From contig JAKAKJ010000047.1 in the NCBI GenBank assembly GCA_021824575.1, positions 1 to 62,693 on the forward strand: 62,693 nt of DNA, given 5' to 3'. The stretch comes from Chloroflexota bacterium (GTDB lineage Bacteria > Chloroflexota > Anaerolineae > Anaerolineales > Villigracilaceae). The notes below the pieces were generated by a model, which was not told the DNA's origin, did not search any database, and was given only the letters and a program-made list of their open reading frames with translations. This document shows positions 1 to 62,693 of the stretch, piece by piece; position 1 is the first letter of the stretch, and the number at the start of each line of letters is the position of its first letter. The position numbers and the translations under genes are program-made.

Positions 1-2
1 AT

Positions 3-134
3 GCCCGCGCACTTGGATTTGAACTGGTGGACGCATGGATAGCCTCTCCGCGAGCGAACAATTTCAGGAGCAGTCTCATTCTATTCCGCCAGTTTCAAAA
101 CCGCAATTATTTCTTGGTTTCATTTAGTACTTGA
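3..134 (+). CDS. possible 3' end of a truncated gene (unknown)
   Basis: A reading frame is open from the window edge to a TGA at 132-134 and encodes about 43 residues, including FELVDAWIASPRANN. No start codon is visible, so any gene begins outside the window. A second frame stays open from 43 to 287 and overlaps it, so a frameshifted or decayed gene is also possible. I do not recognise a family. It lies in the presumed integrated element that ends at the tRNA-Pro gene. Confidence 0.2.
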   Translation, partial: ARALGFELVDAWIASPRANNFRSSLILFRQFQNRNYFLVSFST

Positions 135-308
135 GCGGTTCGATGTTTCGTCTCCGCTTGAGATTTCAAGCCGTGCGCCGAAGTGCGGTGAAATAAAGTT
201 CAAGCCAGGCAATGGAAAAAGGATTCGCAATCCGCGCGGTATGCCTTTGGTGAGTCCGCGTCAATTGGTGCTCAAGGGAATGATGTAAAGAAACATTCTT
301 GATTCGAT

Positions 309-1163
309 ATGGATATTATCTTCAGCCCACTAACAGCTTGTAAGAGTCTGAGCGCCCATTCAAAGGGCGCATACAGGCTTTATGTGTTGGCTAAGGCGAT
401 GGCTGAAGGTGCTAGATATATCGTAAATACTTTAGATGTTTCAAGGGTCGCGCTCGAATTTATCAGTGGCCGGCAAATCGCGCGTGATGAGCGGGCGGCG
501 GTTCGTCTTGGATTGTTTAGGATTGAACAAGGCAAGAGTGGTGAAAAAGTCTATATCTTGACTTCGCATCATAACGCGGCGATTTGTTTGGGTGCTACTA
601 AGTCCAGCGCCTCAAGGCGCGCTACCGTGTCATTAGCTGATTTGTTTAGCGATAAGTGGCAAGCAATCGCGTTTACAAAATGGCAGGACATTACCACGAG
701 ATACGGTTTACTGCTTACCAGCCAAAAGAAACAGGCAGAGCGCACGGGCATACAGCCACAAATGCAACAAAGATATAACAAGGTTTGTGGTGTCGTATCA
801 AGGAACAACTACGCGGTAAGCAATATCTCGGCGAATCACCTCGACGCGGTACGGGAATTTAGTACCCGTGCCGCGCCATTCGCCTTCAAGAATCACAAGA
901 CGAATCAATCGTACATAGCATGGCGGTTACCTTCAACGCGTGTTGTTTGTGCCGATTCAAGTGCTATCAATAAATCTATTATTGACGGCAGTTTAATCAG
1001 CACAAATCCAAACGTGTGTCGCAAAGGTAGCAGGCTATTCTTATACGGCGAAATGTCCTTCACGAAGGCGTTGAAATCATGCGGGCCAAAACAACGAGAT
1101 TTGTATTTATTCTCGTATGTCTCAAAATCAGGTGCGGGTATGTTTACGCATTTTGCTGTCTAA
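309..1163 (+). CDS. hypothetical protein of the tRNA-Pro element
   Basis: This 284-residue protein belongs to no family I can name. It has no signal peptide or membrane segment and is rich in Arg, Ser and Lys. The middle part, with TGIQPQMQQRYNK followed by VVSRNNYAV, is basic and looks like a DNA-binding helical region of the kind found in plasmid or phage replication and partition proteins; this is an impression only. The gene lies between the window edge and a non-coding region with direct repeats, followed by an integrase on the opposite strand. That context suggests an accessory function of an integrated element, possibly replication initiation or regulation. The ATG start at 309 lacks a strong ribosome binding site. 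Confidence 0.5.
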   Translation: MDIIFSPLTACKSLSAHSKGAYRLYVLAKAMAEGARYIVNTLDVSRVALEFISGRQIARDERAAVRLGLFRIEQGKSGEKVYILTSHHNAAICLGATKSSASRRATVSLADLFSDKWQAIAFTKWQDITTRYGLLLTSQKKQAERTGIQPQMQQRYNKVCGVVSRNNYAVSNISANHLDAVREFSTRAAPFAFKNHKTNQSYIAWRLPSTRVVCADSSAINKSIIDGSLISTNPNVCRKGSRLFLYGEMSFTKALKSCGPKQRDLYLFSYVSKSGAGMFTHFAV

Positions 1164-1409
1164 CTCTATGACAAAAAGTATTCATATAAATCTAATTCAG
1201 GTTATATATTTATGTAGCTAATAGCTAGTTTTAGCTAGCGAATAGGTTGGGGTATTAGGCAAAGGGCGAGCCAAAATAAAATTTTGCGGCTGAAATCACG
1301 GGTGAAAAAAATCGCGCCGTTCCCTAGACCTTGCGCTTGCTTGCGCTTGGTCGAAAATATTAGCAATTGTTAACATTTTCCCGCATCTGCGGGCGTGTGC
1401 AGGCGTACC

Positions 1410-1443
1410 AATTTCCTGAAAAATTGAAAAATTTTCTCGCGGG
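1410..1443. repeat. imperfect direct repeat, copy A
   Basis: The unit reads AATTTCCTGAAAAA, then TTGAA, then AAATTTTCTCGCGGG. It matches copy B at 1717-1751 with a few one-base gaps and substitutions. The shared core contains the palindrome AAAATTTT followed by a CG-rich end. Confidence 0.5.
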
Positions 1444-1716
1444 AGGGAACCCAACAACAACCAACCGACCAACAACCAAGCACCCCACCATACCCCCACC
1501 TATACATCCACATTGAACCGCGCTTAGCTTGTGACTCTATCGGTGGTTGTTGGTGGTGAATAGTACGCGTCTTTGCGTGCGCCTCCGTGCGTGAAATGCC
1601 GGCGCAAGATGGATTTTTCCTTGACGGTGCGACTGCTTGCGGCTGCTTTTTGCTGGCTCTTGCGGTGGTGTGCGGTGGTGTTTTCACTGGTCGGTGCGTT
1701 GGTATGCGCTGGGGAA

Positions 1717-1751
1717 AATTTCCGAAAAAATGAATAAAATTTTCGCGACGG
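1717..1751. repeat. imperfect direct repeat, copy B
   Basis: The unit reads AATTTCCGAAAAAA, then TGAAT, then AAAATTTTCGCGACGG, and is the partner of copy A, 307 bp away. A shorter related stretch (AATAAAATTTTGCGG) lies near 1275. Spacing is irregular, unlike a classic tandem iteron array. Confidence 0.5.
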
Positions 1752-1888
1752 TATATATATAGTCAGAATGTGAAACGTCCGAACGTGCCCCCATAGGTAG
1801 GGGATGACCTCGCTCACAGATTTACAGTGATAATGCAGTGAAAAAATCTAGTTGTACAGGCGTTTAACTGGCGAAATTATCGCCAAAT

Positions 1889-1923
1889 GTTCAGCTTGCT
1901 AATTGCTTGTTAGCAAGCTGAAC
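1889..1923 (-). terminator. perfect 14-bp inverted repeat after the integrase
   Basis: Arms 1889-1902 (GTTCAGCTTGCTAA) and 1910-1923 are perfectly complementary around a 7-base loop, 13 bp beyond the integrase stop codon. A smaller hairpin (GGCGA/TCGCC, 1870-1884) follows. There is no clear T-run on the minus strand, so it could be a Rho-type or processing hairpin, or a recombinase binding site rather than an intrinsic terminator. Confidence 0.55.
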
Positions 1924-1936
1924 GACCTGTCCAGAG

Positions 1937-2851
1937 TCATCGAAGGTGTGATAAGTTATCAATTGGCGAATGTGCCTGATGCGCTTGGAGCAGGTCATCA
2001 TCAACCATTTGAGCATAGGTTTGTACCATTTCAAGACTCGCATGTCCAAGCAAAGCTTGCAAATGAAGCGGGTTCATACCTTCTCTTAACGACAATGTCG
2101 CAAACGTTCGCCTTAGCGCGTGCGGAGTCATCTTTATGCCTGTTCGTTCAGTCAGCCGCCGGCAAATTAATCGAAGGGCATTACCTGTCAGCCGTGAGCC
2201 GTCCACGTTGCGGAATACAGGAGTGTTATCTCCATGTTCTTCTTGTGCGCGCCGATAAGCCAATAATGCACGGCGGGAAGATGCACCGGCAACTGCGCTT
2301 CTGGCTTTCCCACCTTTACCGCGCCGAACCAAAATAAGGCCGCTGGAGAAATCCACATCTTCCCAATTCAAGGCGCAAGCTTCTTCCCGTCTTAGTCCTG
2401 TATCCGCTAAGAACAAGACGAGGGCTTTCTCTCGTTTGTTGCAATGTTTCAAAACAGCTTGCAACTGCTCAGCATCCAAGACTGGCAGTTTCTTCTTGTC
2501 TAGTTTTGGCATGGCAAATTTTGGGAGTTCTTGGATGTATCCCTCTGCATACCAAAATCGAAGCATGGTTCTGATTGCGCGTGCGTGAGCATGTAAGGTC
2601 TTATCGGCTTTGCCCTTTGATGCCAACTCCGCAATATACTGACGAACAAGACGCGCATCTACTTGACTTGGCTCAGTTATCCCTTGTCCTTCAACCCATG
2701 ACAAGAACATCCCCGCTGTAAAGCGATAGAAGTCGAGTGTTGCGGGGGTTGCGCGCGTGGCTTGTCTGGAAAGAATAAAGTCCGTCCATGCGTCGCGCAA
2801 GACGTAGGAGGCAAGTGACCATCTTTGTTTGGTAGCTACAACGTGGGACAT
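1937..2851 (-). CDS. tyrosine recombinase/integrase
   Basis: This 304-residue integrase catalyses site-specific strand exchange through a covalent 3'-phosphotyrosine. The N-terminal core-binding (SAM-like) domain spans about residues 12-105 and the catalytic domain about 120-300. The catalytic set is complete: R154 in TGLRREEA, a Lys in GKGGK (about 179-182), H244 and R247 in HALRR, H270 in LLGHAS and Y279 in QTYAQM. The frame extends upstream into the tRNA gene, but the ATG at 2851 lies outside it and gives a family-typical length. It sits 56 bp after the 3' end of tRNA-Pro on the same strand, the usual position of an integrase of an element inserted in a tRNA gene. A housekeeping XerC/D role is less likely in this setting but is not excluded by the motifs. 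Confidence 0.9.
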   Translation of the reverse strand: MSHVVATKQRWSLASYVLRDAWTDFILSRQATRATPATLDFYRFTAGMFLSWVEGQGITEPSQVDARLVRQYIAELASKGKADKTLHAHARAIRTMLRFWYAEGYIQELPKFAMPKLDKKKLPVLDAEQLQAVLKHCNKREKALVLFLADTGLRREEACALNWEDVDFSSGLILVRRGKGGKARSAVAGASSRRALLAYRRAQEEHGDNTPVFRNVDGSRLTGNALRLICRRLTERTGIKMTPHALRRTFATLSLREGMNPLHLQALLGHASLEMVQTYAQMVDDDLLQAHQAHSPIDNLSHLR

Positions 2852-2902
2852 AAAAACACCGTCTTTCTGCCATTTCTGGCGAGATACGACGATGTTTTGG
2901 CT

Positions 2903-2982
<80 letters not shown>

Positions 2983-3035
2983 ATTGCAGGCGGTATTATA
3001 GCCTTGTTCAAAGATTCTGGCAACGAGATGCAAAA

Positions 3036-3075
3036 TGTCATTGCGAGTGACGCCAAAGCGTCACTCGCAATGACA
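3036..3075. repeat. perfect palindromic repeat after nadD
   Basis: Arms 3036-3053 and 3058-3075 (18 bp, starting TGTCATTGCGAG) are perfectly complementary around the loop CAAA. The hairpin begins 1 base after the nadD stop and could end its transcript. The same TGTCATTGCGAG sequence bounds a larger repeat at 9399-9530, so it belongs to a dispersed family. Confidence 0.75.
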
Positions 3076-3076
3076 C

Positions 3077-3691
3077 TCATGTTTTTGATTTCTTGTATAA
3101 ATTATTTTTGATAATGTAATCATAAATGGATGGAAGTAAATAATATCGAAATGGCAGACCTTCGGACGCGCGCCGGCGGATTTCGCGCGAGGCAATCTCA
3201 AGCAGCGGCGCATCAATGAATTTGACTTTGGCTTTGATTCCCGAAATCTGTTTTTCCAACGCGGTGAGGTCAATCGAGTCGCCGGGGCGGCGCATCACGC
3301 CGATTTGATGGCAGGCCGTCACGATGTCCGCGGGACGATGCCAGGCGGGAAGATCGTGAAGAGAATCCCCGCCGATGAGGAGGATCAGGTTGGCTTTTGG
3401 ATTCTGATCTGCCAGCAAATGAATCGTATCGAGCGTGTAATGCGGGCCTTTGCGTTCGATCTCGATCGTGGAAAGTTCGAAATTCGGTTCGTCTTTCAAG
3501 GCCAGTTTGACCATTGTCAAACGGTCCTCGAGCGAACTGATCGGCTGGTTGAGTTTATGCGGGGGAACCGGCGTCAGCACCCACAGCAGACGCGTCAGCT
3601 TGAGCTGAGCCCGGGCTTCGGAAGCCAGAATCAAATGTCCGAGATGAGGCGGATCGAATGTCCCGCCGAAGATGCCGATGCGCTGAGTCAT
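3077..3691 (-). CDS. nadD: nicotinate-nucleotide adenylyltransferase
   Basis: NadD transfers AMP from ATP to nicotinate mononucleotide, forming deamido-NAD in NAD synthesis. The 204 residues are the usual length. The N-terminus has the nucleotidyltransferase signature GIFGGTFDPPHLGH (residues 6-19) and the C-terminal part has the second signature around IASREIRRRASEGLPFRYYL (ISSTxIR-type). The ATG start at 3691 lacks a clear ribosome binding site, and a TATACT box lies 7 nt upstream, so the mRNA may be leaderless. The gene stands alone, with a palindrome directly after its stop. Confidence 0.95.
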   Translation of the reverse strand: MTQRIGIFGGTFDPPHLGHLILASEARAQLKLTRLLWVLTPVPPHKLNQPISSLEDRLTMVKLALKDEPNFELSTIEIERKGPHYTLDTIHLLADQNPKANLILLIGGDSLHDLPAWHRPADIVTACHQIGVMRRPGDSIDLTALEKQISGIKAKVKFIDAPLLEIASREIRRRASEGLPFRYYLLPSIYDYIIKNNLYKKSKT

Positions 3692-3719
3692 GCGTCAAAG
3701 TATATCCCTAAAAGTCTCA

Positions 3720-3800
3720 TGTCATTCTGAACGACCGAAGGGAGTGAAGAATCCCCGCGAAGCGGCGTAGACCCTTCGCGGAGTTTGCGTTGAGCGAAGT
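3720..3800. repeat. intergenic repeat of the GTCATTCTGAACG type
   Basis: The 216-bp gap between nadD and the next gene starts with GTCATTCTGAACGACCGAAG and contains the inverted arms CCGCGAAG/CTTCGCGG near 3754-3782. It looks like a dispersed non-coding repeat. I see no gene in the gap. Confidence 0.4.
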
Positions 3801-3907
3801 GAATAAGCTCAAGGTGACAAGTTCTAAATCTTTACCAAATCTTTGAAAATGTTTCATCCATTGTTCATCATCAAAGCTTATGATGTGCGAAGAATAAAGG
3901 AGTCACT

Positions 3908-4219
3908 ATGAAAACAATTTGGAAATGGATTCTCGGCATAATAGCCGCTGTTTTGGTGATCGGCATTCTGGCCCTTCCATTTTTGATGCGCCTGTTCGTC
4001 CCGTACGGCAGCTATGGCTTTATGGCCGATCGCTTTGGAGATATGCCAATGCGCGGCGGCTTCGGCGGTTACACGCCCATGGTATATGGAGGCTTCGGTT
4101 TTGGAATCGGATCCATCTTTGGCGGGCTGATCCAATTGGGCGTGCTGGTTTTGATCGTGCTGGGCATCATCTGGCTGGTCAGAGCCATTGGCAGGCAAAG
4201 TACCCCCAAAAACAATTAG
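3908..4219 (+). CDS. small two-helix membrane protein, Gly-rich loop
   Basis: This 103-residue protein has two hydrophobic helices, about residues 6-30 and 72-93, joined by a loop rich in Gly, Tyr, Phe and Met (for example RGGFGGYTPMVYGGFGFG). A ribosome binding site (AAAGGAG, 8 bases before the ATG) supports the start. The short tail is basic. I know no function for it; such proteins are common next to unrelated genes in this phylum. It precedes ligA on the same strand but appears to be a separate transcription unit. Confidence 0.65.
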   Translation: MKTIWKWILGIIAAVLVIGILALPFLMRLFVPYGSYGFMADRFGDMPMRGGFGGYTPMVYGGFGFGIGSIFGGLIQLGVLVLIVLGIIWLVRAIGRQSTPKNN

Positions 4220-4264
4220 TCGCAAACGCGCGTTCTCTTCTTCTCGACAGGCCGTTCTTTATGA

Positions 4265-6367
<2,103 letters not shown>

Positions 6368-6405
6368 ATAATGAACAATGGGACTATGCTATACTTTGAA
6401 TAGAT

Positions 6406-6684
6406 ATGCCCAACATCGAACCCATTCATGATTTTGTCTTTACCGACCATGCGCTAACCGAAATGGCGCGGCGCAATATCAGCAGAGAAGATGTCAGAAA
6501 AGTATTGGCAACGCCTGAACAGATGGAACTGATTCGAGAAGGACGAACAGTGTATCAATCTCGATTAGAAATGGGGGAACCGCTAAAAATTTATATTCTA
6601 CGCGTCTTTGTGGATATTGACCGCAAGCCGCCTCATATCGTAACTGTTTACCGGACCAGCAAGATCGAAAAGTATTGGAGATAA
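6406..6684 (+). CDS. DUF4258 family protein
   Basis: This 92-residue protein fits the DUF4258 family, shown by FTDHALTEMARRNISREDV near the N-terminus and a strand-rich C-terminal half ending in VTVYRTSKIEKYW. The family has a small alpha/beta fold like RelE/BrnT-type toxins, but its activity is not established. It lies 3 bp upstream of a DUF2283 gene, forming a two-gene unit. A TATACT box 10 bp before the ATG may be its promoter. The pair separates ligA from a diverged duplicate of its 3' end, which argues that the pair was inserted. Confidence 0.8.
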   Translation: MPNIEPIHDFVFTDHALTEMARRNISREDVRKVLATPEQMELIREGRTVYQSRLEMGEPLKIYILRVFVDIDRKPPHIVTVYRTSKIEKYWR

Positions 6685-6687
6685 ACC

Positions 6688-6894
6688 ATGAAAGTCATTT
6701 ATGATCGCGAGACGGATACTCTTACTATTATTTTCGCCGAGGCCCCCGTTGTGGAAAGCGACGAGGACAAGCCGGGCGTGATCTTGGATTATGACAATAA
6801 AGGCAATCTCGTTTCGCTGGAAATAATGGATGCCTCGCGGCGAGTCACTGTGCCTAGCAAAATAGAATATCAGGTGTCGCCAACAGCCGGATAA
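6688..6894 (+). CDS. DUF2283 family protein
   Basis: This 68-residue protein matches DUF2283: the start MKVIYDRETDTLTIIF, then GVILDYDNKGNLVSLEIMDAS. It is small and acidic, and the family is often encoded next to DUF4258 proteins. By analogy with toxin-antitoxin pairs it may be the partner or antidote of the upstream protein; this is inference. It starts 3 bp after the upstream stop codon, so the two are probably co-translated. Confidence 0.8.
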   Translation: MKVIYDRETDTLTIIFAEAPVVESDEDKPGVILDYDNKGNLVSLEIMDASRRVTVPSKIEYQVSPTAG

Positions 6895-6898
6895 TTAA

Positions 6899-6958
6899 TT
6901 GCCGCTGGGCGTGAAGATTATTGGAGAAGAAGAATTGAGAAAGTTGGTTGGTAAATAA
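6899..6958 (+). pseudogene. detached copy of the ligA 3' end
   Basis: The frame from 6899 reads LPLGVKIIGEEELRKLVGK and then a stop. It aligns with the end of Lig[19 protein letters not shown] and stop (6310-6367). It has no start codon and follows the DUF4258/DUF2283 pair by 4 bases. The simplest reading is that the pair arrived with, or displaced, a ligA tail, so that one tail now completes the gene and the other is a relic. Confidence 0.75.
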
Positions 6959-6960
6959 CT

Positions 6961-6995
6961 CAAAACTTCGAGTTCTTCAAGAACTCAGAGTTTTG
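6961..6995. terminator. hairpin between ligA relic and reverse transcriptase
   Basis: CAAAACTTCGAGTTCTT (6961-6977) pairs with AAGAACTCAGAGTTTTG (6979-6995) with two mismatches. It lies directly after the reverse transcriptase stop on the minus strand. A-rich and T-rich flanks would let it act in both directions. Confidence 0.6.
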
Positions 6996-6999
6996 TTTG

Positions 7000-8286
7000 C
7001 TATACATTTTTGTTTTCGCGTTTCGACCAATATTTAGAAAATAGCTTTCCTTCTTTCCTTAAGTTCCCTCTTACTACATCTAAATGCCAATGAATTGATT
7101 TTATACCAGAGTTTAGCCTTTGCTCTTTACTTAAGAATTTTGGTTTGAGTTTCCAGCCAAAATTCTTCAATCCAATCCAAAGAACTTTGCCAACTTCATT
7201 GTCAATTTCATTCATGTAGTTTTCGTTGAGATCGCAGAAGCCATAAGCAGCTACCCATCCCTCTAGTAAATTGTTGATGGAATTAAGAAGTTCTCTAACG
7301 TGTCGGGAGTTTTTATTTATACTGGATAGCTTGTTAGAGAGTTTTATTCGTTTTTCAGGGTCGGGCCATATACGCATCCCATTAAATTGAATTCCTAAAA
7401 AATTTATGGTAGTTTGAGAAACCTTTACAATTCGCGTCTTTGCCTGTTTATCAGTGTCTGATCTTGGGTGTAGCTTTAGATTTAGGTCATCCTCCAGAAT
7501 TTTTTTAGCGAGGTTGTAGGCATTCTCGGCTTCTCCCATAGTCTTGCACATGATAATAAAGTCATCCGCATAACGAATTAATTGAAAATTTCCTCTGAGC
7601 ATTGATTGATCAAGCTCAGAAAGGTAAATGTTTGAAAACAAAGGGGATAAATAACCTCCTTGTGGAATGCCAACCGAACTTTCAGGGTATAACTCAAAAT
7701 CATCGTCGAGTAGCTCGTTTTTATTGCCAATTTCCATCTTGAAAGCCCCCTCGATCAATTGATGAATAGTAGTATCTGGTAGATTGGGAAATACCATTTC
7801 GTTAAGTAATTTATTTAAATCCACCGTATCAAAAAATTTTTCTATATCTGCTTCAAGAACTATATGATAGCCATCGTTATGAAGCTTCAACATTCTTGCA
7901 ATTGCAGTGCGTACACCTTTTTTTCGCAGATATGCATGGCTTGCTGTGTTGTTTAGAGAGAACTTTATCTCAAGGTATTTTTCTAATACCCTAGTGATCG
8001 CTCTTTGAACAACTCTATCGCGTACATCAGCAATCTTTAATGGTCGCTTTTTCCCGTTTTTCTTCTTGATGGTCACTGCTCGGACGTTTCCAAATCTGTA
8101 ATTTCCTGATAGCAATTCATTTCTTATGACTTCTAAATTTGATTTTGAATTTGCGCGAAATTCTTCTATTGTTTGCTGAGACATACCATGAGAAAATGGC
8201 CTGGCAAATCGACTTATGTCATGCCAAGCCATCTCAAGATTTTTTCGTGTTGCAACTTTTCCGAGCAAATTTTTTGGGGCAGCCAT
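7000..8286 (-). CDS. reverse transcriptase, group II intron-like, stand-alone
   Basis: This 428-residue protein has all core reverse transcriptase motifs: RPLKIADVRDRVVQRAI (about 81-97), motif A EADIEKFFD with D147, the GIPQGGYLSPLFSNIYL block (206-222), the active-site YADD (239-242) and FLGIQF (about 295-300). A maturase-like thumb (LEGWVAAYGF) follows. There is no HNH endonuclease domain and no room downstream for intron domains V/VI: only 41 bp separate the stop from the ligA relic. It therefore looks like a domesticated or defence-type group II-like enzyme rather than an intron. Codon use is much more AT-rich than that of its neighbours, pointing to transfer. It starts 11 bp after a small reading frame, and two 117-bp repeats lie upstream on the same transcript. 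The LSPLFSN block does not match diversity-generating enzymes. Confidence 0.9.
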   Translation of the reverse strand: MAAPKNLLGKVATRKNLEMAWHDISRFARPFSHGMSQQTIEEFRANSKSNLEVIRNELLSGNYRFGNVRAVTIKKKNGKKRPLKIADVRDRVVQRAITRVLEKYLEIKFSLNNTASHAYLRKKGVRTAIARMLKLHNDGYHIVLEADIEKFFDTVDLNKLLNEMVFPNLPDTTIHQLIEGAFKMEIGNKNELLDDDFELYPESSVGIPQGGYLSPLFSNIYLSELDQSMLRGNFQLIRYADDFIIMCKTMGEAENAYNLAKKILEDDLNLKLHPRSDTDKQAKTRIVKVSQTTINFLGIQFNGMRIWPDPEKRIKLSNKLSSINKNSRHVRELLNSINNLLEGWVAAYGFCDLNENYMNEIDNEVGKVLWIGLKNFGWKLKPKFLSKEQRLNSGIKSIHWHLDVVRGNLRKEGKLFSKYWSKRENKNV

Positions 8287-8297
8287 AAAGCGCTTTT

Positions 8298-8555
8298 TTA
8301 TTGTCTTTGAGCGCTATTCGAACACTTATTAAGGTGTGCAGTGTGTGCGCTCAAAGCAATAAGCATTTTGTTAATCAGTGCTCGGGTCATCATCACGAGT
8401 AACGTGATAAGCTGGATACCGCAAGCAATGAGAAACTTGGCGTTGGTTCGCTTGGCAGTGGTTGGTGCAAGGTGTTCACTGCTAATTTCACTGAACTCGG
8501 ATTTCTCTTCGGCGTTCAAAATGATTGCGAGCCGCCAGTCAATAGTGATTGTCAT
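8298..8555 (-). CDS. small protein upstream of the reverse transcriptase
   Basis: A frame of 85 residues starts at an ATG (8555) with a good ribosome binding site (AGGAGA, about 6 bases before it) and ends 11 bp before the reverse transcriptase start. The middle (FLIACGIQLITLLVMMTRALI) is hydrophobic and could be one membrane helix. Residues about 24-62 are encoded by copy 1 of the 117-bp repeat, so part of this frame may be RNA sequence that happens to be open. I know no homologue. It could be a real accessory protein, a leader peptide, or part of a structured RNA. Confidence 0.4.
   Translation of the reverse strand: MTITIDWRLAIILNAEEKSEFSEISSEHLAPTTAKRTNAKFLIACGIQLITLLVMMTRALINKMLIALSAHTAHLNKCSNSAQRQ
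8370..8486 (-). repeat. 117-bp direct repeat, copy 1
   Basis: This stretch is identical to 8723-8839 except for one base (8445 G versus 8798 C). The copies are 353 bp apart and both lie upstream of the reverse transcriptase in the same orientation. Read on the minus strand, each contains the stem ATCACG/CGTGAT with loop TTACT, and GCAGTG/CACTGC arms, so it can fold as RNA. Confidence 0.95.
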
Positions 8556-8722
8556 AACTCGTCTCCTGTTATCATATATCACATTTTTTCATTGTGACAA
8601 GAGGGCGCGAAAGACTTTTCACTACCCGCCCCGCCGCCCGGCTCGTTATAAATCCTTATCTCCATCGTGCTCGAAAAGGAAGTACCTACACTGCCCACGA
8701 TGGGAAAAGTAGAGCCAGACGG
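8556..8722 (-). ncRNA. possible structured RNA upstream of the reverse transcriptase
   Basis: No convincing gene fits between the two repeats apart from the start of the small frame. On the minus strand the region has a G-rich run (GGGCGGCGGGGCGGG) that can pair with GCGCCC further on, and a TCACA/TGTGA hairpin around an A-rich loop just before the small frame. With the flanking repeats it could form a long non-coding RNA serving as template or primer for the enzyme. A 55-codon frame (MMTRALINPSG...) also runs through here without a ribosome binding site. Confidence 0.35.
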
Positions 8723-8839
8723 GTTAATCAGTGCTCGGGTCATCATCACGAGTAACGTGATAAGCTGGATACCGCAAGCAATGAGAAACTTGGCGTTCGT
8801 TCGCTTGGCAGTGGTTGGTGCAAGGTGTTCACTGCTAAT
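8723..8839 (-). repeat. 117-bp direct repeat, copy 2
   Basis: This copy lies only about 7 bp after the predicted transcription start of the reverse transcriptase unit, so it would form the 5' end of the RNA. See copy 1 for the structure. The single difference from copy 1 is a C/G change, not an adenine change. Confidence 0.95.
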
Positions 8840-8852
8840 GAACGTTAGTTCT

Positions 8853-8880
8853 ATTATACCTTAATGCAAATGACTGTCTA
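8853..8880 (-). promoter_or_regulatory. promoter of the repeat/reverse transcriptase unit
   Basis: On the minus strand, TAGACA (8875-8880) and a perfect TATAAT (8853-8858) are separated by 16 bp. Transcription would start near 8846, just before copy 2 of the 117-bp repeat, about 560 bp upstream of the reverse transcriptase start. So long a leader supports an RNA function. Confidence 0.65.
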
Positions 8881-8955
8881 TAAGAATTTTATAAATATTT
8901 TCTCCATCAAGGCCCTGACAATGAATAGGGACTACTTGGAAAAAATAAACCTTTG

Positions 8956-8961
8956 TATAAT
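8956..8961 (+). promoter_or_regulatory. -10 box upstream of the F420-type reductase
   Basis: TATAAT lies 21 bp before the ATG at 8983, followed by the ribosome binding site GGAG. A -35 hexamer is not clear. Confidence 0.4.
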
Positions 8962-8982
8962 CAACTGAATGGAGAAAACACT

Positions 8983-9462
8983 ATGAAAGATTTCTTTATT
9001 CGAATTTTTATGTCCATCAACTCCTTCTTCCTCCGCCTCAGCCGCGGACGGATTGGAAGCAAGCTAGGAACGCAAACGGTTTTGATTCTGCACACGACCG
9101 GACGTAAATCGGGGCAGGATCGTGCCATCCCGATTGCGTATTTCGATTATGAAGGCAAATATCTGATCGTCGCCTCGAATTGGGGAAAAGACAAGAACGC
9201 GGAATGGTATTTGAATTTGAAGAAACAGCCGCGCGCCGCGCTAGAGGTCAAAGGGAAAAGAATCGAAGTCCAGAGCCGCGAAGCGCAGGGCGAGGAATAT
9301 GATCGTTTGTGGAAATTCGCGACTGAGAAGCATCCGCCGTATTTGGATTACCAGAAGATGACGACGCGTCACATTCCTATCATGGTGTTTGAACCTGTTG
9401 TCATTGCGAGCGATGGTCGAGTAGCGAAGCGTATCGAGACCGAGCGTGGCAATCTCAACTAG
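8983..9462 (+). CDS. deazaflavin (F420)-type nitroreductase family protein
   Basis: The 159-residue protein belongs to the split beta-barrel nitroreductase/quinone reductase family related to Ddn. Family members use F420H2 or a flavin to reduce quinones or nitro compounds. The signature VLILHTTGRKSGQDRAIPI (about 34-52) and the segment VASNWGKDKNAEWYLNLKKQP are typical. The ATG at 8983 has a GGAG site. The last 20 or so codons, including the stop, lie in a repeat element (9399-9530), so the native C-terminus was probably replaced. It is monocistronic. Confidence 0.85.
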   Translation: MKDFFIRIFMSINSFFLRLSRGRIGSKLGTQTVLILHTTGRKSGQDRAIPIAYFDYEGKYLIVASNWGKDKNAEWYLNLKKQPRAALEVKGKRIEVQSREAQGEEYDRLWKFATEKHPPYLDYQKMTTRHIPIMVFEPVVIASDGRVAKRIETERGNLN

Positions 9463-9530
9463 CCATCAAATACTCTGTTCTATGAAAATATAAGATTGCC
9501 ACGTCGGCCTACGGCCTCCTCGCAATGACA
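9399..9530. repeat. 132-bp element with 12-bp terminal inverted repeats
   Basis: The element starts TGTCATTGCGAG (9399-9410) and ends with the complement CTCGCAATGACA (9519-9530). The ends equal the arms of the hairpin at 3036-3075. Inside are TGGCAATCTC and AGATTGCCA arms. It resembles a small non-autonomous palindromic element and supplies the end of the preceding gene. Confidence 0.6.
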
Positions 9531-9595
9531 TCGAACACGTTTGACAGTTCATCTTCAAAAGGCTAAACTTGGTCAATCCTTTTCAGGAGTTGATC

Positions 9596-10801
9596 ATGGA
9601 TTTCAATACAGATGATGCAGTCTCGCGCCGCATCAAAGCGTTCACCGACCGCGTCTCGATGCTCAAAGAGAACGATCTATATTTCTATAACCAGCCTATC
9701 GAGGAAATCCGCGGCGGGGCAAAGGTTCTGGTTCATGGCCGCGAAATGGGGATGTATGCGTCGTATGGCTACCTCGGACTGCTCGGCCATCCGCGAATCA
9801 ATGAGGCCTCGCGCAAAGCGATTGATAAATTTGGAACGGGGACGAACGGCGTTCGCACATTGGCAGGCACGCTGACCCTCCATGATGAACTCGAAGAGAC
9901 GATCGCGAATTTTAAACATGCCGAAGCCGCGGTGACGTTTACATCGGGATATGTCACCAATCTGACCGTCATCTCCACGTTGATGGGACGCGGCGATTAT
10001 GTTCTATCCGATAAATTGAATCACGCTTCCATCGTGGACGGATGCCTGATGTCGGGCGCAGAATTCCGCCGATTCAAACACAATGACATGGATGATCTGG
10101 AGCACCGGCTTGAACAAATTCCTTCCGGTGTCTCGAAGCTGGTCATTGCCGACGCGGTCTTCTCGATGGACGGCGATGTGATTGATCTTCCGAAAGTGGT
10201 CGAGATTTGCAAAAAGCATGGCGCGTATCTGATGATGGACGAGGCTCATTCCGTCGGCGTGTTGGGCAAAACGGGGCGCGGCATCGAAGAGCATTTTGGT
10301 CTCGATGATGTGGTTGACATTAAGATGGGAACGTTGAGCAAGACGATCCCGTCCGTGGGCGGCTATGTGGCCGGTAAAAAGGATTTGATCAATTATCTTC
10401 GTCACGCCAGCCGCGCATATATTTTTTCCGCGGCGCTTCCGCCCGCGCAGGCTGCCGCAGCGAACGAAGCTTTCAAAGTCATCCTCGATGAGCCGTGGCG
10501 CGTCGAGAAACTTCGCCGCAATGGCGAATTATTCATCAACGGACTCAAATCCGCGGGCTTCGATACGATGCTGACCACAACCGCCATTGTCCCGGTGCTG
10601 TGTGGTTCTGATGAACAAGCCTTTGCGATGACGCGTGAAGCGCAGCATCACGATGTATTTGTTTTGCCGGTTGTTTCGCCTGCTGTCCCCGAAGGACAGG
10701 CGCGTCTGCGCGCCACGGTCACAGCCGCGCATGAGCCGGGCGAGATCGAACGCGCCATGGATGTCATCGCTACTGCCGGGAAAAAGATCGGGATTATCTA
10801 A
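9596..10801 (+). CDS. alpha-oxoamine synthase family PLP enzyme
   Basis: This 401-residue PLP-dependent enzyme is of the 2-amino-3-ketobutyrate CoA ligase / 8-amino-7-oxononanoate synthase / serine palmitoyltransferase family. These enzymes condense an amino acid with an acyl-CoA, with loss of CO2 in most cases. Landmarks are YASYGYLGLLGHPR, GTGTNGVRTLAGTLTLHDELE, the SDKLNHASIVDG block, DEAHSVGVLGKTGRG, and MGTLSKTIPSVGGY with the PLP lysine. The ATG at 9596 follows CAGGAG. Which substrate is used cannot be told from sequence; the gene stands alone, with no biotin or threonine-catabolism neighbours. Confidence 0.88.
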   Translation: MDFNTDDAVSRRIKAFTDRVSMLKENDLYFYNQPIEEIRGGAKVLVHGREMGMYASYGYLGLLGHPRINEASRKAIDKFGTGTNGVRTLAGTLTLHDELEETIANFKHAEAAVTFTSGYVTNLTVISTLMGRGDYVLSDKLNHASIVDGCLMSGAEFRRFKHNDMDDLEHRLEQIPSGVSKLVIADAVFSMDGDVIDLPKVVEICKKHGAYLMMDEAHSVGVLGKTGRGIEEHFGLDDVVDIKMGTLSKTIPSVGGYVAGKKDLINYLRHASRAYIFSAALPPAQAAAANEAFKVILDEPWRVEKLRRNGELFINGLKSAGFDTMLTTTAIVPVLCGSDEQAFAMTREAQHHDVFVLPVVSPAVPEGQARLRATVTAAHEPGEIERAMDVIATAGKKIGII

Positions 10802-11031
10802 GTGGGATAAATTCAAGATGATCCGCAGATAGGGATTACATGGATTGGAGAAAGAAAACAACCAAATCTGTGGATTATTCCATTGTCGGTCTTAGCCGCA
10901 GATTAACGCGCGTCTTTTTTGTGGCAAAATTTTTCATGGAATTCTCAAACATAGCATATAATATTTTTACACAACTCTGACGGTTTTGTCATCTTCAAGT
11001 CGTAGAATCCAATCACAGCTTGGAGGTAAGA
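10802..11031. other. intergenic region upstream of the M50 protease
   Basis: The gap of 230 bp contains no gene. A TATAAT at 10957-10962 may be the -10 box of the protease gene, leaving a leader of about 60 bases before the GGAGG site at 11022-11026. Confidence 0.35.
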
Positions 11032-12132
11032 ATGAAATGGTCATGGAAAATTGGTCGTTTATGGGGCATTGATATTTACATGCACGCCACCTTCCTGCTT
11101 ATCATCGGATGGGTGGCTGTCAGTTACTGGCTGCAGTTTCATAACTGGAATTCCGTGCTTGGCGGAGTGATTTTTATTCTGGCCCTGTTCGCCTGTGTGG
11201 TATTGCATGAATATGGGCATGCCCTGACCGCGCGCCGCTTTGGGGTGAAGACGCGTGACATTACGCTTTACCCCATTGGCGGCGTCGCGCGTTTGGAACG
11301 CATTCCGGAGAATCCCATCCAGGAATTATGGGTTGCCTTGGCAGGGCCGGCGGTGAACTTTGTCATCGCCGCAGTCTTGTTTGTGTATTTGTTTTTGACG
11401 AACGGACTTGGAGCGCTTCACCATCTTAACATCATGTCCGGTAATTTCGCTGCCGGTCTGTTGGAAGTCAATTTCATTCTCGCGGCGTTCAACTTACTGC
11501 CCGCTTTCCCGATGGATGGCGGGCGCGTCCTGCGCGCCATCCTCGCCATGAACATGGACTATGTGCGTGCCACGCAGGTCGCGGCCAGCGTGGGGCAGGG
11601 CATGGCTTTTCTCTTTGGTTTTGCAGGATTGTTCTACGATCCATTCCTGCTCTTTATCGCCCTGTTTGTTTGGATCGGTGCGGCGCAGGAATCCAGCATG
11701 GCGCAAATGAAAAATTCGCTTGGCGGCATCCCGGTTGGGCGCGCCATGATGACCAATTACGAAAAGCTTTCGCCGTCTGATACGTTGGCGCACGTTGTTG
11801 AATTGGTGCTTGCCGGTTCGCAGCACGATTTTCCTGTTGTGGAAGACGGACGCGTGGTTGGAATCCTCGACCGCGAGACTTTTATCAAGGCACTGGCCGC
11901 GAAGGGACAGAGCGCTCTGGTCGCGGACGTGATGCGGCGCGGCGTTCCCGAAGTGGATACGCACGAAATGGTTGAGTCCGCAGTGGTGCGATTGCAGGAA
12001 AGCGCTGCGAAGACATTGCCCGTCACTCACGCCGGGGAGTTGGTCGGCCTCATCACATCGGAGAATATCACTGAATTTCTGATGATCCGTTCCGCCCTGC
12101 GGATGTCTCCCAGCCGGATAAGATTCGTTTGA
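11032..12132 (+). CDS. M50 site-2 protease family, with CBS pair
   Basis: The 366-residue membrane metalloprotease cleaves substrates within the membrane. The zinc site HEYGH is at residues 59-63 in the second hydrophobic helix, and the third ligand motif NLLPAFPMDGGRVLRA is near 156-171. Several transmembrane helices fill residues 15-225. The C-terminal 130 residues form two CBS motifs, which bind adenine nucleotides in other proteins and may regulate activity. The ATG at 11032 has GGAGG 5 bases upstream. The substrate is unknown, and the neighbours give no clue. Confidence 0.92.
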   Translation: MKWSWKIGRLWGIDIYMHATFLLIIGWVAVSYWLQFHNWNSVLGGVIFILALFACVVLHEYGHALTARRFGVKTRDITLYPIGGVARLERIPENPIQELWVALAGPAVNFVIAAVLFVYLFLTNGLGALHHLNIMSGNFAAGLLEVNFILAAFNLLPAFPMDGGRVLRAILAMNMDYVRATQVAASVGQGMAFLFGFAGLFYDPFLLFIALFVWIGAAQESSMAQMKNSLGGIPVGRAMMTNYEKLSPSDTLAHVVELVLAGSQHDFPVVEDGRVVGILDRETFIKALAAKGQSALVADVMRRGVPEVDTHEMVESAVVRLQESAAKTLPVTHAGELVGLITSENITEFLMIRSALRMSPSRIRFV

Positions 12133-12278
12133 CGCTCTATTCCGTACGTGTCACATATCATTGCGGGCAATGACATCCAAAAACTAAAGTGGTCTTTGCA
12201 GCAAAGCATTGGTTGCCAAAATTATCCGACTCGCGCAGAGTCGGATATTTCTATTCTGATAATTTGCGGCCGGGCTTT

Positions 12279-12767
12279 TCAGAGAACAAACTTGGTAGGG
12301 TCCTCGGCGAACTTTGTCCACGCCAAACATTGACGCGGTGTAAACACATACAAACCGCCATCGTCCCATTGATTTGGTTCCGGCGAATAACCCTGGTCAG
12401 AATATTTGGCTTTATATCCCTGCGAAAGTTTTCGCGCCAGTTCGATGGAAGGTTTTCCCGCGGGCTTCGATATTCCATCCATGATAACCACATTGCTTCC
12501 GCTTTCCAAATGCAAAGTCACATTTGGATTTTGTGCAATGTTTTGTGCATGCCGCGTTTCGGGACTGCCGTCGTAATAAAATTTTCCATCCACGAAGACT
12601 CCCCAGCGCGGAATCACATGCGGATGCCCGTTTGGTCGCGTGGAACACAGCCAGTAATTGATAGATTGCGTCAATCGTTCTTCGACGTATTCCCATGCGA
12701 CTTCCCCGGTCGGATTGTCCACGTAACCTTTGGGAAAGGTTGGGCGCGTGATTTTGTTTGGTTTCAT
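12279..12767 (-). CDS. pyridoxamine 5'-phosphate oxidase-fold protein
   Basis: The 162-residue protein has the PNPOx-like split barrel: LTQSINYWLCSTRPNGHPHVIPRWGVFVDGKFYY, then ETRHAQNIAQNPNVTLHLE. Members bind FMN, F420 or haem, and many are of unknown function. I chose the ATG at 12767 because GGAGGA lies 9 bases upstream; the longer frame has no support. It is divergent from the RlmI-type gene, with 64 bp between the starts that must hold both promoters. Confidence 0.85.
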   Translation of the reverse strand: MKPNKITRPTFPKGYVDNPTGEVAWEYVEERLTQSINYWLCSTRPNGHPHVIPRWGVFVDGKFYYDGSPETRHAQNIAQNPNVTLHLESGSNVVIMDGISKPAGKPSIELARKLSQGYKAKYSDQGYSPEPNQWDDGGLYVFTPRQCLAWTKFAEDPTKFVL

Positions 12768-12831
12768 TTTGAATGTTCCTCCGATAAAGTTGGAATGCGA
12801 TGATACCACGCCGGTATGATAAACTCTGAAC

Positions 12832-14010
12832 ATGCCCTCATTGATTCTCAAACCCGGACGTGAAAAATCAGTCTTGCGCCGCCATCCGTGGATTTTCTCC
12901 GGCGCGGTCCAGCGCGTGGATGGGGAAATCGTATCTGGCGGGACGGTGGATGTACTCTCCTCCAAGGGAGATTTCCTTGCCCGCGCTTCATACTCACCTC
13001 AATCGCAGATCCGCGCGCGTGTTTGGACGTTCGATGACGAACCCGTTGATAAAGATTTCTTTCGCCGACAAATCAAATCCGCAATTCATGCGCGTGACAC
13101 ATGGCACTTGACACCTGACACTAGCGCTCTGCGTTTGATTTATGCTGAATCGGACGGTATTCCCGGTTTGATCGTTGACCGTTACGCGGATGTTCTTGTT
13201 CTTCAATCATTGACGGCTGGTTCCGAATATTGGAAGGAAACCATCGCCGATATTTTGCTCGAAGAGACAGGATTGCAAACCATTTATGAACGTTCCGATG
13301 TTGACGTCCGCGAACTCGAAGGATTGTCTCCGCAAGTTGGATTCTTGCGCGGTACGATTTCCAATTCCCGAATCACAATTTCCGAATATGGTTTGAAATT
13401 TATTGTTGATGTCGAACACGGTCACAAGACCGGTTTCTATCTCGATCAGCGCGTGAACCGTCGCAGGGTGGGGAGGTTGGCGCGGGACCGTGATGTGTTG
13501 AATTGCTTTTGCTACACAGGCGGGTTTACTGTCCACGCGCTGGCGGGAGGCGCGAAGTCTGTCGCCTCGGCGGATTCGTCTGCGGACGCGCTGGCTTTGG
13601 GACGCGAAAACGTTTCATTGAACGGCCTCCCGGAATCAGAGTGGATCGAAGCGGATGTCTTTCAACTGCTGAGAAAATTCCGCGACCAGAATCGTTCGTT
13701 CGATATGATCGTTCTCGATCCGCCCAAGTTTGCATCCACGGTTGCCCAAGTGGAGAAGGCTGCGCGCGGTTACAAAGATATCAATCTTTTGGCGTTCAAA
13801 CTTTTGCGGCCAAATGGAATCCTGGTCACGTTTTCCTGTTCCGGCGGCGTGGATGCGTATTTATTTCAGAAGATTGTGGCAGGCGCGGCATTGGATGCGG
13901 GCGCGGACGCGCAAATCATCGAGCGGCTTTCGCAATCGCCGGATCATCCGGTTGCGCTCAATTTCCCCGAGGGCACGTATCTCAAAGGGTTGGTTTGTCT
14001 GAAAAGATAA
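12832..14010 (+). CDS. class I rRNA large-subunit methyltransferase, RlmI-type
   Basis: This 392-residue protein has an N-terminal PUA domain (about 1-80, starting LILKPGREKSVLRRHPWIFSGAV), a linker domain, and a SAM-dependent methyltransferase domain with the fold motif DVLNCFCYTGGFTVHAL and the catalytic-loop motif VLDPPKFA. E. coli RlmI methylates C1962 of 23S rRNA to m5C; that specificity is plausible here but not proven. No ribosome binding site is visible. TATGAT and TAAACT lie within 20 bp of the ATG, so the message may be leaderless. Confidence 0.92.
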   Translation: MPSLILKPGREKSVLRRHPWIFSGAVQRVDGEIVSGGTVDVLSSKGDFLARASYSPQSQIRARVWTFDDEPVDKDFFRRQIKSAIHARDTWHLTPDTSALRLIYAESDGIPGLIVDRYADVLVLQSLTAGSEYWKETIADILLEETGLQTIYERSDVDVRELEGLSPQVGFLRGTISNSRITISEYGLKFIVDVEHGHKTGFYLDQRVNRRRVGRLARDRDVLNCFCYTGGFTVHALAGGAKSVASADSSADALALGRENVSLNGLPESEWIEADVFQLLRKFRDQNRSFDMIVLDPPKFASTVAQVEKAARGYKDINLLAFKLLRPNGILVTFSCSGGVDAYLFQKIVAGAALDAGADAQIIERLSQSPDHPVALNFPEGTYLKGLVCLKR

Positions 14011-14054
14011 TCATGCGATGTCGCTGCGAGGGCGCAGGGTGTTGACATCTTGTT

Positions 14055-16448
14055 TTACGCATTCCCAAATTCTCTCAAGAACACATCCACCACTTGCGGG
14101 TCGAAATGTTTTCCGCTCTGCTCGCGAATATATCTCAGGGCATCTTCCTTGCTCCACGCTTTTCGATATGGACGGTCGCTGGTCACCGCATCCCAGACGT
14201 CCACCACGGCGAATATTCGCGCGGCTAACGGAATCTGTTCGGCCTTCAATCCGCGCGGGTAGCCAGTGCCGTCCCATTTTTCGTGATGACAATAGGGAAT
14301 GTCAAGCGCCCGGTGCAAGTAGTTGATTGGGCTGAGCATGTCATAAGCGAACTGCGGGTGCTGTCTCATGATCTGCCATTCTTCGTCTGTCAATTTATCC
14401 GGCTTGAGCAGGATGTGATCGGGTACGCCGATCTTGCCAACATCATGCAATAACGCGCCGCGCCGGACATGAATAATATCCTCGTCATTGAACTTCATGG
14501 CTTTTGCCAGATCAACGGCCATTTTGGTCACGCGTTGAGTATGACCTTCAGTTTCTTTGTCGCGCAGGTCCATGGCTTGTGACCAGCCTTCGATGGTCGC
14601 GTCGTACGCGACGGCCAATTCCATGTTGGCGCGCTGAAGGCCGGTAAACATTTGCGAATTGTCAACTGCGATGGCGGCCTGCCCCGCCAGCATTTCGAGG
14701 AAATCGATCCATGCAGGGGTGGGAGTGAAATCCTTTCTGGAAAAAACGTTCAGCACGCCCCTGGTTTCCCCCTTGGCGATCAGCGGCATGATGTGCTGTG
14801 ACTTGAAACCTTCCTCCGACCAAATTCTGGAAATGGCCGGTTGTGCCTTCCCCAGGTCCAGGGCGCCGATGTGGATCGCGCGGCGTTCCAGGATCGCTTT
14901 TCCGGCGAAGGAGCCGTTCAACTTCAAGTCTGTGGTTCCCAACCCGCGTCCATGGAATCCTTTTGCGGCAACGGATTTCAAAACCTGTTGATGAGGCTGC
15001 ATCAGGAGAATGCTGGCCGCATCTGCGCCCAGTTGATTTATGGTATGGCTCAGGAGAACATCGAGCGTAAAGCTCTGGTTGAAACTGCTGGAGATGGTCA
15101 GGTCAATGGCGTGCAGGGCCTGGAGTTGTTGAACTTGACGGAGTGTCTCTTCATGCAGGCGCGCATTTTCGAGCGCAATGGCGGCCTGATTTGCAAGCGT
15201 GGCCGTCAGTCGTTCGTCCGCTTCACTGAACGCGTTGGGCTTCTCGCTTTCGATGCTGATCACGCCTACGATGTGATCCCCGGTCTGAAGCGGAACGTAT
15301 AAGCCGGAGTGCAAGCCGGGGATGATTTCGAGATAGCGGCCGTCCTGCGATAGTTCACCAATTCGCACGATCTGCCTGTGCTGCACAGCCCATCCGGTAA
15401 GACCGTCACCGATCTTCACGATCAGGGACTTAAATTGGTCTTCGGCTGACTGGCGTTCAGGGAAATCCATGTCGCCTGGCAGATTGAATGCCAGCAGTTC
15501 CAGCATTTCATTCTCCGGACGATAAAGTCGGATGACTATGTGATGCCAGCCCAGTTTCTGACTCATCAGGGCAATGATCTTCTGCGCGATCTCTTTTGGA
15601 TTCAAGAGTTGATTGAGTGCCAATCCGCTTTCATAGAGCATTTCCAATTCTGCGAGGTGCTGGCGGATGGTATCCTCTGCCTGCTTGCGGTCGGTGATAT
15701 CATGATAATTTATGACAATTGCCTGAATGCTGGGTTCATTCAATAGATTCGTGGCGACCGCATCAACCCAGCGCCAGGAATCATTGTGGTGGCGTAGACG
15801 GAAGGAATCACTGTCCCGGCCTCTCGGAGCTGCGACCAGCTTTGCGAACCTTTCTTGAACACGAGGCAAATCATCGGGGTGGACGATACGCAGAATATCC
15901 CTGCCCAGGAATTCATTCTCTGCATAACCTAACATGGTGGTTGTCGAAGGGCTTTCCCATAGCAAGCTCCCGTCAGGAGATAACAGGGAAATAAAATCCG
16001 CGCTGTTTTCTATCAAAGCGCGTAAGCGCTTCTCATTGTTGGCTATTTCTTCTTCCGCCTGTTTGCGCTCCCGCCGGATTTCAGCTTCGCGAAGTTCTCT
16101 TTCGATGACCGGGCCAAGCCGCGTCAGGCTGCCCTTGAGCAGAAAATCGTGCGCGCCTGCCTTCAACGTGGCAACTGCCGTCTCCTCGCCGATGGTGCCT
16201 GAAAGGATGATGAAGGGTATATCTTTTTCGCTGGCTTTCAATATTTCCAGGGCACGCGGCGCATCGAAGGATGGCAGGGAGTAATCGCAGATGATCAGAT
16301 CCCATTCCTTATTCCCGAGCGCGGCTTGCATGTCACTGGATATCTCGACGCGTCCAGCTTCGACTTCATATCCAATGCGCTTTAGCTCTCGCAGAACGAG
16401 AGCAGCATCATCTTCAGAATCCTCCACGAAAAGAACACGCAGTTGCAT
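14055..16448 (-). CDS. response regulator with PAS, two GAF and HD-GYP domains
   Basis: This 797-residue signalling protein starts with a receiver domain (phosphoacceptor D55 in ICDYSLP), then PAS (about 138-255), two GAF domains (about 285-430 and 445-600) and an HD-GYP domain (about 620-795). The metal-binding HD is in LLHDVGKIG (about 666) and the GYP motif in HHEKWDGTGYP (about 718), both complete, so it should hydrolyse c-di-GMP. It is the third gene of an operon with a receiver protein and a hybrid-PAS histidine kinase. A GGDEF cyclase lies just upstream on the same strand, so synthesis and breakdown of c-di-GMP are encoded side by side. Confidence 0.93.
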   Translation of the reverse strand: MQLRVLFVEDSEDDAALVLRELKRIGYEVEAGRVEISSDMQAALGNKEWDLIICDYSLPSFDAPRALEILKASEKDIPFIILSGTIGEETAVATLKAGAHDFLLKGSLTRLGPVIERELREAEIRRERKQAEEEIANNEKRLRALIENSADFISLLSPDGSLLWESPSTTTMLGYAENEFLGRDILRIVHPDDLPRVQERFAKLVAAPRGRDSDSFRLRHHNDSWRWVDAVATNLLNEPSIQAIVINYHDITDRKQAEDTIRQHLAELEMLYESGLALNQLLNPKEIAQKIIALMSQKLGWHHIVIRLYRPENEMLELLAFNLPGDMDFPERQSAEDQFKSLIVKIGDGLTGWAVQHRQIVRIGELSQDGRYLEIIPGLHSGLYVPLQTGDHIVGVISIESEKPNAFSEADERLTATLANQAAIALENARLHEETLRQVQQLQALHAIDLTISSSFNQSFTLDVLLSHTINQLGADAASILLMQPHQQVLKSVAAKGFHGRGLGTTDLKLNGSFAGKAILERRAIHIGALDLGKAQPAISRIWSEEGFKSQHIMPLIAKGETRGVLNVFSRKDFTPTPAWIDFLEMLAGQAAIAVDNSQMFTGLQRANMELAVAYDATIEGWSQAMDLRDKETEGHTQRVTKMAVDLAKAMKFNDEDIIHVRRGALLHDVGKIGVPDHILLKPDKLTDEEWQIMRQHPQFAYDMLSPINYLHRALDIPYCHHEKWDGTGYPRGLKAEQIPLAARIFAVVDVWDAVTSDRPYRKAWSKEDALRYIREQSGKHFDPQVVDVFLREFGNA

Positions 16449-16462
16449 GGGCGACCTCTGCT

Positions 16463-16900
16463 TTATTTTGGAACTACCTCGTTCAGTACCAGCCAGTATA
16501 AACCGAGTTGATGCGCGGCTTCGACAAATTGATTGAAATCCACCGGTTTGCGGACGTAAGAGTTGGCGCCATTTTTATAACTTTGAACCATGTCCTGTTC
16601 CTCTTTCGAGGAAGTAAGGATCACGACCGGAAGCAGGGATGTGCGTGTGTCCGCCCGGATGCGGCGCAGCACTTCGATGCCATCCACCTTTGGCAGTTTC
16701 AAATCCAACAGGATTACCTGGGGCATATCGTTGGGATCGCGTCCGGCGTAAATGCCGGCGCAGAACAGGTAGTCCAGGGCCTCGGCTCCATCGTGCGCGA
16801 CCACAACGTTGTTCCGGATGTTATTTTTCTGCAGGGCGCGGATGGTCAAAGCTTCATCGTCCGGGTTGTCCTCCACGAGCAGGATCGTTTTTTCGTTCAT
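16463..16900 (-). CDS. single-domain response regulator (Rcp1-like)
   Basis: The 145-residue protein is one receiver domain. It has the acidic pair in LLVEDNPDDEALT, D66 in ILLDLKLPKVDG, the Thr/Ser in VVILTSS, and the conserved Lys in VRKPVDFNQF. Its length and the NPDDE signature match Rcp1-type regulators that pair with phytochrome-like or PAS histidine kinases. It begins 3 bp after the kinase stop codon and is followed 14 bp later by the HD-GYP regulator, so it may relay phosphate between them. Confidence 0.93.
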   Translation of the reverse strand: MNEKTILLVEDNPDDEALTIRALQKNNIRNNVVVAHDGAEALDYLFCAGIYAGRDPNDMPQVILLDLKLPKVDGIEVLRRIRADTRTSLLPVVILTSSKEEQDMVQSYKNGANSYVRKPVDFNQFVEAAHQLGLYWLVLNEVVPK

Positions 16901-16903
16901 GAA

Positions 16904-18886
16904 TTATCTCCTATCCGAAAAAGTGAAATAAAATGTAGCGCCCTCATTTACCTTTCCCTCCGCCCAGATTTTTCCGCCGTGCCGGTTGATGATGCGCTGC
17001 ACGGTGGCGAGCCCGATGCCCGTGCCGGGGAATTCACTGAGACTGTGCAGACGCTGGAAAGCGCCGAATAATTTGCCTGCGTAGGTCATGTCGAAACCTG
17101 CGCCGTTATCGCGGACGAAGAAGGTTTTCCCCTCGCCTCCGTCCCCCTCGCGAAGCGTCCCTGTGGAGTCCCCGGCGGGAGAGGTGAACGATGGGTGAGG
17201 AAGCGCGCCGAACTCGATATGCGCCTGCTCCCGCTTGGATGTGAATTTCCAGGCGTTGCCGAGCAGGTTCTCCAGCAGGACTTCGATCAAATGCGGATCG
17301 CCGTTGGCAATCAGGCTGGGGGTGATGGTAAAGGTAACCTGCCGTTCGGGGTGGTTTTGCTTGAGTTCGGTGCAGATACGCCCGGCCATTTCGCTCAGGT
17401 TGACGGGTTGGCGTTCAAGAGGAGTGCGCGTGACGCGTGAGAGATTGAGCATGTCGTCAATCAGCTCTGCCATGCGCTGAGCGGAGGCGCGCACGCGCTG
17501 CAAATAGTTCTGTGCCTCGGCTGGTAATTGGGACGCGTAATCTTCCAGCAGGGCCAGGCTAAAACCGTCAATCGCGCGTAAAGGCGCGCGCAGGTCATGC
17601 GAAACGGAATACGAAAAAGCCTCGAGTTCCTTGTTGGCTGCTTCAAGCTGGGCGGTTCGTTTGGCAACGCGCTTCTCCAATTCCATGTTCAGCTTGAGGA
17701 TTTCCGTCTCGGCGTTCTTGCGATCCGTGATGTCCATGGAAAGAATGAAGATTCCCTCCGGCACGGAGTGGATGCTCAATTTGAACCATCGTCTGTCGCC
17801 ATCGGGATAAATGAACTCGTTATCCATTTGTTGGGACGTTTGCTCTTTTATGCAGCGTTGAAGAGCGGTAAACAGCGCTGTATTTTCTATTCCCGGATAG
17901 ACCTCCATCATGGTATGCCCAATCAGGTTCTCTTTGGGCTGGCGGCCCTGTTGTGCGGCTGCATCGTTGAGATAAAGATAGCGCCAGTCAGAACCGATGA
18001 TCTGCGCTCCTTCCAGCATGGTTTCGAGGGTGCTGCGGTAACGCTCTTCGCTTTTATAGAGCGCCTCTTCATCCCGCTTGCGTTCGCTGACGTCGCGAAG
18101 AATCGCCGTCAAAATTTTTTGACCGCTGACGATGACCTGGGATATTGATGCCTCGATGGGAAATTCTTCGCCGTCTGTGCGCAGGGCGCTCAAGGGCTTG
18201 AGTTCTCCCATGGAGCGGGATGTGATGCCCGTTTCGGAAAATGCTTTGATGTGTGTCCTGTGCGCGGTGCGAAAACGTCCCGGGATGAAATGCTCGAGTG
18301 GCCGGCCTATCGCTTTCCCGGCTGGACACCGGAACATGTCCTCCGCCGCGGCGTTGAACATCACGATCCGCTGTTCGGAATCTATCGAGATAATGGCATC
18401 CATCGCCGATGCGATCACACCCGCCAAACGGGATTCGCTGTCGCGCAAGGCCGTCTCCGTCATTTTGCGCTCGGTGATATCCTGCGCCATGACCAGGACT
18501 GCATCCCGCCCTTTGTGCTTCAGCGTATGCGATGTAATTTCCACGTCAATGACGCGTCCATCTTTGAGACGGTGCCGCCACTCGCCGGAATGTTGAAGCG
18601 CCGGGCGCTCCCGTTCCACATCCGCCATGAGACGATGCACATCCTCCTCCGGGCGGATATCTTTGATTGTCATTTGTTTGAATTCGGCGCGCGAATACCC
18701 GTACTTTTCCACAGCCGCATCGTTGACTTCCAGGAAAGCCAGCGATTTCAGATCATAGACCCACATGGGAACGGGATGATTTTCAAAAAGGATGCCAATG
18801 TCTGCGCTGCGTTTTCGAGATGTCGTCTTCCTTGCCACCTTGATGGATTTCTGTGATGTTTTCCTTATGGAGGCTTTTAAGGCCAT
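16904..18886 (-). CDS. multi-PAS sensor histidine kinase
   Basis: This 660-residue kinase has a basic N-terminus, three PAS domains (about 28-145, 150-270, 275-395), a coiled linker, an H-box (FSYSVSHDLRAPLRAIDGF, His near 429) and a catalytic ATPase domain with N (ENLLGNAWKFT), G1 (DNGAGFDM) and G2 (GTGIGLATV) boxes. No membrane segment is seen, so it senses a cytoplasmic signal. Residues about 560-585 (with PHPSFTSPAGDSTG) appear to be an extra segment inside the ATPase domain, encoded by a stretch that looks like an intergenic repeat. It is the first gene of the three-gene operon. Confidence 0.93.
   Translation of the reverse strand: MALKASIRKTSQKSIKVARKTTSRKRSADIGILFENHPVPMWVYDLKSLAFLEVNDAAVEKYGYSRAEFKQMTIKDIRPEEDVHRLMADVERERPALQHSGEWRHRLKDGRVIDVEITSHTLKHKGRDAVLVMAQDITERKMTETALRDSESRLAGVIASAMDAIISIDSEQRIVMFNAAAEDMFRCPAGKAIGRPLEHFIPGRFRTAHRTHIKAFSETGITSRSMGELKPLSALRTDGEEFPIEASISQVIVSGQKILTAILRDVSERKRDEEALYKSEERYRSTLETMLEGAQIIGSDWRYLYLNDAAAQQGRQPKENLIGHTMMEVYPGIENTALFTALQRCIKEQTSQQMDNEFIYPDGDRRWFKLSIHSVPEGIFILSMDITDRKNAETEILKLNMELEKRVAKRTAQLEAANKELEAFSYSVSHDLRAPLRAIDGFSLALLEDYASQLPAEAQNYLQRVRASAQRMAELIDDMLNLSRVTRTPLERQPVNLSEMAGRICTELKQNHPERQVTFTITPSLIANGDPHLIEVLLENLLGNAWKFTSKREQAHIEFGALPHPSFTSPAGDSTGTLREGDGGEGKTFFVRDNGAGFDMTYAGKLFGAFQRLHSLSEFPGTGIGLATVQRIINRHGGKIWAEGKVNEGATFYFTFSDRR
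17129..17205. repeat. repeat-like insert within the histidine kinase ATPase domain
   Basis: This segment contains GGGAGAGGTGAACGATGGGT and a C-rich partner and does not correspond to a conserved kinase element. It keeps the frame. Its look suggests an inserted non-coding repeat, but no second copy lies in the window, so this needs a genome-wide comparison. Confidence 0.35.
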
Positions 18887-18989
18887 TGGCTGCTCCTTTT
18901 GCTGGCTGGATTCCTTCCCTCACATGCCAGCTGTGTACCGGTAAAGAGGATCGGTTCATAAGGTTGTCTAGCTCTTGCTTTTTTTTATA

Positions 18990-19017
18990 CTATTATCCTT
19001 TTGGGGATACATGTCAA
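18990..19017 (-). promoter_or_regulatory. promoter of the kinase/regulator operon
   Basis: TTGACA (19012-19017) and TAATAG (18990-18995) are 16 bp apart on the minus strand. Transcription would start about 100 bp before the kinase ATG. Confidence 0.5.
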
Positions 19018-19083
19018 GGTTTTCTTTAGTAATCACTGCCTTTCATTTACGAAATGGGAACCCCCGGCCATGATTTGACTTAT

Positions 19084-19110
19084 AAAGCAGACTGCGCGAT
19101 CTGCTTTTTT
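19084..19110. terminator. bidirectional terminator after the GGDEF gene
   Basis: AAAGCAGA (19084-19091) pairs with TCTGCTTT (19100-19107), followed by T residues. It lies 13 bp beyond the GGDEF stop on the minus strand. The rest of the 236-bp gap (18887-19122) holds the kinase promoter and no gene. Confidence 0.7.
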
Positions 19111-19122
19111 AACGGCGCGCCA

Positions 19123-20016
19123 TTATCTTTCTGTTTCCGGGCGGACGCGGTCCGGATGATTCGCGGTTTTACCTTTATAAGTGAGAAAACGGATGTCATT
19201 CTTGGTGCTGTGTTTGACAGCGTACATCAATTCATCCGACATCTTGATAAGTTCGGCGGCTGAGTCGGGGATGGCTTCGCAAATTACCACGCCCATGCTG
19301 AACGTAAGCGGCCAGTTCTTTCGGCGCATCTCGGTTGTGAGATGAGTATGCAGTCTCGTGATGACAATTTCGGATTCGGGCTGCCTGCAAAATGGCAGGA
19401 GCAGGGCGAACTCATCGCCTCCGATCCTGGCGATGATGTCGGTGTTTCGCAATTGCCGTTTCATTTCTCCCACCACGAAACGGATCACCTCGTTACCGGT
19501 TTCGTGTCCATTTTTATCATTGACCAATTTGAAGTTGTCAATGTCCATGTAGGCCACAGTGAAAGGATGCGGATATCTGCGGGAACTTCTCAACTCCATC
19601 TCCAGCACTTCATGGAAGTGGCGGGCATTCATTGCGCCGGTTATGTAATCAGTGCGTGCGGCAGCTCGCTCCGCTTTCTGCAGCCTCCGCAACTGTACGA
19701 TCAAATAGGATGTGATGATGAAGACTCCGCATTGGATCAGGGCATTCCATGCGAAAAGGGCCGGCTGTGAGTAGGTCTGCCTCGAGGCAATGTCAGCTGC
19801 CAGCCATGCAAAAGCGCTGAGGATTGAGATGAACAGTCCCAGCCATTGGCCGGAATACCATGAAACCAGCGCCACCGGCGCCAGATAGAACAATGAAAAA
19901 TTGAGTTCGTAGCCGGTCAGATAATCTGCGATGCCCAACAAACCGACGAATACGCTTCCGGTTATGATCCAGAAAAGCTGGCTTCTATTTTCGAGCGCTT
20001 GGAAGATTTCGATCAT
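19123..20016 (-). CDS. membrane-bound diguanylate cyclase
   Basis: The 297-residue protein makes c-di-GMP from GTP. The first 125 or so residues contain about four transmembrane helices (a MASE-like sensor), followed by a GGDEF domain. The active site GGDEF is near 198-202, and an inhibitory I-site RxxD (RNTD) lies 5 residues upstream, so product inhibition is likely. The frame extends upstream to a TTG, but the ATG at 20016 starts right before the first helix. TAAAAT lies 8 bp before this ATG and no ribosome binding site is visible. It neighbours the HD-GYP operon. Confidence 0.88.
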   Translation of the reverse strand: MIEIFQALENRSQLFWIITGSVFVGLLGIADYLTGYELNFSLFYLAPVALVSWYSGQWLGLFISILSAFAWLAADIASRQTYSQPALFAWNALIQCGVFIITSYLIVQLRRLQKAERAAARTDYITGAMNARHFHEVLEMELRSSRRYPHPFTVAYMDIDNFKLVNDKNGHETGNEVIRFVVGEMKRQLRNTDIIARIGGDEFALLLPFCRQPESEIVITRLHTHLTTEMRRKNWPLTFSMGVVICEAIPDSAAELIKMSDELMYAVKHSTKNDIRFLTYKGKTANHPDRVRPETER

Positions 20017-20121
20017 TGTTCGCAATTTTACACCATGCGTTTTGTGTTTTGATGTCAAGTCTCGAGGCGGAGCGCCTTGGGTTTAACTGCGGATGGAATT
20101 TTTTGCGTTCACCCGTTGTCT

Positions 20122-20127
20122 TATAAT
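20122..20127 (+). promoter_or_regulatory. -10 box of the FAD oxidoreductase gene
   Basis: TATAAT lies 29 bp before the ATG, with a GGAGG ribosome binding site between. No convincing -35 hexamer. Confidence 0.4.
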
Positions 20128-20156
20128 TACATCGCAACCACTCGGAGGATAATCCC

Positions 20157-21335
20157 ATGCGACAATACAAATATCTAATCGTTGGCAGCGGTATGACCGC
20201 CGACGCGGCAGTGCGCGGCATCCGTGAAATTGATCCCAATGGCTCGATTGGGATGATCGGCTATGAGACCGATATGCCTTATGCCCGTCCGCCATTGAGC
20301 AAAGGGATGTGGAAAGGCCGTCCGTTTGCGAAAGTGTGGCGCGGCACCGATCAGCTCAATGTGGATTTTCATCTTGGCCGCGAAGCCATTGAGCTTCATC
20401 CTGAAACCAAACGCGTCCGGGATGACCAGGGCGATGAATACGCTTACGATAAGCTTTTGCTTGCCACTGGCGGCTCGCCCATCCGGCTGCCGTTTGGACA
20501 GGGACACATCATTTACTTCCGCACACTCCAGGATTTTGAACATCTGCGGGCGCTGGCTGAACGCGGCGAAAAGTTCCTCGTCATCGGCGCGGGATTTATC
20601 GGAACTGAAATTGCCGCCGCGCTTTCGATGCAGGGCAAACACGTCAGCATGGTCTTTCTGGAAAATTCCATTGGTGAGAATGTCTATCCGCCTGATCTTT
20701 CACAGTTCATAAACAACTTCTATCGCAAGAAAGGCGTGGACCTTGTGCCGGGAGACGCGGTCAGCGCTGTGGAGGAAACAGGGAGCCGCCTCACGGTCCG
20801 GACCCGAGGCGGGCGCGCCTTCGAAGTGGATGGAGTCGTGGCTGGATTGGGACTCCGCCCGAACGTCGCGCTGGCGCAATCTGCTGGCTTGCGCGTCGAG
20901 AACGGCGTCGTTGTGGATGACCATTTGCGGACATCCGCTCCTGATATTTTTGCAGCAGGCGATGCGGCGATGTTCCCGCATTACGCGCTTGGCAAATCAA
21001 TCCGCGTGGAGCATGAAGATAACGCGCTGATGATGGGCAAACAGGCCGGGCGCAATATGGCCGGTGCAGATGAAGCGTACACTCACACGCCGATTTTCTA
21101 TTCAGATATGTTCGAGCTGGGCTACGAGGCAGTGGGGGAGTTGAGCAGCAAAATGGAAACAGTTTCCGATTGGCAGGAACAATTCCAGAAAGGTGTGATC
21201 TATTATCTCGATGCCGGACGCGTGCGCGGTGTGTTGTTGTGGAATGTATGGGAGAAAACAAAAGACGCTGCAGCTTTGATGCTTGAACCGGGACCGTTCA
21301 AAGCGGAGGATTTGAAAGGAAGAATTAGCGGTTGA
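20157..21335 (+). CDS. FAD-dependent pyridine nucleotide-disulphide oxidoreductase
   Basis: The 392-residue flavoprotein has an N-terminal FAD-binding segment (YLIVGSGMTADAAVRGI), an NAD(P)-binding segment (FLVIGAGFIGTEIAAAL, about 140-156) and the second FAD motif (SAPDIFAAGDAAMF). There is no CxxxxC redox pair, so it is of the ferredoxin/rubredoxin reductase or apoptosis-inducing-factor type. The C-terminal domain (residues 310-392) resembles that of AIF-like reductases. The start has GGAGG upstream. Its electron partner is not encoded nearby. Confidence 0.88.
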   Translation: MRQYKYLIVGSGMTADAAVRGIREIDPNGSIGMIGYETDMPYARPPLSKGMWKGRPFAKVWRGTDQLNVDFHLGREAIELHPETKRVRDDQGDEYAYDKLLLATGGSPIRLPFGQGHIIYFRTLQDFEHLRALAERGEKFLVIGAGFIGTEIAAALSMQGKHVSMVFLENSIGENVYPPDLSQFINNFYRKKGVDLVPGDAVSAVEETGSRLTVRTRGGRAFEVDGVVAGLGLRPNVALAQSAGLRVENGVVVDDHLRTSAPDIFAAGDAAMFPHYALGKSIRVEHEDNALMMGKQAGRNMAGADEAYTHTPIFYSDMFELGYEAVGELSSKMETVSDWQEQFQKGVIYYLDAGRVRGVLLWNVWEKTKDAAALMLEPGPFKAEDLKGRISG

Positions 21336-21338
21336 TAA

Positions 21339-21373
21339 AAGACTTCGGAAGTCTGAGAGGCTTCCGAAGTCTT
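21339..21373. terminator. terminator between convergent genes
   Basis: AAGACTTCGGAAG (21339-21351) pairs perfectly with CTTCCGAAGTCTT (21361-21373). It separates the oxidoreductase (+) from the small membrane gene (-) and can serve both. Confidence 0.8.
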
Positions 21374-21379
21374 ATTACC

Positions 21380-21586
21380 TTATTTTTTCTTTTCTTCTTC
21401 GCCCAGTGAAGCGATTGCTCTCAGTAACCCAAAAATCATCACGCCGAGTTTGATTCCGTCCCCGGCGGTGATGGCCGTTTCGTTTTCATTCTTTTCTGCG
21501 CGGCGGTTGAGCAGTGAGGCCGCGACCAATCCGGTCGCCGCGCCGATCAATGCACCGATAAGCAATGTCCTGCCTTTGTTTTCCAT
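21380..21586 (-). CDS. small YtxH-like membrane protein
   Basis: This 68-residue protein has one glycine/alanine-rich helix (LLIGALIGAATGLVAASLL, about 8-26) followed by a charged stretch and a second hydrophobic segment (IKLGVMIFGLLRAIASLG). The pattern resembles YtxH-like or phage-shock-type helper proteins. The ATG at 21586 has AAAGGA upstream. It lies 8 bp after the next membrane gene and is probably co-transcribed with it. Function unknown. Confidence 0.7.
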   Translation of the reverse strand: MENKGRTLLIGALIGAATGLVAASLLNRRAEKNENETAITAGDGIKLGVMIFGLLRAIASLGEEEKKK

Positions 21587-21594
21587 GATGACAA

Positions 21595-22029
21595 TTATCC
21601 TTTCCTGAGCTGCGCCAGATAATTTTTGATCAAAGTTGAAAGCTCTTGAAAAATAAGCACGGGCTTGTGAGCGAATTCCGCGAATCGCTTTACAACACCT
21701 TCGACGCGATAAACGAATCGCTGCGCTTGGTAAGTATAAGGCGGGATGATTGGGGTAATGTAAGATACCAAATAAATAAGTCCAATCAAGATTAATAGCA
21801 GTATGAGTCCGACCACGATAACAGGCAGAACCAGCCAAATCTCGGAGATGGCCGCCCAGCGGCTCACATCGCCGTTATTGCGGAATGTTGCCACACTCGT
21901 GAGGACGATGACCGCGATGAAGACCAACACCGCCAACAGAATGGGCAAAAGGATCTGCGTCCATAATTGTTTGCGGTGCAATTGATAAGATGGATGACCT
22001 TCTGAGCGGGAGAGCAGGGAGGGTTTCAT
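21595..22029 (-). CDS. two-helix membrane protein, unknown
   Basis: The 144-residue protein has two long hydrophobic helices (about 24-48 and 63-91) and an amphipathic C-terminal tail. I do not recognise the family. It forms a two-gene unit with the downstream YtxH-like gene, a pairing that suggests a membrane-stress or cell-envelope role (inference). The ATG at 22029 was chosen because the upstream part of the frame consists of a palindromic repeat. Confidence 0.6.
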   Translation of the reverse strand: MKPSLLSRSEGHPSYQLHRKQLWTQILLPILLAVLVFIAVIVLTSVATFRNNGDVSRWAAISEIWLVLPVIVVGLILLLILIGLIYLVSYITPIIPPYTYQAQRFVYRVEGVVKRFAEFAHKPVLIFQELSTLIKNYLAQLRKG

Positions 22030-22051
22030 TGATTGTATTTTAGCATAAATG

Positions 22052-22082
22052 TGCAGGGACGCAGCATCGCTGCGTCCCTGCA
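22052..22082. repeat. palindromic repeat downstream of ftsZ
   Basis: TGCAGGGACGCAGC pairs perfectly with GCTGCGTCCCTGCA around ATC. It lies between the membrane gene and ftsZ and belongs to the dispersed GC-rich palindromes of this window. Confidence 0.75.
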
Positions 22083-22114
22083 ATTAATTTGTTTTATGGA
22101 CCGACCGAACGTTG

Positions 22115-22130
22115 GGGCGCGATCGCGCCC
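22115..22130 (-). terminator. perfect palindrome at the end of ftsZ
   Basis: The 16-bp palindrome GGGCGCGATCGCGCCC lies 3 bp after the ftsZ stop and may end the dcw transcript, although no T-run follows. It also fits the GGGGCG repeat family (6114, 27736, 39240). Confidence 0.5.
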
Positions 22131-22133
22131 TTG

Positions 22134-23315
22134 CTACCGTCTGTTGCGAAGAAAGGTTGGAATATCCAAATCGTCGCTGTTGATCGAAGGCGGAGGCGTA
22201 GCCGCTTTGGATTCGGCATTTGGTTTCAGGTCGGCATTGACGCTGACCGACTCGGTCGGGCGGATGAACGGCATCGGGGTGGACGAGGCTATCGAGTGGG
22301 AAGCCGGCCGCTCGGTCCGCGTGGTGAGACGTTCGAGCGCGCGTCTGGGGACACCGCTCCGCTCGAAGCCGGTCGCGATGACCGTCACGCGGATCTCGTC
22401 GCCCATATCCGGATCAATGACCGCGCCGAAGATCATGTTGACATCCGGATGCGCCGTCTCGCGGATGATGGCCGCGGCCTGATTGACTTCGAACAGCGTC
22501 AGGTTCGAGCCGCCAGTGACATTGAACAACACGCCGCGCGCGCCGTCAATCGTGATGTCGAGCAATTGACTCGAGATGGCTTGCTCCGCCGCGTTCTTTG
22601 CGCGGTCATCGCCGGAGCCGCGTCCGACTGCCATCAAGGCGGCGCCGCCTTCGGACATAATCGCTTTGACGTCGGCAAAGTCGAGGTTGATCAAACCGGG
22701 CACGGTGATGAGTTCCGAAATGCCTTGAATGCCCTGGCGCAAAACATCGTCCGCCATGCGGAAGGCATCCTGCAGGCTCGACTTTTTATCGGCGATTTGA
22801 AGCAGGCGATCATTCGGAATGGAGATGAGCGTATGTGCGTGTTCCTTCATCTTCGAGATGCCGGATTCGGCAGCTTGCGCGCGTCGTCCGCCTTCGAACG
22901 TAAACGGACGAGTCACAACGCCGATGGTCAGCGCGCCGCATTCTTTCGCGACCTGCGAAACGATGGGCGCCGCGCCGGTTCCGGTGCCGCCGCCCATACC
23001 CGCGGTGACGAAGACCATGTCCGCGCCTTTGAGCACGTTATAAAGTTCATCGGACGATTCTTCCGCGGCTTTGCGTCCAATTTCGGGATCGCCGCCCGCG
23101 CCGAGTCCGCGCGTGAGCTTGTCGCCGAGACGAACACGGATGGGCGCACGCGAGAGGGTGAGAGCTTGTGCATCGGAGTTGGCAGCAATAAATTCAACGC
23201 CATCAATTCCCTCTTCGATCATGCGATTGACGGCATTCTGTCCGCCGCCGCCCACACCAATCACTTTGATGCGGGCGAAGGTTTCAACGGATTGATACTT
23301 TTTGGTCGGGTCCAT
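22134..23315 (-). CDS. ftsZ: cell division GTPase FtsZ
   Basis: FtsZ polymerises at mid-cell into the Z ring that directs septation. The 393-residue protein has the nucleotide-binding [11 protein letters not shown] segment, the tubulin signature GGGTGTG (108-114), the T7 loop [11 protein letters not shown], and the C-terminal peptide [13 protein letters not shown] that binds FtsA. I chose the ATG at 23315, which has GGAGG 5 bases upstream; an ATG four codons earlier overlaps that site. It is the last gene of the dcw cluster, separated from ftsA by 153 bp containing a DnaA-box sequence, so extra control of ftsZ is possible. Confidence 0.98.
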
Positions 23316-23422
23316 TTGTTCCTCCATGAGTCAATACAATTACGGCCTACGTTATTTCCTGGAGAACATGTGCGTGATTTTAACACCATGTTCTTTATTT
23401 GAGGAGGTTTGCAAGCCACGAG

Positions 23423-23431
23423 TTATCCACA
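23423..23431 (+). promoter_or_regulatory. DnaA-box sequence between ftsA and ftsZ
   Basis: A perfect TTATCCACA lies in the 153-bp ftsA-ftsZ gap. A single 9-mer is expected by chance about once in every two windows of this size (both strands), so only its position makes it notable. Confidence 0.35.
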
Positions 23432-23468
23432 GGATCGTTACATGACTCACAAAGCTTCACTCAATGAT

Positions 23469-24710
23469 TTACGGCAATAACCTCTTGATCCAGTCTTTGA
23501 TGCCATCCAAATTCATATTCTTCTCTCCTTTCGCACGGCGCACTTTGCGCGCTCTGCCTGATGACAAATCATGTTCCTGCATGGTCAATGCCCACTGCAA
23601 AAGTCCGACGCTGGTTGCATACGCGGGCGAATTCAAACGATCCACCAAGCCCACCAGATTCTCCGGCTGTGCGGTACGGACTGGCATTCCCAAAACTTCA
23701 TTCGCAACGCGTTTGATTCCCGGTAATGCACTCGTGCCGCCAGTCAATACCATGCCCGCAGGAAGTAGGCCATCGTAACCAGAACGTTTGATTTCCTGCA
23801 TGATCAATGAAAACATTTCCGCAGTGCGCTCTTCGATGATGTGCGCCAAATCCTGACGATTGATCCTCACTGGATAATCTTCGCCAAATGGGCGGATGCT
23901 GAAATATTCCTCCGCGCCAATCTCCGCTCGCACGGCATGTCCTTGTTGTTTCTTCACTTCTTCAGCCTGCGTGACTGGCAACCGCAATCCATGTGCGATA
24001 TCCTGTGTGATGTGATTTCCGCCGACAGCCAGCACCATCGTATGCCAAACATTGCCATCCACATAAATTGCCAGGTCGGTTGTCCCGCCGCCGATGTCGC
24101 AAACAGCCACGCCCATTTGCCGTTCCTGTTCCGTCAAGACGACTTCAGCAGAGGCGAGCGGATTCAAAACAAAATTTTGAATCTCGACGCCCGCCGCGCT
24201 GACGCATTGACGCAGGTTGTCTGCTGTCGCGGCCGCGGCGGTGATGATGTGCGCTTCCACTTCGAGACGATAGCCGTGCATTCCAATCGGCTGACGGATG
24301 CCTTCCTGTCCATCCACAGTGAAGCCGCGTTGGATGACGTGAATGATTTCGCGGTCGTGCGGAATTGCGACGGCTCGTGCCTGATCCAAAGCGCGCATCA
24401 CGTCCGACCCATCAATCACGCCGCCGGGAATGGCTACCGCGCCTCGGCTGTTCACGGACGAAACGTGCGCGCCCGCCAGACTCACCAGCGCAGATGTGAT
24501 TTCGAGTCCGGATGTCTGTTCGGCGCGTTCGACCGAATGTGTAATCGCCTGTGTGGCCGCGGCCAAATCCACGATCACGCCTTTGCGGATTCCCTCCGAC
24601 GGTTCGATGCCCACGCCGATGATGCGGGCGGTTTTCTCGCTCTCCACGCGCCCAACCAGCGTGCAGACTTTTGTCGTGCCGACGTCAATGCCTACAACGA
24701 TCTCATCCAT
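23469..24710 (-). CDS. ftsA: cell division protein FtsA
   Basis: FtsA is the actin-like protein that tethers FtsZ to the membrane. The 413 residues have the actin fold motifs: phosphate 1 VGIDVGTTKVCTLVG, phosphate 2 CDIGGGTTDLAIY, and adenosine VLTGGTSALPGI. The SHS2 insertion is in the second quarter, and a C-terminal amphipathic basic helix (MNLDGIKDWIKRLLP) is the likely membrane anchor. It starts 1 bp after ftsQ and is thus translationally coupled. Confidence 0.97.
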   Translation of the reverse strand: MDEIVVGIDVGTTKVCTLVGRVESEKTARIIGVGIEPSEGIRKGVIVDLAAATQAITHSVERAEQTSGLEITSALVSLAGAHVSSVNSRGAVAIPGGVIDGSDVMRALDQARAVAIPHDREIIHVIQRGFTVDGQEGIRQPIGMHGYRLEVEAHIITAAAATADNLRQCVSAAGVEIQNFVLNPLASAEVVLTEQERQMGVAVCDIGGGTTDLAIYVDGNVWHTMVLAVGGNHITQDIAHGLRLPVTQAEEVKKQQGHAVRAEIGAEEYFSIRPFGEDYPVRINRQDLAHIIEERTAEMFSLIMQEIKRSGYDGLLPAGMVLTGGTSALPGIKRVANEVLGMPVRTAQPENLVGLVDRLNSPAYATSVGLLQWALTMQEHDLSSGRARKVRRAKGEKNMNLDGIKDWIKRLLP

Positions 24711-24711
24711 A

Positions 24712-25674
24712 TCATTGGCTCATTCTGTAATACGGCGCGTTCACATATTGAACGCTGATGAACGCTGGCTTGATTCCTTGTTGAAGCAGCGAGTTGACCA
24801 GCGATTGATAGACTTGCCATTTAAGCGGCATGTCGTTGGAACTGTTTCCAAATACGACCCTCCAGCCCCGGCTGTCGGTCCATCCCAAACCATATTGAGG
24901 ATCATAGGTCAACGTTGCGCCTGCGGGCACATCGGGTGCCAATAATTTGATCGCCTTGACCATGTCAGTGGACATGTAGGGGATGGGAGATAACAGGTCA
25001 TCCTGCGACGGCGAACCGGGCGCGGGCGCTCCGAGCGCCGCCACGCTGATGAGATTGTCCGCGTTGCCGCGCGGACGGAACGCGACTCCATTATCGTCAA
25101 TCCATGTGTAACCGCCGTTGATCTGCCACAAGATGACCGGCTGCCGTTCAACCACATTAACGGTGACAAGATTCGGCAAACCCAAAGTCACTTTGGCGGA
25201 AGCCAGCTCGGGGTAATTGAGCCGGAGACGGGTTGCCAAATCCGTTGGCATGAGCGTAAAGATCGGTTGTCCCGCGGCATTCAGCACGGCGTTGATCTCA
25301 TTCGCACTGATTCGTTGATTGCCCTGCACCTGCGCCGCCACAACGCGAAACACGGACAGGTTCCATGCGAGAAAAATTGCCGCGGCCATCGCAAGCGCGA
25401 GGAAGAATGAAAACAAACGCCAGCCAACTTCGAAGCGCGGCATGGTGATGGTTGGCATCTGAACGTGAACACCCGGCATGGATAATGAAGCCTGCATTCG
25501 GCGGCGCGTGCTGGCTGCTCGTCTTGGCGCGGTGTATGGTGTGCTCATGCGCGTCGTGATGGGCGGCAGCGGCCGTGTAGCCAGATCATATGATCTTGTC
25601 TCGCGCTTTTGCGCCTGTTGCCGCCGCCTCATGCGGACAATCTCCGCGCGTGTTAGTTCGCGTTTCTCGCTCAT
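24712..25674 (-). CDS. ftsQ: cell division protein FtsQ/DivIB
   Basis: The 320-residue bitopic membrane protein has a long basic cytoplasmic tail (RRRQQAQKRE), one transmembrane helix (about 95-118), a POTRA domain (FRVVAAQVQGNQRISANEINAVLNAAG) and a beta domain. It links the Z ring to the septal peptidoglycan machinery. The start overlaps the ddl stop by 4 bp (ATGA). Position and domain order agree with FtsQ although the sequence is diverged. Confidence 0.93.
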   Translation of the reverse strand: MSEKRELTRAEIVRMRRRQQAQKRETRSYDLATRPLPPITTRMSTPYTAPRRAASTRRRMQASLSMPGVHVQMPTITMPRFEVGWRLFSFFLALAMAAAIFLAWNLSVFRVVAAQVQGNQRISANEINAVLNAAGQPIFTLMPTDLATRLRLNYPELASAKVTLGLPNLVTVNVVERQPVILWQINGGYTWIDDNGVAFRPRGNADNLISVAALGAPAPGSPSQDDLLSPIPYMSTDMVKAIKLLAPDVPAGATLTYDPQYGLGWTDSRGWRVVFGNSSNDMPLKWQVYQSLVNSLLQQGIKPAFISVQYVNAPYYRMSQ

Positions 25675-26795
25675 GCTGGTCTCCGACCACTCCGGTAGGT
25701 GTGTGATGTACGGTCTCGATCGGCTTTACGCTGCACGGCAAGCTCGATCAAGCGATCCACCAGCTGCGGATAGCTCAATCCGCTGGCTTCCCACAATTTT
25801 GGATACATGCTGATCTTGGTGAATCCGGGAATGGTGTTGAGTTCGTTGAGATACACCTCGCCCGAATCTTTATCGAGGAAAAAGTCCACGCGCGCCATGC
25901 CCGAGCAATCAATCGCTTTATACGCGCGCACAGCCAAATCCTGAATGCGGGCGGTTGTTTCCTGCGGCAGGGGAGCGGGGATGACCAAACCGGATGTGCC
26001 ATCCACATATTTTGATTCGTAAGAATAGAATTCGCGGCTTGGCAAAACTTCGCCGGGAACGGAAGCGCGAGGCTCGTCATTGCCCAGCACGCTGACTTCG
26101 ATCTCACGCGCGTTCGTCACACCGCGTTCGATTAGCACGCGACGATCAAAGAGCGCGGCTTCCATCAAGCCTTCTTGCAAATCGGAACGTGTGTGGCATT
26201 TCGTCACACCAACGGACGAACCCAAATTGGCGGGCTTGGTGAAGATTGGATAGGTGCTGACTTTTTCCGCTTTTTCGATGACGGCATTCATGTCTTGTTC
26301 GATTTCAGAACGCAGCGCGATGATCGACTCCACAGTCGGAACGCCAATCGAGCGCATCACTTCCTTGAATACGCCTTTGTCCATGCCGACGGAGGAACCC
26401 GTCACGCCCGCGCCGACATACGCCGCGTTCGCCATTTCGAATAAACCTTGAATGGTTCCATCTTCGCCAAACGTTCCATGCAGAACCGGGAAGTAAACAT
26501 CCACATCGGCAAGTTTTTCCAATTGTTTATTTCGCAGAACATACACGCCGGCTTCGGATGGGTCGGGCGAAATAATAACTGGTTCTAAACCTTCGACTTT
26601 CAAACTTTCAAACCTGCCAACTACATCCTCGCCGGTCAGCCATTTGCCCTCATGCGTGATGCCGATCTGCGTAACGTTATATTTGGATGGATCGAGCACC
26701 GACAGTACCGAACGCGCAGACATCAGCGAGACCTCGTGTTCGCCCGAGCGTCCGCCGAATATCACTGCCACGTGGAGTTTCTTCTTTGTCGTCAT
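25671..26795 (-). CDS. ddl: D-alanine--D-alanine ligase
   Basis: Ddl joins two D-alanines with ATP to make the end of the peptidoglycan stem. The 374 residues begin with VAVIFGGRSGEHEVSLMSA, have the ATP-grasp core with LGSSVGVTKCHT, and end with ARVDFFLDKDSGEVYLNELNTIPGFTKISMYPKLW. The length suits the longer (VanA/DdlA-like) class. The ATG at 26795 lies 7 bp after murB. Residues about 55-66 (RFESLKVEGLEP) are encoded by a stretch like the CAAACTTTC intergenic repeats and may be an insert. Confidence 0.96.
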   Translation of the reverse strand: MTTKKKLHVAVIFGGRSGEHEVSLMSARSVLSVLDPSKYNVTQIGITHEGKWLTGEDVVGRFESLKVEGLEPVIISPDPSEAGVYVLRNKQLEKLADVDVYFPVLHGTFGEDGTIQGLFEMANAAYVGAGVTGSSVGMDKGVFKEVMRSIGVPTVESIIALRSEIEQDMNAVIEKAEKVSTYPIFTKPANLGSSVGVTKCHTRSDLQEGLMEAALFDRRVLIERGVTNAREIEVSVLGNDEPRASVPGEVLPSREFYSYESKYVDGTSGLVIPAPLPQETTARIQDLAVRAYKAIDCSGMARVDFFLDKDSGEVYLNELNTIPGFTKISMYPKLWEASGLSYPQLVDRLIELAVQRKADRDRTSHTYRSGRRPA

Positions 26796-26802
26796 TCGAT
26801 GC

Positions 26803-27720
26803 TCACCATTCACCGACCAACTCAACTTCCAATTCCAATTTAACGTCGAACTTCTCTTTCACCGTCTTTTGCGCCAGCTCGATCAGCGCGCGGACATCAC
26901 TGGCTTTGGTCTTGCCATGATTGACGAAAAAATTCCCATGTACCGGGCTGATCTCAGCGTTGCCAATGCGAGTCCCTTTTAAACCTGCGGCCTCGATCAA
27001 CCGTCCGGCAAATTCATCTTTTGGATTCTTGAACATCGAGCCCATCGAAGCGCCGGGTGGTTGTGTGGTCTTTCGGCGTTCGCTGAATTGACCGATTTTA
27101 ACAGACACTTCCTCTTTTGTCGCGTTTTTCAGGGCGAGTTCAGCCGAAAGAACAATTGCTGTCATGTGCCCGCGTTTCAATACACTTGTGCGATAGCCAT
27201 ATCCCATTTTCTCAACGGACAAACGCTCGCGGCCCGATTTGGTTAATATCTCAGTCCAAATCAAATTGCTGGACATGTCTCCGCCGAAGGCGCCCGCATT
27301 TCCGTACACGGCGCCGCCGATGGTGCCGGGGACGGTCGCGGCCCATTCGAGTCCTGACAGACCTTTCGACGCGCAGCGATTGGCGAGATTGCTGAACACG
27401 ACTCCCGATTCAACCCAGACTTTGGGCTGGTCTCCGCTGTCAAAACGGATGGCCTTCGCCCGGTTTAATACCGTTACCCCGCGCACGCCCTTGTCGCTGA
27501 CCAAAACATTCGATCCGCCGCCGAGAATGAAATATGTCAGATGTTGTTCCCAGATCAACATCATGATCTCAGCCAGCTCGTCGGACGAATTCGCGGTGAT
27601 CAAATAATCTGCCGGCCCGCCAATGCGCGCAGACGTATACGGCGCAAGTGAAACATTCTCTTTCACTTTATCGCCGAACTTGGCGAGCAAAACGTCAACG
27701 GGAAGGGCGGGCGAGGTCAT
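26803..27720 (-). CDS. murB: UDP-N-acetylenolpyruvoylglucosamine reductase
   Basis: MurB reduces UDP-GlcNAc-enolpyruvate to UDP-MurNAc with NADPH and FAD. The 305-residue protein has the FAD-binding LGGGSNVLVSDKGVRG and EWAATVPGTIGGAVYGNAGAFG motifs, and the catalytic GSMFKNPKDEFAGRLIEAAGLKG with its Ser/Glu region. The lack of the type I insert marks it as a type II MurB. The ATG at 27720 starts after a palindromic repeat (27736-27757); the longer frame would translate that repeat. It lies within the dcw cluster. Confidence 0.96.
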   Translation of the reverse strand: MTSPALPVDVLLAKFGDKVKENVSLAPYTSARIGGPADYLITANSSDELAEIMMLIWEQHLTYFILGGGSNVLVSDKGVRGVTVLNRAKAIRFDSGDQPKVWVESGVVFSNLANRCASKGLSGLEWAATVPGTIGGAVYGNAGAFGGDMSSNLIWTEILTKSGRERLSVEKMGYGYRTSVLKRGHMTAIVLSAELALKNATKEEVSVKIGQFSERRKTTQPPGASMGSMFKNPKDEFAGRLIEAAGLKGTRIGNAEISPVHGNFFVNHGKTKASDVRALIELAQKTVKEKFDVKLELEVELVGEW

Positions 27721-27735
27721 TGTCGTTATTCTGGC

Positions 27736-27757
27736 GGGCGGACATATAGGTCCGCCC
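27736..27757. repeat. palindromic repeat before murB
   Basis: GGGCGGAC and GTCCGCCC pair around ATATAG. The element sits in the 47-bp gap between the small gene and murB and belongs to the GGGGCG family. Confidence 0.7.
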
Positions 27758-27767
27758 CAACAAAAAT

Positions 27768-27965
27768 TCACACTTTCTCGTTCAAATGCTCGATCAATTT
27801 TGCGATTGCCTTTTGTTTCCTGCGTTTTTCAATCGCTTCGGGTGATTCTAGAATCGGCTGAGATGCTTCGTTCTGACGATCGTTTTCCGCCTGCACCAAA
27901 ACCATTTTTAGCGGCGGCAGGCCCAAAGTCTCGGATGGATACATTTTCTTTTCTTCGTCAGTCAT
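27768..27965 (-). CDS. small charged protein within the dcw cluster
   Basis: This 65-residue protein has a GAAGGTGA ribosome binding site 4 bases before its ATG and starts 13 bp after the murC stop, so expression with the cluster is likely. The C-terminal half (EKRRKQKAIAKLIEHLNEK) is a highly charged helix. There is no membrane segment. I know no homologue. It could be a small lineage-specific partner of the wall-synthesis enzymes. Confidence 0.6.
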   Translation of the reverse strand: MTDEEKKMYPSETLGLPPLKMVLVQAENDRQNEASQPILESPEAIEKRRKQKAIAKLIEHLNEKV

Positions 27966-27978
27966 GGTTCACCTTCTT

Positions 27979-29358
27979 TTACAATCCAGCTAAAACATTC
28001 ACGCTGATCTGGTCGGCGTCACCCGCGGAAAGAACAATCAAAACATCGTTCCGGCGGAGATGTTTGAGCAAATAGGCCGTCGCATCTTCAAGCGAAGCAA
28101 TAAAGTGCGCCGATGAATGCGGCATGGCGCTGACGATTTCCGCCGATGAAAAATCCTGTTTTGGCTCGCGCGCCGCGTAGATTTCGGTCACGATGACTTC
28201 ATCCGCATCTTTGAAGGCGCGCGTGAATTCGAAGAAAAGTGTTTTTGCGCGTGAATATGTGTGCGGCTGCCATACAGCCCAGATGCGATGCTGCGGATAG
28301 CGGGCGCGCGCCGCGGCCAGCGTGGCTTTGATCTCGGTGGGGTGGTGGGCGTAGTCGTCAATGACGATGACGCCTTTTGCCTCGCCTTTGACTTCAAAGC
28401 GGCGGCCCGTGCCGGTAAATTTGCCAAGAGCCGCTGCGGCATCCTTGAGTGATAAACCAAGTGTGGTAATCACTGCCAGCACTGCAAGCGCGTTGCGGAC
28501 GTTATGTTCGCCGGGCACTTGCAGGCTCACATGCAGAGATTCGAGGTCGCCAACATTTGTTGCCGCATCAAAATCGAAACCGCCGCGTTCGTTCGGTTTG
28601 ACCATTCTGGCTTGCATCCAGTGCGGCGCGTTGATGGTCATTTCGCCCTGCAAGCTGTAAGCGATCACGTGCCGTCCGAGATGACGGGCGCGGTTCATCA
28701 GTGCGGCAGCGCCCGCGTCTTCCACTGAAGCAATCAGCGTGCCATCGTTTGGCAAAAGCGAAAAAAACGATTCGAATGCGGTGAACATATCTTCGAATGT
28801 TGGGTAGCAGTCGGGGTGGTCATGTTCGATGTTAGTCACGACTTCGATGCGAGGCTTGAGACCGAGGAACATGCGGTCGTATTCATCGGCTTCGATGACA
28901 AAGAGATTGCCTTTTCCAGCGCGTGCGTTGACGCCGTAATTTTTCATTACTCCGCCGACGATGAAAGACGGATCGCGTCCGAGTTCGGACAACACAAAAG
29001 CAGTCATCGCCGTGGTGGTGGTTTTGCCGTGCGTCCCGGCGACTGCAATACCAACTTTGTCTTCCATCAGCTTACCGAGGAAATCCGCGCGTTTATAAAC
29101 GGGCAAACCGGCTTGTTTGGCGGCCATGATTTCGGGATTGTCATCCGGCACAGCGGAGGAACGCACCACCCAATCCGCGCCCTGGATATTGCGCGGGTGG
29201 TGGCCGATGTAAATCGTCACGCCGGCCGCCTGCAGGTCCGCGGCGAACGAGGTCATGGCGCGATCCGAGCCTGTGACTGTGTATCCGCTTTCCTTGAGAA
29301 GCCGGGCGATGGCGGAAAGTCCGCTGCCGCCGATGCCGATGAAATGAACGTGTGTCAT
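27979..29358 (-). CDS. murC: UDP-N-acetylmuramate--L-alanine ligase
   Basis: MurC adds the first L-alanine to UDP-MurNAc. The 459 residues have the N-terminal UDP-binding motif HFIGIGGSGLSAIARLL, the ATP loop VAGTHGKTTTTAM, the central IEADEYDRMF and EHDHPDCY (catalytic His and Glu), and the C-terminal domain with DDYAHHPTEIKATL. All Mur ligase landmarks are present. It follows the cvpA-like gene by 27 bp in the cluster. Confidence 0.97.
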   Translation of the reverse strand: MTHVHFIGIGGSGLSAIARLLKESGYTVTGSDRAMTSFAADLQAAGVTIYIGHHPRNIQGADWVVRSSAVPDDNPEIMAAKQAGLPVYKRADFLGKLMEDKVGIAVAGTHGKTTTTAMTAFVLSELGRDPSFIVGGVMKNYGVNARAGKGNLFVIEADEYDRMFLGLKPRIEVVTNIEHDHPDCYPTFEDMFTAFESFFSLLPNDGTLIASVEDAGAAALMNRARHLGRHVIAYSLQGEMTINAPHWMQARMVKPNERGGFDFDAATNVGDLESLHVSLQVPGEHNVRNALAVLAVITTLGLSLKDAAAALGKFTGTGRRFEVKGEAKGVIVIDDYAHHPTEIKATLAAARARYPQHRIWAVWQPHTYSRAKTLFFEFTRAFKDADEVIVTEIYAAREPKQDFSSAEIVSAMPHSSAHFIASLEDATAYLLKHLRRNDVLIVLSAGDADQISVNVLAGL

Positions 29359-29385
29359 GCCAGTTGCCAGTTTTCAGTAATCAAG

Positions 29386-29913
29386 TTAGATGTACACAAC
29401 GATAACAAAGATAAAACATAAGACGAGCGCAAAGTAAATAGCCGGTACGCCAAGCAGATGAGGCGGCATATAGGCCATCATGTTATTTACCGTAGTCAAC
29501 AAAGGCCCGGTTGGCGGGCTGACAATGTTTTGAAAAGGATACTGAGCCTGATTAAGATAAAAGAAGATGGTCCCGGCGATCAGGTAACCATTCAAAGCGC
29601 CCAGAATGAGGCCGAAGAGGGCGTCTTGCAAACGTTCGCGCGTGGCCTTGGATTGGAGATGCGGCACGATTGCCACGGTCTGATAGCCGAAATAGACCAA
29701 TGCGATCAGAGTGAGGGTGCGGATCCAAAAAAGCTCGATGCTGGCATCTGGCAGATCTTTGACAACCGGGATATAGGACTTCAGCAGGAAGTTGAGCGCC
29801 AGCGCGAGGATCACGCTGAAAGACACGAGCAATTCCTTGGCCCAACCGCGCATCAAACCGATCGCAGCAAAAACGATCACGTAGGACCAGAAGACATAGA
29901 TGATGCTCATCAT
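29386..29913 (-). CDS. CvpA-family membrane protein
   Basis: The 175-residue protein has about four hydrophobic helices and the CvpA-type pattern in which a short first helix is followed by GLMRGWAKELL and later LFGLILGALNGYLIAG. CvpA proteins were first linked to colicin V secretion and are now connected with envelope stability. The ATG overlaps the murG stop by 4 bp (ATGA). Its place between murG and murC suggests a role in wall growth (inference). Confidence 0.75.
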   Translation of the reverse strand: MMSIIYVFWSYVIVFAAIGLMRGWAKELLVSFSVILALALNFLLKSYIPVVKDLPDASIELFWIRTLTLIALVYFGYQTVAIVPHLQSKATRERLQDALFGLILGALNGYLIAGTIFFYLNQAQYPFQNIVSPPTGPLLTTVNNMMAYMPPHLLGVPAIYFALVLCFIFVIVVYI

Positions 29914-31001
29914 GGCCTTTGCCCTCCGAGTTCGAGCAGTTGCCCGGCAATGGCGTTCGCAGCATGAACGCGCGCGAGGGATTTCATGGCGATCTGCATG
30001 GCTCGACGTTTCGATGGGTTTTCGATCAAATCTTTCACAACCGGCAGGAGTTCGCTTTTTAAGAACTCATCTTTTATGATGACCGCCGCGCCGCGTTGAG
30101 CCAGAAAATCGGCGTTGACTTTTTGATAACGCCACGCATAAGGATACGGAATGAGAATCGCTGGCAGGCCGAAGAATGGAAATTCGCCCAGCGTGGACGC
30201 GCCCGCGCGCGCCACTACCAGATCAGCAGATGCAAGCGCCGCGCCCATTTCTTCATGCAGATATGGAAAAGCGTGATAACGCGTTCTTTGCGCCGAAGTC
30301 AGACCGTCTCGCGCGATCTGGACGGCTTCCCAATCCAACTGGCCGCTGATGTGGACGACTTGCGCCATTTCCAGGAGAGTCGGCAGGTTTGGCACGATGA
30401 CCTGATTGATCGAACGCGCGCCCTTGCTTCCACCGACCACGAGCAAAACGGGCAAATCATCATCCAGCTTGAGCGTCCGGCGGGCTTTTTGTTTTGTCCA
30501 TGACATCAGGTCGGCACGCAGAGGATAACCTGTCACAATGACTTTTCGCGAAAAATATTTTTGCGAGTCTTCCGCGGTAACCGCGATGCGGTCAGCGAAG
30601 CGCGCCAGCGATTTTAGCGCGAGACCCGGCTCGATATCCGGAACATAAAGCAAAGTCGGGATGCGCCGTCCAGCGAGCGCCATCGGCCCGGCCACATATC
30701 CGCCGGTGAAGAACAAAACATCTGGTTTGAATTCGCGCAGAATCCTCCGCGAGGCAAGCACACCTTTTGAAAGCTGGCTCACATTGCGCGGCAAAGCACG
30801 CAGACCTACGCCATGCAATCCCGCGGAGGGAATGGTGTCAAAGGCGATGCCCTCGCGCTTTACAAGTTCAGCTTCCATGCCGCCTTCACTGCCGATCCAT
30901 AACGTTTCGGTCTCTGAACGCTTATTCTTCAAGGCGTGGAGTACGGCGAGGGCGGGATACACGCCGCCGCCGGTTCCACCCGCGCAAATCAACAGACGCA
31001 C
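29910..31001 (-). CDS. murG: UDP-GlcNAc:lipid I N-acetylglucosaminyltransferase
   Basis: MurG makes lipid II from lipid I on the inner face of the membrane. The 363 residues have the N-terminal loop CAGGTGGGVYPALAVL, the second loop VVGGSKGARSINQ, and the donor-site block DLVVARAGASTLGEFPFFGLPAILIPYPYA followed by NADFLAQRGAA. The first loop has Gly where most MurG proteins have the conserved His (GGTGGH). The start is a GTG at 31001, inside the ftsW gene (80-bp overlap); it cannot lie later because the first loop begins at residue 7. Confidence 0.96.
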   Translation of the reverse strand: MRLLICAGGTGGGVYPALAVLHALKNKRSETETLWIGSEGGMEAELVKREGIAFDTIPSAGLHGVGLRALPRNVSQLSKGVLASRRILREFKPDVLFFTGGYVAGPMALAGRRIPTLLYVPDIEPGLALKSLARFADRIAVTAEDSQKYFSRKVIVTGYPLRADLMSWTKQKARRTLKLDDDLPVLLVVGGSKGARSINQVIVPNLPTLLEMAQVVHISGQLDWEAVQIARDGLTSAQRTRYHAFPYLHEEMGAALASADLVVARAGASTLGEFPFFGLPAILIPYPYAWRYQKVNADFLAQRGAAVIIKDEFLKSELLPVVKDLIENPSKRRAMQIAMKSLARVHAANAIAGQLLELGGQRP

Positions 31002-32175
31002 CGTATGATCTCCATTCTTCTTCGTTCGTAGCTTCGCCTCTCTGACGAGAGATATTCATCAGGATGCCAATTGCTGCGAGAGTCGCAATGAGATTTGAGC
31101 CTCCCGCGCTGACGAATGGCAGTGCGTTACCTGCAAAAGGTAGCAAGCCAACAATCACCGCCATATTGACGCTTGCCTCGAGGCCGATCCAGCTGACCAG
31201 GCCGGTTGCAAGCAATGTGCCAAGCATATCTGGCGCGCGGCGTGCGATTACAAATCCGCGCCAAATCAGCAATGCGTAAAGTCCAACCAGAAATAACGCG
31301 CCGACCAATCCCAATTCCTCGATGATGACGGCGAAGATGCTGTCTGTCGGTGGGACGGGCAGGCCGGTCAGTTTGGATTGAGCGCGCCCAATGCCGACCC
31401 CAAACCAGCCGCCATTGACAATTGCCTCGAACGAGCGCTGAATGTGATAGGAAGCCTGCGTCGGGTCTTTCAAACCGGCGAGGAATTCTGCCACGCGTTC
31501 GTGACCGGTGGGCGAAACCTGTACAACGATCCAACCGGCAATCACTGCCGCGGTCAGCATAAAAATAATTTGTTTCAAGTCTGCGCCTGCCAGGAAGAAC
31601 AACAAACCTCCCATCATCAGCACAGTAGCCGCCGCGCTTAAGTCTGGTTGAAGATAAATCAAGCCGCCCACGATACCCAGGATCACACCGAGGGGAATCA
31701 ATCCAAATGAAACCTGGTGAAGGACCTGCTGCTTCGCGTAAAGCCATACGCTCAAATACAAAATCAAAACGAGCTTCGCAAGCTCTGAAGGCTGGCATGA
31801 ACCTGCCGGGCAGATATTTCGTTTTGCGCCCAGACGGACATCGCTGAACAGGATCACGCCGATCAATAAAAGAATCGTGACTGCCATGGCTAAAATGGAC
31901 AGTTTGCGCCAGTGATGATAATCAAAGTGTGATAGAAGAAATGCGGCAACCAGACCCAGCGCAAGCCACATCACCTGCCGTTCGAACATGTACATCGGCG
32001 AGAGGAAATGGATCAGCGAGTAATCCCATGAAGCCGAGAACATCATGATCAATCCGAAGACGATCAGCGCGACCACCGTGACCAGCAACGGCATATCCAC
32101 GGTCCGCCCTGGACCTGTGGAAGTTTTCCGCGTTTCTGTCAAAGGACGTTCGTTTACGAAAGTTCCTGCGCCCAT
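30922..32175 (-). CDS. ftsW: peptidoglycan glycosyltransferase FtsW
   Basis: FtsW is the SEDS-family septal glycan polymerase. The 417-residue protein has ten or so transmembrane helices, the loop with GSCQPSELAKLVLILYLS (PSE motif), LQPDLSAAATVL, HIQRSFEAIVNGGWFGVGIG and LPFVSAGGSNL. A basic cytoplasmic tail of 26 residues is encoded within murG (80-bp overlap). Its start overlaps the murD end by 22 bp. It is assigned to FtsW rather than RodA by its place in the dcw cluster. Confidence 0.95.
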   Translation of the reverse strand: MGAGTFVNERPLTETRKTSTGPGRTVDMPLLVTVVALIVFGLIMMFSASWDYSLIHFLSPMYMFERQVMWLALGLVAAFLLSHFDYHHWRKLSILAMAVTILLLIGVILFSDVRLGAKRNICPAGSCQPSELAKLVLILYLSVWLYAKQQVLHQVSFGLIPLGVILGIVGGLIYLQPDLSAAATVLMMGGLLFFLAGADLKQIIFMLTAAVIAGWIVVQVSPTGHERVAEFLAGLKDPTQASYHIQRSFEAIVNGGWFGVGIGRAQSKLTGLPVPPTDSIFAVIIEELGLVGALFLVGLYALLIWRGFVIARRAPDMLGTLLATGLVSWIGLEASVNMAVIVGLLPFAGNALPFVSAGGSNLIATLAAIGILMNISRQRGEATNEEEWRSYGASVDLRGWNRRRRVSRPRRTPRLEE

Positions 32176-33590
32176 AATCTAAATTTCTCTCCTCGTTCTT
32201 CAAAATCTTTGAACTCATCGAAACTTGTTCCGCCGGGTGAGAGTAAAACGATATCACCAGACTCTGCAACTTCCGCGGCTTTGATGACGGCTTCATGCAG
32301 ATGCTCGACGCGGTCAAGCGTATACGGTCTTTTCGCGGACCCGTTAGCGGCTACCGCTTTCTGAATTTTTCCCGCCGCCTCGCCGAACAGCACAACATGA
32401 TCCACGCGCTGGTGAATTAATTGCGCCAGTTCTTCCCAGGGCAAATCCTTGTCGCGTCCGCCCAGCAAAAGGACGATCGGTTCATCGAACGAATGGATCG
32501 CGGCGGCGGTGCGTTCCGGTGCGGTGGCAATCGAATCGTTGTACCAGCGCGCGCCGCGCAGCTCGCGGACGAATTCCAGTCGGTGAGGCACGCCGCGGAA
32601 TTCCTCCGCCGCAGTGAGCATCGCGTCGAGCGGAAAACCCGCCGCGTGTCCGATGGCGAATGCCGCCAGCATATTCAACACATTATGATCGCCTCGAAGC
32701 TGAATTTGATCGCGCCGCAAAAGTGGAATATCCACGCGATACTCGTAGAGATACAAAATGCCATCATCGTAATACGTGCCTTCGGCCTCTTCATCCATTT
32801 TGCTGAAGCCGAAAGAATGCAAGCGGCCTTTGACTTTATTTCTAAGATTCCACGCGCCAGCATCATCGCGTCCGAGAACCGCGATATCTTCCCTGGATTG
32901 GAATTCAAGAATGCGCGCTTTGGCCGCGGCGTACGCTTCCATTGTGCCGTGGCGGTCCAAATGATTCGGCGTGATGTTCAAAATGGACGCGATGTTCGGT
33001 GAAACCGTCATCTGTTCCAATTGGAAGGAAGAGATTTCAAGAATTGCCAGATCATCGGCTTTCATCTCATCAACATAATTGATCAACGGGTCGCCGATGT
33101 TGCCGCCGACAAATACAGAAGGCAGTACGCGGGAAGCAGACTCACTCTTCTGCGTTCTGCCTCCTGCTTTCTGCATTTCGCTGTAAGCAAGTTTCCCCAT
33201 CTCACCAACCAGCGTCGTCGTCGTTGTTTTGCCTGCCGAGCCTGTAATGCCGATGGTTTTGCATGGCACGGCTTCCATGAAAATTTGCGTGTCATTGGAA
33301 AGTGGAATGCCGCGCTTGAGCGCTTCGTCCACGATGGGGAGGGTGACTGGTACGCCGCCGGAAAGACAAAGCATGTCAGCGCGGTCGAGCAGTTCGATTG
33401 GATGGCCGCCCAAAGCCCATTGAATCGACAGGCCGCTCAACATCCCGCGTGCGAATGCGAGTTCGGATTCCGAACGTTTGTCACTCAACGTTACCATCGC
33501 GCTGTGTTGAGTCAGCCAGCGCGCCAAAGCCACGCCCTGCCGGGCGGCTCCTAAAATGATGACGCGTTTGTTCTTCCAATCTGTTTTCAT
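32154..33590 (-). CDS. murD: UDP-N-acetylmuramoyl-L-alanine--D-glutamate ligase
   Basis: MurD adds D-glutamate to UDP-MurNAc-L-Ala. The 478-residue protein has the N-terminal Rossmann part VIILGAARQGVALARWL, the ATP loop ITGSAGKTTTTTLVGEMG, the catalytic block ISSFQLEQM and ITPNHLDRHGTMEAYAAAK, and the C-terminal NDSIATAPERTAAAI. The start at 33590 follows GAAGAAA. Residues about 133-157 (with KAGGRTQKSESAS) are an extra segment just after the ATP loop, encoded by repeat-like sequence (33118-33190). If it is stable, the fold must tolerate a surface loop there. Confidence 0.96.
   Translation of the reverse strand: MKTDWKNKRVIILGAARQGVALARWLTQHSAMVTLSDKRSESELAFARGMLSGLSIQWALGGHPIELLDRADMLCLSGGVPVTLPIVDEALKRGIPLSNDTQIFMEAVPCKTIGITGSAGKTTTTTLVGEMGKLAYSEMQKAGGRTQKSESASRVLPSVFVGGNIGDPLINYVDEMKADDLAILEISSFQLEQMTVSPNIASILNITPNHLDRHGTMEAYAAAKARILEFQSREDIAVLGRDDAGAWNLRNKVKGRLHSFGFSKMDEEAEGTYYDDGILYLYEYRVDIPLLRRDQIQLRGDHNVLNMLAAFAIGHAAGFPLDAMLTAAEEFRGVPHRLEFVRELRGARWYNDSIATAPERTAAAIHSFDEPIVLLLGGRDKDLPWEELAQLIHQRVDHVVLFGEAAGKIQKAVAANGSAKRPYTLDRVEHLHEAVIKAAEVAESGDIVLLSPGGTSFDEFKDFEERGEKFRLWAQELS
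33118..33190. repeat. repeat-like in-frame insert in murD
   Basis: The segment is built from GCAGAAAGCAGG, AGGCAGAACGCAGAAG and similar units, in contrast to the flanking conserved Mur ligase sequence. Such CAGAAGGCAG-type repeats usually lie between genes. Confidence 0.45.
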
Positions 33591-33653
33591 TTTCTTCAAA
33601 TCGCAAAACGTAAAACGCAACTTGTTTTTACGAATTACGAATTGCGTTTTTAT

Positions 33654-34652
33654 TTACACCAGTGCCAATCCAACGCCGACCATTGCGGCCAGCAGGCCAA
33701 TCAGCCAAAACCGCTGAACAACTTGTGTTTCGCTCCAGCCAAGCAGTTCAAAATGCAAATGCACGGGAGCCATTTTGAAAAAACGTTTGCCTTTTGTCAT
33801 CCTGAAATAAACAATCTGAATGACAACGCTTATGATTTCACTAAAGGGAATGATTGCGATGATCGGGAGAAGAATCCACTGGCTTGTCATCAATGCGACG
33901 ACAGCCAGCGTGGAGCCGAATGCCAGCGAACCGGTGTCGCCCATGATCAATTCGGCTGGATGAACGTTGAACCACAGGAAGCCGAACATCGCGCCGACGA
34001 GTATGAAACAGAAGCGAGCCAGATAAACCTGGTGCTGGTTGAGGGCGATCAATCCATAACCGGCGAATGCCGTAGCCGCGATCAAACCTGCCAGCCCATC
34101 GAGCCCATCCGTAAAGTTGACGGCATTCGACATGCTGACGATGATAAATGCCGCAATGGGGATGTACCACCAGCCTAAATCGAAATAGCCTTTGATCGTG
34201 GGAAGGAACATGTCTGGAATGCCAAGCATGAATTTCAAGACGAATGCCGTGCCTAAAGCCAAAATAACCTGGAACAAGAATTTGGTGCGAGCGCGCATTC
34301 CCTCGCCGCGGCGCTTGCCGCGAATGCCTTCCCAATCATCTGCCGCGCCGAGCACTGCATATCCGACCATTACAATTATTGGGACGAGTATCGAACGTCC
34401 CACGCCGCTCTGCGAGGCGCCGATCAATGTGACTGCGTTAAGCAATCCCGTCAGCAGGATGACCGGCAGGATCACCATGACTCCGCCCATGGTGGGTGTG
34501 CCCATTTTGATGCTGTGGTGCGCGGGTTCTTCGACTCGGATGATCTTCCCGATTTTGAAATGTCGAAGAATGCGAAGAAGCGGCCCGCCCCAGATGACCG
34601 TCATCATAAAAGCCAAACCGGCCAGGCTTAGGGCCAGGGCGACCTGTTTCAT
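33654..34652 (-). CDS. mraY: phospho-MurNAc-pentapeptide transferase
   Basis: MraY transfers phospho-MurNAc-pentapeptide to undecaprenyl phosphate, giving lipid I. The 332-residue integral membrane protein has about ten helices and the family motifs HSIKMGTPTMGGVM, the Asp pair in LGAADDWEGI, the NAVNFTDGLDGLAGL segment, and the cytoplasmic loop MTKGKRFFKMAPVHLHFELLGWSE with its HHH-type cluster (HLHFE). It starts 4 bp before the murF stop (ATGA). The 63-bp gap to murD carries a CGTAAAACG-type repeat. Confidence 0.97.
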   Translation of the reverse strand: MKQVALALSLAGLAFMMTVIWGGPLLRILRHFKIGKIIRVEEPAHHSIKMGTPTMGGVMVILPVILLTGLLNAVTLIGASQSGVGRSILVPIIVMVGYAVLGAADDWEGIRGKRRGEGMRARTKFLFQVILALGTAFVLKFMLGIPDMFLPTIKGYFDLGWWYIPIAAFIIVSMSNAVNFTDGLDGLAGLIAATAFAGYGLIALNQHQVYLARFCFILVGAMFGFLWFNVHPAELIMGDTGSLAFGSTLAVVALMTSQWILLPIIAIIPFSEIISVVIQIVYFRMTKGKRFFKMAPVHLHFELLGWSETQVVQRFWLIGLLAAMVGVGLALV

Positions 34653-36070
34653 GAAAGTACCTCCAAAGCTGCGGTGATTAGGTCCATGCGTAAGCCGTGC
34701 GAACCTTTAATGAGCGCGACATCATCCTTTGACAGATTTTTCTGAAGCCATTCAATGATCGGGGCGTTTTCCTCCCATTCGAAAATCTGCGAAGCTCTCA
34801 TCCCGGAACGGTGCGCGGCCTGGGCGTATATGTGTGCGCGTGGACCAAGAGTGACAAGTATATCCGCGACTTGACCAGCGCGCAGGCCAACCATCTCATG
34901 TCCCTGCCGTTCATATGGACCAAGTTCCAGCATATCACCCAAAACCGCGATCTTGCGTTTGCCTTCCAGTTCATCGAGGAGATTGAGAGAAGCCAGCATG
35001 GATTCTGGCGACGCGTTGTATGTATCATCAAGGATTAGCGCGCCGGATTCGGAGCGGACTGCGACCAGTCGAAGCTGCGTATGGCCGCGGCGCAAACCAT
35101 CAATGATCTCCTGCCAGTTCAATCCCTCCGCCAATCCAACCGCTGCGGCGCGCAGGGCCGTCTCGACCGAATGCCGCCCGATCATTGGAATGCGGACGTG
35201 CATGGTCTCGTGTTGGTAATGCAGGCGGAATCGAATCCCATCCAGACCCAATCCCTCGACATCATCTGCCCATAAGTCTGCTTCGTTTGAAAGGCCGTAG
35301 AAGAAAACGCGGGCCTTTGTCTTTTCTTCCATTTGGCGCACGAGCGGATCATCAAAATTCAAAATGGCTACACCTTCGGGCGCGGGCGGCAGGGCTTGCA
35401 CCAATTCCGCTTTGCCGCGCGCAATGGCTTCCTGCGAACCGGCGCGTTCGGCGTGGACGGTTCCGATGTTGGTCACTACGCCGATTTGCGGCAGTGCAAT
35501 ATCACATAAAAAAGAAATCTCTCCAGGGACATAGAATCCCATTTCAAGAACAGCCCGCTCATACCCCGACCCGAGCCGGAGGATCGTTAAAGGGAGTCCA
35601 ATCTCGTTGTTGAGATTGCCGGGACTGCGTAACGTGCGGTAGCGTTCGCTCAAGACCTGTGCGATCACTTCCTTGGTGGTGGACTTGCCGACGCTTCCGG
35701 TAATGCCGACCACGCGCAGATTCAATTTGCGCCGCCAGAAGCGCGCAATCTGCTGGAGGGCGGCAAGAGAATTGTCCACGCGCAAGCAGAGGGGAGGAGT
35801 CAGGTTGGGTTTGGATTCGGCTGATAGACCGCCGCGCAGATCGAGGGTCCGGAAAGATGCGTCCGCGTCCTGCTGAATTAAAGCGAAAGATGCCCCGCGC
35901 TTGAAAGCTTCGTTGATGAAATCATGTCCGTCCATGCGTTCGCCCGGCAGCGCAACGAACAGCGAACCGGGAATCACCTGACGTGAGTCGATTGCCGCCT
36001 CGGTGATGACCGCGGCAGCGTCCAAGCGGGTATTGGTTAACGCCTCGATTAAGTCAGCGAGTATCAGCAT
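34649..36070 (-). CDS. murF: UDP-MurNAc-tripeptide--D-alanyl-D-alanine ligase
   Basis: MurF adds the D-Ala-D-Ala made by Ddl. The 473 residues have the N-terminal domain (AAVITEAAIDSRQVIPGSLFVAL), the ATP loop VVGITGSVGKSTTKEVIAQ, the VVTNIGTVHAERAGSQE block and ILDDTYNASPESMLASL. It starts where the ftsI stop ends (TAATG, 1-bp overlap) and overlaps mraY by 4 bp. murE, which usually lies between ftsI and murF, is absent. Confidence 0.97.
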   Translation of the reverse strand: MLILADLIEALTNTRLDAAAVITEAAIDSRQVIPGSLFVALPGERMDGHDFINEAFKRGASFALIQQDADASFRTLDLRGGLSAESKPNLTPPLCLRVDNSLAALQQIARFWRRKLNLRVVGITGSVGKSTTKEVIAQVLSERYRTLRSPGNLNNEIGLPLTILRLGSGYERAVLEMGFYVPGEISFLCDIALPQIGVVTNIGTVHAERAGSQEAIARGKAELVQALPPAPEGVAILNFDDPLVRQMEEKTKARVFFYGLSNEADLWADDVEGLGLDGIRFRLHYQHETMHVRIPMIGRHSVETALRAAAVGLAEGLNWQEIIDGLRRGHTQLRLVAVRSESGALILDDTYNASPESMLASLNLLDELEGKRKIAVLGDMLELGPYERQGHEMVGLRAGQVADILVTLGPRAHIYAQAAHRSGMRASQIFEWEENAPIIEWLQKNLSKDDVALIKGSHGLRMDLITAALEVLS

Positions 36071-37803
36071 TATGGTTTTGCAATTTCTTTGCGAACGCTA
36101 TCCGGCGGGATGTTCAGAAGCAGGATGGTCTTCTGGGCTACCTGCGCGAACGTGGGTGCGGCGGTATCTGAACCCCAGATGGAAGCGGTTGGCTTTTCGA
36201 GCCAAACGTAAATCATAAACTGCGGATCATCTACCGGTCCCCATCCGAGGAAGGAAGCGTTCGTAACCCCATCTTCATAACCATAAGCGTCCGGGATTTG
36301 TGCCGTGCCGGTTTTTCCCGCAATGCGATATCCGGGAACGAGCGCACTCGAAGCTTCCCTTTCCAACGAGACGGCCAGCATTTGATTAAGTGTGGATGCT
36401 GTGTCAGCCGAGATGGGCGAGCCGGCATATTGGGTGGGAACGCTGTATTGACGCCCATCGCGCACCATTGCATACAAGACATGCGGCGTGACCATGCGGC
36501 CGCCATCCGGCACAGCAGATGCCGCCATCATCAACTGGATCGGCGTGACCGAGACGCCCTGACCGAATGCGTTCGTCGCCAGGTCCACCGGATACCAATC
36601 CGCATCGCCGGGGACTTTGAGGCGGCCCGCCGCTTCGCCAGCGAGGTCAACGCCGGTAAGGTGTCCGATGCCGAAACGATTCATATAACCATAAAAAGTC
36701 TGCGCGCCCATCTTGGTTGAAAGCATCGCCAGGCAAACGTTCAACGAATTTTCGAGGCAGCCGGTCATATCCTGCACGCCCCAGGCCTGGTCATTCCAGT
36801 TGCGGATGGTTGCTCCGCCAACCAGCAGCGCGCCGGTATCGAGATACGTTGCATTGGGTGTGGTGGTTCCGCTATCCAGCGCGGCGGCCATCGTCAGAAT
36901 CTTGATGACCGATCCGGGTTCGTATGGCATGGACACGGCGCGGTCAAATTCACTGGCGTTATGATAAATGCTTCCGTAATTCCAGAACTGGTTAAGATCC
37001 ATTTGCGGGGAAGATGCGAGCGCCAGAATCTCACCATTGCGCGGATTCATCACCACGATGGTTCCGTTCGTTGCGCCATATTTGGTTAGCGAATCGTTGA
37101 GGATTTGTTCGACCGCGGCCTGTAGATCACGGTCAATGGTCAGAACCAGCGTTGTGCCATTGGGCACGTGCGGAAGATCAAATGCCTTGTTTGGGTCGGT
37201 TGGCACGCTGACTTGAACGGGATTCCCCGCAAGCAGGTTATTGTATTTCTCTTCGATGCCGAAATAGCCGCGGCCCTCGCGGTTGACAAAGCCAAGCACA
37301 TTCGATGCCAGCGAACCTTCGGGATAACTTCGCTGCGGATGCGGTTTGAATTCCAGGCCTGCCAGACTGTTGTTCTGTGCGTCGGTGGCCGCTTTGAGTT
37401 GTTGCAGCGCTGCGGCTTTGTCCGCATCCACATAATCGGCCAGAACCAGGTATTGCAATCCGGCAGGCGGATTTATCATTTGGTTGTAAAGATCATCGGG
37501 ATTCAAGCCAAGCTCGACGCCAACCGCAAGCGCAATCGCATGTTTATCTGTTGCGTTTTGTAAGTCAACGCCGATCTCATAAACGGTTTTATTCCCCGCC
37601 AGCAAATGGCCGCTGCGATCATAGATGTCGCCGCGCTCAGGATAATAGGTCTGCAATACGTTGGCGTATGCCGCGGCTTGCGCGCGAAAGACAGCCGCTT
37701 CGGGACTGTTTTGGATTCGAAAGGTTTGGAGAATGATCAAAATTCCAACAAAGCTCAGAATCCCGGCGAGCACCAACGAACGCCATGCGTATTGCTGCCT
37801 CAT
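36070..37803 (-). CDS. ftsI: septal penicillin-binding protein (FtsI/PBP2 class B)
   Basis: This transpeptidase crosslinks septal peptidoglycan. The 577 residues consist of a short basic tail, one transmembrane helix (about 8-28), a dimerisation domain with ERGDIYDRSGHLLAGN, and the transpeptidase domain with active-site SxxK (PGSVIKIL), SxN (NSLN) and KTG (AGKTGTAQIP). There are no PASTA domains. The start at 37803 overlaps the upstream gene by 4 bp (ATGA). It is called FtsI from its dcw position beside FtsL and FtsW. Confidence 0.95.
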   Translation of the reverse strand: MRQQYAWRSLVLAGILSFVGILIILQTFRIQNSPEAAVFRAQAAAYANVLQTYYPERGDIYDRSGHLLAGNKTVYEIGVDLQNATDKHAIALAVGVELGLNPDDLYNQMINPPAGLQYLVLADYVDADKAAALQQLKAATDAQNNSLAGLEFKPHPQRSYPEGSLASNVLGFVNREGRGYFGIEEKYNNLLAGNPVQVSVPTDPNKAFDLPHVPNGTTLVLTIDRDLQAAVEQILNDSLTKYGATNGTIVVMNPRNGEILALASSPQMDLNQFWNYGSIYHNASEFDRAVSMPYEPGSVIKILTMAAALDSGTTTPNATYLDTGALLVGGATIRNWNDQAWGVQDMTGCLENSLNVCLAMLSTKMGAQTFYGYMNRFGIGHLTGVDLAGEAAGRLKVPGDADWYPVDLATNAFGQGVSVTPIQLMMAASAVPDGGRMVTPHVLYAMVRDGRQYSVPTQYAGSPISADTASTLNQMLAVSLEREASSALVPGYRIAGKTGTAQIPDAYGYEDGVTNASFLGWGPVDDPQFMIYVWLEKPTASIWGSDTAAPTFAQVAQKTILLLNIPPDSVRKEIAKP

Positions 37804-38297
37804 TGCGAATTTCCGATCAGGCTGGTGGTCGGCGGCGGAGTCAAACGCTGGTCGAACCAATCCATCAATGATTCGGTATATTCAGGCAGGATGCTGGGCG
37901 CGCTGGGTTTCAACTCTGGAGCGGCCGCTAAAATCGCAGGCTTTGGCGCGGTGTAGCCGGGAACGATCACGTATTGAATCTGGTTTGCGGTTACAGGTTG
38001 ATAACCCAAAGCTGCAGCGCGTTGTTCCATAACGTACGTGGAAGTCAATTCGCCTATCTTGGTTTCGAGGTCTGCGTTGGCTTGTTGGCCCGCGCTTATC
38101 TCATAACTCAGGTTTTGGATTGTGCGGCCAGTGAGCGCGGCCTGCGCGGTGACATCGAGATATAAAGAAGCGACCATGGCCAGCCCGAGGACAATCAGCA
38201 TGAATGTGCCGATCCACTGGCGCTGGATTCGCCATGGCGCCTGACGATAAGCGTGAACCACATAATGGACGGTATAGTTGACGTTAGGTATGTTCAT
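37800..38297 (-). CDS. FtsL-like division protein
   Basis: The 165-residue protein has one transmembrane helix (about 29-50), followed by a stretch with coiled-coil potential (TIQNLSYEISAGQQANADLETKIGEL cut here in two: residues about 58-83), as in FtsL/DivIC. A proline-rich extracellular tail follows. Primary sequence similarity in this family is low, so the call rests on topology and position between rsmH and ftsI. FtsL connects FtsQ with FtsW/FtsI. Confidence 0.7.
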   Translation of the reverse strand: MNIPNVNYTVHYVVHAYRQAPWRIQRQWIGTFMLIVLGLAMVASLYLDVTAQAALTGRTIQNLSYEISAGQQANADLETKIGELTSTYVMEQRAAALGYQPVTANQIQYVIVPGYTAPKPAILAAAPELKPSAPSILPEYTESLMDWFDQRLTPPPTTSLIGNSQ

Positions 38298-38306
38298 TCC
38301 TGCTCT

Positions 38307-39230
38307 CTATTCTGGCAACTTCTCTGCTACTCTTAATTTTGCGCTGCGTGCCCGCGGGTTGGCTTTGATCTCCTCTTCGCTGGGCGTGATCGGTTTTCGA
38401 TTGATGACCTTCAGAATTGCTTTTCGTTCAACTTCATAAATCTGTTCATACGGCGGATTGATCTGATCCTGACTGGCGCTCCGAAAAAAATCCTTGACGA
38501 TGCGGTCTTCCAGCGAATGGAAGGAGATCACGGCCAGCCTCCCGCCCGGATGTAAAGCGGATACCGCTTTGGGAAGCGCATTCTCCACGACAGCCAGTTC
38601 ATTGTTGACGGCGATTCGCAGCGCCTGAAAAATTCGTGTCGCCGGATGAATGCGGCTGTGACTGGGATAAACCCGCTTTGCGATTTCAGCCAATTGCGTT
38701 GTGGTCGTAAGCGGCCTTGCTTCAATAATCATCTTCGCGATTCGTTTTGCCCGCGGCTCTTCGCCATATCGGAAGAACATATTGGCGAGTTCGGCCTCAG
38801 ATGCAGTATTGACCAATTGGGCGGCGGTCAGGCCCGCGTCCGGGTTGAAGCGCATATCGAGCAGCGCTTCATGCTGGATGGAGAATCCGCGTTCGGGTGT
38901 ATCCAACTGCATCGAAGAGAGCCCCAAATCCAACAAAATGCCATCTGCCGAATCCCATCCGATGCCGCGCATGACTTCAATCAACGAGTCATAGGAGGCC
39001 TGGACCAGAGTGACGCGCTTCCCGTAAGGAGCCAAGGTCTCACGGGCGAGTGCTAATGCCTGCGGATCGAGATCAAAGCCAAGCAGGCATCCATCCGGCG
39101 CGCAGGCCTCCAAAACCCCGCGGGCATGACCGCCCGCTCCTATCGTTCCGTCAATGTAACGGCCCGGACTTTTCGGCTGCAACGCGTGTATAATCTCTTT
39201 GTAAAGTACAGGTTGATGCGGCATGTTCAT
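38307..39230 (-). CDS. rsmH: 16S rRNA (cytosine(1402)-N(4))-methyltransferase
   Basis: RsmH (MraW) methylates N4 of C1402 in 16S rRNA. The 307-residue protein has HQPVLYKEIIHAL, the SAM loop DGTIGAGGHARGVLEA, the LLDLGLSSMQLDTPERGFS motif, and a C-terminal VISFHSLEDRIVKDFFR. The ATG at 39230 (or the one at 39224) follows a palindromic repeat; no ribosome binding site is clear. It is the second gene of the cluster. Confidence 0.97.
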   Translation of the reverse strand: MNMPHQPVLYKEIIHALQPKSPGRYIDGTIGAGGHARGVLEACAPDGCLLGFDLDPQALALARETLAPYGKRVTLVQASYDSLIEVMRGIGWDSADGILLDLGLSSMQLDTPERGFSIQHEALLDMRFNPDAGLTAAQLVNTASEAELANMFFRYGEEPRAKRIAKMIIEARPLTTTTQLAEIAKRVYPSHSRIHPATRIFQALRIAVNNELAVVENALPKAVSALHPGGRLAVISFHSLEDRIVKDFFRSASQDQINPPYEQIYEVERKAILKVINRKPITPSEEEIKANPRARSAKLRVAEKLPE

Positions 39231-39239
39231 GTTTTGTAG

Positions 39240-39258
39240 GGGCGAGGTTCTCTCGCCC
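39240..39258. repeat. palindromic repeat between mraZ and rsmH
   Basis: GGGCGAG and CTCGCCC pair around GTTCT. It occupies part of the 51-bp mraZ-rsmH gap and has the TAGGGGCG flank seen in ligA. Confidence 0.7.
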
Positions 39259-39281
39259 AAGGCAGATACACAAAATCTGCC

Positions 39282-39722
39282 TTACGATTTCGGTGAAAGA
39301 TTCAACGTCGCAAAACGTTGATTATTGGCATCTGTGTCCTGGATTTGTTTCATTTGTTCCTGCCAGGCCGCGGGTGTCCAGACTTCAAAGTAATCGCCTT
39401 GCCCGGCAACAATCGCCTCGCCATCCAGTCCGGCAAACTGCCTGAGCAGTTGAGGCACCAGCACGCGTCCGACTTTATCCACTTCGACTGGGAACGCGTT
39501 CGAGAAAATAAGTCGGCGCATGAGACGGGCAGTGGGATCAGCCATGTTCATGGTATTGACGCTGTCGTAAACCTGTTTGAAATGGACTCCGGTCATGACC
39601 ATCAGGCAGCGGTCGAAGCCTTGAGTGATGTAGGCGCCGCCTTCCAGCAATTCACGATAGCGCGCCGGGATCATCAGGCGGCCTTTTTCATCGAGATTGT
39701 GCTGGAACTGGCCTAAGAACAT
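39282..39722 (-). CDS. mraZ: transcriptional regulator MraZ
   Basis: The 146-residue protein is a double AbrB-like (SpoVT) domain protein: FLGQFQHNLDEKGRLMIPARYRELL, then FPVEVDKVGRVLVPQLLRQFA. MraZ forms rings and represses its own dcw operon by binding direct repeats upstream of its gene. The start at 39722 has AAAGGA upstream. The upstream boxes (39773-39797) and promoter support autoregulation here. Confidence 0.95.
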   Translation of the reverse strand: MFLGQFQHNLDEKGRLMIPARYRELLEGGAYITQGFDRCLMVMTGVHFKQVYDSVNTMNMADPTARLMRRLIFSNAFPVEVDKVGRVLVPQLLRQFAGLDGEAIVAGQGDYFEVWTPAAWQEQMKQIQDTDANNQRFATLNLSPKS

Positions 39723-39752
39723 TTGTGCTACTTTTCCTTTTAATGCGGTGAA

Positions 39753-39769
39753 CGCCGGGGAACCCGGCG
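39753..39769 (-). repeat. hairpin in the mraZ leader
   Basis: CGCCGGG and CCCGGCG pair around a 3-base loop in the 5' leader, 31 bp before the mraZ ATG. It may be a dispersed palindrome or influence mRNA stability. Confidence 0.5.
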
Positions 39770-39772
39770 TCC

Positions 39773-39797
39773 TACCACTTTCTACCACTTCATCCCA
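39773..39797 (-). promoter_or_regulatory. MraZ operator: three direct repeats
   Basis: On the minus strand, TGGGA (39793-39797), TGGTA (39783-39787) and TGGTA (39773-39777) recur every 10 bp, within the wider pattern A(A/T)GTGG(G/T)A. Known MraZ boxes are GTGG-containing repeats with a 10-bp period just upstream of mraZ. They lie at and downstream of the predicted start of transcription. Confidence 0.75.
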
Positions 39798-39798
39798 C

Positions 39799-39827
39799 AT
39801 TGTACATGATTTGTGGGCGGAATACAA
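39799..39827 (-). promoter_or_regulatory. promoter of the dcw cluster
   Basis: TTGTAT (39822-39827) and TACAAT (39799-39804) are 17 bp apart on the minus strand; the start would fall near 39792, inside the first MraZ box. Confidence 0.65.
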
Positions 39828-39876
39828 GTACCATAGCTAATTTTTCCGATTTGTTAGGACTTATTTCCCACGCGCC

Positions 39877-40791
39877 ATGAAAAAATCTCCCACTTTGTCC
39901 CTCCTGGAAGCGCCTCATTGGCACGATTACGAATTGTTGGATAGCGGTGATGGACTGAAGCTCGAACGTTTCGGGGCTTATGTGTTTGTCAGACCCGAGG
40001 TTCAGGCGATGTGGAGGAAGAGTCTTACAGAAAAAGACTGGGATTCTGCCCACGCAGTCTTCCAATCCACGAATGAAGAAAGCGGTGGGCACTGGTTACT
40101 CAAGAAAAAAATTCCTGAACGATGGGAAATGGAATATTCCCTCGCTTTGAGGAAAGGGATGAGGGCGATTCGATTCTGGGCAATGACGACTCCGGGCCGT
40201 CATCTTGGCGTGTTCCCGGAAGTCGCTTCGCACTGGGACTTTATGGCGGATTCCGTTCAAAGGGCGAATCACCCCGTCAAAATTCTCAACCTATTTGGAT
40301 ACACCGGTTTGGCATCTTTATCTGCTGCGGCAGCGGGCGCGGAAGTCACACACGTGGACGCGTCAAAGAAATCGGTGGGATGGGCGCGCGAGAATCAAGT
40401 TTTATCCGAACTCGAAGATAAACCGATTCGCTGGATTGTGGATGACGCGTTGAAGTTTGCTCAACGTGAAAGTCGTCGCGGTTCAAAATATGATGGCATC
40501 ATCCTCGATCCGCCCAAGTTTGGACGCGGTCCCAAAGGCGAAGTATGGGAAGTTTACAAATCCCTGCCGCAATTGCTGGATGCCTGCGCGGCGATCTTGA
40601 GTGACCACCCGTTATTTTTGATCGTTACGATTTACGCTGTTAAAGCATCGGCAATTCACGTAGGACAGGTTGTCGAAAGCATGATGGAGAAATATAAAGG
40701 TCAAGTGGATAGTGGGGAATTGGTGACGCGTGAAAAATCCGGCGGACGATTGCTTTCGCAGGCAGTGTTTGCAAGATGGCAGTCAGAATAA
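39877..40791 (+). CDS. class I SAM-dependent methyltransferase (RlmI-like)
   Basis: The 304-residue protein has a methyltransferase domain with the SAM loop ILNLFGYTGLASLSAAAAGA and the motif IILDPPKFGRGPKG, close to the RlmI/RlmK-type rRNA methyltransferases. The N-terminal part lacks the PUA domain found in the gene at 12832. Its target is unknown. It is divergent from the dcw cluster, with 155 bp between the two starts. No clear ribosome binding site. Confidence 0.88.
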   Translation: MKKSPTLSLLEAPHWHDYELLDSGDGLKLERFGAYVFVRPEVQAMWRKSLTEKDWDSAHAVFQSTNEESGGHWLLKKKIPERWEMEYSLALRKGMRAIRFWAMTTPGRHLGVFPEVASHWDFMADSVQRANHPVKILNLFGYTGLASLSAAAAGAEVTHVDASKKSVGWARENQVLSELEDKPIRWIVDDALKFAQRESRRGSKYDGIILDPPKFGRGPKGEVWEVYKSLPQLLDACAAILSDHPLFLIVTIYAVKASAIHVGQVVESMMEKYKGQVDSGELVTREKSGGRLLSQAVFARWQSE

Positions 40792-40828
40792 AAAAATCTC
40801 CGAGCGAATAATCTCGGAGATTTTTTTA
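40791..40828 (+). terminator. intrinsic terminator after the methyltransferase
   Basis: ATCTCCGAG and CTCGGAGAT pair with flanking A and T runs. It lies at the stop codon and between convergent genes, so it may serve both strands. Confidence 0.85.
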
Positions 40829-40856
40829 TTTGATTTTTCAAACCATCAATTGGATT

Positions 40857-41918
40857 TTAAACGTTTCGCTTGGATGTTTCCCGTTTGACCGTCTGGCGCC
40901 GGGAAGCTGTTCGTGAGACTTCCTGCTTTACCAACTCGCGCTTGTTGACGATTTGCGGTGCGACGCGCAGCGCCTCGGCTTGACGTTTGAGTCCGGAGCG
41001 GATGATGAGATCCATGAAACCTTGATGGCCGATGGGATCATTCAACAATGAGAAATCTGCTGAGCCTGGAGAAGATGGCGGATAGAAGATTCCACAGTTC
41101 GGGTTGATCTCCAGCATGTAGAGTTCGCCGTCCTTGCCAAGGCGGAAATCACAACGCGCATAACCATGACAATTCAAAGCCTTGAATATCTTGGCCGTGT
41201 AATCGCGCAGCCGGCGATCATAATCCTCGTTATCAACCACAACGACATTCATCCTATCGTAATCAACCCATTTCATGTCATAATGTTTGAAGGACTCGCC
41301 TTCAGGAAAGATGAATTCGACAGGCTTGAATGAAAAGACACGTTCAGGATCATCGGGGTCTTCCGCAACGAGGCATGTGAACTCGCGTCCCTCGATGAAT
41401 TCCTCGATCAATGCGCGCCCATCGCTTTTCATTGTGATTGTGGATTGTGTCTTCAAGTCATCCACATGGGTGACGCGTGATTCCTTACGGATGCCAAAGC
41501 TGGCATAACCATGCGCGGGTTTGACAAGCATCGGAAAACGCAGCGTGCGCGCGGCGCGTTCCACATCAGCCATGGATTTTACGAACGTGGAGGCGGGGGT
41601 GGGAACACCCACGCGAGCTGCAGCGCGTTTCATTTCCTGACGCGTGGGATCGAAGCAGGAAGAATCAGCGCCAGTAAAAGCCGCGCCAAGTTTTTCCATG
41701 GCCTTAATTAATTCAATTCCAGAGACGGGTTCGTCCGGCGTGCCATCACACAAATTGACGAACACATCCACACCATCATCCATCAGCTCTTTGATTTGAT
41801 CTTCCACATTATGAGGTTGAACAACATGATGTCTCCACCTTCTGCCTTCCAAATGTGGCGCTGGATCATAAGGCGGGTCGTTGTCTTCGGAGATGCTGCT
41901 TAGAACACAAATGTACAT
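40857..41918 (-). CDS. ATP-grasp ligase, D-alanine--D-alanine ligase-like
   Basis: The 353-residue protein has an ATP-grasp fold: PMLVKPAHGYASFGIRK (ATP-binding), ALIEEFIEGREFTCLV, and the metal site GYARCDFRLGKDGELYMLEINPNCG. It resembles Ddl but lacks the GGxSxEHxVS start seen in the true ddl at 26795, so a different amino acid or peptide substrate is likely. A basic tail (RTASRRQTVKRETSKRN) is unusual for the family. It is monocistronic. Confidence 0.82.
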   Translation of the reverse strand: MYICVLSSISEDNDPPYDPAPHLEGRRWRHHVVQPHNVEDQIKELMDDGVDVFVNLCDGTPDEPVSGIELIKAMEKLGAAFTGADSSCFDPTRQEMKRAAARVGVPTPASTFVKSMADVERAARTLRFPMLVKPAHGYASFGIRKESRVTHVDDLKTQSTITMKSDGRALIEEFIEGREFTCLVAEDPDDPERVFSFKPVEFIFPEGESFKHYDMKWVDYDRMNVVVVDNEDYDRRLRDYTAKIFKALNCHGYARCDFRLGKDGELYMLEINPNCGIFYPPSSPGSADFSLLNDPIGHQGFMDLIIRSGLKRQAEALRVAPQIVNKRELVKQEVSRTASRRQTVKRETSKRNV

Positions 41919-42333
41919 TGCTTGCTCTCTTTTTATGTTGATGGATCAACTTATCTTGTTGATTATTGCATTGATGATGATTGATAAGTTATATCCATAT
42001 GATAATTATTATTTTGATGATTGATTCTTTTATCATCATCAATGTTATATTACCGCCATATATAGAAATATACAAGGTTTTTAATCTGTATTTAGCCGTC
42101 GTTTTTGAAATTTTAAGATTCATTGAATTGATATTGTTTTCATGCATTCATCATTTCATTTGTTGCTTGATTATGGCGATAAGGAATGATGCAAACGAAT
42201 CGCTGCTGTGTTGAGTCTTGTAAAATCATTGACTCGATTGTCATTCGATAATCGAGTCAATGATAATGCGCAAAAGGAGATTGTTTTTTTGCAACTTATC
42301 GTTGAATGCGCCCTCAACGCTTGATGTAATGCA
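41919..42333. other. AT-rich intergenic island
   Basis: This 415-bp stretch is strongly AT-rich, with many GATGAT, ATTGAT and TATCATCATC elements that pair with one another. A 77-codon hydrophobic frame on the plus strand (41981-42214) has no ribosome binding site and is rich in Ile, so I do not call it. A perfect inverted repeat lies at 42225-42264. Confidence 0.5.
42225..42264. repeat. perfect 15-bp inverted repeat
   Basis: ATCATTGACTCGATT (42225-42239) pairs perfectly with 42250-42264 around a 10-base loop. It lies 70 bp beyond the GH4 gene stop; without a T-run it is more likely a binding site or element end than a terminator. Confidence 0.7.
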
Positions 42334-43728
42334 TCATTTCCAAAACTGCGGCAGATAATTTTTGTAGCTCGAAAGATAATCACCAAGAATCTTTTTGGCT
42401 GTATCAATATCCGTGATGACTGGATCGAGCAGAAGAGATTGCAGAGCTTTCTCGCGATTTCCTTCCACAGCGGCATCCACACATAATTGCGCGGCGGTAA
42501 TTTCGCGGCGGCAAAGTTCGGCGATGGGTTCGGGCAATGATCCGACGTGAACAGGATGAACACCCGCGCCGTCCACTACAACTGGAGTTTCAACAGTTGC
42601 TCCAATTGGTAGATTCGATATTTGTCCATCATTGGGCAGATTGGCAGCAAGATGATAATGCGTGCTGTCGCCTGCCATGTTTTCGATCATTTCCAACGCA
42701 CCCTCCGAATCGGTGTCGAGCAAGCTTTCGATGGTCATATTGCTGCTTGCCATTTCGTTTAAACGATCCAACTCAAATTCGCGGACAGCCGCCATCAAAT
42801 CCCAATCATAAAGTTTGATATCGTATTTCTCCCACGGCTTTGTCTGCGGATCAGAGACCCACGGCAAATATTCACACAAATGCGTATCGCCTGGAACAGG
42901 GAACAAGCCAAAGGTTGAGAAAATGTCCCTCGTAAGCGGCTCAAATTTCGGGCCCAGTTCAAAGAAGCGTTTTCTGAATAACGGATAAAGGTCTTCTCCG
43001 GTTTTCCGATCCCTGATGGAAAGAATCCACGTGAAATGATTCAATCCCGCGGCGCGAATGTCAAATAGCGGAACAGCCTGCTTCTTGATCTGTTCCTGCG
43101 CGGCGGTCTGATCCACGGCGGCGTGCATTCCGGTGAGTTCCGGCGGAACCTCAATGCCATAATCTTTGGCAAGCGCCACGCCGACCATGCCATAACCTGC
43201 GAAGATTTGATGACAAAGACCAACGGCTTTGATCTGGCTGTGGCGATTGACCGCGTCGCAAATGCGGATCATCGGATTCGTAAAATTGACGAACCACGCA
43301 TCGGGACAAACCTTTTCCATATCGCCGACGATTTCCATGACCGGGCCAACGTTGCGTGCTGCGTGAGCGAATCCGCCGGGGCCGCCATTTTCCGCGTAAG
43401 GTTGGCGGACGCCGTATTTGAGCGGGATTTCAAAATCCTGCCGCCATAAGCCTTCGCGCGCGCCGACTTCGATGGAGGAAACGACAAAGGCCGCGCCTTC
43501 CAACGCTTCATTATGATGTGTGTGCGCAGTGACGGTCATTTGCGAATCCCATTCCTTGTTCAAACGATCCGCAAGCCGTTTGACAATATCGAGACTCGAT
43601 TGGTTGCGGTCAACCAATGCGAGCGTTGAGCCGCGCAATTTCTTTGAGCGCATCAATGCAGAGAGCGTGTTTTCTCCAAATGAAGCGCTGCCTGCGCCGA
43701 TGACAATGATCTTGGTGGGGAGAGACAT
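42334..43728 (-). CDS. glycoside hydrolase family 4 (alpha-galactosidase-type)
   Basis: GH4 enzymes cleave glycosides by an NAD- and Mn-dependent redox mechanism. The 464-residue protein has the NAD site KIIVIGAGSASFGENTLSA, the family pattern YAENGGPGGFAHAARNVG, VNFTNPMIRICDAV, the metal-binding Cys and His in VGLCHQIFAGYG and AAGLNHFTW. It resembles the MelA-like/uncharacterised branch rather than phospho-glycosidases, but the substrate is not certain. The ATG follows AAAGGAA. It is separate from the sugar locus at 50.5 kb. Confidence 0.92.
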   Translation of the reverse strand: MSLPTKIIVIGAGSASFGENTLSALMRSKKLRGSTLALVDRNQSSLDIVKRLADRLNKEWDSQMTVTAHTHHNEALEGAAFVVSSIEVGAREGLWRQDFEIPLKYGVRQPYAENGGPGGFAHAARNVGPVMEIVGDMEKVCPDAWFVNFTNPMIRICDAVNRHSQIKAVGLCHQIFAGYGMVGVALAKDYGIEVPPELTGMHAAVDQTAAQEQIKKQAVPLFDIRAAGLNHFTWILSIRDRKTGEDLYPLFRKRFFELGPKFEPLTRDIFSTFGLFPVPGDTHLCEYLPWVSDPQTKPWEKYDIKLYDWDLMAAVREFELDRLNEMASSNMTIESLLDTDSEGALEMIENMAGDSTHYHLAANLPNDGQISNLPIGATVETPVVVDGAGVHPVHVGSLPEPIAELCRREITAAQLCVDAAVEGNREKALQSLLLDPVITDIDTAKKILGDYLSSYKNYLPQFWK

Positions 43729-43851
43729 TTCATGTTCCTTTCAAAGAAGGGATGATGATTCAACCGAAGCAAAAAGCATTTAGCGCGAATTTCGCGAATA
43801 GGCGAATGGTGCGAATGAATTTTGCAATCGTAACTATTTTACGCCAGTGCA

Positions 43852-43884
43852 AACAAAACGCCCGAACTTGTAACAGTCCGGGCG
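43852..43884 (-). terminator. terminator of the efflux operon
   Basis: On the minus strand CGCCCG and CGGGCG close a hairpin (43859-43884), extended by GACT/AAGT pairs, followed by TTTTGTTTG. It lies 27 bp after the last adaptor gene. Confidence 0.8.
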
Positions 43885-43910
43885 CAAATGTTTTGACGAA
43901 GTTTGATTCA

Positions 43911-44747
43911 TCATTGTTGAGTTTGAATGGTTACATTTCCGCTCATGCCCCACATCAAATTCGATGGCGGCGAATCTAATTCAATGGTGACCTTGTAAAC
44001 AATATCACCGTTGTATGGTTTGCCCATCGGAGCAATGGCGGTCACTTTGCCGCTCAAACCCTGATTAAAAGCTTTTAGTTGCACCGTGGCAGTTTGTCCG
44101 ACTTGAACATGAGCAATATTTTTTTCGCTCAAATCCGTTGTTTGGATTTGAAGATGGTTAAGGGTTCCGATCACAGCAACCACCTCACCAGGTTGAACAA
44201 GTTCTCCGGCTTTAGCATTGATCGCGACGATCGTTCCATCGTAAGGCGCCGTCAGCGTTGCCTGAGCGAGTTTATATTTTGCGATATCCAATGCAGCTTG
44301 GGCAACATCCAATTCAGCCTGCGCCTGCTGCCGGAATTCGATGAACGCTTTGACATAGACGATTTGTCCGTCCTTGAAAATCCTTTTATACGGATAATTT
44401 CTCAAATTAACGATGGCTTGTTGAGCCTGAACGTTTGCTTCTGCAGCTGTAACGGCATCTTCCAAATCGGGTGTATTCAACACCATCAGGGTTTGTCCCG
44501 CTTTGACCTGATCGCCTTCTTTGACATCAATTTCTTTAACAGTTGCCGACAAAAGAAAACTCAAATTGGATTCCTGTGCGGGGACAACATTCACCGACGC
44601 GGTGGCACTTCCGGGATTGGGTGCTTGTGTCGTGGCAGAGACGTTCGCCGCGGATGAGGTGGCGGACACCGTTATATTTGACGGATTCCCGCACCCGGTC
44701 AGGATCAGAGCGGACATTAAGATGATTGTCCAGCAAAATCGTTTCAT
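43911..44747 (-). CDS. HlyD-type efflux adaptor lipoprotein 2
   Basis: The 278-residue protein begins with a lipoprotein signal (ILMSALILTGCGNPS; Cys 19 or so). The rest is a membrane-fusion adaptor: beta-barrel and lipoyl halves around a short helical hairpin (ANVQAQQAIVNLRN) and a C-terminal domain with ATLTAPYDGTIVAINAKAGELVQPGEVVAVIG. It is a paralogue of the gene just upstream (24 bp away). In a one-membrane cell such adaptors would act on the outside surface together with the FtsX/MacB-type permeases. Confidence 0.88.
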   Translation of the reverse strand: MKRFCWTIILMSALILTGCGNPSNITVSATSSAANVSATTQAPNPGSATASVNVVPAQESNLSFLLSATVKEIDVKEGDQVKAGQTLMVLNTPDLEDAVTAAEANVQAQQAIVNLRNYPYKRIFKDGQIVYVKAFIEFRQQAQAELDVAQAALDIAKYKLAQATLTAPYDGTIVAINAKAGELVQPGEVVAVIGTLNHLQIQTTDLSEKNIAHVQVGQTATVQLKAFNQGLSGKVTAIAPMGKPYNGDIVYKVTIELDSPPSNLMWGMSGNVTIQTQQ

Positions 44748-44771
44748 TGCGTGACTCCTGATTCGTCCGCG

Positions 44772-45563
44772 CTATTGCCCGGTCTGGATTTGAACATCAG
44801 CAGTCATTCCCCAGCGTAGACCCTGCGGCTGCTGATCCAGTTCGATGGTCACCTTGTAAACGACATCACCGCCAATGGTTGAGGAGATGCGCGATACGTC
44901 GCTGACTTTTCCGTTGAATTGCTGATTCAAAGCCTGAATGGAAACGGTCGCGGATTGTCCGACTTTCACATTGGGAACATCGCGCTCGCTAAGATCAGTC
45001 GTCTCGATTTGGAAGTGAGACAGGTCGCCCATCACGATAACAACCTGACCGGGAACAACTGTTTCAGCAGGAGAAATATCTACCGAAGCGATTGTGCCGT
45101 TGAATGGCGCTTTCAATGTGGCTTCAGCAAGTGTGGCATTGGCGGTATCGAGCGCGGCTTTTGCGCTGTCCACGTTTGCCTGCGCGGTATCCAACTGTTC
45201 CATGGATATGTTTGTGCGCTTCAGATAATCAACCTGAGACTGGTTTGCCGCGACATTGGCTTCGGCTTGTTTGACTTGTGCTTCCAATATTTTCGTATCC
45301 AATGTAACCAATGTTTGACCTGCCGCGACGGTATCGCCCTCTTTCACGGATACAGTATTAACAATGCCGGTCAATGGAAAACTGAGCTGCACATATTTTG
45401 CGGGAACGACCTGCGCCGATGCAGAGACGGCACCTGATGAAGCCGCGGCTGGTTTGGCATTCAAGACGATGGTTGGGATGGCCGTTGGCGTTGACGAGAT
45501 GGAACTGCAAGCAGTCAACGTCAACGCCAAAATGACGCTGGCAATTAGCAAGATTTTCTTCAT
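44772..45563 (-). CDS. HlyD-type efflux adaptor lipoprotein 1
   Basis: The 263-residue lipoprotein (signal SVILALTLTACSS) has the lipoyl/beta-barrel and short helical hairpin (QAEANVAANQSQVDYLKR) of membrane-fusion proteins and the conserved ATLKAPFNGTIASVDISPAETVVPGQVVIVMG block. The start at 45563 is the Met right before the signal sequence. It follows the ATPase by 19 bp and is paralogous to the next gene. Confidence 0.88.
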   Translation of the reverse strand: MKKILLIASVILALTLTACSSISSTPTAIPTIVLNAKPAAASSGAVSASAQVVPAKYVQLSFPLTGIVNTVSVKEGDTVAAGQTLVTLDTKILEAQVKQAEANVAANQSQVDYLKRTNISMEQLDTAQANVDSAKAALDTANATLAEATLKAPFNGTIASVDISPAETVVPGQVVIVMGDLSHFQIETTDLSERDVPNVKVGQSATVSIQALNQQFNGKVSDVSRISSTIGGDVVYKVTIELDQQPQGLRWGMTADVQIQTGQ

Positions 45564-45582
45564 TCTTTTGATCCTGTGTTTT

Positions 45583-46275
45583 TTAATTCTTGTTCGCGCC
45601 ATTATTCTCCACGACCAATCCATCGCGGAGGGTTACGACGCGTCTGGCGTAATTGATGACGCGCGGGTCATGCGTTGCGAATACAAATGTGACGCCGGTT
45701 TCCTGGTTGAGACGCTGCATGATTTCCATGACCTGCCTTCCGTTCTCGGTATCGAGGTTCGCAGTTGGTTCGTCAGCGAGGATCATGCTGGGTTTGATGG
45801 ACAGGGCGCGGGCAACCGCTACACGCTGCTGCTGTCCGCCGCTGAGTTGATCGGGGCGATGATGCGCGCGGTCGCCGAGTCCAACAGCTTCGAGCATTTC
45901 GTTGACGCGCGCTTTGCGGTCAGCGGCTTTCATGCCGTTGAGCAGAAGCGGCATTTCGACATTCTCGTAAGCCGTCAGCGTGGGGATCAACGCGAAGAAC
46001 TGAAAGATGAATCCAATTGTCCCTTTGCGGAGATCCGCCCGCTGGTCCCGGTTGAGGCGGGTGGCATCTTTTCCGTTGATGAAAATGCTTCCGCTGGTTG
46101 GCTGATCGAGCAGACCAATGAGTTGAAGGAGAGTCGTCTTGCCCGAACCCGAAGGTCCGACCAAAGCGGTAAATTCTCCGTTCTCGATGGTCAAGTCCAC
46201 GCCGCGTAAGGCTTTGGTTTCCATCTCGCCAATCTTGAATGTGCGTGTTGCGTTGATAACTTTTGTAACTTCCAT
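45583..46275 (-). CDS. ABC transporter ATPase (MacB/LolD type)
   Basis: The 230-residue ATPase has Walker [14 protein letters not shown], signature [15 protein letters not shown], Walker [13 protein letters not shown], and the H-loop FATHD. It is close to MacB/LolD-type proteins that power FtsX-like permeases. The ATG at 46275 has GGAG 7 bases upstream. It starts 1 bp after the permease stop. Confidence 0.95.
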
Positions 46276-46276
46276 T

Positions 46277-47503
46277 TCAGTCTCCAATTCCATGCAATGC
46301 TTCAACAGGCTCCATCTTCGCAGCAAGCGAGGCAGGATAAAGCGAAGCGACAAGGGTAACGATATAAGTCAGGATGGTCAAAGTGACCGTGTCCTGCAAA
46401 GTGAGCTTGGCGTAAATGACATTGTGGAGCAAAAAGCCGCTGATGCCCATCGCGCCGACGTTGATCGGAAGGCCGAAAGTGGCAAAGTAGCCCACCAACA
46501 AGCCTCCGATAATCAAGCCTCCGATTGCACCGCCCGTGGCAAGTATTGCAGCTTCCGTCAGAAATTGCGCCATGATGCGGCGCCCTTTTGTGCCGATTGC
46601 CAACAGGATACCGATTTCGCGCGTGCGCTCGAACACGGACATGATGAGCGTATTGGTCACCACCGTGGCAGTGATTCCCAAAATGATCAAATAAAAGATG
46701 TACATGAACGCATTGGCCGCGCTTTCGGTTTGCGAAATCAGCTCGGTCATTTTTTGCCAGGTCAGTACTTGATAACCGGGCGACTGCAAGGCCGCTGCGA
46801 CTGCGTTGGATTGATTTTGATCTTTCAACAGGATGAAAATCGTGCTGGCGTGATTCTCTGTGTTCGTAATGGTCTGGGCTTTGGCCAGCGGCATGAAGAC
46901 CGTGTTTTCATCGTAAGAGAAAGTGTTGGTCGTGTAAATGCCGCGCACCGTGAAGAGCTGTTGGTTCACATCGCCGTTGGATGTATTGACCAGCAGGTTG
47001 ATTTGATCACCGGCTTTGATCTTGAATTTATCAGCCAGAGGCTGACCAATGAGTATCCCATCACGATCATCAGGAGTGATGAAGGTTCCAGCGATCAGAC
47101 CTTGACGAAAGACCTGGTTCGCGCCCGATGCAGGATCAATGCCGATTACCTGTACGCCTCTTGAATTCTGTCCTGCGGTGATGATTCCGCTGGCGAACAA
47201 ACGCGGCGTTGCGACTGCGACCTGCGGCATGGCCTGGATTTGCGCCGCCACCTGATCGGGATTGGCAACCAAATCTGCCCATTTTAGGCTGACCTTGTTT
47301 TCATCGTACGATGCAGCGCGGACTTGTAGATGTCCAGTTTGAAGTTCAATTGTTGGTTGGATTGCGCTTTGCATCTCGCCCCTCAACACGGATGCAAACA
47401 GGAGAAGCAAAGCCGCGCCCATGGATACGGCCAGCGCGGAAAGAAGCGAGCGTCTTTTGTTGCGGCCCAGATTGCGAAAAGCCAATTTGAATAATTGTGT
47501 CAT
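46277..47503 (-). CDS. ABC transporter permease, FtsX/MacB-like (2)
   Basis: The 408-residue permease has an N-terminal helix (about 17-40), a large extracytoplasmic domain (about 45-265) and three C-terminal helices with the FtsX-type motif [26 protein letters not shown]. With its neighbour it would form a heterodimer for the ATPase. Substrate unknown. Confidence 0.92.
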
Positions 47504-47596
47504 AGTGTTTTCTCTTTGTTTGTGCGGGTCCTTCGTCTTTCTCCTTTCATTCGTTCATGATAAAGAAAGATGAAAGAAGAAAAGTAAAGGCGCACA

Positions 47597-48826
47597 TCAT
47601 ACGTAATGCAATGCCTCCGCCGGTTCGCGCCGGGATGCTTCAACGGCGGGAATCCACGCGGCGAGTGTAGCGATGATGAGCACGGTAAAGGCTCGTCCGA
47701 AGATATTGCCCAATCCAAAGCTTGGATAAACGCGTCCGCTGATGAGCGCCATATATTCTGTAATGGTTGAGAATGCGGCAAAGTCCACACCGACCGCACC
47801 GAGCGAACCATTAATAATCATGCCCAAAACAACGCCAATGGCTGTGCCAACCGCTCCGATCATCGCGCCTTCGAGGATGAACAAAGTTGCGATCTGGCGC
47901 GGCTTGAGACCCATTGCGCCGAGCAGGCCGATCTCGCGCGTCCGCTCGTAGACAGCCATCAACAGCAAATTCAAAATGCCAATGCCTGCGATCAGTTCGA
48001 TGATGACGCTGAAGATGTTCATCGCCGCGCCTTTTTGGTTGAGGGCCGATGCAAGCTCGGGATAATTCTTGTCCCAAGATTCGACTTCGTAGCCGGGCAG
48101 GGCAGGGGCAAGCGCCGCGACGACACTGGATTCCTGCCCAAGTTTTTTCAACGTCACATCAACCTCTGTGGATTGATTTGGCAAACCGTAAAGAACCTGT
48201 GCTTCGCCCAGCGAAATATAGGCAGTTGTCTTTTCGATGGTTGGTATGCCGATGTCGTAGATGCCGATCACGGTCATTGTGCGCTGTCGGTTTTGTTTGT
48301 GGATATCGCTGCCAACCATCGTAATGCGGTCGCCGACTTTGACGCCCATTACATCCGCTAATCCTTTGCCGATGAGCACCGAATCCTGGTCGCTGGATGT
48401 GAGCCAACTTCCCGCGACGATATGCTGTGCGATCAAACTGACGGGTTGTTCGGCTTCCGGCTGAATGCCGATAATGCTGATTGGGAACGCGCCTTCAGGG
48501 TTGCTGGCCAGTCCGCCCGTTTGGATGCGTTGGGTGGCCGCGATCACATTCGGGTTGGATAAGGCTGTTTTAACGACAGCCGCGCCATCGGTCAGAGGAA
48601 GAAGCGGATTACTGTCAATTTTTTCGCGATAGCCCGCGGCATGGATTTGAATATTGCCGCCCAGCACACGGACCGCGTTGCCATAGATGGCGTTGTTGAA
48701 TCCATCCACGAAGCCATCGTAGAGCATCATCAAGGCCAGGGCGAGTCCCATCGCGGCCACGATGATGATCGTCCGCCGGCGATGCCGCCAGGTATTGCGC
48801 CATGCAAGGCGCAGGTAAAGTAACAT
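47597..48826 (-). CDS. ABC transporter permease, FtsX/MacB-like (1)
   Basis: The 409-residue permease has the same layout as the downstream permease: helix at about 18-38, a large outside domain, then three helices starting near residue 270 with VYERTREIGLLGAMGLKPRQI. It is the first transporter gene after the regulator (18 bp). The 93 bp to the next permease contains a purine-rich stretch and no hairpin. Confidence 0.92.
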   Translation of the reverse strand: MLLYLRLAWRNTWRHRRRTIIIVAAMGLALALMMLYDGFVDGFNNAIYGNAVRVLGGNIQIHAAGYREKIDSNPLLPLTDGAAVVKTALSNPNVIAATQRIQTGGLASNPEGAFPISIIGIQPEAEQPVSLIAQHIVAGSWLTSSDQDSVLIGKGLADVMGVKVGDRITMVGSDIHKQNRQRTMTVIGIYDIGIPTIEKTTAYISLGEAQVLYGLPNQSTEVDVTLKKLGQESSVVAALAPALPGYEVESWDKNYPELASALNQKGAAMNIFSVIIELIAGIGILNLLLMAVYERTREIGLLGAMGLKPRQIATLFILEGAMIGAVGTAIGVVLGMIINGSLGAVGVDFAAFSTITEYMALISGRVYPSFGLGNIFGRAFTVLIIATLAAWIPAVEASRREPAEALHYV

Positions 48827-48844
48827 TTTTTCTCCTTACAATAA

Positions 48845-49540
48845 TTAATCGGTCCAGACTCGAACCGAATCATCATCCATCAATTGCAACGAACCAGCAG
48901 GTGCGCCTAGGACACGTTCCAGCGCATCGGTATAAGCCGCAACGGCATCATGTATGATATGAAACCTCTCTTCTGCGCTCAGACTTCTAGCTTCATTTCC
49001 TAAAATAACTTCGGCAAATTTGTCACTTAGTCCCAAAATGAGATACACACTCATCACGGTCGCCTGCTCGGGGAAAGAGGTGTGCAATGTCCCTTCTTGG
49101 ACGCCTTGTTGAATCACTCGAGTAAAAGATGGAGATACAAGTTGCAGCATTTTGGCAAACATCTTTTGACGAGTGATAGAGTTTTCATCAGAATACCAAA
49201 TGCGGAACAACGCCAGCATGTAATCCTTTTGCGTGGCTTTCCACTGGACAGCAGAGCTGAAATAACGGCACAGCTTTTCCAGTGCGGGCAGTGTGGGATC
49301 ATCCAAAAGTGGGAGAAACGTTGCTGCGGCTTCATCAGCGAGTCGGCTGATCAATGCTTCCAGCAGGGAGGGCTTTGAGTCGAAGTAGTGATAGAAAGCC
49401 CCCTTCGAGATTTTCATCGCATCCAGAATATCCTGGATGGACATTTGCTCATATCCCTTGGTGTAAACCAGCTTGCGGGCAACGTCGAGGATTTCATTGC
49501 GCCGAGCGGCGTAATCATCTTCTTTAACAACTCTGGGCAT
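48845..49540 (-). CDS. TetR-family transcriptional repressor
   Basis: The 231-residue regulator has the N-terminal TetR helix-turn-helix (RRNEILDVARKLVYTKGYEQMSI, then ISKGAFYHYFDSKPSLLEAL; shown here in pieces) and a helical ligand-binding domain. It heads the efflux operon, and a 21-bp palindrome lies between its promoter and ATG, so it probably represses itself and the transporter and is released by an efflux substrate. A ribosome binding site (AAAGGA) precedes the ATG. Confidence 0.92.
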   Translation of the reverse strand: MPRVVKEDDYAARRNEILDVARKLVYTKGYEQMSIQDILDAMKISKGAFYHYFDSKPSLLEALISRLADEAAATFLPLLDDPTLPALEKLCRYFSSAVQWKATQKDYMLALFRIWYSDENSITRQKMFAKMLQLVSPSFTRVIQQGVQEGTLHTSFPEQATVMSVYLILGLSDKFAEVILGNEARSLSAEERFHIIHDAVAAYTDALERVLGAPAGSLQLMDDDSVRVWTD

Positions 49541-49551
49541 ACTATCCTTTC

Positions 49552-49572
49552 ATAAACCGACCGACGGTTTAT
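49552..49572. promoter_or_regulatory. TetR operator palindrome
   Basis: ATAAACCG and CGGTTTAT form a perfect inverted repeat around ACCGA. It lies directly after the predicted transcription start and 11 bp before the TetR ATG. Confidence 0.7.
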
Positions 49573-49582
49573 TATTGTGGAT

Positions 49583-49610
49583 AATATACCTGTTCAGTTA
49601 TTTCAGTCAA
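49583..49610 (-). promoter_or_regulatory. promoter of the TetR/efflux operon
   Basis: TTGACT (49605-49610) and TATATT (49583-49588) are 16 bp apart on the minus strand; the start near 49576 abuts the operator. Confidence 0.6.
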
Positions 49611-49669
49611 TATCAAAATGAGTAAAAACCGTCAAGAAAGGGTCAAGAATCTGGATTTGAGATGACAAA

Positions 49670-50470
49670 TTACGCTTCGTCCCCCGACTTGACCGGCTGA
49701 GGTCTAAACAAGCCGAATCTCGCCCCGAGCATTTTCAGCACCAAACCCGCCCGCCAAAATGCGACCGCTGCCATGCCATGGGCCAACACCGCGAACAGCG
49801 GCGGAGTTTGAAAAGTATAGTAAGTCCAGCATTGACGCGTGGTTCCCCATAATTCGAGAAAATATCCGAGGCCCGCGCCCGCGATGAAGATTAGGAACGT
49901 TTGGCGGTAATCAGTTGGGGTCAGGATGAGAATCGCGCAAAGCAAAATCGCGAGAATTGTATAAGATTTGTTGAAGGTGGGGGAAACGAAGATGAGCATT
50001 AGCGCGGAGAAAATTGCAAATGTCAGCCAGTAAAGGATTTTGTAAACGCGCTGGCATCTTTTGGGCAGGAAATAGCTCAGTGTGCGCGTGATGCGATCAA
50101 TGGAAAGAGTCGCAATCGGCCACGCGGGGATGATCCAAAGCGGCGGGCGTTCGTTGGTGTAGTAGAACCAGAGATTGGTCTGGGTGCCCCATGCCTCGAT
50201 CACGAGTCCGCCCACAGTCCCGACCAGAATGATCAAACCGTCAGTGCGGAGGTCGGCGCGGGCAACAATGGTCAGTGACATGAACAGGAAAATCCCGATC
50301 AATAGCCAATCCATGTAAAGCCACCACGGACCGCGCCAATCCACGTAAGCCACATATTCTTCAGCCAACGGCCACCAAATATAAATGATGAGGAAAATAA
50401 TAAGAAAAAAACCGCTGAGCAAAACCGTTGAGGATTTTGTCCAGCGGATGAGCGGGGGCAATTTACGCAT
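49670..50470 (-). CDS. multi-helix membrane protein with an internal duplication
   Basis: The 266-residue protein has about eight hydrophobic helices. Two halves share a motif: EAWGTQTNLWFYYTNERPPL (first half) and ELWGTTRQCWTYYTFQTPPL (second half), with ExWGT, WxYYT and PPL in common. This indicates an ancient gene duplication. I cannot name the family or the substrate. It is divergent from the ROK gene, with 102 bp between them, and has a basic N-terminus that favours a cytoplasmic start. Confidence 0.7.
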   Translation of the reverse strand: MRKLPPLIRWTKSSTVLLSGFFLIIFLIIYIWWPLAEEYVAYVDWRGPWWLYMDWLLIGIFLFMSLTIVARADLRTDGLIILVGTVGGLVIEAWGTQTNLWFYYTNERPPLWIIPAWPIATLSIDRITRTLSYFLPKRCQRVYKILYWLTFAIFSALMLIFVSPTFNKSYTILAILLCAILILTPTDYRQTFLIFIAGAGLGYFLELWGTTRQCWTYYTFQTPPLFAVLAHGMAAVAFWRAGLVLKMLGARFGLFRPQPVKSGDEA

Positions 50471-50510
50471 GTGCAGATTATATCAACTTGCGATGGTTCT
50501 CATTTGAGCA

Positions 50511-50538
50511 TTGACAGCGTAAAAGGTTGCCTTATAAT
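50511..50538 (+). promoter_or_regulatory. promoter of the ROK gene
   Basis: Perfect TTGACA (50511-50516) and TATAAT (50533-50538) hexamers, 16 bp apart. This is the strongest promoter match in the window. Confidence 0.8.
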
Positions 50539-50542
50539 CAGA

Positions 50543-50567
50543 TTAGTTTGTTGCCGCAACATACTAA
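50543..50567. promoter_or_regulatory. ROK operator palindrome
   Basis: The 25-bp stretch reads TTAGTTTGTTGC, a central C, then GCAACATACTAA; the arms match at all but one base pair. It covers the predicted transcription start and ends 5 bp before the ATG, which fits autorepression by the ROK protein. Confidence 0.7.
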
Positions 50568-50572
50568 CTCCC

Positions 50573-51808
50573 ATGAATTCCAGAAACACAGCTGACCAGA
50601 TTCTTGTTCGCGAGACAAATTTGTCTTCTGTGCTTCGCCTAATCTCTCACGAGGCGCCGGTTTCACGCGCTCAACTGGCTGCCAAAATCGGGCTTAATAA
50701 GTCCACAGTATCAAGCCTGGTTGAGGATTTGCTTGATCGTAATCTTATTCATGAGACGGGCATGAACACGATGGGCACGGGACGACCGGCTACTTTGTTG
50801 GAGATCAATCCAAAAGCAGGTTGTATCGTGGGCGCTGAATTGGGTGTGGACTTTGTCGCGGTTGTGCTGACCGATTTTGTTGGAAATATTTTGTGGCGTA
50901 AACAGGTTGAAGCGGACCCGGCTGAGTCGTTGGAAAAGACCTTGGATCAGACGCTGGCGCTTGCGAATGAAGCGATGACTGTTTGCAAGGATAGGAAACT
51001 CAACCTGCTTGGACTCGGTCTCGCTACGCCGGGAACGGTGGATTTGAACGAGGGGGTTTTGATCTTCGCCCCGAATTTGCACTGGCATAATGTTCCATTC
51101 CGAAAGGTGTTTTCTGAAGCTACAGGCTTGAAGGTTTATGTTGAGAACGATGCCAATGCCGCGGCCATTGCCGAGCATTTATTCGGGACGGCACGCCAGC
51201 TCAAGGATTTCATTTTTGTGTTTGCGGGCATTGGTTTGGGCGGAGGCTTGTTTTTGAACGGCGAGTTATACCGCGGCAAGAATGGTTATGCGGGTGAGAT
51301 TGGTCATTCGCCCATCCTGGCCGAAGCGTTTCAGAACCCCTGTCATTGCGGCAATCGCGGATGCTGGGAAACCTATGCCAATCAGTATTCCATTATTCAT
51401 CGCGTTAGCGCGCGATTAGAGGTCAAGCGGAGCAGTTTGATTCCGGCCATGTTGGCCGAACAGAATGCTCCGCTTTCGATTCAGTTGATTAAGCAAGCTG
51501 CGGATGCGGGTGATCGCGAGGCGATAGATTCATTTGCCGAAGCTGGCGCCGCGATGGGGCAGGGCCTTGCGGGTCTGGCAAACATCTTCAATCCGGAAAA
51601 GATAATCCTTGGCGGACCTCTGAGCATTGCCGGGGATTACCTCCTGCCGTCCATCAGAAAGACTGTGAGCAAACATTCCTTGCCGGAGATTGATCAACAA
51701 GTGGATATTGGCCTATCGGCCTTTGGCCCGGACGCCAGCTTGATTGGTGCGGTAGCTATCGTAGTTGACGACATTCTAAAGAATCCCATTCACGTTGAAA
51801 GGAGGTGA
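50573..51808 (+). CDS. ROK-family transcriptional repressor
   Basis: The 411-residue protein joins an N-terminal winged helix (about 17-65, with VSRAQLAAKIGLNKSTVSSLV) to a ROK sugar-kinase-like domain (about 85-400) with the zinc motif CHCGNRGCWE and the GIGLGGGLFLNGELYRG phosphate loop. Such NagC/XylR-type proteins bind a sugar and release DNA. It precedes the ABC importer, which it probably controls. The ATG at 50573 is preferred because the upstream part of the frame covers the promoter. Confidence 0.94.
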   Translation: MNSRNTADQILVRETNLSSVLRLISHEAPVSRAQLAAKIGLNKSTVSSLVEDLLDRNLIHETGMNTMGTGRPATLLEINPKAGCIVGAELGVDFVAVVLTDFVGNILWRKQVEADPAESLEKTLDQTLALANEAMTVCKDRKLNLLGLGLATPGTVDLNEGVLIFAPNLHWHNVPFRKVFSEATGLKVYVENDANAAAIAEHLFGTARQLKDFIFVFAGIGLGGGLFLNGELYRGKNGYAGEIGHSPILAEAFQNPCHCGNRGCWETYANQYSIIHRVSARLEVKRSSLIPAMLAEQNAPLSIQLIKQAADAGDREAIDSFAEAGAAMGQGLAGLANIFNPEKIILGGPLSIAGDYLLPSIRKTVSKHSLPEIDQQVDIGLSAFGPDASLIGAVAIVVDDILKNPIHVERR

Positions 51809-51810
51809 TC
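51798..51810 (+). promoter_or_regulatory. perfect Shine-Dalgarno sequence without an adjacent start
   Basis: AAAGGAGGTGATC equals the full complement of the usual 16S rRNA 3' end and overlaps the ROK stop codon. The nearest ATG (51825) is followed at once by TGA, and the real downstream gene starts at 51888 with its own AAAGGAG. It may act as a standby site. Confidence 0.4.
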
Positions 51811-51887
51811 AAAAAGCATCTTAGATGTGACAAAGGGCAAGTCAGTATGTTCGTATTCAAACGATCACAGAAAAGGAGAAGAATATC

Positions 51888-53219
51888 ATGAGTAAAAAGA
51901 TTTACGGTCTGTTTGCCGTTATTATCGCGGTAGCGACCGTACTTTCCGCTTGCGGCCCCGCTGCGACACCGACACCTGCTGCCAGTGCTGGCGGTCAGGT
52001 GGAAGTATTTTCCTGGTGGGTCGGCCCCGGTGAAGCAGATGGCTTGGCCGCGATGGTCAAGATCTTCGAAGCGCAGTATCCGAACGAGAAATTCGTGAAC
52101 GCTGCTGTGGCTGGTGGTGCTGGCACGAATGCTCAGGCTGTTTTGGCGACTCGGCTCGCTGCTGGCGATCCTCCGGATTCATGGCAAGCTCATGCTGGTA
52201 TGGCAACCTTCGCCTATGCAAATGCCAAGCAGATTCAGCCCTTGGATGACTTCTACGCAAAGAACAATCTGAATTCGGTGTTCCCCAAGTCCCTGCTCGG
52301 ATTGATCTCGATTGATGGACACCCATATAGCGTCCCGGTGAACATCCATCGCTCGAACGTGATGTGGTACAACCCGAAAGTTTTGCAGGCTGCCGGCGTG
52401 ACCATTCCTTCCGGCGGATTTGCGAGCTGGAGCGATTTCTTTGCCGCCTGCGATAAGATCAAAGCTGCTGGAAAAACCTGCCTCTCGCTCGGACCTGAAG
52501 GCTTCACTGCCATGCACCTGTGGGAGAACGTCATGATCGGCACCCTCGGCGCGGACAAATGGAGCGGCCTATGGACCACTCCGGCCACCACCGATTGGAA
52601 CGGTGCGGATGTCAAGCAGGGCCTCGCCAACTTTGCCACGGCTTTGTCCTACACAAACAGCGACGCCTCGACTCTGTCTGACTGGCAGCCTGCTTCCAAG
52701 ATGGTTGCCGATGGTGATGCCGCCTTCAACATCATGGGCGACTGGGCTTATGGCTATTTTGCCAACCCGGCCCCGAACGGTCTTGCTCTGAAGCCGCACA
52801 CTGACTTCGACTGGACTCCGACACCGGGCACGCAGAACATCTTTGTCTTCCTGTCCGATAGCTTTGTTCTGCCGGTGGGCAACAAGAATCCCCAGGGCAC
52901 GTTGGACTGGCTGACTGTCGCCGCCTCAAAGGCTGGGCAGGAAGCTTTCAACCCGCTCAAGGGTTCGATCTGCGCCCGCACCGACTGCGACCAAGCACTC
53001 TTCAGCGAATACTCACAGAATGCAGCCAAGGATTGGGCTTCCAATGCCATCGTTGGCAGCTTGACCCACGAAGTGGTCAGCAACCCGGCTTGGAAAACTC
53101 AGATTGATACTGATCTGAAACTGTTCCTGGCGAGCGCACACGATGCGGCCGCCCAGGCGACGTTCCAATCTGCGTTGGCTGCTGACTGCAAGACGAAAGG
53201 CGCTGGCGCCTGCCCGTAA
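51888..53219 (+). CDS. sugar ABC transporter substrate-binding lipoprotein (CUT1)
   Basis: The 443-residue protein has a lipoprotein signal (IIAVATVLSACGPA, Cys about 22), a Thr/Pro/Ala linker and a type 1 solute-binding fold with VEVFSWWVGPGEADGL, DDFYAKNNL and WLTVAASKAGQEAFNPLKGSICAR. It captures a sugar or oligosaccharide outside the cell. Its start overlaps the end of a short basic frame (ATGA). A strong hairpin follows the stop, expected to make it more abundant than the permeases. Confidence 0.93.
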   Translation: MSKKIYGLFAVIIAVATVLSACGPAATPTPAASAGGQVEVFSWWVGPGEADGLAAMVKIFEAQYPNEKFVNAAVAGGAGTNAQAVLATRLAAGDPPDSWQAHAGMATFAYANAKQIQPLDDFYAKNNLNSVFPKSLLGLISIDGHPYSVPVNIHRSNVMWYNPKVLQAAGVTIPSGGFASWSDFFAACDKIKAAGKTCLSLGPEGFTAMHLWENVMIGTLGADKWSGLWTTPATTDWNGADVKQGLANFATALSYTNSDASTLSDWQPASKMVADGDAAFNIMGDWAYGYFANPAPNGLALKPHTDFDWTPTPGTQNIFVFLSDSFVLPVGNKNPQGTLDWLTVAASKAGQEAFNPLKGSICARTDCDQALFSEYSQNAAKDWASNAIVGSLTHEVVSNPAWKTQIDTDLKLFLASAHDAAAQATFQSALAADCKTKGAGACP

Positions 53220-53239
53220 TGTTTTGATCAAGCAAGTAA

Positions 53240-53270
53240 AAATGGGCGGCTCCTAATGAGCCGCCCATTT
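53240..53270 (+). terminator. hairpin between binding protein and permease genes
   Basis: AAATGGGCGGCTC and GAGCCGCCCATTT (13-bp perfect stem) around CTAAT. Only short T-runs follow, so it probably attenuates or protects the upstream mRNA. Confidence 0.8.
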
Positions 53271-53305
53271 ACCTGGAGATCTCAACGCAACCTTTTGATG
53301 AGAGC

Positions 53306-53334
53306 TTGACAGTCCTATTAGCGGCCGCTATGAT
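53306..53334 (+). promoter_or_regulatory. internal promoter of the permease genes, with a palindrome
   Basis: TTGACA (53306-53311) and TATGAT (53329-53334) are 17 bp apart. The perfect palindrome TAGCGGCCGCTA (53319-53330) overlaps the spacer and the -10 box and could be an operator. Confidence 0.65.
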
Positions 53335-53381
53335 TGATTTACCCTGTTCATGTGTCATTCCAGTGGAAGGGATGAAATTCC

Positions 53382-54458
53382 ATGTTTCGAAGTTTTAGAT
53401 TTCGTCCAACGCAATTGATCCTGGCAATTGTCCTTATGCTGGTCGGATCGGCCAGCCTCTATTATTTTTCGGGCAGGGACGTCAAAGTGGGGACAACCGA
53501 TCTCACCTCGCTTGGTCTTTTGATCGGCGGACTGGTTTTTTATGGCGGGATTCTTGTCATCGTTTCGATGTTCGAAAATGAGACGGTGCTTTCCATCGCG
53601 TTGTTGCTGCCATCCATTGTGGCAGTTGCTATTTTTGTCTATGGATTTATTGGCTGGTCCATCCGTGTTTCTTTAAGTCAATGGCAGGGACTGCGCCCCG
53701 ATTACACCTGGGCGGGATTGAGTCAATATTACAACCTCTTCAATAACGATCCGCGCTTCCTGATTGATGTTCGTAACACCGCGGTCTTCACAGTTGGATT
53801 TATTGTGGGATGCCTCGTTATCGGCTTGGGATTGGCGATCCTCCTCGACCAGAAACTGAAAGGGGAATCTCTGTTCCGCGGCATTTTCCTCTTCCCAATG
53901 TCAATTTCATTCATTGCATCCGGCGTGGTTTGGGCCTGGCTCATGAATCCGGCAACAGGCGATCGTTTAACCGGCATCAACATGATCTTCCATTTATTGC
54001 ATCTGGATTTCCTGATCAATCTTTGGTATACAAATCCCCAGCCGTGGGGGATGGCGTTCACGGTCATTCCCGCGGTCTGGCAGCTTTCAGGCTTCACGAT
54101 GGCGCTTTATCTTGGCGGAATCCGCAGTATATCCGATGACCTGCGCGAGGCCGCGCGAGTGGATGGCGCGACAGAATTCGAAATCTATCGCTACATTATT
54201 TTGCCGATGCTCCAGCCTGTGACGCTGAGCGCGGTGATCATTCTTGGACACATGTCGCTCAAAATCTTCGACTTGATCGTGGCTCTCGGCAAACAGGATA
54301 TCCGCCTCGATGTCCCCGGCATTTATATGTGGGATACCACCTTCAAGGCGAATAATTATGCTCAGGGAGCGGCGATTGGCGTGTTGATGTTGGTCAGCGT
54401 GGCGATCCTGGTCGTCCCCTACCTGGTTCAAAACATGCGTACGGAGACTGAGATATGA
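53382..54458 (+). CDS. sugar ABC transporter permease (MalF/UgpA type)
   Basis: The 358-residue membrane protein has about eight helices. Two of them precede the six that form the usual core. The EAA loop (EAARVDGATEFEIYRYIILP) contacts the ATPase. It overlaps the next permease by 4 bp (ATGA). The ATPase partner is not encoded in this locus. Confidence 0.94.
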   Translation: MFRSFRFRPTQLILAIVLMLVGSASLYYFSGRDVKVGTTDLTSLGLLIGGLVFYGGILVIVSMFENETVLSIALLLPSIVAVAIFVYGFIGWSIRVSLSQWQGLRPDYTWAGLSQYYNLFNNDPRFLIDVRNTAVFTVGFIVGCLVIGLGLAILLDQKLKGESLFRGIFLFPMSISFIASGVVWAWLMNPATGDRLTGINMIFHLLHLDFLINLWYTNPQPWGMAFTVIPAVWQLSGFTMALYLGGIRSISDDLREAARVDGATEFEIYRYIILPMLQPVTLSAVIILGHMSLKIFDLIVALGKQDIRLDVPGIYMWDTTFKANNYAQGAAIGVLMLVSVAILVVPYLVQNMRTETEI

Positions 54459-55279
54459 ATCGCCGCGTTGCAACGAATGTGTTGTTTTATCTCATCCTGA
54501 TCGCGTTTTCCATTGTTTTCTTGCTTCCGATCTATCTGATGATGTTGACCGGTTTCAAGCCGTTCAATGAAGTTGATCTCAAGACGATGTGGAGTCTGCC
54601 TACCAATGGACTTCATATCGAAAACTTTATCGCCGGATATCAACAGCTCGCGCCCAACCTGAAAAACAGTTTGATGATGGTGATTCCGGAAGCCATCCTT
54701 TCATCCCTGCTTGGCTCGCTCAATGGTTATCTTCTCTCGAAGTGGAAATTCCGCGGATCGAATTTGCTTTTCACGCTGATTCTGTTCGGCATGTTCATTC
54801 CTTATCAAAGCATCCTGATCCCGTTGGTTATGTTCATGCAATACATCCAATTGTATGGCGACCTGCCGGGCCTGGTGTTGGTGCATATCATTTATGGAAT
54901 TCCCATTACAACGCTGATCTTCCGCAATTATTATGCGGGCATCTCCACTGAAATCCTCGAGGCGGGACGCATTGACGGCGCGAGCTTGATGGGACTTTAT
55001 CGCTACATCATGCTTCCCTTGTCCGCGCCGAGTTTTGCGGTAGTCATCATTTGGCAGTTCACGCAGGCATGGAATGAATTCCTCTTTGCCGTCATCCTGA
55101 CCAATCAATCGCATTGGCCCGTGACAGTGGCGCTGAATAATTTGGCTGGCAGCCAGCTTGTTCAATGGAATGTTTTGATGGCGGCTACTTTGCTTGCCGC
55201 GCTGCCAACGCTTCTGGTTTACATTTTCCTCGGACGTTTCTTCCTGCGCGGCTTGATGGCCGGCGCGCTCAAAGGTTAA
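54455..55279 (+). CDS. sugar ABC transporter permease (MalG type)
   Basis: The 274-residue permease has six helices and the EAA loop EAGRIDGASLMGLYRYIMLP. It pairs with the preceding permease. Its ATG is in the ATGA overlap. It is followed by a terminator. Confidence 0.95.
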   Translation: MNRRVATNVLFYLILIAFSIVFLLPIYLMMLTGFKPFNEVDLKTMWSLPTNGLHIENFIAGYQQLAPNLKNSLMMVIPEAILSSLLGSLNGYLLSKWKFRGSNLLFTLILFGMFIPYQSILIPLVMFMQYIQLYGDLPGLVLVHIIYGIPITTLIFRNYYAGISTEILEAGRIDGASLMGLYRYIMLPLSAPSFAVVIIWQFTQAWNEFLFAVILTNQSHWPVTVALNNLAGSQLVQWNVLMAATLLAALPTLLVYIFLGRFFLRGLMAGALKG

Positions 55280-55286
55280 TCATGGA

Positions 55287-55318
55287 ATGGATACGATTCT
55301 GATCGTATCCATTTTTGT
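55287..55318 (+). terminator. intrinsic terminator after the permeases
   Basis: AATGGATACGAT pairs with ATCGTATCCATT around TCTG and is followed by TTTTG. The next gene starts 12 bp later, so partial read-through is likely. Confidence 0.85.
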
Positions 55319-55330
55319 TAAGGAGGAGAG

Positions 55331-56314
55331 ATGGAATATCGTCAATTGGGGCGGACCGGCTGGAAAGTTTCAGCCGTCAGTTTTGGAGCCTGGGCCATTG
55401 GAGCGGATTGGGGCACGGTCAATGACAACGATTCGCTTGCTGCTCTAAATCGCGCGATTGATCTGGGCGTCAACTTCATTGACACAGCAGACGTTTACGG
55501 CGATGGACGAAGCGAACGCCTCGTTTCCCGACTTCAACGGGATCGCCGTCAAAAAATCTTTGTCGCCACGAAAGCCGGTCGCCGTTTATCCCCGCACACA
55601 GCGGACGGCTACAACCGCAAAAACCTGACGCGTTTTGTCGAACGCAGTTTGAAAAATCTAAAAACGGACGCGATTGATCTCCTGCAATTGCACTGCCCGC
55701 CGACCGAAGTTTATTATCGCCCGGAAGTATTCGGCGTTCTCGATGACTTGGTGAAACAAGGCAAACTTCGACATTACGGCGTGAGCGTCGAGAAAGTGGA
55801 AGAAGCGCTCAAAGCCATCGAATATCCAAACGTGAAAACAGTGCAAATCATTTTCAACATATTCCGCCAGCGGCCCGCCGAACTTTTCTTTGAGCAGGCG
55901 CAGAAACGCAAGGTCGGAATTCTTGCGCTCGTCCCGTTGGCAAGCGGCTTGCTCACCGGCAAGATGAAACCAAACACAAAATTTGAATCCAGCAATCATC
56001 GCAAATTCAATCGTCGTGGCGAAGCATTCGACCGCGGCGAAACGTTTTCCGGCGTGGATTATCGCGCCGGCTTGGACGCTGTTGAAAAAATCAAAAAACT
56101 TGTTCCACCGCAAATGACGTTGACTCAATTTGCCCTGCGCTGGATTCTGATGTTCGACGCGGTGACGTGCGCCATCCCTGGCGCTAAAACGCCCGCGCAA
56201 GCCGAAGAGAATTTTCGCGCTGCCGATTTGCCAGCGTTTTCAAAAACGACCATGTCCAAAATCAAACAAATCTACGATGGACAAATTCGCGAACTGGTGC
56301 ATCACTACTGGTAA
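55331..56314 (+). CDS. aldo/keto reductase
   Basis: The 327-residue NADPH-dependent oxidoreductase has the TIM-barrel landmarks GRTGWKVSAVSFGAWAIG, the catalytic Asp/Tyr in NFIDTADVYGDGRSE, Lys in FVATKAGRR, and IDLLQLHCPP. It lacks a signal peptide. The GGAGAG site supports the ATG at 55331. It lies after the sugar importer and before a dehydrogenase and may act on the imported sugar. Confidence 0.92.
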   Translation: MEYRQLGRTGWKVSAVSFGAWAIGADWGTVNDNDSLAALNRAIDLGVNFIDTADVYGDGRSERLVSRLQRDRRQKIFVATKAGRRLSPHTADGYNRKNLTRFVERSLKNLKTDAIDLLQLHCPPTEVYYRPEVFGVLDDLVKQGKLRHYGVSVEKVEEALKAIEYPNVKTVQIIFNIFRQRPAELFFEQAQKRKVGILALVPLASGLLTGKMKPNTKFESSNHRKFNRRGEAFDRGETFSGVDYRAGLDAVEKIKKLVPPQMTLTQFALRWILMFDAVTCAIPGAKTPAQAEENFRAADLPAFSKTTMSKIKQIYDGQIRELVHHYW

Positions 56315-56330
56315 ATGTCTGTTATAAGAT

Positions 56331-56368
56331 GTCATGGCGGGTGTCGCGTTGGCGCCACTTGCAATGAC
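56331..56368. repeat. imperfect palindromic repeat (GTCAT...ATGAC)
   Basis: GTCATGGCGGGTG is mirrored by CACTTGCAATGAC. It is a diverged member of the TCATTGCGAG family and fills the gap between the reductase and the dehydrogenase. Confidence 0.5.
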
Positions 56369-56394
56369 GTTTCATATTGTCATGGGTGAACATC

Positions 56395-57378
56395 ATGACT
56401 GACAAAATTTTGAACTGGGGATTGCTTTCGACCGCGCATATCAACCGCGCGCTGATTCCGCCGCTCAACGCATCGAAACGGAACCGGTTGCGGGCCGTTG
56501 CCTCGAGGAGCCAATTTGCCGCTGACAGCTACGCGCGCGAGCAGAAGATTCCGCGCGCATTCGGAAGTTATGAAGCATTGTTGAATGATCCTGAGACTGA
56601 TGTTATTTACAATCCGCTTCCGAATCATCTTCACGCCGAATGGACGATCAAGGCATTGGAAGCGGGCAAGCATGTTCTCTGCGAAAAGCCGTTGGCGCTG
56701 ACTCTTGCCGAAGTGGATGCAATGATCGCGGCCTCGCAAAGAACCGGCAAAATCGTTGCGGAAGCTTTTATGTATCGTCATCATCCGCAGACATTGAAAG
56801 TCAAAGAACTTGTGGACAACGGCGATCTTGGCAAACTGCAAATGATCAAGGGTTCTTTTACATTTGCATTAACACGCGAGAATGATATTCGTCTGAAAAA
56901 AGAAATGGGCGGCGGAAGCATTTGGGATGTTGGCTGTTATCCGATCAGTTATGCGCGCGCCGTGGTCGGGGAGGAGCCGCTCGAGGTATTTGGCTGGCAG
57001 GTCTCGGGTCCGACCGGAATCGATGAGACATTTATTGGCCAGATGCGGTTCCCAAATGACATCCACGCGCAATTCGATTGTGGTTTTGCGTCGCCATTTC
57101 ACGCTTTCATGGAAATCGTCGGCACGGAGGGAACACTGAATATCCCCGTCCCGTTCAAGCCCGGCAAAAAGGAAAAAATCTATCTCACGCGCGGCAGCAA
57201 GACGGAAACGATCGAAATCAAAGGGCGGGAACTTTATCGCGGCGAGGTTGAAGATATGGCCGATGCGATTCTGTTGGGCGAACCGCCGCGCATCAGTTTG
57301 AAAGATAGCCGCGGCAACGTCGCAACGATTTTGGCCTTGCTTGAGTCGGCGCAAATCGGCAAACCAATTTCATTGTGA
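56395..57378 (+). CDS. Gfo/Idh/MocA-family oxidoreductase
   Basis: The 327-residue NAD(P)-dependent sugar dehydrogenase has an N-terminal Rossmann fold (LNWGLLSTAHINRALIPPL), the EKPLALTLAEVD motif with the catalytic Lys, and the C-terminal alpha/beta domain with GGGSIWDVGCYPISYA. The nucleotide loop GLLSTA departs from the usual GxGxxG. The ATG at 56395 is preceded by GGTGA. It closes the sugar locus. Confidence 0.92.
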   Translation: MTDKILNWGLLSTAHINRALIPPLNASKRNRLRAVASRSQFAADSYAREQKIPRAFGSYEALLNDPETDVIYNPLPNHLHAEWTIKALEAGKHVLCEKPLALTLAEVDAMIAASQRTGKIVAEAFMYRHHPQTLKVKELVDNGDLGKLQMIKGSFTFALTRENDIRLKKEMGGGSIWDVGCYPISYARAVVGEEPLEVFGWQVSGPTGIDETFIGQMRFPNDIHAQFDCGFASPFHAFMEIVGTEGTLNIPVPFKPGKKEKIYLTRGSKTETIEIKGRELYRGEVEDMADAILLGEPPRISLKDSRGNVATILALLESAQIGKPISL

Positions 57379-57390
57379 GAGTTATAGGAT

Positions 57391-57413
57391 AAAGCCCTTC
57401 GGGGGCTTTTTTG
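57391..57413 (+). terminator. intrinsic terminator of the dehydrogenase
   Basis: AAAGCCC and GGGCTTT pair around TTCGG, followed by a T-run. It lies 12 bp after the stop codon. Confidence 0.9.
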
Positions 57414-57447
57414 TTATTTTTGACACATTGCATTTTTGAAATGTTTT

Positions 57448-57479
57448 ATATAGAATGAAACTGTCAATATAGAATGAAA
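57448..57479 (+). promoter_or_regulatory. 13-bp direct repeat upstream of the nuclease gene
   Basis: ATATAGAATGAAA occurs at 57448-57460 and again at 57467-57479, 19 bp apart (two helical turns). A TTGACA begins at 57420. The repeat is a likely activator or repressor site in the promoter region of the secreted nuclease. Confidence 0.55.
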
Positions 57480-57517
57480 TTAAATGGTTGGAGTTTAATT
57501 CAGATATCCCTGGCGAC

Positions 57518-57527
57518 AAAGGAGGTG
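57518..57527 (+). promoter_or_regulatory. second perfect Shine-Dalgarno sequence without a start
   Basis: AAAGGAGGTG lies 69 bp before the nuclease ATG at 57597 and is followed by TAGAGG, so it serves no gene directly. The gene has its own GAGGAG. Confidence 0.4.
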
Positions 57528-57596
57528 TAGAGGTTCAATTCCGTACGTATCGCATCACGGCCCATGATTTTTCAATCGAATACGAGGAGAATGCAA

Positions 57597-60500
57597 ATGA
57601 AGAAACATTGGTCCAAATCTTTTTCGCTTGCGCTGATCCTTGCGCTGATGTTGATGACCTTGCCAGTGGGCAGCGTCCGAGCTGCTTCAACGGGGGTTTT
57701 CATTAACGAAATTCATTATGACAACACTGGCACAGATACCGGCGAAGCCATTGAAATTGCCGGTCCTGCTGGAACGGACTTGACAGGCTGGAGTTTAATC
57801 CTCTACAACGGTAGCGGCGGCGCTTCCTATAACACGAAGACGTTGAGCGGCTCCATCCCTGACTTGGGAGGCGGCTTTGGTGTGGTCGTTGTCAGCTATC
57901 CAAGCAACGGCATCCAAAACGGATCGCCGGATGGCATGGCACTGGTCAATGCCAGCAGCACTGTCATTCAGTTCCTTAGCTACGAGGGAACCTTTACGGC
58001 AGTGGGCGGCCCGGCCAACGGCATGACCAGCATTGATATTGGCGTTTCCGAGTCAGGCTCAGGGGCAGTCGGAAACTCGTTGCAACTCACCGGCACGGGC
58101 GCAGCCTATGAAGATTTCACCTGGTCGGTGGAAGCACCGAATACTTTTGGCGCATTCAACACTGGACAGGTTTTCAGCGGCGCTCCGACCATGACGAATC
58201 CTTCTGGCAGCGGCGCGGCTGCCCCCAATACGCTTTTTGCTGGCGACAGCACTCTGCTCACTGTAGCGGTTACCCCGGGCACCTTCCCAACCAGCACTGA
58301 ATTAACTGTCACCTGCGACTTGACTGCCATCGGCGGCTCAGCTGTACAAACCTTCTATGACGATGGCACGAACGGTGATGTCACCGCCGGAAATAATACG
58401 TTCTCTTTCTCAACCACTGTTGCCGTGGGCACAACCGGCGGAACCAAGACTTTGGCCTGTACGATTGAAGATGCCCAGTTGCGTACCGGCAGTGCCACGA
58501 TTGGACTTACCGTCACTGAGATTCTGCCGATTGGCACGGTGCAAGGGTCCGTTTCTGACAGCGCTGACGGCGCCACTTTCCCATCGCCTTACGTGGGACA
58601 GACGGTGGCTATCCAAGGCGTGATCTATGAAAAGGTCCTTTCAAGGACAAGTTCCGGAGGTTCAACTTACGCCTTCTTCGTGCAAAATGCAAATGGTCAG
58701 ACAGATGGAGATCCAAACAGCTCCGATGGCATCTACGTCTATATCGGGGGCTACTCCACCCTGCGTATAAAGGGTGGCGGCTACTATACCCCTAAGGTAG
58801 GCGATGAAGTCATTTTGCAGGGGCCAATTTCTGAATATTACAATTTTACAGAACTTGGGAATCCTTATCTGATTAAAGTCGTGCAGACGGGTGTTAACCT
58901 CGATACTGAAGTTCCGGCTGTAGAGGTCAATCCGCCTGCAAATCTGGCGGACGCGAACCGCTACTGGGAACGCCTTGAGGGTATGCGCGTACAAGTTCCG
59001 CAGAATAGCATTGTCTTGGGCGGTCGCAACGTCTTCAGCCCGGCGGATGCTGAGGTGTGGGTGGCAAGCCCAGCCAGTACCATTGCACAGCGTACTGAGA
59101 TCTATCAAAACCGAGCCTTCCGGGATGCCCACCCGTTGGATGACAATTATGACCCCACCAATTGGGACGGCAATGGTTATCGCATCCTGATGGGCAGTTG
59201 GGGCATCAAGGCAGCTGTAGGCAATAACCAGGCTCTAATCGAGCCATTACGCACCTTCGATACGGTGACCAACGCACCGATCGGTGGTCTGAACTATACC
59301 TATAGCAAGTACCGCATCGAAATTGGCGAACAGCCCACCTTCACGGAGGGAATTGATCCTGCTACCAACAATCCGCCGGAAGCAATTGCTGACCGCAGCG
59401 CTGCTTACAGCATCGTTGATTACAATCTGGAGAACCTGTACGATTATCGAGATAATCCATTCTCTGGATGCGATTTCAATGGCGGAAGCAATACGGGCTG
59501 CTCCAATGTTGGTACTCCGTTTATTGACCCCATCAAGCCGTCATATAACTATGTCCCTGCCAGCGATGTGGATTATCAGGCTCGTCTGAACGATATTTCA
59601 CTCCAGATCATCAATGATTTGCACAGCCCGGATATCCTCATGGTTCAAGAGGTTGAGAATCAGGATATTTGCACTGTTACGGATGGCGCGCTGACCTGTG
59701 GAACAACTGATAATGCAGATGGCAAGCCAGATGTGTTGCAGGAACTGGCGCTCAAGATCGCGACAAATGGCGGCCCAGCTTACGACACGGCCTTCGACCG
59801 CGACAGTTCGGATTTGCGCGGCATTGCCCCCGCTTTCCTGTATCGCACAGACCGCGTCCAACTTGTGAATCCTGCTGGTGATCCTGTTTTGGGAATGAAC
59901 CCCGCGGTTGCAGGTTACACGCCGGTACCTCTTGATAATGATGTTTCCAATCCAAAGACCTTGAATGCGGAATTGCCAGCTGGCATTGAAGCTTGCGAGA
60001 CCAATTGGGTCTTCCCGCGCGCTCCCGATGTTGGTCTCTTCCGCATTTACAGCACAAGCGTCGGCGTGGGCAGCTACCGCGATGTGTACGTGATCAACAA
60101 CCACTTCAAGAGCGGACCCGATTCTTGCGTCGCACACCGCACGGAGCAGGCCAAATACAACGCGGCTCTTGTGGCTTATATCGAGTCGGTCAATCCATAC
60201 GCGCGTATTGTTCTGGGCGGCGACTTGAACGTTTACCCACGTCCTGATGATCCGTTCGCTCCCATTGGCCAAACTGGCTCAAGCGATCAACTCGGTTCGC
60301 TCTATGACCCGAGCCTTGGGTTGACCAACATGTGGGATGTTCTGTTGAGTCAGGCTCCCGAAGCGGCGTACAGCTATGTTTATGTGGGCATGGCGCAGAC
60401 CCTCGATCAGATGTTTGTCAATCAAACAATGTTGGCGGATCTCAATCAATTCCGCATCGCACACATCAACAGCGATTTCCCCGCTGACTATCCAGATGAT

Positions 60501-60899
60501 GTTGCGCGCGGTACGAGCGACCACGATCCGAACGTTGCGACCTTCGGCATTAACTTTGAAGGTTTCTATAAGCCGATTGACAATCTGCCTGCGACCAATT
60601 CGGTCAAGGCCGGACAAGCCATCCCTGTCAAGTTCAGCTTAGGCGGCTTCAAAGGCTTGGATATCTTCGCGGCGGGTTATCCGGTGTCTCAGCAAATTGC
60701 ATGTGATACTGGCGCGCCGCTGGGCGCTGCTGAAGCAACCATGACCGCTGGTGGAAGCGGCTTGACGTATGATCCAATTTCCGATATGTATATTTATGTT
60801 TGGAAGACAAACAAGGCATGGGCTGGTTCCTGCCGACAACTGACCGTAATGTTGGACGATGGAACTACCCAGCAGGCAAACTTCAATTTCACCAAGTAG
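57597..60899 (+). CDS. secreted lamin-tail/endonuclease (ExeM-like) protein with PxKF domain
   Basis: The 1100-residue protein has a signal peptide (ALILALMLMTLPVGSVRA, cut after about residue 32), an LTD domain (about 33-185, starting GVFINEIHYDNTGTDTGE), an Ig-like domain (about 195-310), an OB-like segment as in ExeM (about 315-470), and an endonuclease/exonuclease/phosphatase domain (about 600-985) with IVDYNLENLYD, ILMVQEVENQ, VLGGDLNV and GTSDHDP carrying the metal and catalytic residues. A PxKF domain (about 1000-1100, IPVKFSLGG) ends it. It is likely an extracellular nuclease for scavenging or biofilm DNA. The ATG at 57597 has GAGGAG upstream. Confidence 0.9.
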   Translation: MKKHWSKSFSLALILALMLMTLPVGSVRAASTGVFINEIHYDNTGTDTGEAIEIAGPAGTDLTGWSLILYNGSGGASYNTKTLSGSIPDLGGGFGVVVVSYPSNGIQNGSPDGMALVNASSTVIQFLSYEGTFTAVGGPANGMTSIDIGVSESGSGAVGNSLQLTGTGAAYEDFTWSVEAPNTFGAFNTGQVFSGAPTMTNPSGSGAAAPNTLFAGDSTLLTVAVTPGTFPTSTELTVTCDLTAIGGSAVQTFYDDGTNGDVTAGNNTFSFSTTVAVGTTGGTKTLACTIEDAQLRTGSATIGLTVTEILPIGTVQGSVSDSADGATFPSPYVGQTVAIQGVIYEKVLSRTSSGGSTYAFFVQNANGQTDGDPNSSDGIYVYIGGYSTLRIKGGGYYTPKVGDEVILQGPISEYYNFTELGNPYLIKVVQTGVNLDTEVPAVEVNPPANLADANRYWERLEGMRVQVPQNSIVLGGRNVFSPADAEVWVASPASTIAQRTEIYQNRAFRDAHPLDDNYDPTNWDGNGYRILMGSWGIKAAVGNNQALIEPLRTFDTVTNAPIGGLNYTYSKYRIEIGEQPTFTEGIDPATNNPPEAIADRSAAYSIVDYNLENLYDYRDNPFSGCDFNGGSNTGCSNVGTPFIDPIKPSYNYVPASDVDYQARLNDISLQIINDLHSPDILMVQEVENQDICTVTDGALTCGTTDNADGKPDVLQELALKIATNGGPAYDTAFDRDSSDLRGIAPAFLYRTDRVQLVNPAGDPVLGMNPAVAGYTPVPLDNDVSNPKTLNAELPAGIEACETNWVFPRAPDVGLFRIYSTSVGVGSYRDVYVINNHFKSGPDSCVAHRTEQAKYNAALVAYIESVNPYARIVLGGDLNVYPRPDDPFAPIGQTGSSDQLGSLYDPSLGLTNMWDVLLSQAPEAAYSYVYVGMAQTLDQMFVNQTMLADLNQFRIAHINSDFPADYPDDVARGTSDHDPNVATFGINFEGFYKPIDNLPATNSVKAGQAIPVKFSLGGFKGLDIFAAGYPVSQQIACDTGAPLGAAEATMTAGGSGLTYDPISDMYIYVWKTNKAWAGSCRQLTVMLDDGTTQQANFNFTK

Positions 60900-60924
60900 C
60901 AAACGGGCAAGAAAGCTCCAACAA

Positions 60925-60957
60925 AAGAGCGGGGCCGAAAGGCTCCGCTCTTGTTTG
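60925..60957 (+). terminator. intrinsic terminator of the nuclease gene
   Basis: AAGAGCGGGGCC and GGCTCCGCTCTT pair (one mismatch) around GAAA, followed by GTTTG. Its tail overlaps the -35 of the next gene. Confidence 0.85.
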
Positions 60958-60983
60958 ACATAAAACTCATCATCGCATAAACT
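60955..60983 (+). promoter_or_regulatory. promoter of yifB, leaderless arrangement
   Basis: TTGACA (60955-60960) and TAAACT (60978-60983) are 17 bp apart. The ATG at 60990 is exactly 6 bp after the -10 box, and no ribosome binding site exists. Confidence 0.65.
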
Positions 60984-60989
60984 TTCATC

Positions 60990-62516
60990 ATGTTAGCGCG
61001 CGTCTATTCCTGTGCGGTCATCGGTCTCGAAGGCGTCATCGTTGAAGTGGAAGTGGACACTACCAACGGTCTGCCCGGCACCGACATCGTCGGTCTGCCC
61101 GATAAGGCCGTGCAGGAGAGTCGTTCGCGCGTGCAATCGGCGGTGAAGAACGCGCGGCTGCGTTATCCGCGCGAGCGCATCGTTGTCAACCTTGCGCCCG
61201 CCTCTGTCCGCAAAGAAGGCCCATCGTATGATCTACCGATTGCGGTCGGCGTTTTGTTGATGCAGGGACTCATCCCTCCGACCTGCCTCGACGACGCGCT
61301 GGTCATCGGTGAATTATCTTTGGAAGGGACGGTGCGACATTCGCGCGGCATCCTGCCGATGGCCGCCACCGCGCGGCAAAACGGATTCAAGCGAATCTTC
61401 GTTCCCGCTTCCGACGCGCCCGAAGCGGCTCTCATTCCCGATATCGAAGTCTACGCTGTCAGCTCTCTGCGCGATCTTTATCTGCATCTGACCGCTCAAC
61501 AAATCATCAAGCCTCATCCGCACGTTGAAGCGGAATCCGTTTCCGGTCTCGCGCCAACCGACTTCCGCGAAATTAAAGGCCAGGAACATGTCAAGCGCGC
61601 GTTGGAAGTCGCCGCGGCCGGCGGACATAACGTCATCATGATCGGACCTCCCGGCGCAGGCAAAACATTATTGGCGCGTGCCATGTCTGGCATTCTGCCA
61701 GAGATGTCCATTGAAGAAGCATTGGAAGTCACGCGCATTTATTCTGTCGCTGACGCGCTCCCGCCTGAGATGATGATCCGCACGCGACCGTTCCGCTCGC
61801 CGCATCACACGATCTCACATGCTGGATTGGTAGGCGGCGGCAACTGGCCGCATCCCGGGGAAATATCGTTGGCGCACAGGGGTGTTTTGTTTTTAGATGA
61901 ACTTCCTGAATTTGGAACGCGCGTCCTTGAGGTGATGCGTCAGCCAATCGAAGATAAAGTCGTGACCATTTCCCGCGCGCAAGGCTCGTTGACTTTTCCT
62001 GCCAACTTTATGTTGGTTGCGGCGATGAACCCCTGCCCTTGTGGATATTTTGGCGATGCGGTCAAGGCTTGCACGTGTGCGCCTTCGACTGTCACGAAAT
62101 ATCAAAAACGAATCTCTGGCCCGTTGCTTGACCGCATTGACATTCATATTGAAGTCCCGCGCGTGGATTATCAAAAATTAAGCGGTGACCGATTGGGGGA
62201 ATCTTCGGAAGCTATTCGTTGCCGCGTTGAATCGGCGCGGCAAAGGCAGCGCGAACGATTCTCGAATATCAAATCATCGAATATCGTCTGCAACGCCGAT
62301 ATGCGCGTGGCGGAGGTCCGTCAATTCTGTAAATTGGATGAGGCCGGGGAGAGTCTCATTCGCGCCGCGATGGGACAAATGAACCTGTCCGCACGCGGAT
62401 ATCATCGTGTGCTGAAGCTTGCTCGCACGATTGCGGATTTGGCGGGAAGCGAGAATATTCAATCCGTGCATTTAGCGGAAGCGCTGCAATATCGCCCGAA
62501 GTTGATGATGGGGTAA
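60990..62516 (+). CDS. YifB/ComM-family Mg-chelatase-like AAA ATPase
   Basis: The 508-residue protein has an N-terminal ChlI-type domain with the family start RVYSCAVIGLEGVIVEVEVD, GLPGTDIVGLPDKAVQESR and VNLAPASVRKEG, and an AAA domain with Walker A GPPGAGKTLLARAM (about 218) and Walker B GVLFLDELPEF. Other sites are RQPIEDKVVTISRAQG and the zinc-like CPCGYFGDAVKACTC. ComM helps natural transformation as a branch-migration helicase in some bacteria; the role here is not shown. The remaining 177 bp to the window end (62517-62693) has no gene I can support. Confidence 0.92.
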   Translation: MLARVYSCAVIGLEGVIVEVEVDTTNGLPGTDIVGLPDKAVQESRSRVQSAVKNARLRYPRERIVVNLAPASVRKEGPSYDLPIAVGVLLMQGLIPPTCLDDALVIGELSLEGTVRHSRGILPMAATARQNGFKRIFVPASDAPEAALIPDIEVYAVSSLRDLYLHLTAQQIIKPHPHVEAESVSGLAPTDFREIKGQEHVKRALEVAAAGGHNVIMIGPPGAGKTLLARAMSGILPEMSIEEALEVTRIYSVADALPPEMMIRTRPFRSPHHTISHAGLVGGGNWPHPGEISLAHRGVLFLDELPEFGTRVLEVMRQPIEDKVVTISRAQGSLTFPANFMLVAAMNPCPCGYFGDAVKACTCAPSTVTKYQKRISGPLLDRIDIHIEVPRVDYQKLSGDRLGESSEAIRCRVESARQRQRERFSNIKSSNIVCNADMRVAEVRQFCKLDEAGESLIRAAMGQMNLSARGYHRVLKLARTIADLAGSENIQSVHLAEALQYRPKLMMG

Positions 62517-62693
62517 GGTCTGTTTTTGAATGAAACCGATTCTGGTTACATGAATTGCTTGAAAAATAATTTCTGCTCCAATCACTATTGCACCAACGAT
62601 TCATAAAGTCTGTAAGCGGGGAGAATGATATTGCATCAAACACGAATTGCGCTTTACTAACGTTCAGGCTCGAAGCTGTTTAGAGGGTTGGAA

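Follow-up and report, generated by a model that had tools for sequence, protein, structure and literature searches.

Several described systems bear on the locus analysed here. RNPs of the group II lineage find DNA through loop–exon pairing, and leader autoregulation is known for group II reverse transcriptases (RTs). G2L4 and other group II-like RTs are free-standing enzymes derived from group II introns that have no intron RNA, and a YIDD active site is described as distinctive of G2L4 in the relevant passages of PMC4244168 and PMC12337344. In DGRs, the template and variable repeats (TR/VR) beside the RT are about 120 bp long, one lies within an ORF, and some have a hairpin 3′ of the VR; domain 4 of their RT carries the motif (I/V/L)GxxxSQ (relevant passages of PMC3521204). 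DRT2, DRT9 and DRT10 (UG17) combine an RT with an upstream non-coding RNA, and the DRT2 product Neo is read from the strand opposite that RNA (as stated in part of PMC11100668). Retrons join an RT to an RNA template and a toxic effector.

The unit described here lies in a 62,693-nucleotide stretch of a Chloroflexota genome (the window). It resembles G2L4 in having a free-standing group II-derived RT and no intron RNA, but its active site is YADD and it carries a conserved leader with near-exact repeats; our tree contained no G2L4 sequence. With DGRs it shares two repeats of about 120 bp beside the RT, one in an ORF, and a hairpin 3′ of a repeat, and it differs in showing no adenine mutagenesis, in its PQGxxxSP motif, in its group II-like RT and in a guide-like loop. 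As in DRT2, DRT9 and DRT10, an RNA is placed upstream of the RT, although here the RNA is predicted; in contrast to them, the repeated segment (R) is duplicated in a neighbouring ORF and the group II model gives the highest score. If our main reading is right, the unit would have the three retron components, but with an RT that is not of retron type and a template duplicated in a gene.

Results

The RT and its genomic setting

The RT gene (7000-8286, minus strand) encodes a group II-like protein of 428 aa in which no endonuclease domain was recognised, a description that rests on the ORF, Pfam, family models, alignment and structure comparison. The ORF is intact, and D147 and YADD at 239-242 are invariant alongside nine other RTs, which bears out the catalytic motifs named in the original prediction; the predicted absence of an endonuclease agrees with RVT_1 being the sole Pfam match. 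The window RT scores 240.5 bits on TIGR04416 (group II; cutoff 300). Among eight of the nine family members (L038, whose gene is split, was left out), the window RT and its seven relatives span 189-250 bits, and six of eight comparison RTs reach 372-458 bits, the other two about 270. Against other RT models the window protein gave 131.8 bits for UG17, 87 for Drt9 and 68-72 for Drt2, and the RT part of a Cas1-RT model gave 132.8 bits. A relation to DRT2, raised originally by analogy, is not sustained, with 68.3 bits on NF041746 (cutoff 390), and we rejected DRT2 membership on this score. A retron-type RT was likewise rejected (55.8 bits on the St85 model NF038233, cutoff 235). The predicted RT model has G2L4 chains among its top structural matches (9d4s_A, TM-scores 0.69 and 0.72); membership of G2L4 was rejected on the active site, YADD and not YIDD.

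No group II RNA was matched by Rfam in the window at the gathering threshold, in line with the claimed absence of intron domain V/VI. In 6900-8960 at E ≤ 5, Rfam returned only RAGATH-8 (17.5 bits against a gathering threshold of 86.7, E 0.08) and, at E 4.2, a miRNA family, and the loci of six relatives gave no group II intron RNA at E ≤ 1. A group II intron remnant was rejected on the lack of intron RNA together with the RT score below the TIGR04416 cutoff. Rfam coverage of retrons is partial; it covers few of them, and it gave no match to a retron RNA (msr-msd) beside the window RT. A terminator-like hairpin 3′ of the RT gene (6970-6986, no strand assigned, found on the plus strand) was the only one found, against 1.5 expected.

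The unit is AT-richer than its surroundings (GC about 50% in the flanks, against 36-38% within the RT gene and 41-46% within the leader). In a genome of the same genus, G045, matches to the end of ligA and to the start of the F420-reductase gene lie 13 nt apart, so window positions 6357-8982 are absent there. Base composition and this junction both support the transfer proposed originally. Two further genomes have, respectively, other DNA between the same genes (G046) and the region split over contigs (G047). What had been taken for a ligA relic (6903-6952) resembles the ligA end of G045 itself and therefore looks like the native end of the gene. Three neighbouring ORFs have no PADLOC match and are not cas genes by Pfam, and 5500-10500 contains no array-like repeats. 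Scanning viral sequences with the proteins of the window, L004 and L041 found no relative; a scan with alignment A1 gave 59 relatives, which are 24-33% identical except for three 29-residue matches among them at 52%. Among the plasmid and phage matches listed, identity did not exceed 35.5%. On these matches, carriage of the unit by a phage or plasmid was rejected.

A leader with two nearly identical repeats

The leader carries, on the minus strand, repeat A (8723-8839), the 5′ part and proposed template of a putative non-coding RNA, and repeat B (8370-8486), a segment of a small ORF. The repeat search recovered the two 117-bp repeats first pointed out in the original prediction, with one mismatch (116/117 identical). 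Eight relatives of the RT were found, six of which share one layout: a promoter-like site, repeat A, a conserved stem-loop, a second promoter-like site, repeat B and the RT. Repeats are thus present in seven of nine family loci, and in none of 39 other RT loci (exact repeats of at least 18 nt, sought within the 400-700 nt upstream). Apart from this locus, the leader matches the 3.64-Mb genome at only three places, over 23-26 nt (E 0.09-0.16).

Within each of the seven loci, A and B are 99-100% identical. Six of them together have 2 mismatches in 630 positions, the mismatch of L005 falling at an A of copy A and that of the window not, and the seventh has two exact 55-nt blocks. Between loci, identity is 51-84%, and 14 of 21 pairs exceed shuffled sequence by at most 5 points. 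In all seven loci repeat A begins 3-13 nt past a promoter box (13 nt past TATAAT in the window; boxes in relatives were picked by eye) and ends 2-19 nt ahead of the stem-loop. The direct repeats lie 310-449 bp apart. R measures 117, 99, 111, 108 and 99 nt, multiples of three, in five loci, and 100 and 107 nt in the others, each length being uncertain by a base or two because the repeat edges are. L005 also holds an older copy C, 65% identical, directly upstream of the fresh B, so that this locus has a tandem pair of R-like units, in frame with each other. It is the only old copy detected (0 of 300 shuffles were as good; 20 other comparisons gave p ≥ 0.08). By eye, the differences between copy C and R affect all four bases, which indicates that no A-specific mutagenesis has acted on it. 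Near-identity of the repeats (the 2 mismatches in 630), the lack of A-specific differences and the domain 4 sequence PQGGYLSP led us to reject a DGR.

Leader loss would be the simplest account of the two relatives without repeats and leader (L042 and L039), which appear to nest within the family; the fork separating the window from them has an SH-aLRT of only 83. Homologues lacking the leader had been named originally as evidence against its link to the RT, an objection that applies to these two and not to the six that keep it. L009, which lies at a contig end, was kept out of the tree; it is 37% identical over residues 70-298 and has no repeat of at least 20 nt. Defence-type genes lie near four relatives: AbiEii at L005, a kinase and Fic at L040, and, at the two loci without repeats, Shedu (L042) and an Mrr-type nuclease (L039). 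The tested neighbouring ORFs of the window (three), L038 (one) and L103 (two) matched no defence family, and those tested at L041 were only ABC-transporter-type proteins.

Promoter-like sites, stem-loop and small ORF

The upstream promoter proposed originally, P1 (TAGACA-16-TATAAT, 8853-8880, minus strand), matches consensus at 11/12 positions, yet the region contains 5 promoter-like sites against 4.6 in shuffled sequence. A second site from the same scan, P2 (TTGTCA-18-TATGAT, 10/12; 8571-8600, minus strand), had been missed, as had the small ORF that follows it (8298-8555, minus strand; 85 aa, AGGAG then ATG). P2 leaves almost no space before the Shine-Dalgarno sequence. The small ORF runs through repeat B, which encodes its hydrophobic segment, and ends just ahead of the RT start; it has no Pfam match, and neither it nor the three neighbouring ORFs matches SLATT, a DRT10 feature. 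The sense frame is open over the full repeat in 7/7 loci, and the encoded segment is hydrophobic, to a varying degree, in all of them; on the opposite strand some frame is stop-free in six (all but L005). Copy A of the six Bacteroidota-type loci also contains an ATG in frame with the repeat, and this frame continues past the repeat, so copy A may be translated as well.

Between the promoter-like sites lies stem-loop SL-X (8662-8703, minus strand), with an 8-bp stem (CCATCGTG/CACGATGG) and a 26-nt loop. RNAalifold predicted it unprompted on six loci, with both sides changed in four of eight pairs; on its own, this covariation is weak, being matched by 57 of 500 shuffles. Model R1, built without the window, has its top match in the 62.7 kb at 8621-8703 (E 0.011, next 1.9, these E-values being rough) and gave one weak match in 33 control loci (E 2.5). 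Together with the layout before six relatives, this match upholds the claim that a leader RNA belongs to the RT. Alignment A4, with the window stem out of register, was left unused. The conserved tail Y of the proposed RNA (8621-8661, minus strand) belongs to the R1 match. In the relatives, codon positions 1/2/3 of the block 3′ of SL-X differ by 0.44/0.31/0.42 (mean pairwise, first 66 columns) and hence carry no codon signal; a coding role was rejected, although a frame is open there in 6/6 loci.

In the SL-X loop, X1 (GCAGTGT, 8688-8694, minus strand) is complementary to X1′ (ACACTGC, 8338-8344, minus strand), which sits 3′ of repeat B in a predicted hairpin before the RT start. Small hairpins are also seen by eye 3′ of X1′. 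Such complementarity, of 7-11 bp, occurs in 7/7 loci with letters that differ between groups; singly it is near chance (104 of 2000 shuffles as good in the window, 143 of 2000 in L103). None of 100 shuffles folds as well as the window leader (z −5.06), and the proposed RNA of L004 and L005 folds no better than shuffles (z −0.2 and −0.3).

Discussion

The architecture of the unit is well supported by sequence comparison, and its function we infer. Retention of one layout in distant bacteria with quite different letters suggests an RNA-copying module that is as yet undescribed and may serve defence; searches of an open-licence library brought up no description of the leader. Our preferred reading, a tentative one, is that RT, RNA and small protein form a stand-alone module in which a cDNA copy of R acts on the matching segment of the small-protein gene. 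In the RNA made from P1, R would form the 5′ end and a scaffold the 3′ end; the RT would bind the scaffold and copy R from its inner edge to the 5′ end of the RNA. The cDNA would be exactly antisense to the mRNA of the small ORF, and the scaffold loop could pair with that mRNA, or with the DNA, immediately 3′ of R, bringing the complex there. The likeliest purpose would be retron-like, the cDNA or complex restraining a toxic membrane peptide until disturbed by a phage. Occasionally, cDNA might also be written into copy B, so that A and B stay identical. Transcript, cDNA, protein and peptide toxicity are all predicted.

We count in favour of this mechanism the A/B identity within loci set against divergence between them, the repeat edges at promoter box and SL-X in all seven loci (as would fit an RNA copy), the presence of the repeats in this RT family and their absence from the 39 other RT loci, the prediction of SL-X by RNAalifold and R1 with the X1/X1′ complementarity, the open, hydrophobic frame of R beside a block without codon signal, and the defence-type genes near some relatives. 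Against it we count the weak covariation, the poor folding in L004 and L005, the near-chance pairing of X1 and X1′ taken singly, the crowding of P2 on the Shine-Dalgarno sequence, possible translation of copy A, the two relatives without repeats, and the lack of a defence family among the tested neighbours of the window, L038 and L103, with only ABC-transporter-type proteins at L041. Mismatches are tolerated in antisense pairing, which alone would not call for A and B to be so nearly identical.

A different source of the A/B identity would be faithful DGR-like retro-copying without mutagenesis, with A as RNA template repeat, B as target in the small gene, X1 recognising X1′ beside B, and homing itself as the function. 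We regard this as unlikely, though worth serious attention: the layout is TR/VR-like, with the repeat length reported for DGRs and the 3′ hairpin reported for some of them (PMC3521204), small hairpins are seen by eye 3′ of X1′, and the RT belongs to a lineage whose RNPs find DNA by pairing. Copy C of L005 looks as if new copies were written beside X1′, but it may be a plain tandem duplication; diversification is lacking, the two mismatches include only one at an A of copy A, the RT motif is not of the SQ form, and the purpose of faithful copying is not evident. Identity could also be kept by DNA gene conversion, to which direct repeats at this spacing are open, R being a shared RT-binding site through which the RT represses its own mRNA by RNA-partner mimicry. 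Leader autoregulation in group II RTs lends this some weight. Against it, the edges of the repeats keep to the promoter box and the stem-loop in all seven loci, every one of these has an open frame through R, and repeats of this kind would be expected to lose the unit frequently by recombination; we find the explanation improbable.

Still less probable is a DRT2-like gene assembly, in which R would be copied into tandem repeats and read as an endless protein. The stop-free frames on both strands, the R lengths divisible by three and the in-frame tandem units of L005 speak for it, but those lengths share the uncertainty of the R edges, the RT falls outside the DRT2 family, and Neo is encoded opposite to its ncRNA (in the portion of PMC11100668 that describes it), whereas the conserved frame described here is on the RNA strand. 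Very improbable, in our judgement, is a degenerate mobile group II intron whose RNA has decayed beyond recognition: the RT is nearest to group II intron RTs, but Rfam finds no intron RNA, the eight scored family members all stay under the TIGR04416 cutoff, and seven loci keep a different, common leader.

Returning to cDNA copying of R as the preferred reading, its broadest form, which we consider doubtful, is a new class of retroelement in which a domesticated group II-like RT would faithfully copy the 5′ segment of a non-coding RNA both into and against a stretch, identical to it, of a small membrane-protein gene, the copied segment controlling a toxin. As the RNA loop would pick the target by base pairing, one RNA would be both template and guide. 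Bacterial RTs with their own RNA templates are a proven source of new immune mechanisms and tools, and here a clade of group II-like RTs is tied, in seven genomes, to a leader in which the template-like part is a near-exact copy of a stretch of a neighbouring ORF. Were the R copy indeed written by the RT, the unit would amount to a faithful writer of RNA into DNA, equipped with a guide loop; were the small ORF silenced by the cDNA, it would act as an antisense-DNA antitoxin.

Repeats Upstream of the Reverse Transcriptase Gene

Two direct repeats of 117 nt with a single mismatch lie on the (−) strand upstream of the reverse transcriptase (RT) gene, as had been claimed: copy A at 8723–8839 and copy B at 8370–8486. 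Elsewhere in the 3.64-Mb genome the leader has just three matches, of 23–26 nt (E 0.09–0.16). The RT family comprises nine loci, window included, and seven of them carry two near-exact repeats before the RT gene (the window, L004, L005, L038, L040, L041 and L103), 99–117 nt long and spaced 310–449 nt from start to start. The original prediction had named homologues lacking the leader altogether as evidence against it; two family members, L042 and L039, lack the repeats, and the association stands for seven of nine loci. In 39 other RT loci, each with at least 400 nt of upstream sequence, the longest exact direct repeat within up to 700 nt upstream measures 17 nt, so that no repeat of 18 nt or more occurs there.

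Mismatches between copies A and B are 1/117, 0/99, 1/100, 0/107, 0/108 and 0/99 in six loci, or 2/630 in sum; the seventh, L038, has an assembly gap inside copy B, flanked by two exact 55-nt blocks. Between loci, repeat identity is 51–84% (nearest pair L040/L041, 84%), and 14 of 21 pairs are at most 5 points above their own shuffled mean (57–61%). The repeat letters thus differ between lineages and the copies within a locus remain alike, which points to concerted evolution. In L005 a further copy, C, sits directly upstream of copy B as an in-frame tandem unit with 65% identity. It looks like an older write event; tandem duplication would give the same picture.

The frame defined by a conserved ATGG codon position crosses the entire repeat without a stop in all seven loci, and what it encodes downstream of that codon is hydrophobic. 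Simple shuffles were both open and as hydrophobic at rates of 0.04 (L004), 0.07 (L005), 0.016 (L038), 0.001 (L040), 0 (L041), 0.05 (L103) and 0 (window). Copy B of the window is contained in a small ORF of 85 aa with AGGAG and ATG (8298–8555, (−) strand), where its segment reads TAKRTNAKFLIACGIQLITLLVMMTRALIN. Window copy A has no start codon ahead of the hydrophobic segment; in the six other repeat loci copy A has an ATG and its frame continues beyond the repeat, so translation of A is possible there. No codon-position signal was found in the block behind SL-X, the stem-loop that follows copy A. Our reading is that copy B belongs to a putative small membrane-protein gene, and copy A to a predicted non-coding RNA. 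By eye, a hydrophobic frame still precedes the RT in the repeat-less L042.

A short ORF between a second promoter-like site and repeat B is off-frame in L004, L005, L038, L040 and L103, by eye always −1 relative to the repeat frame, with an AAAAAAC run near the start; in the window and L041 it starts in the repeat's frame. Slippage could join the two frames in those five loci.

The Predicted Non-Coding RNA

The promoter originally described as clear is present as the sequence match TAGACA-16-TATAAT (P1; 8880–8853, (−) strand, 11/12). Promoter-like sites in the region number 5, however, as against 4.6 in shuffles. Copy A starts 3–13 nt past the −10 box (window) or a −7 box of Bacteroidota type (relatives, picked by eye) and ends 2–19 nt ahead of SL-X, in 7/7 loci.

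The window leader folds better than 100/100 shuffles (z −5.06). Against shuffled sequence, the proposed RNA has the stronger fold in L041, L103 and the window (z −3.3 to −3.6); its lead shrinks in L040 (z −1.4) and L038 (z −1.55) and vanishes in L004 (z −0.2) and L005 (z −0.3). Run unprompted on an alignment of six loci without the window, RNAalifold recovered an eight-pair SL-X stem, with four of eight pairs changed on both sides. Paired cells amount to 85.4%, compared with 31–60% in slid versions, and 57/500 shuffles were equal or better; covariation on its own is therefore modest. A model built from this alignment only (R1) has its best match in the 62.7-kb window, at full length, at 8621–8703 on the (−) strand (E 0.011; next 1.9; E-values are rough, from a short calibration), where the SL-X stem has 8 bp and zero mismatches. 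Over 33 other loci, L042 and L039 included, R1 gave one weak match (E 2.5). We take the window match as an independent test of the putative stem-loop, stronger than the covariation.

A segment in the SL-X loop (X1) is complementary to a site behind copy B (X1′) in 7/7 loci, over 7 bp in the window, 10 in L004, 11 in L005, 11 in L038, 10 in L040, 10 in L041 and 7 in L103; shuffles as good, of 2000, were 104, 2, 0, 2, 1, 3 and 143, respectively. X1 reads GCAGTGT in the window and TTGCAGGTT, TTTAGCAGAC or AACCAGC in the other groups, and its X1′ partner changes along, loci of one group not being independent of each other.

The Enzyme and Its Family

The RT ORF (7000–8286, (−) strand, 428 aa) is intact and has D147 and YADD at 239–242, in agreement with the original prediction; RVT_1 is its sole Pfam domain. 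The GC content of the gene is 36–38%, and that of the leader 41–46%. Its top NCBIfam model is TIGR04416 (group II RT/maturase) at 240.5 bits, under the cutoff of 300, as are all seven relatives scanned (189–250 bits; the split L038 gene was left out). Eight comparison RTs score 372–458 in six cases and about 270 in two (a short ORF and the RT locus L008). PADLOC ranks a generic RT model first (225 bits), then Cas1-RT (132.8) and UG17/DRT10 (131.8). A quick maximum-likelihood tree built from 49 RTs unites the eight family members included in it as a single clade (SH-aLRT 99) with a long stem; the window is basal (support 83), and L042 and L039 nest inside. The tree had no verified DRT, retron, CRISPR or G2L4 references, and the placement therefore holds within this sample only. 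The AlphaFold model (pLDDT 81; residues 189–202 and 394–428 under 50) is nearest to the GsI-IIC and G2L4 RTs in the PDB.

Close relatives are scarce. Searching contigs for six exact peptide patterns turned up 8 loci, three of them family members: L004 (Flavipsychrobacter MAG, 41% identity to the window RT), L005 (Mucilaginibacter MAG, 38%) and L006 (a MAG labelled Azovibrio, 48% over part of the RT), whose gene is split, the N-terminal part and leader being on a separate contig, L038. Genome searches added L039 (matches in 2/396 genomes, one L004's own), L040, L041 and L042 (4/350, one L005's own) and L103 (2/295, one L005's own). Others returned known members only (matches in 1/87, 2/231 and 1/183 genomes), and among 298 genomes of the window's class the only match was the window itself. 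Of the 152 genomes searched in the window's taxonomic family, 81 gave at least one RT match; next to the window itself, the strongest had E 2.7e-34 and 35% identity.

The L006/L038 record is labelled Azovibrio restrictus, and its RT gene, leader and promoter style match the Bacteroidota loci; mis-binning is possible. At another RT locus, L007 (1–700), short repeats with a CRISPR-like spacing of about 74–76 bp occur near an RT-bearing ORF of 966 aa.

Genomic Setting

In the same-genus genome G045, matches to the ligA end and the F420-reductase gene lie 13 nt apart; window 6357–8982, RT unit included, is therefore absent there. In a second such genome (G046) the two genes are separated by other DNA, and a third (G047) is split over contigs. 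We infer that the window gained the unit, rather than G045 losing it.

Neighbours were scanned as selected ORFs only. L005 adjoins AbiEii and DUF6577 genes, a resolvase and an HTH gene; L040 has a DUF5712 gene before it, a kinase-domain gene after it and a Fic gene 1.8 kb on; L042 has a Shedu gene at 1.6 kb, L039 an Mrr_cat gene before it and L004 an IS110 transposase after it. Two ORFs at L041 resemble an ABC transporter, and no defence family was found among those scanned at the window (three), L103 (two) and L038 (one).

Other features were seen nearby. A DUF4258/DUF2283 gene pair lies at the ligA 3′ end (6312–6952), where the ligA end occurs twice, 74% alike; since G047 matches the pair on a different contig (C41), the pair resembles a small mobile cassette. 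A dispersed repeat at 9399–9535, with inverted ends TGTCATTGCGAG/CTCGCAATGACA, has short matches at many sites in three same-genus genomes. By eye, a tyrosine-recombinase-like ORF (1937–2953) overlaps a tRNA gene (2908–2982), an arrangement resembling elements that integrate at tRNA genes. The repeat-less relative in L039 (193–3323) sits between the Mrr_cat gene and Pfam-negative ORFs, TIR-like and CHAT-like by eye, and in L103 a DUF805 RNA (RF03081, 68.6 bits) at 3974–4040 follows the RT gene at a distance of about 1.2 kb.

Known Parallels and a Possible Mechanism

Single parts of the unit have known parallels. An RT with a non-coding RNA template, a role predicted for the RNA here, recalls DRT2 (PMC11100668), as well as DRT9 and DRT10; repeats of about 120 bp with a hairpin recall DGRs (PMC3521204); and the kind of enzyme recalls domesticated group II-like RTs (PMC4244168, PMC12337344). 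The combination of RT, repeat leader, stem-loop and small ORF was not found described in the open-licence literature searched. The RT itself may already carry a class label, such as one of the classes G2L, G2Lb and G2Lc listed by myRT.

From the layout, copy identity, stem-loop homology, complementarities and open frames, all established at the sequence level, we infer transcription from P1, RT–RNA binding, reverse transcription of R (the repeat), X1–X1′ pairing and an action of the cDNA. The repeat edges are as expected for a copy of a P1-started RNA, running from the scaffold to the 5′ end; the same edges would also follow if selection acted on the transcribed part alone. The rival explanations are that faithful homing is the principal function, that ordinary gene conversion is combined with autoregulation, or that R gives rise to a tandem gene of the DRT2 kind. 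We prefer RT copying of R, with antisense cDNA and occasional writing into B: the RT would copy R out of its own RNA, yielding a cDNA exactly antisense to the small-ORF mRNA, and the cDNA, occasionally written into copy B, would keep copies A and B identical. Following a retron logic, this antisense cDNA may silence the small ORF or hold its product.
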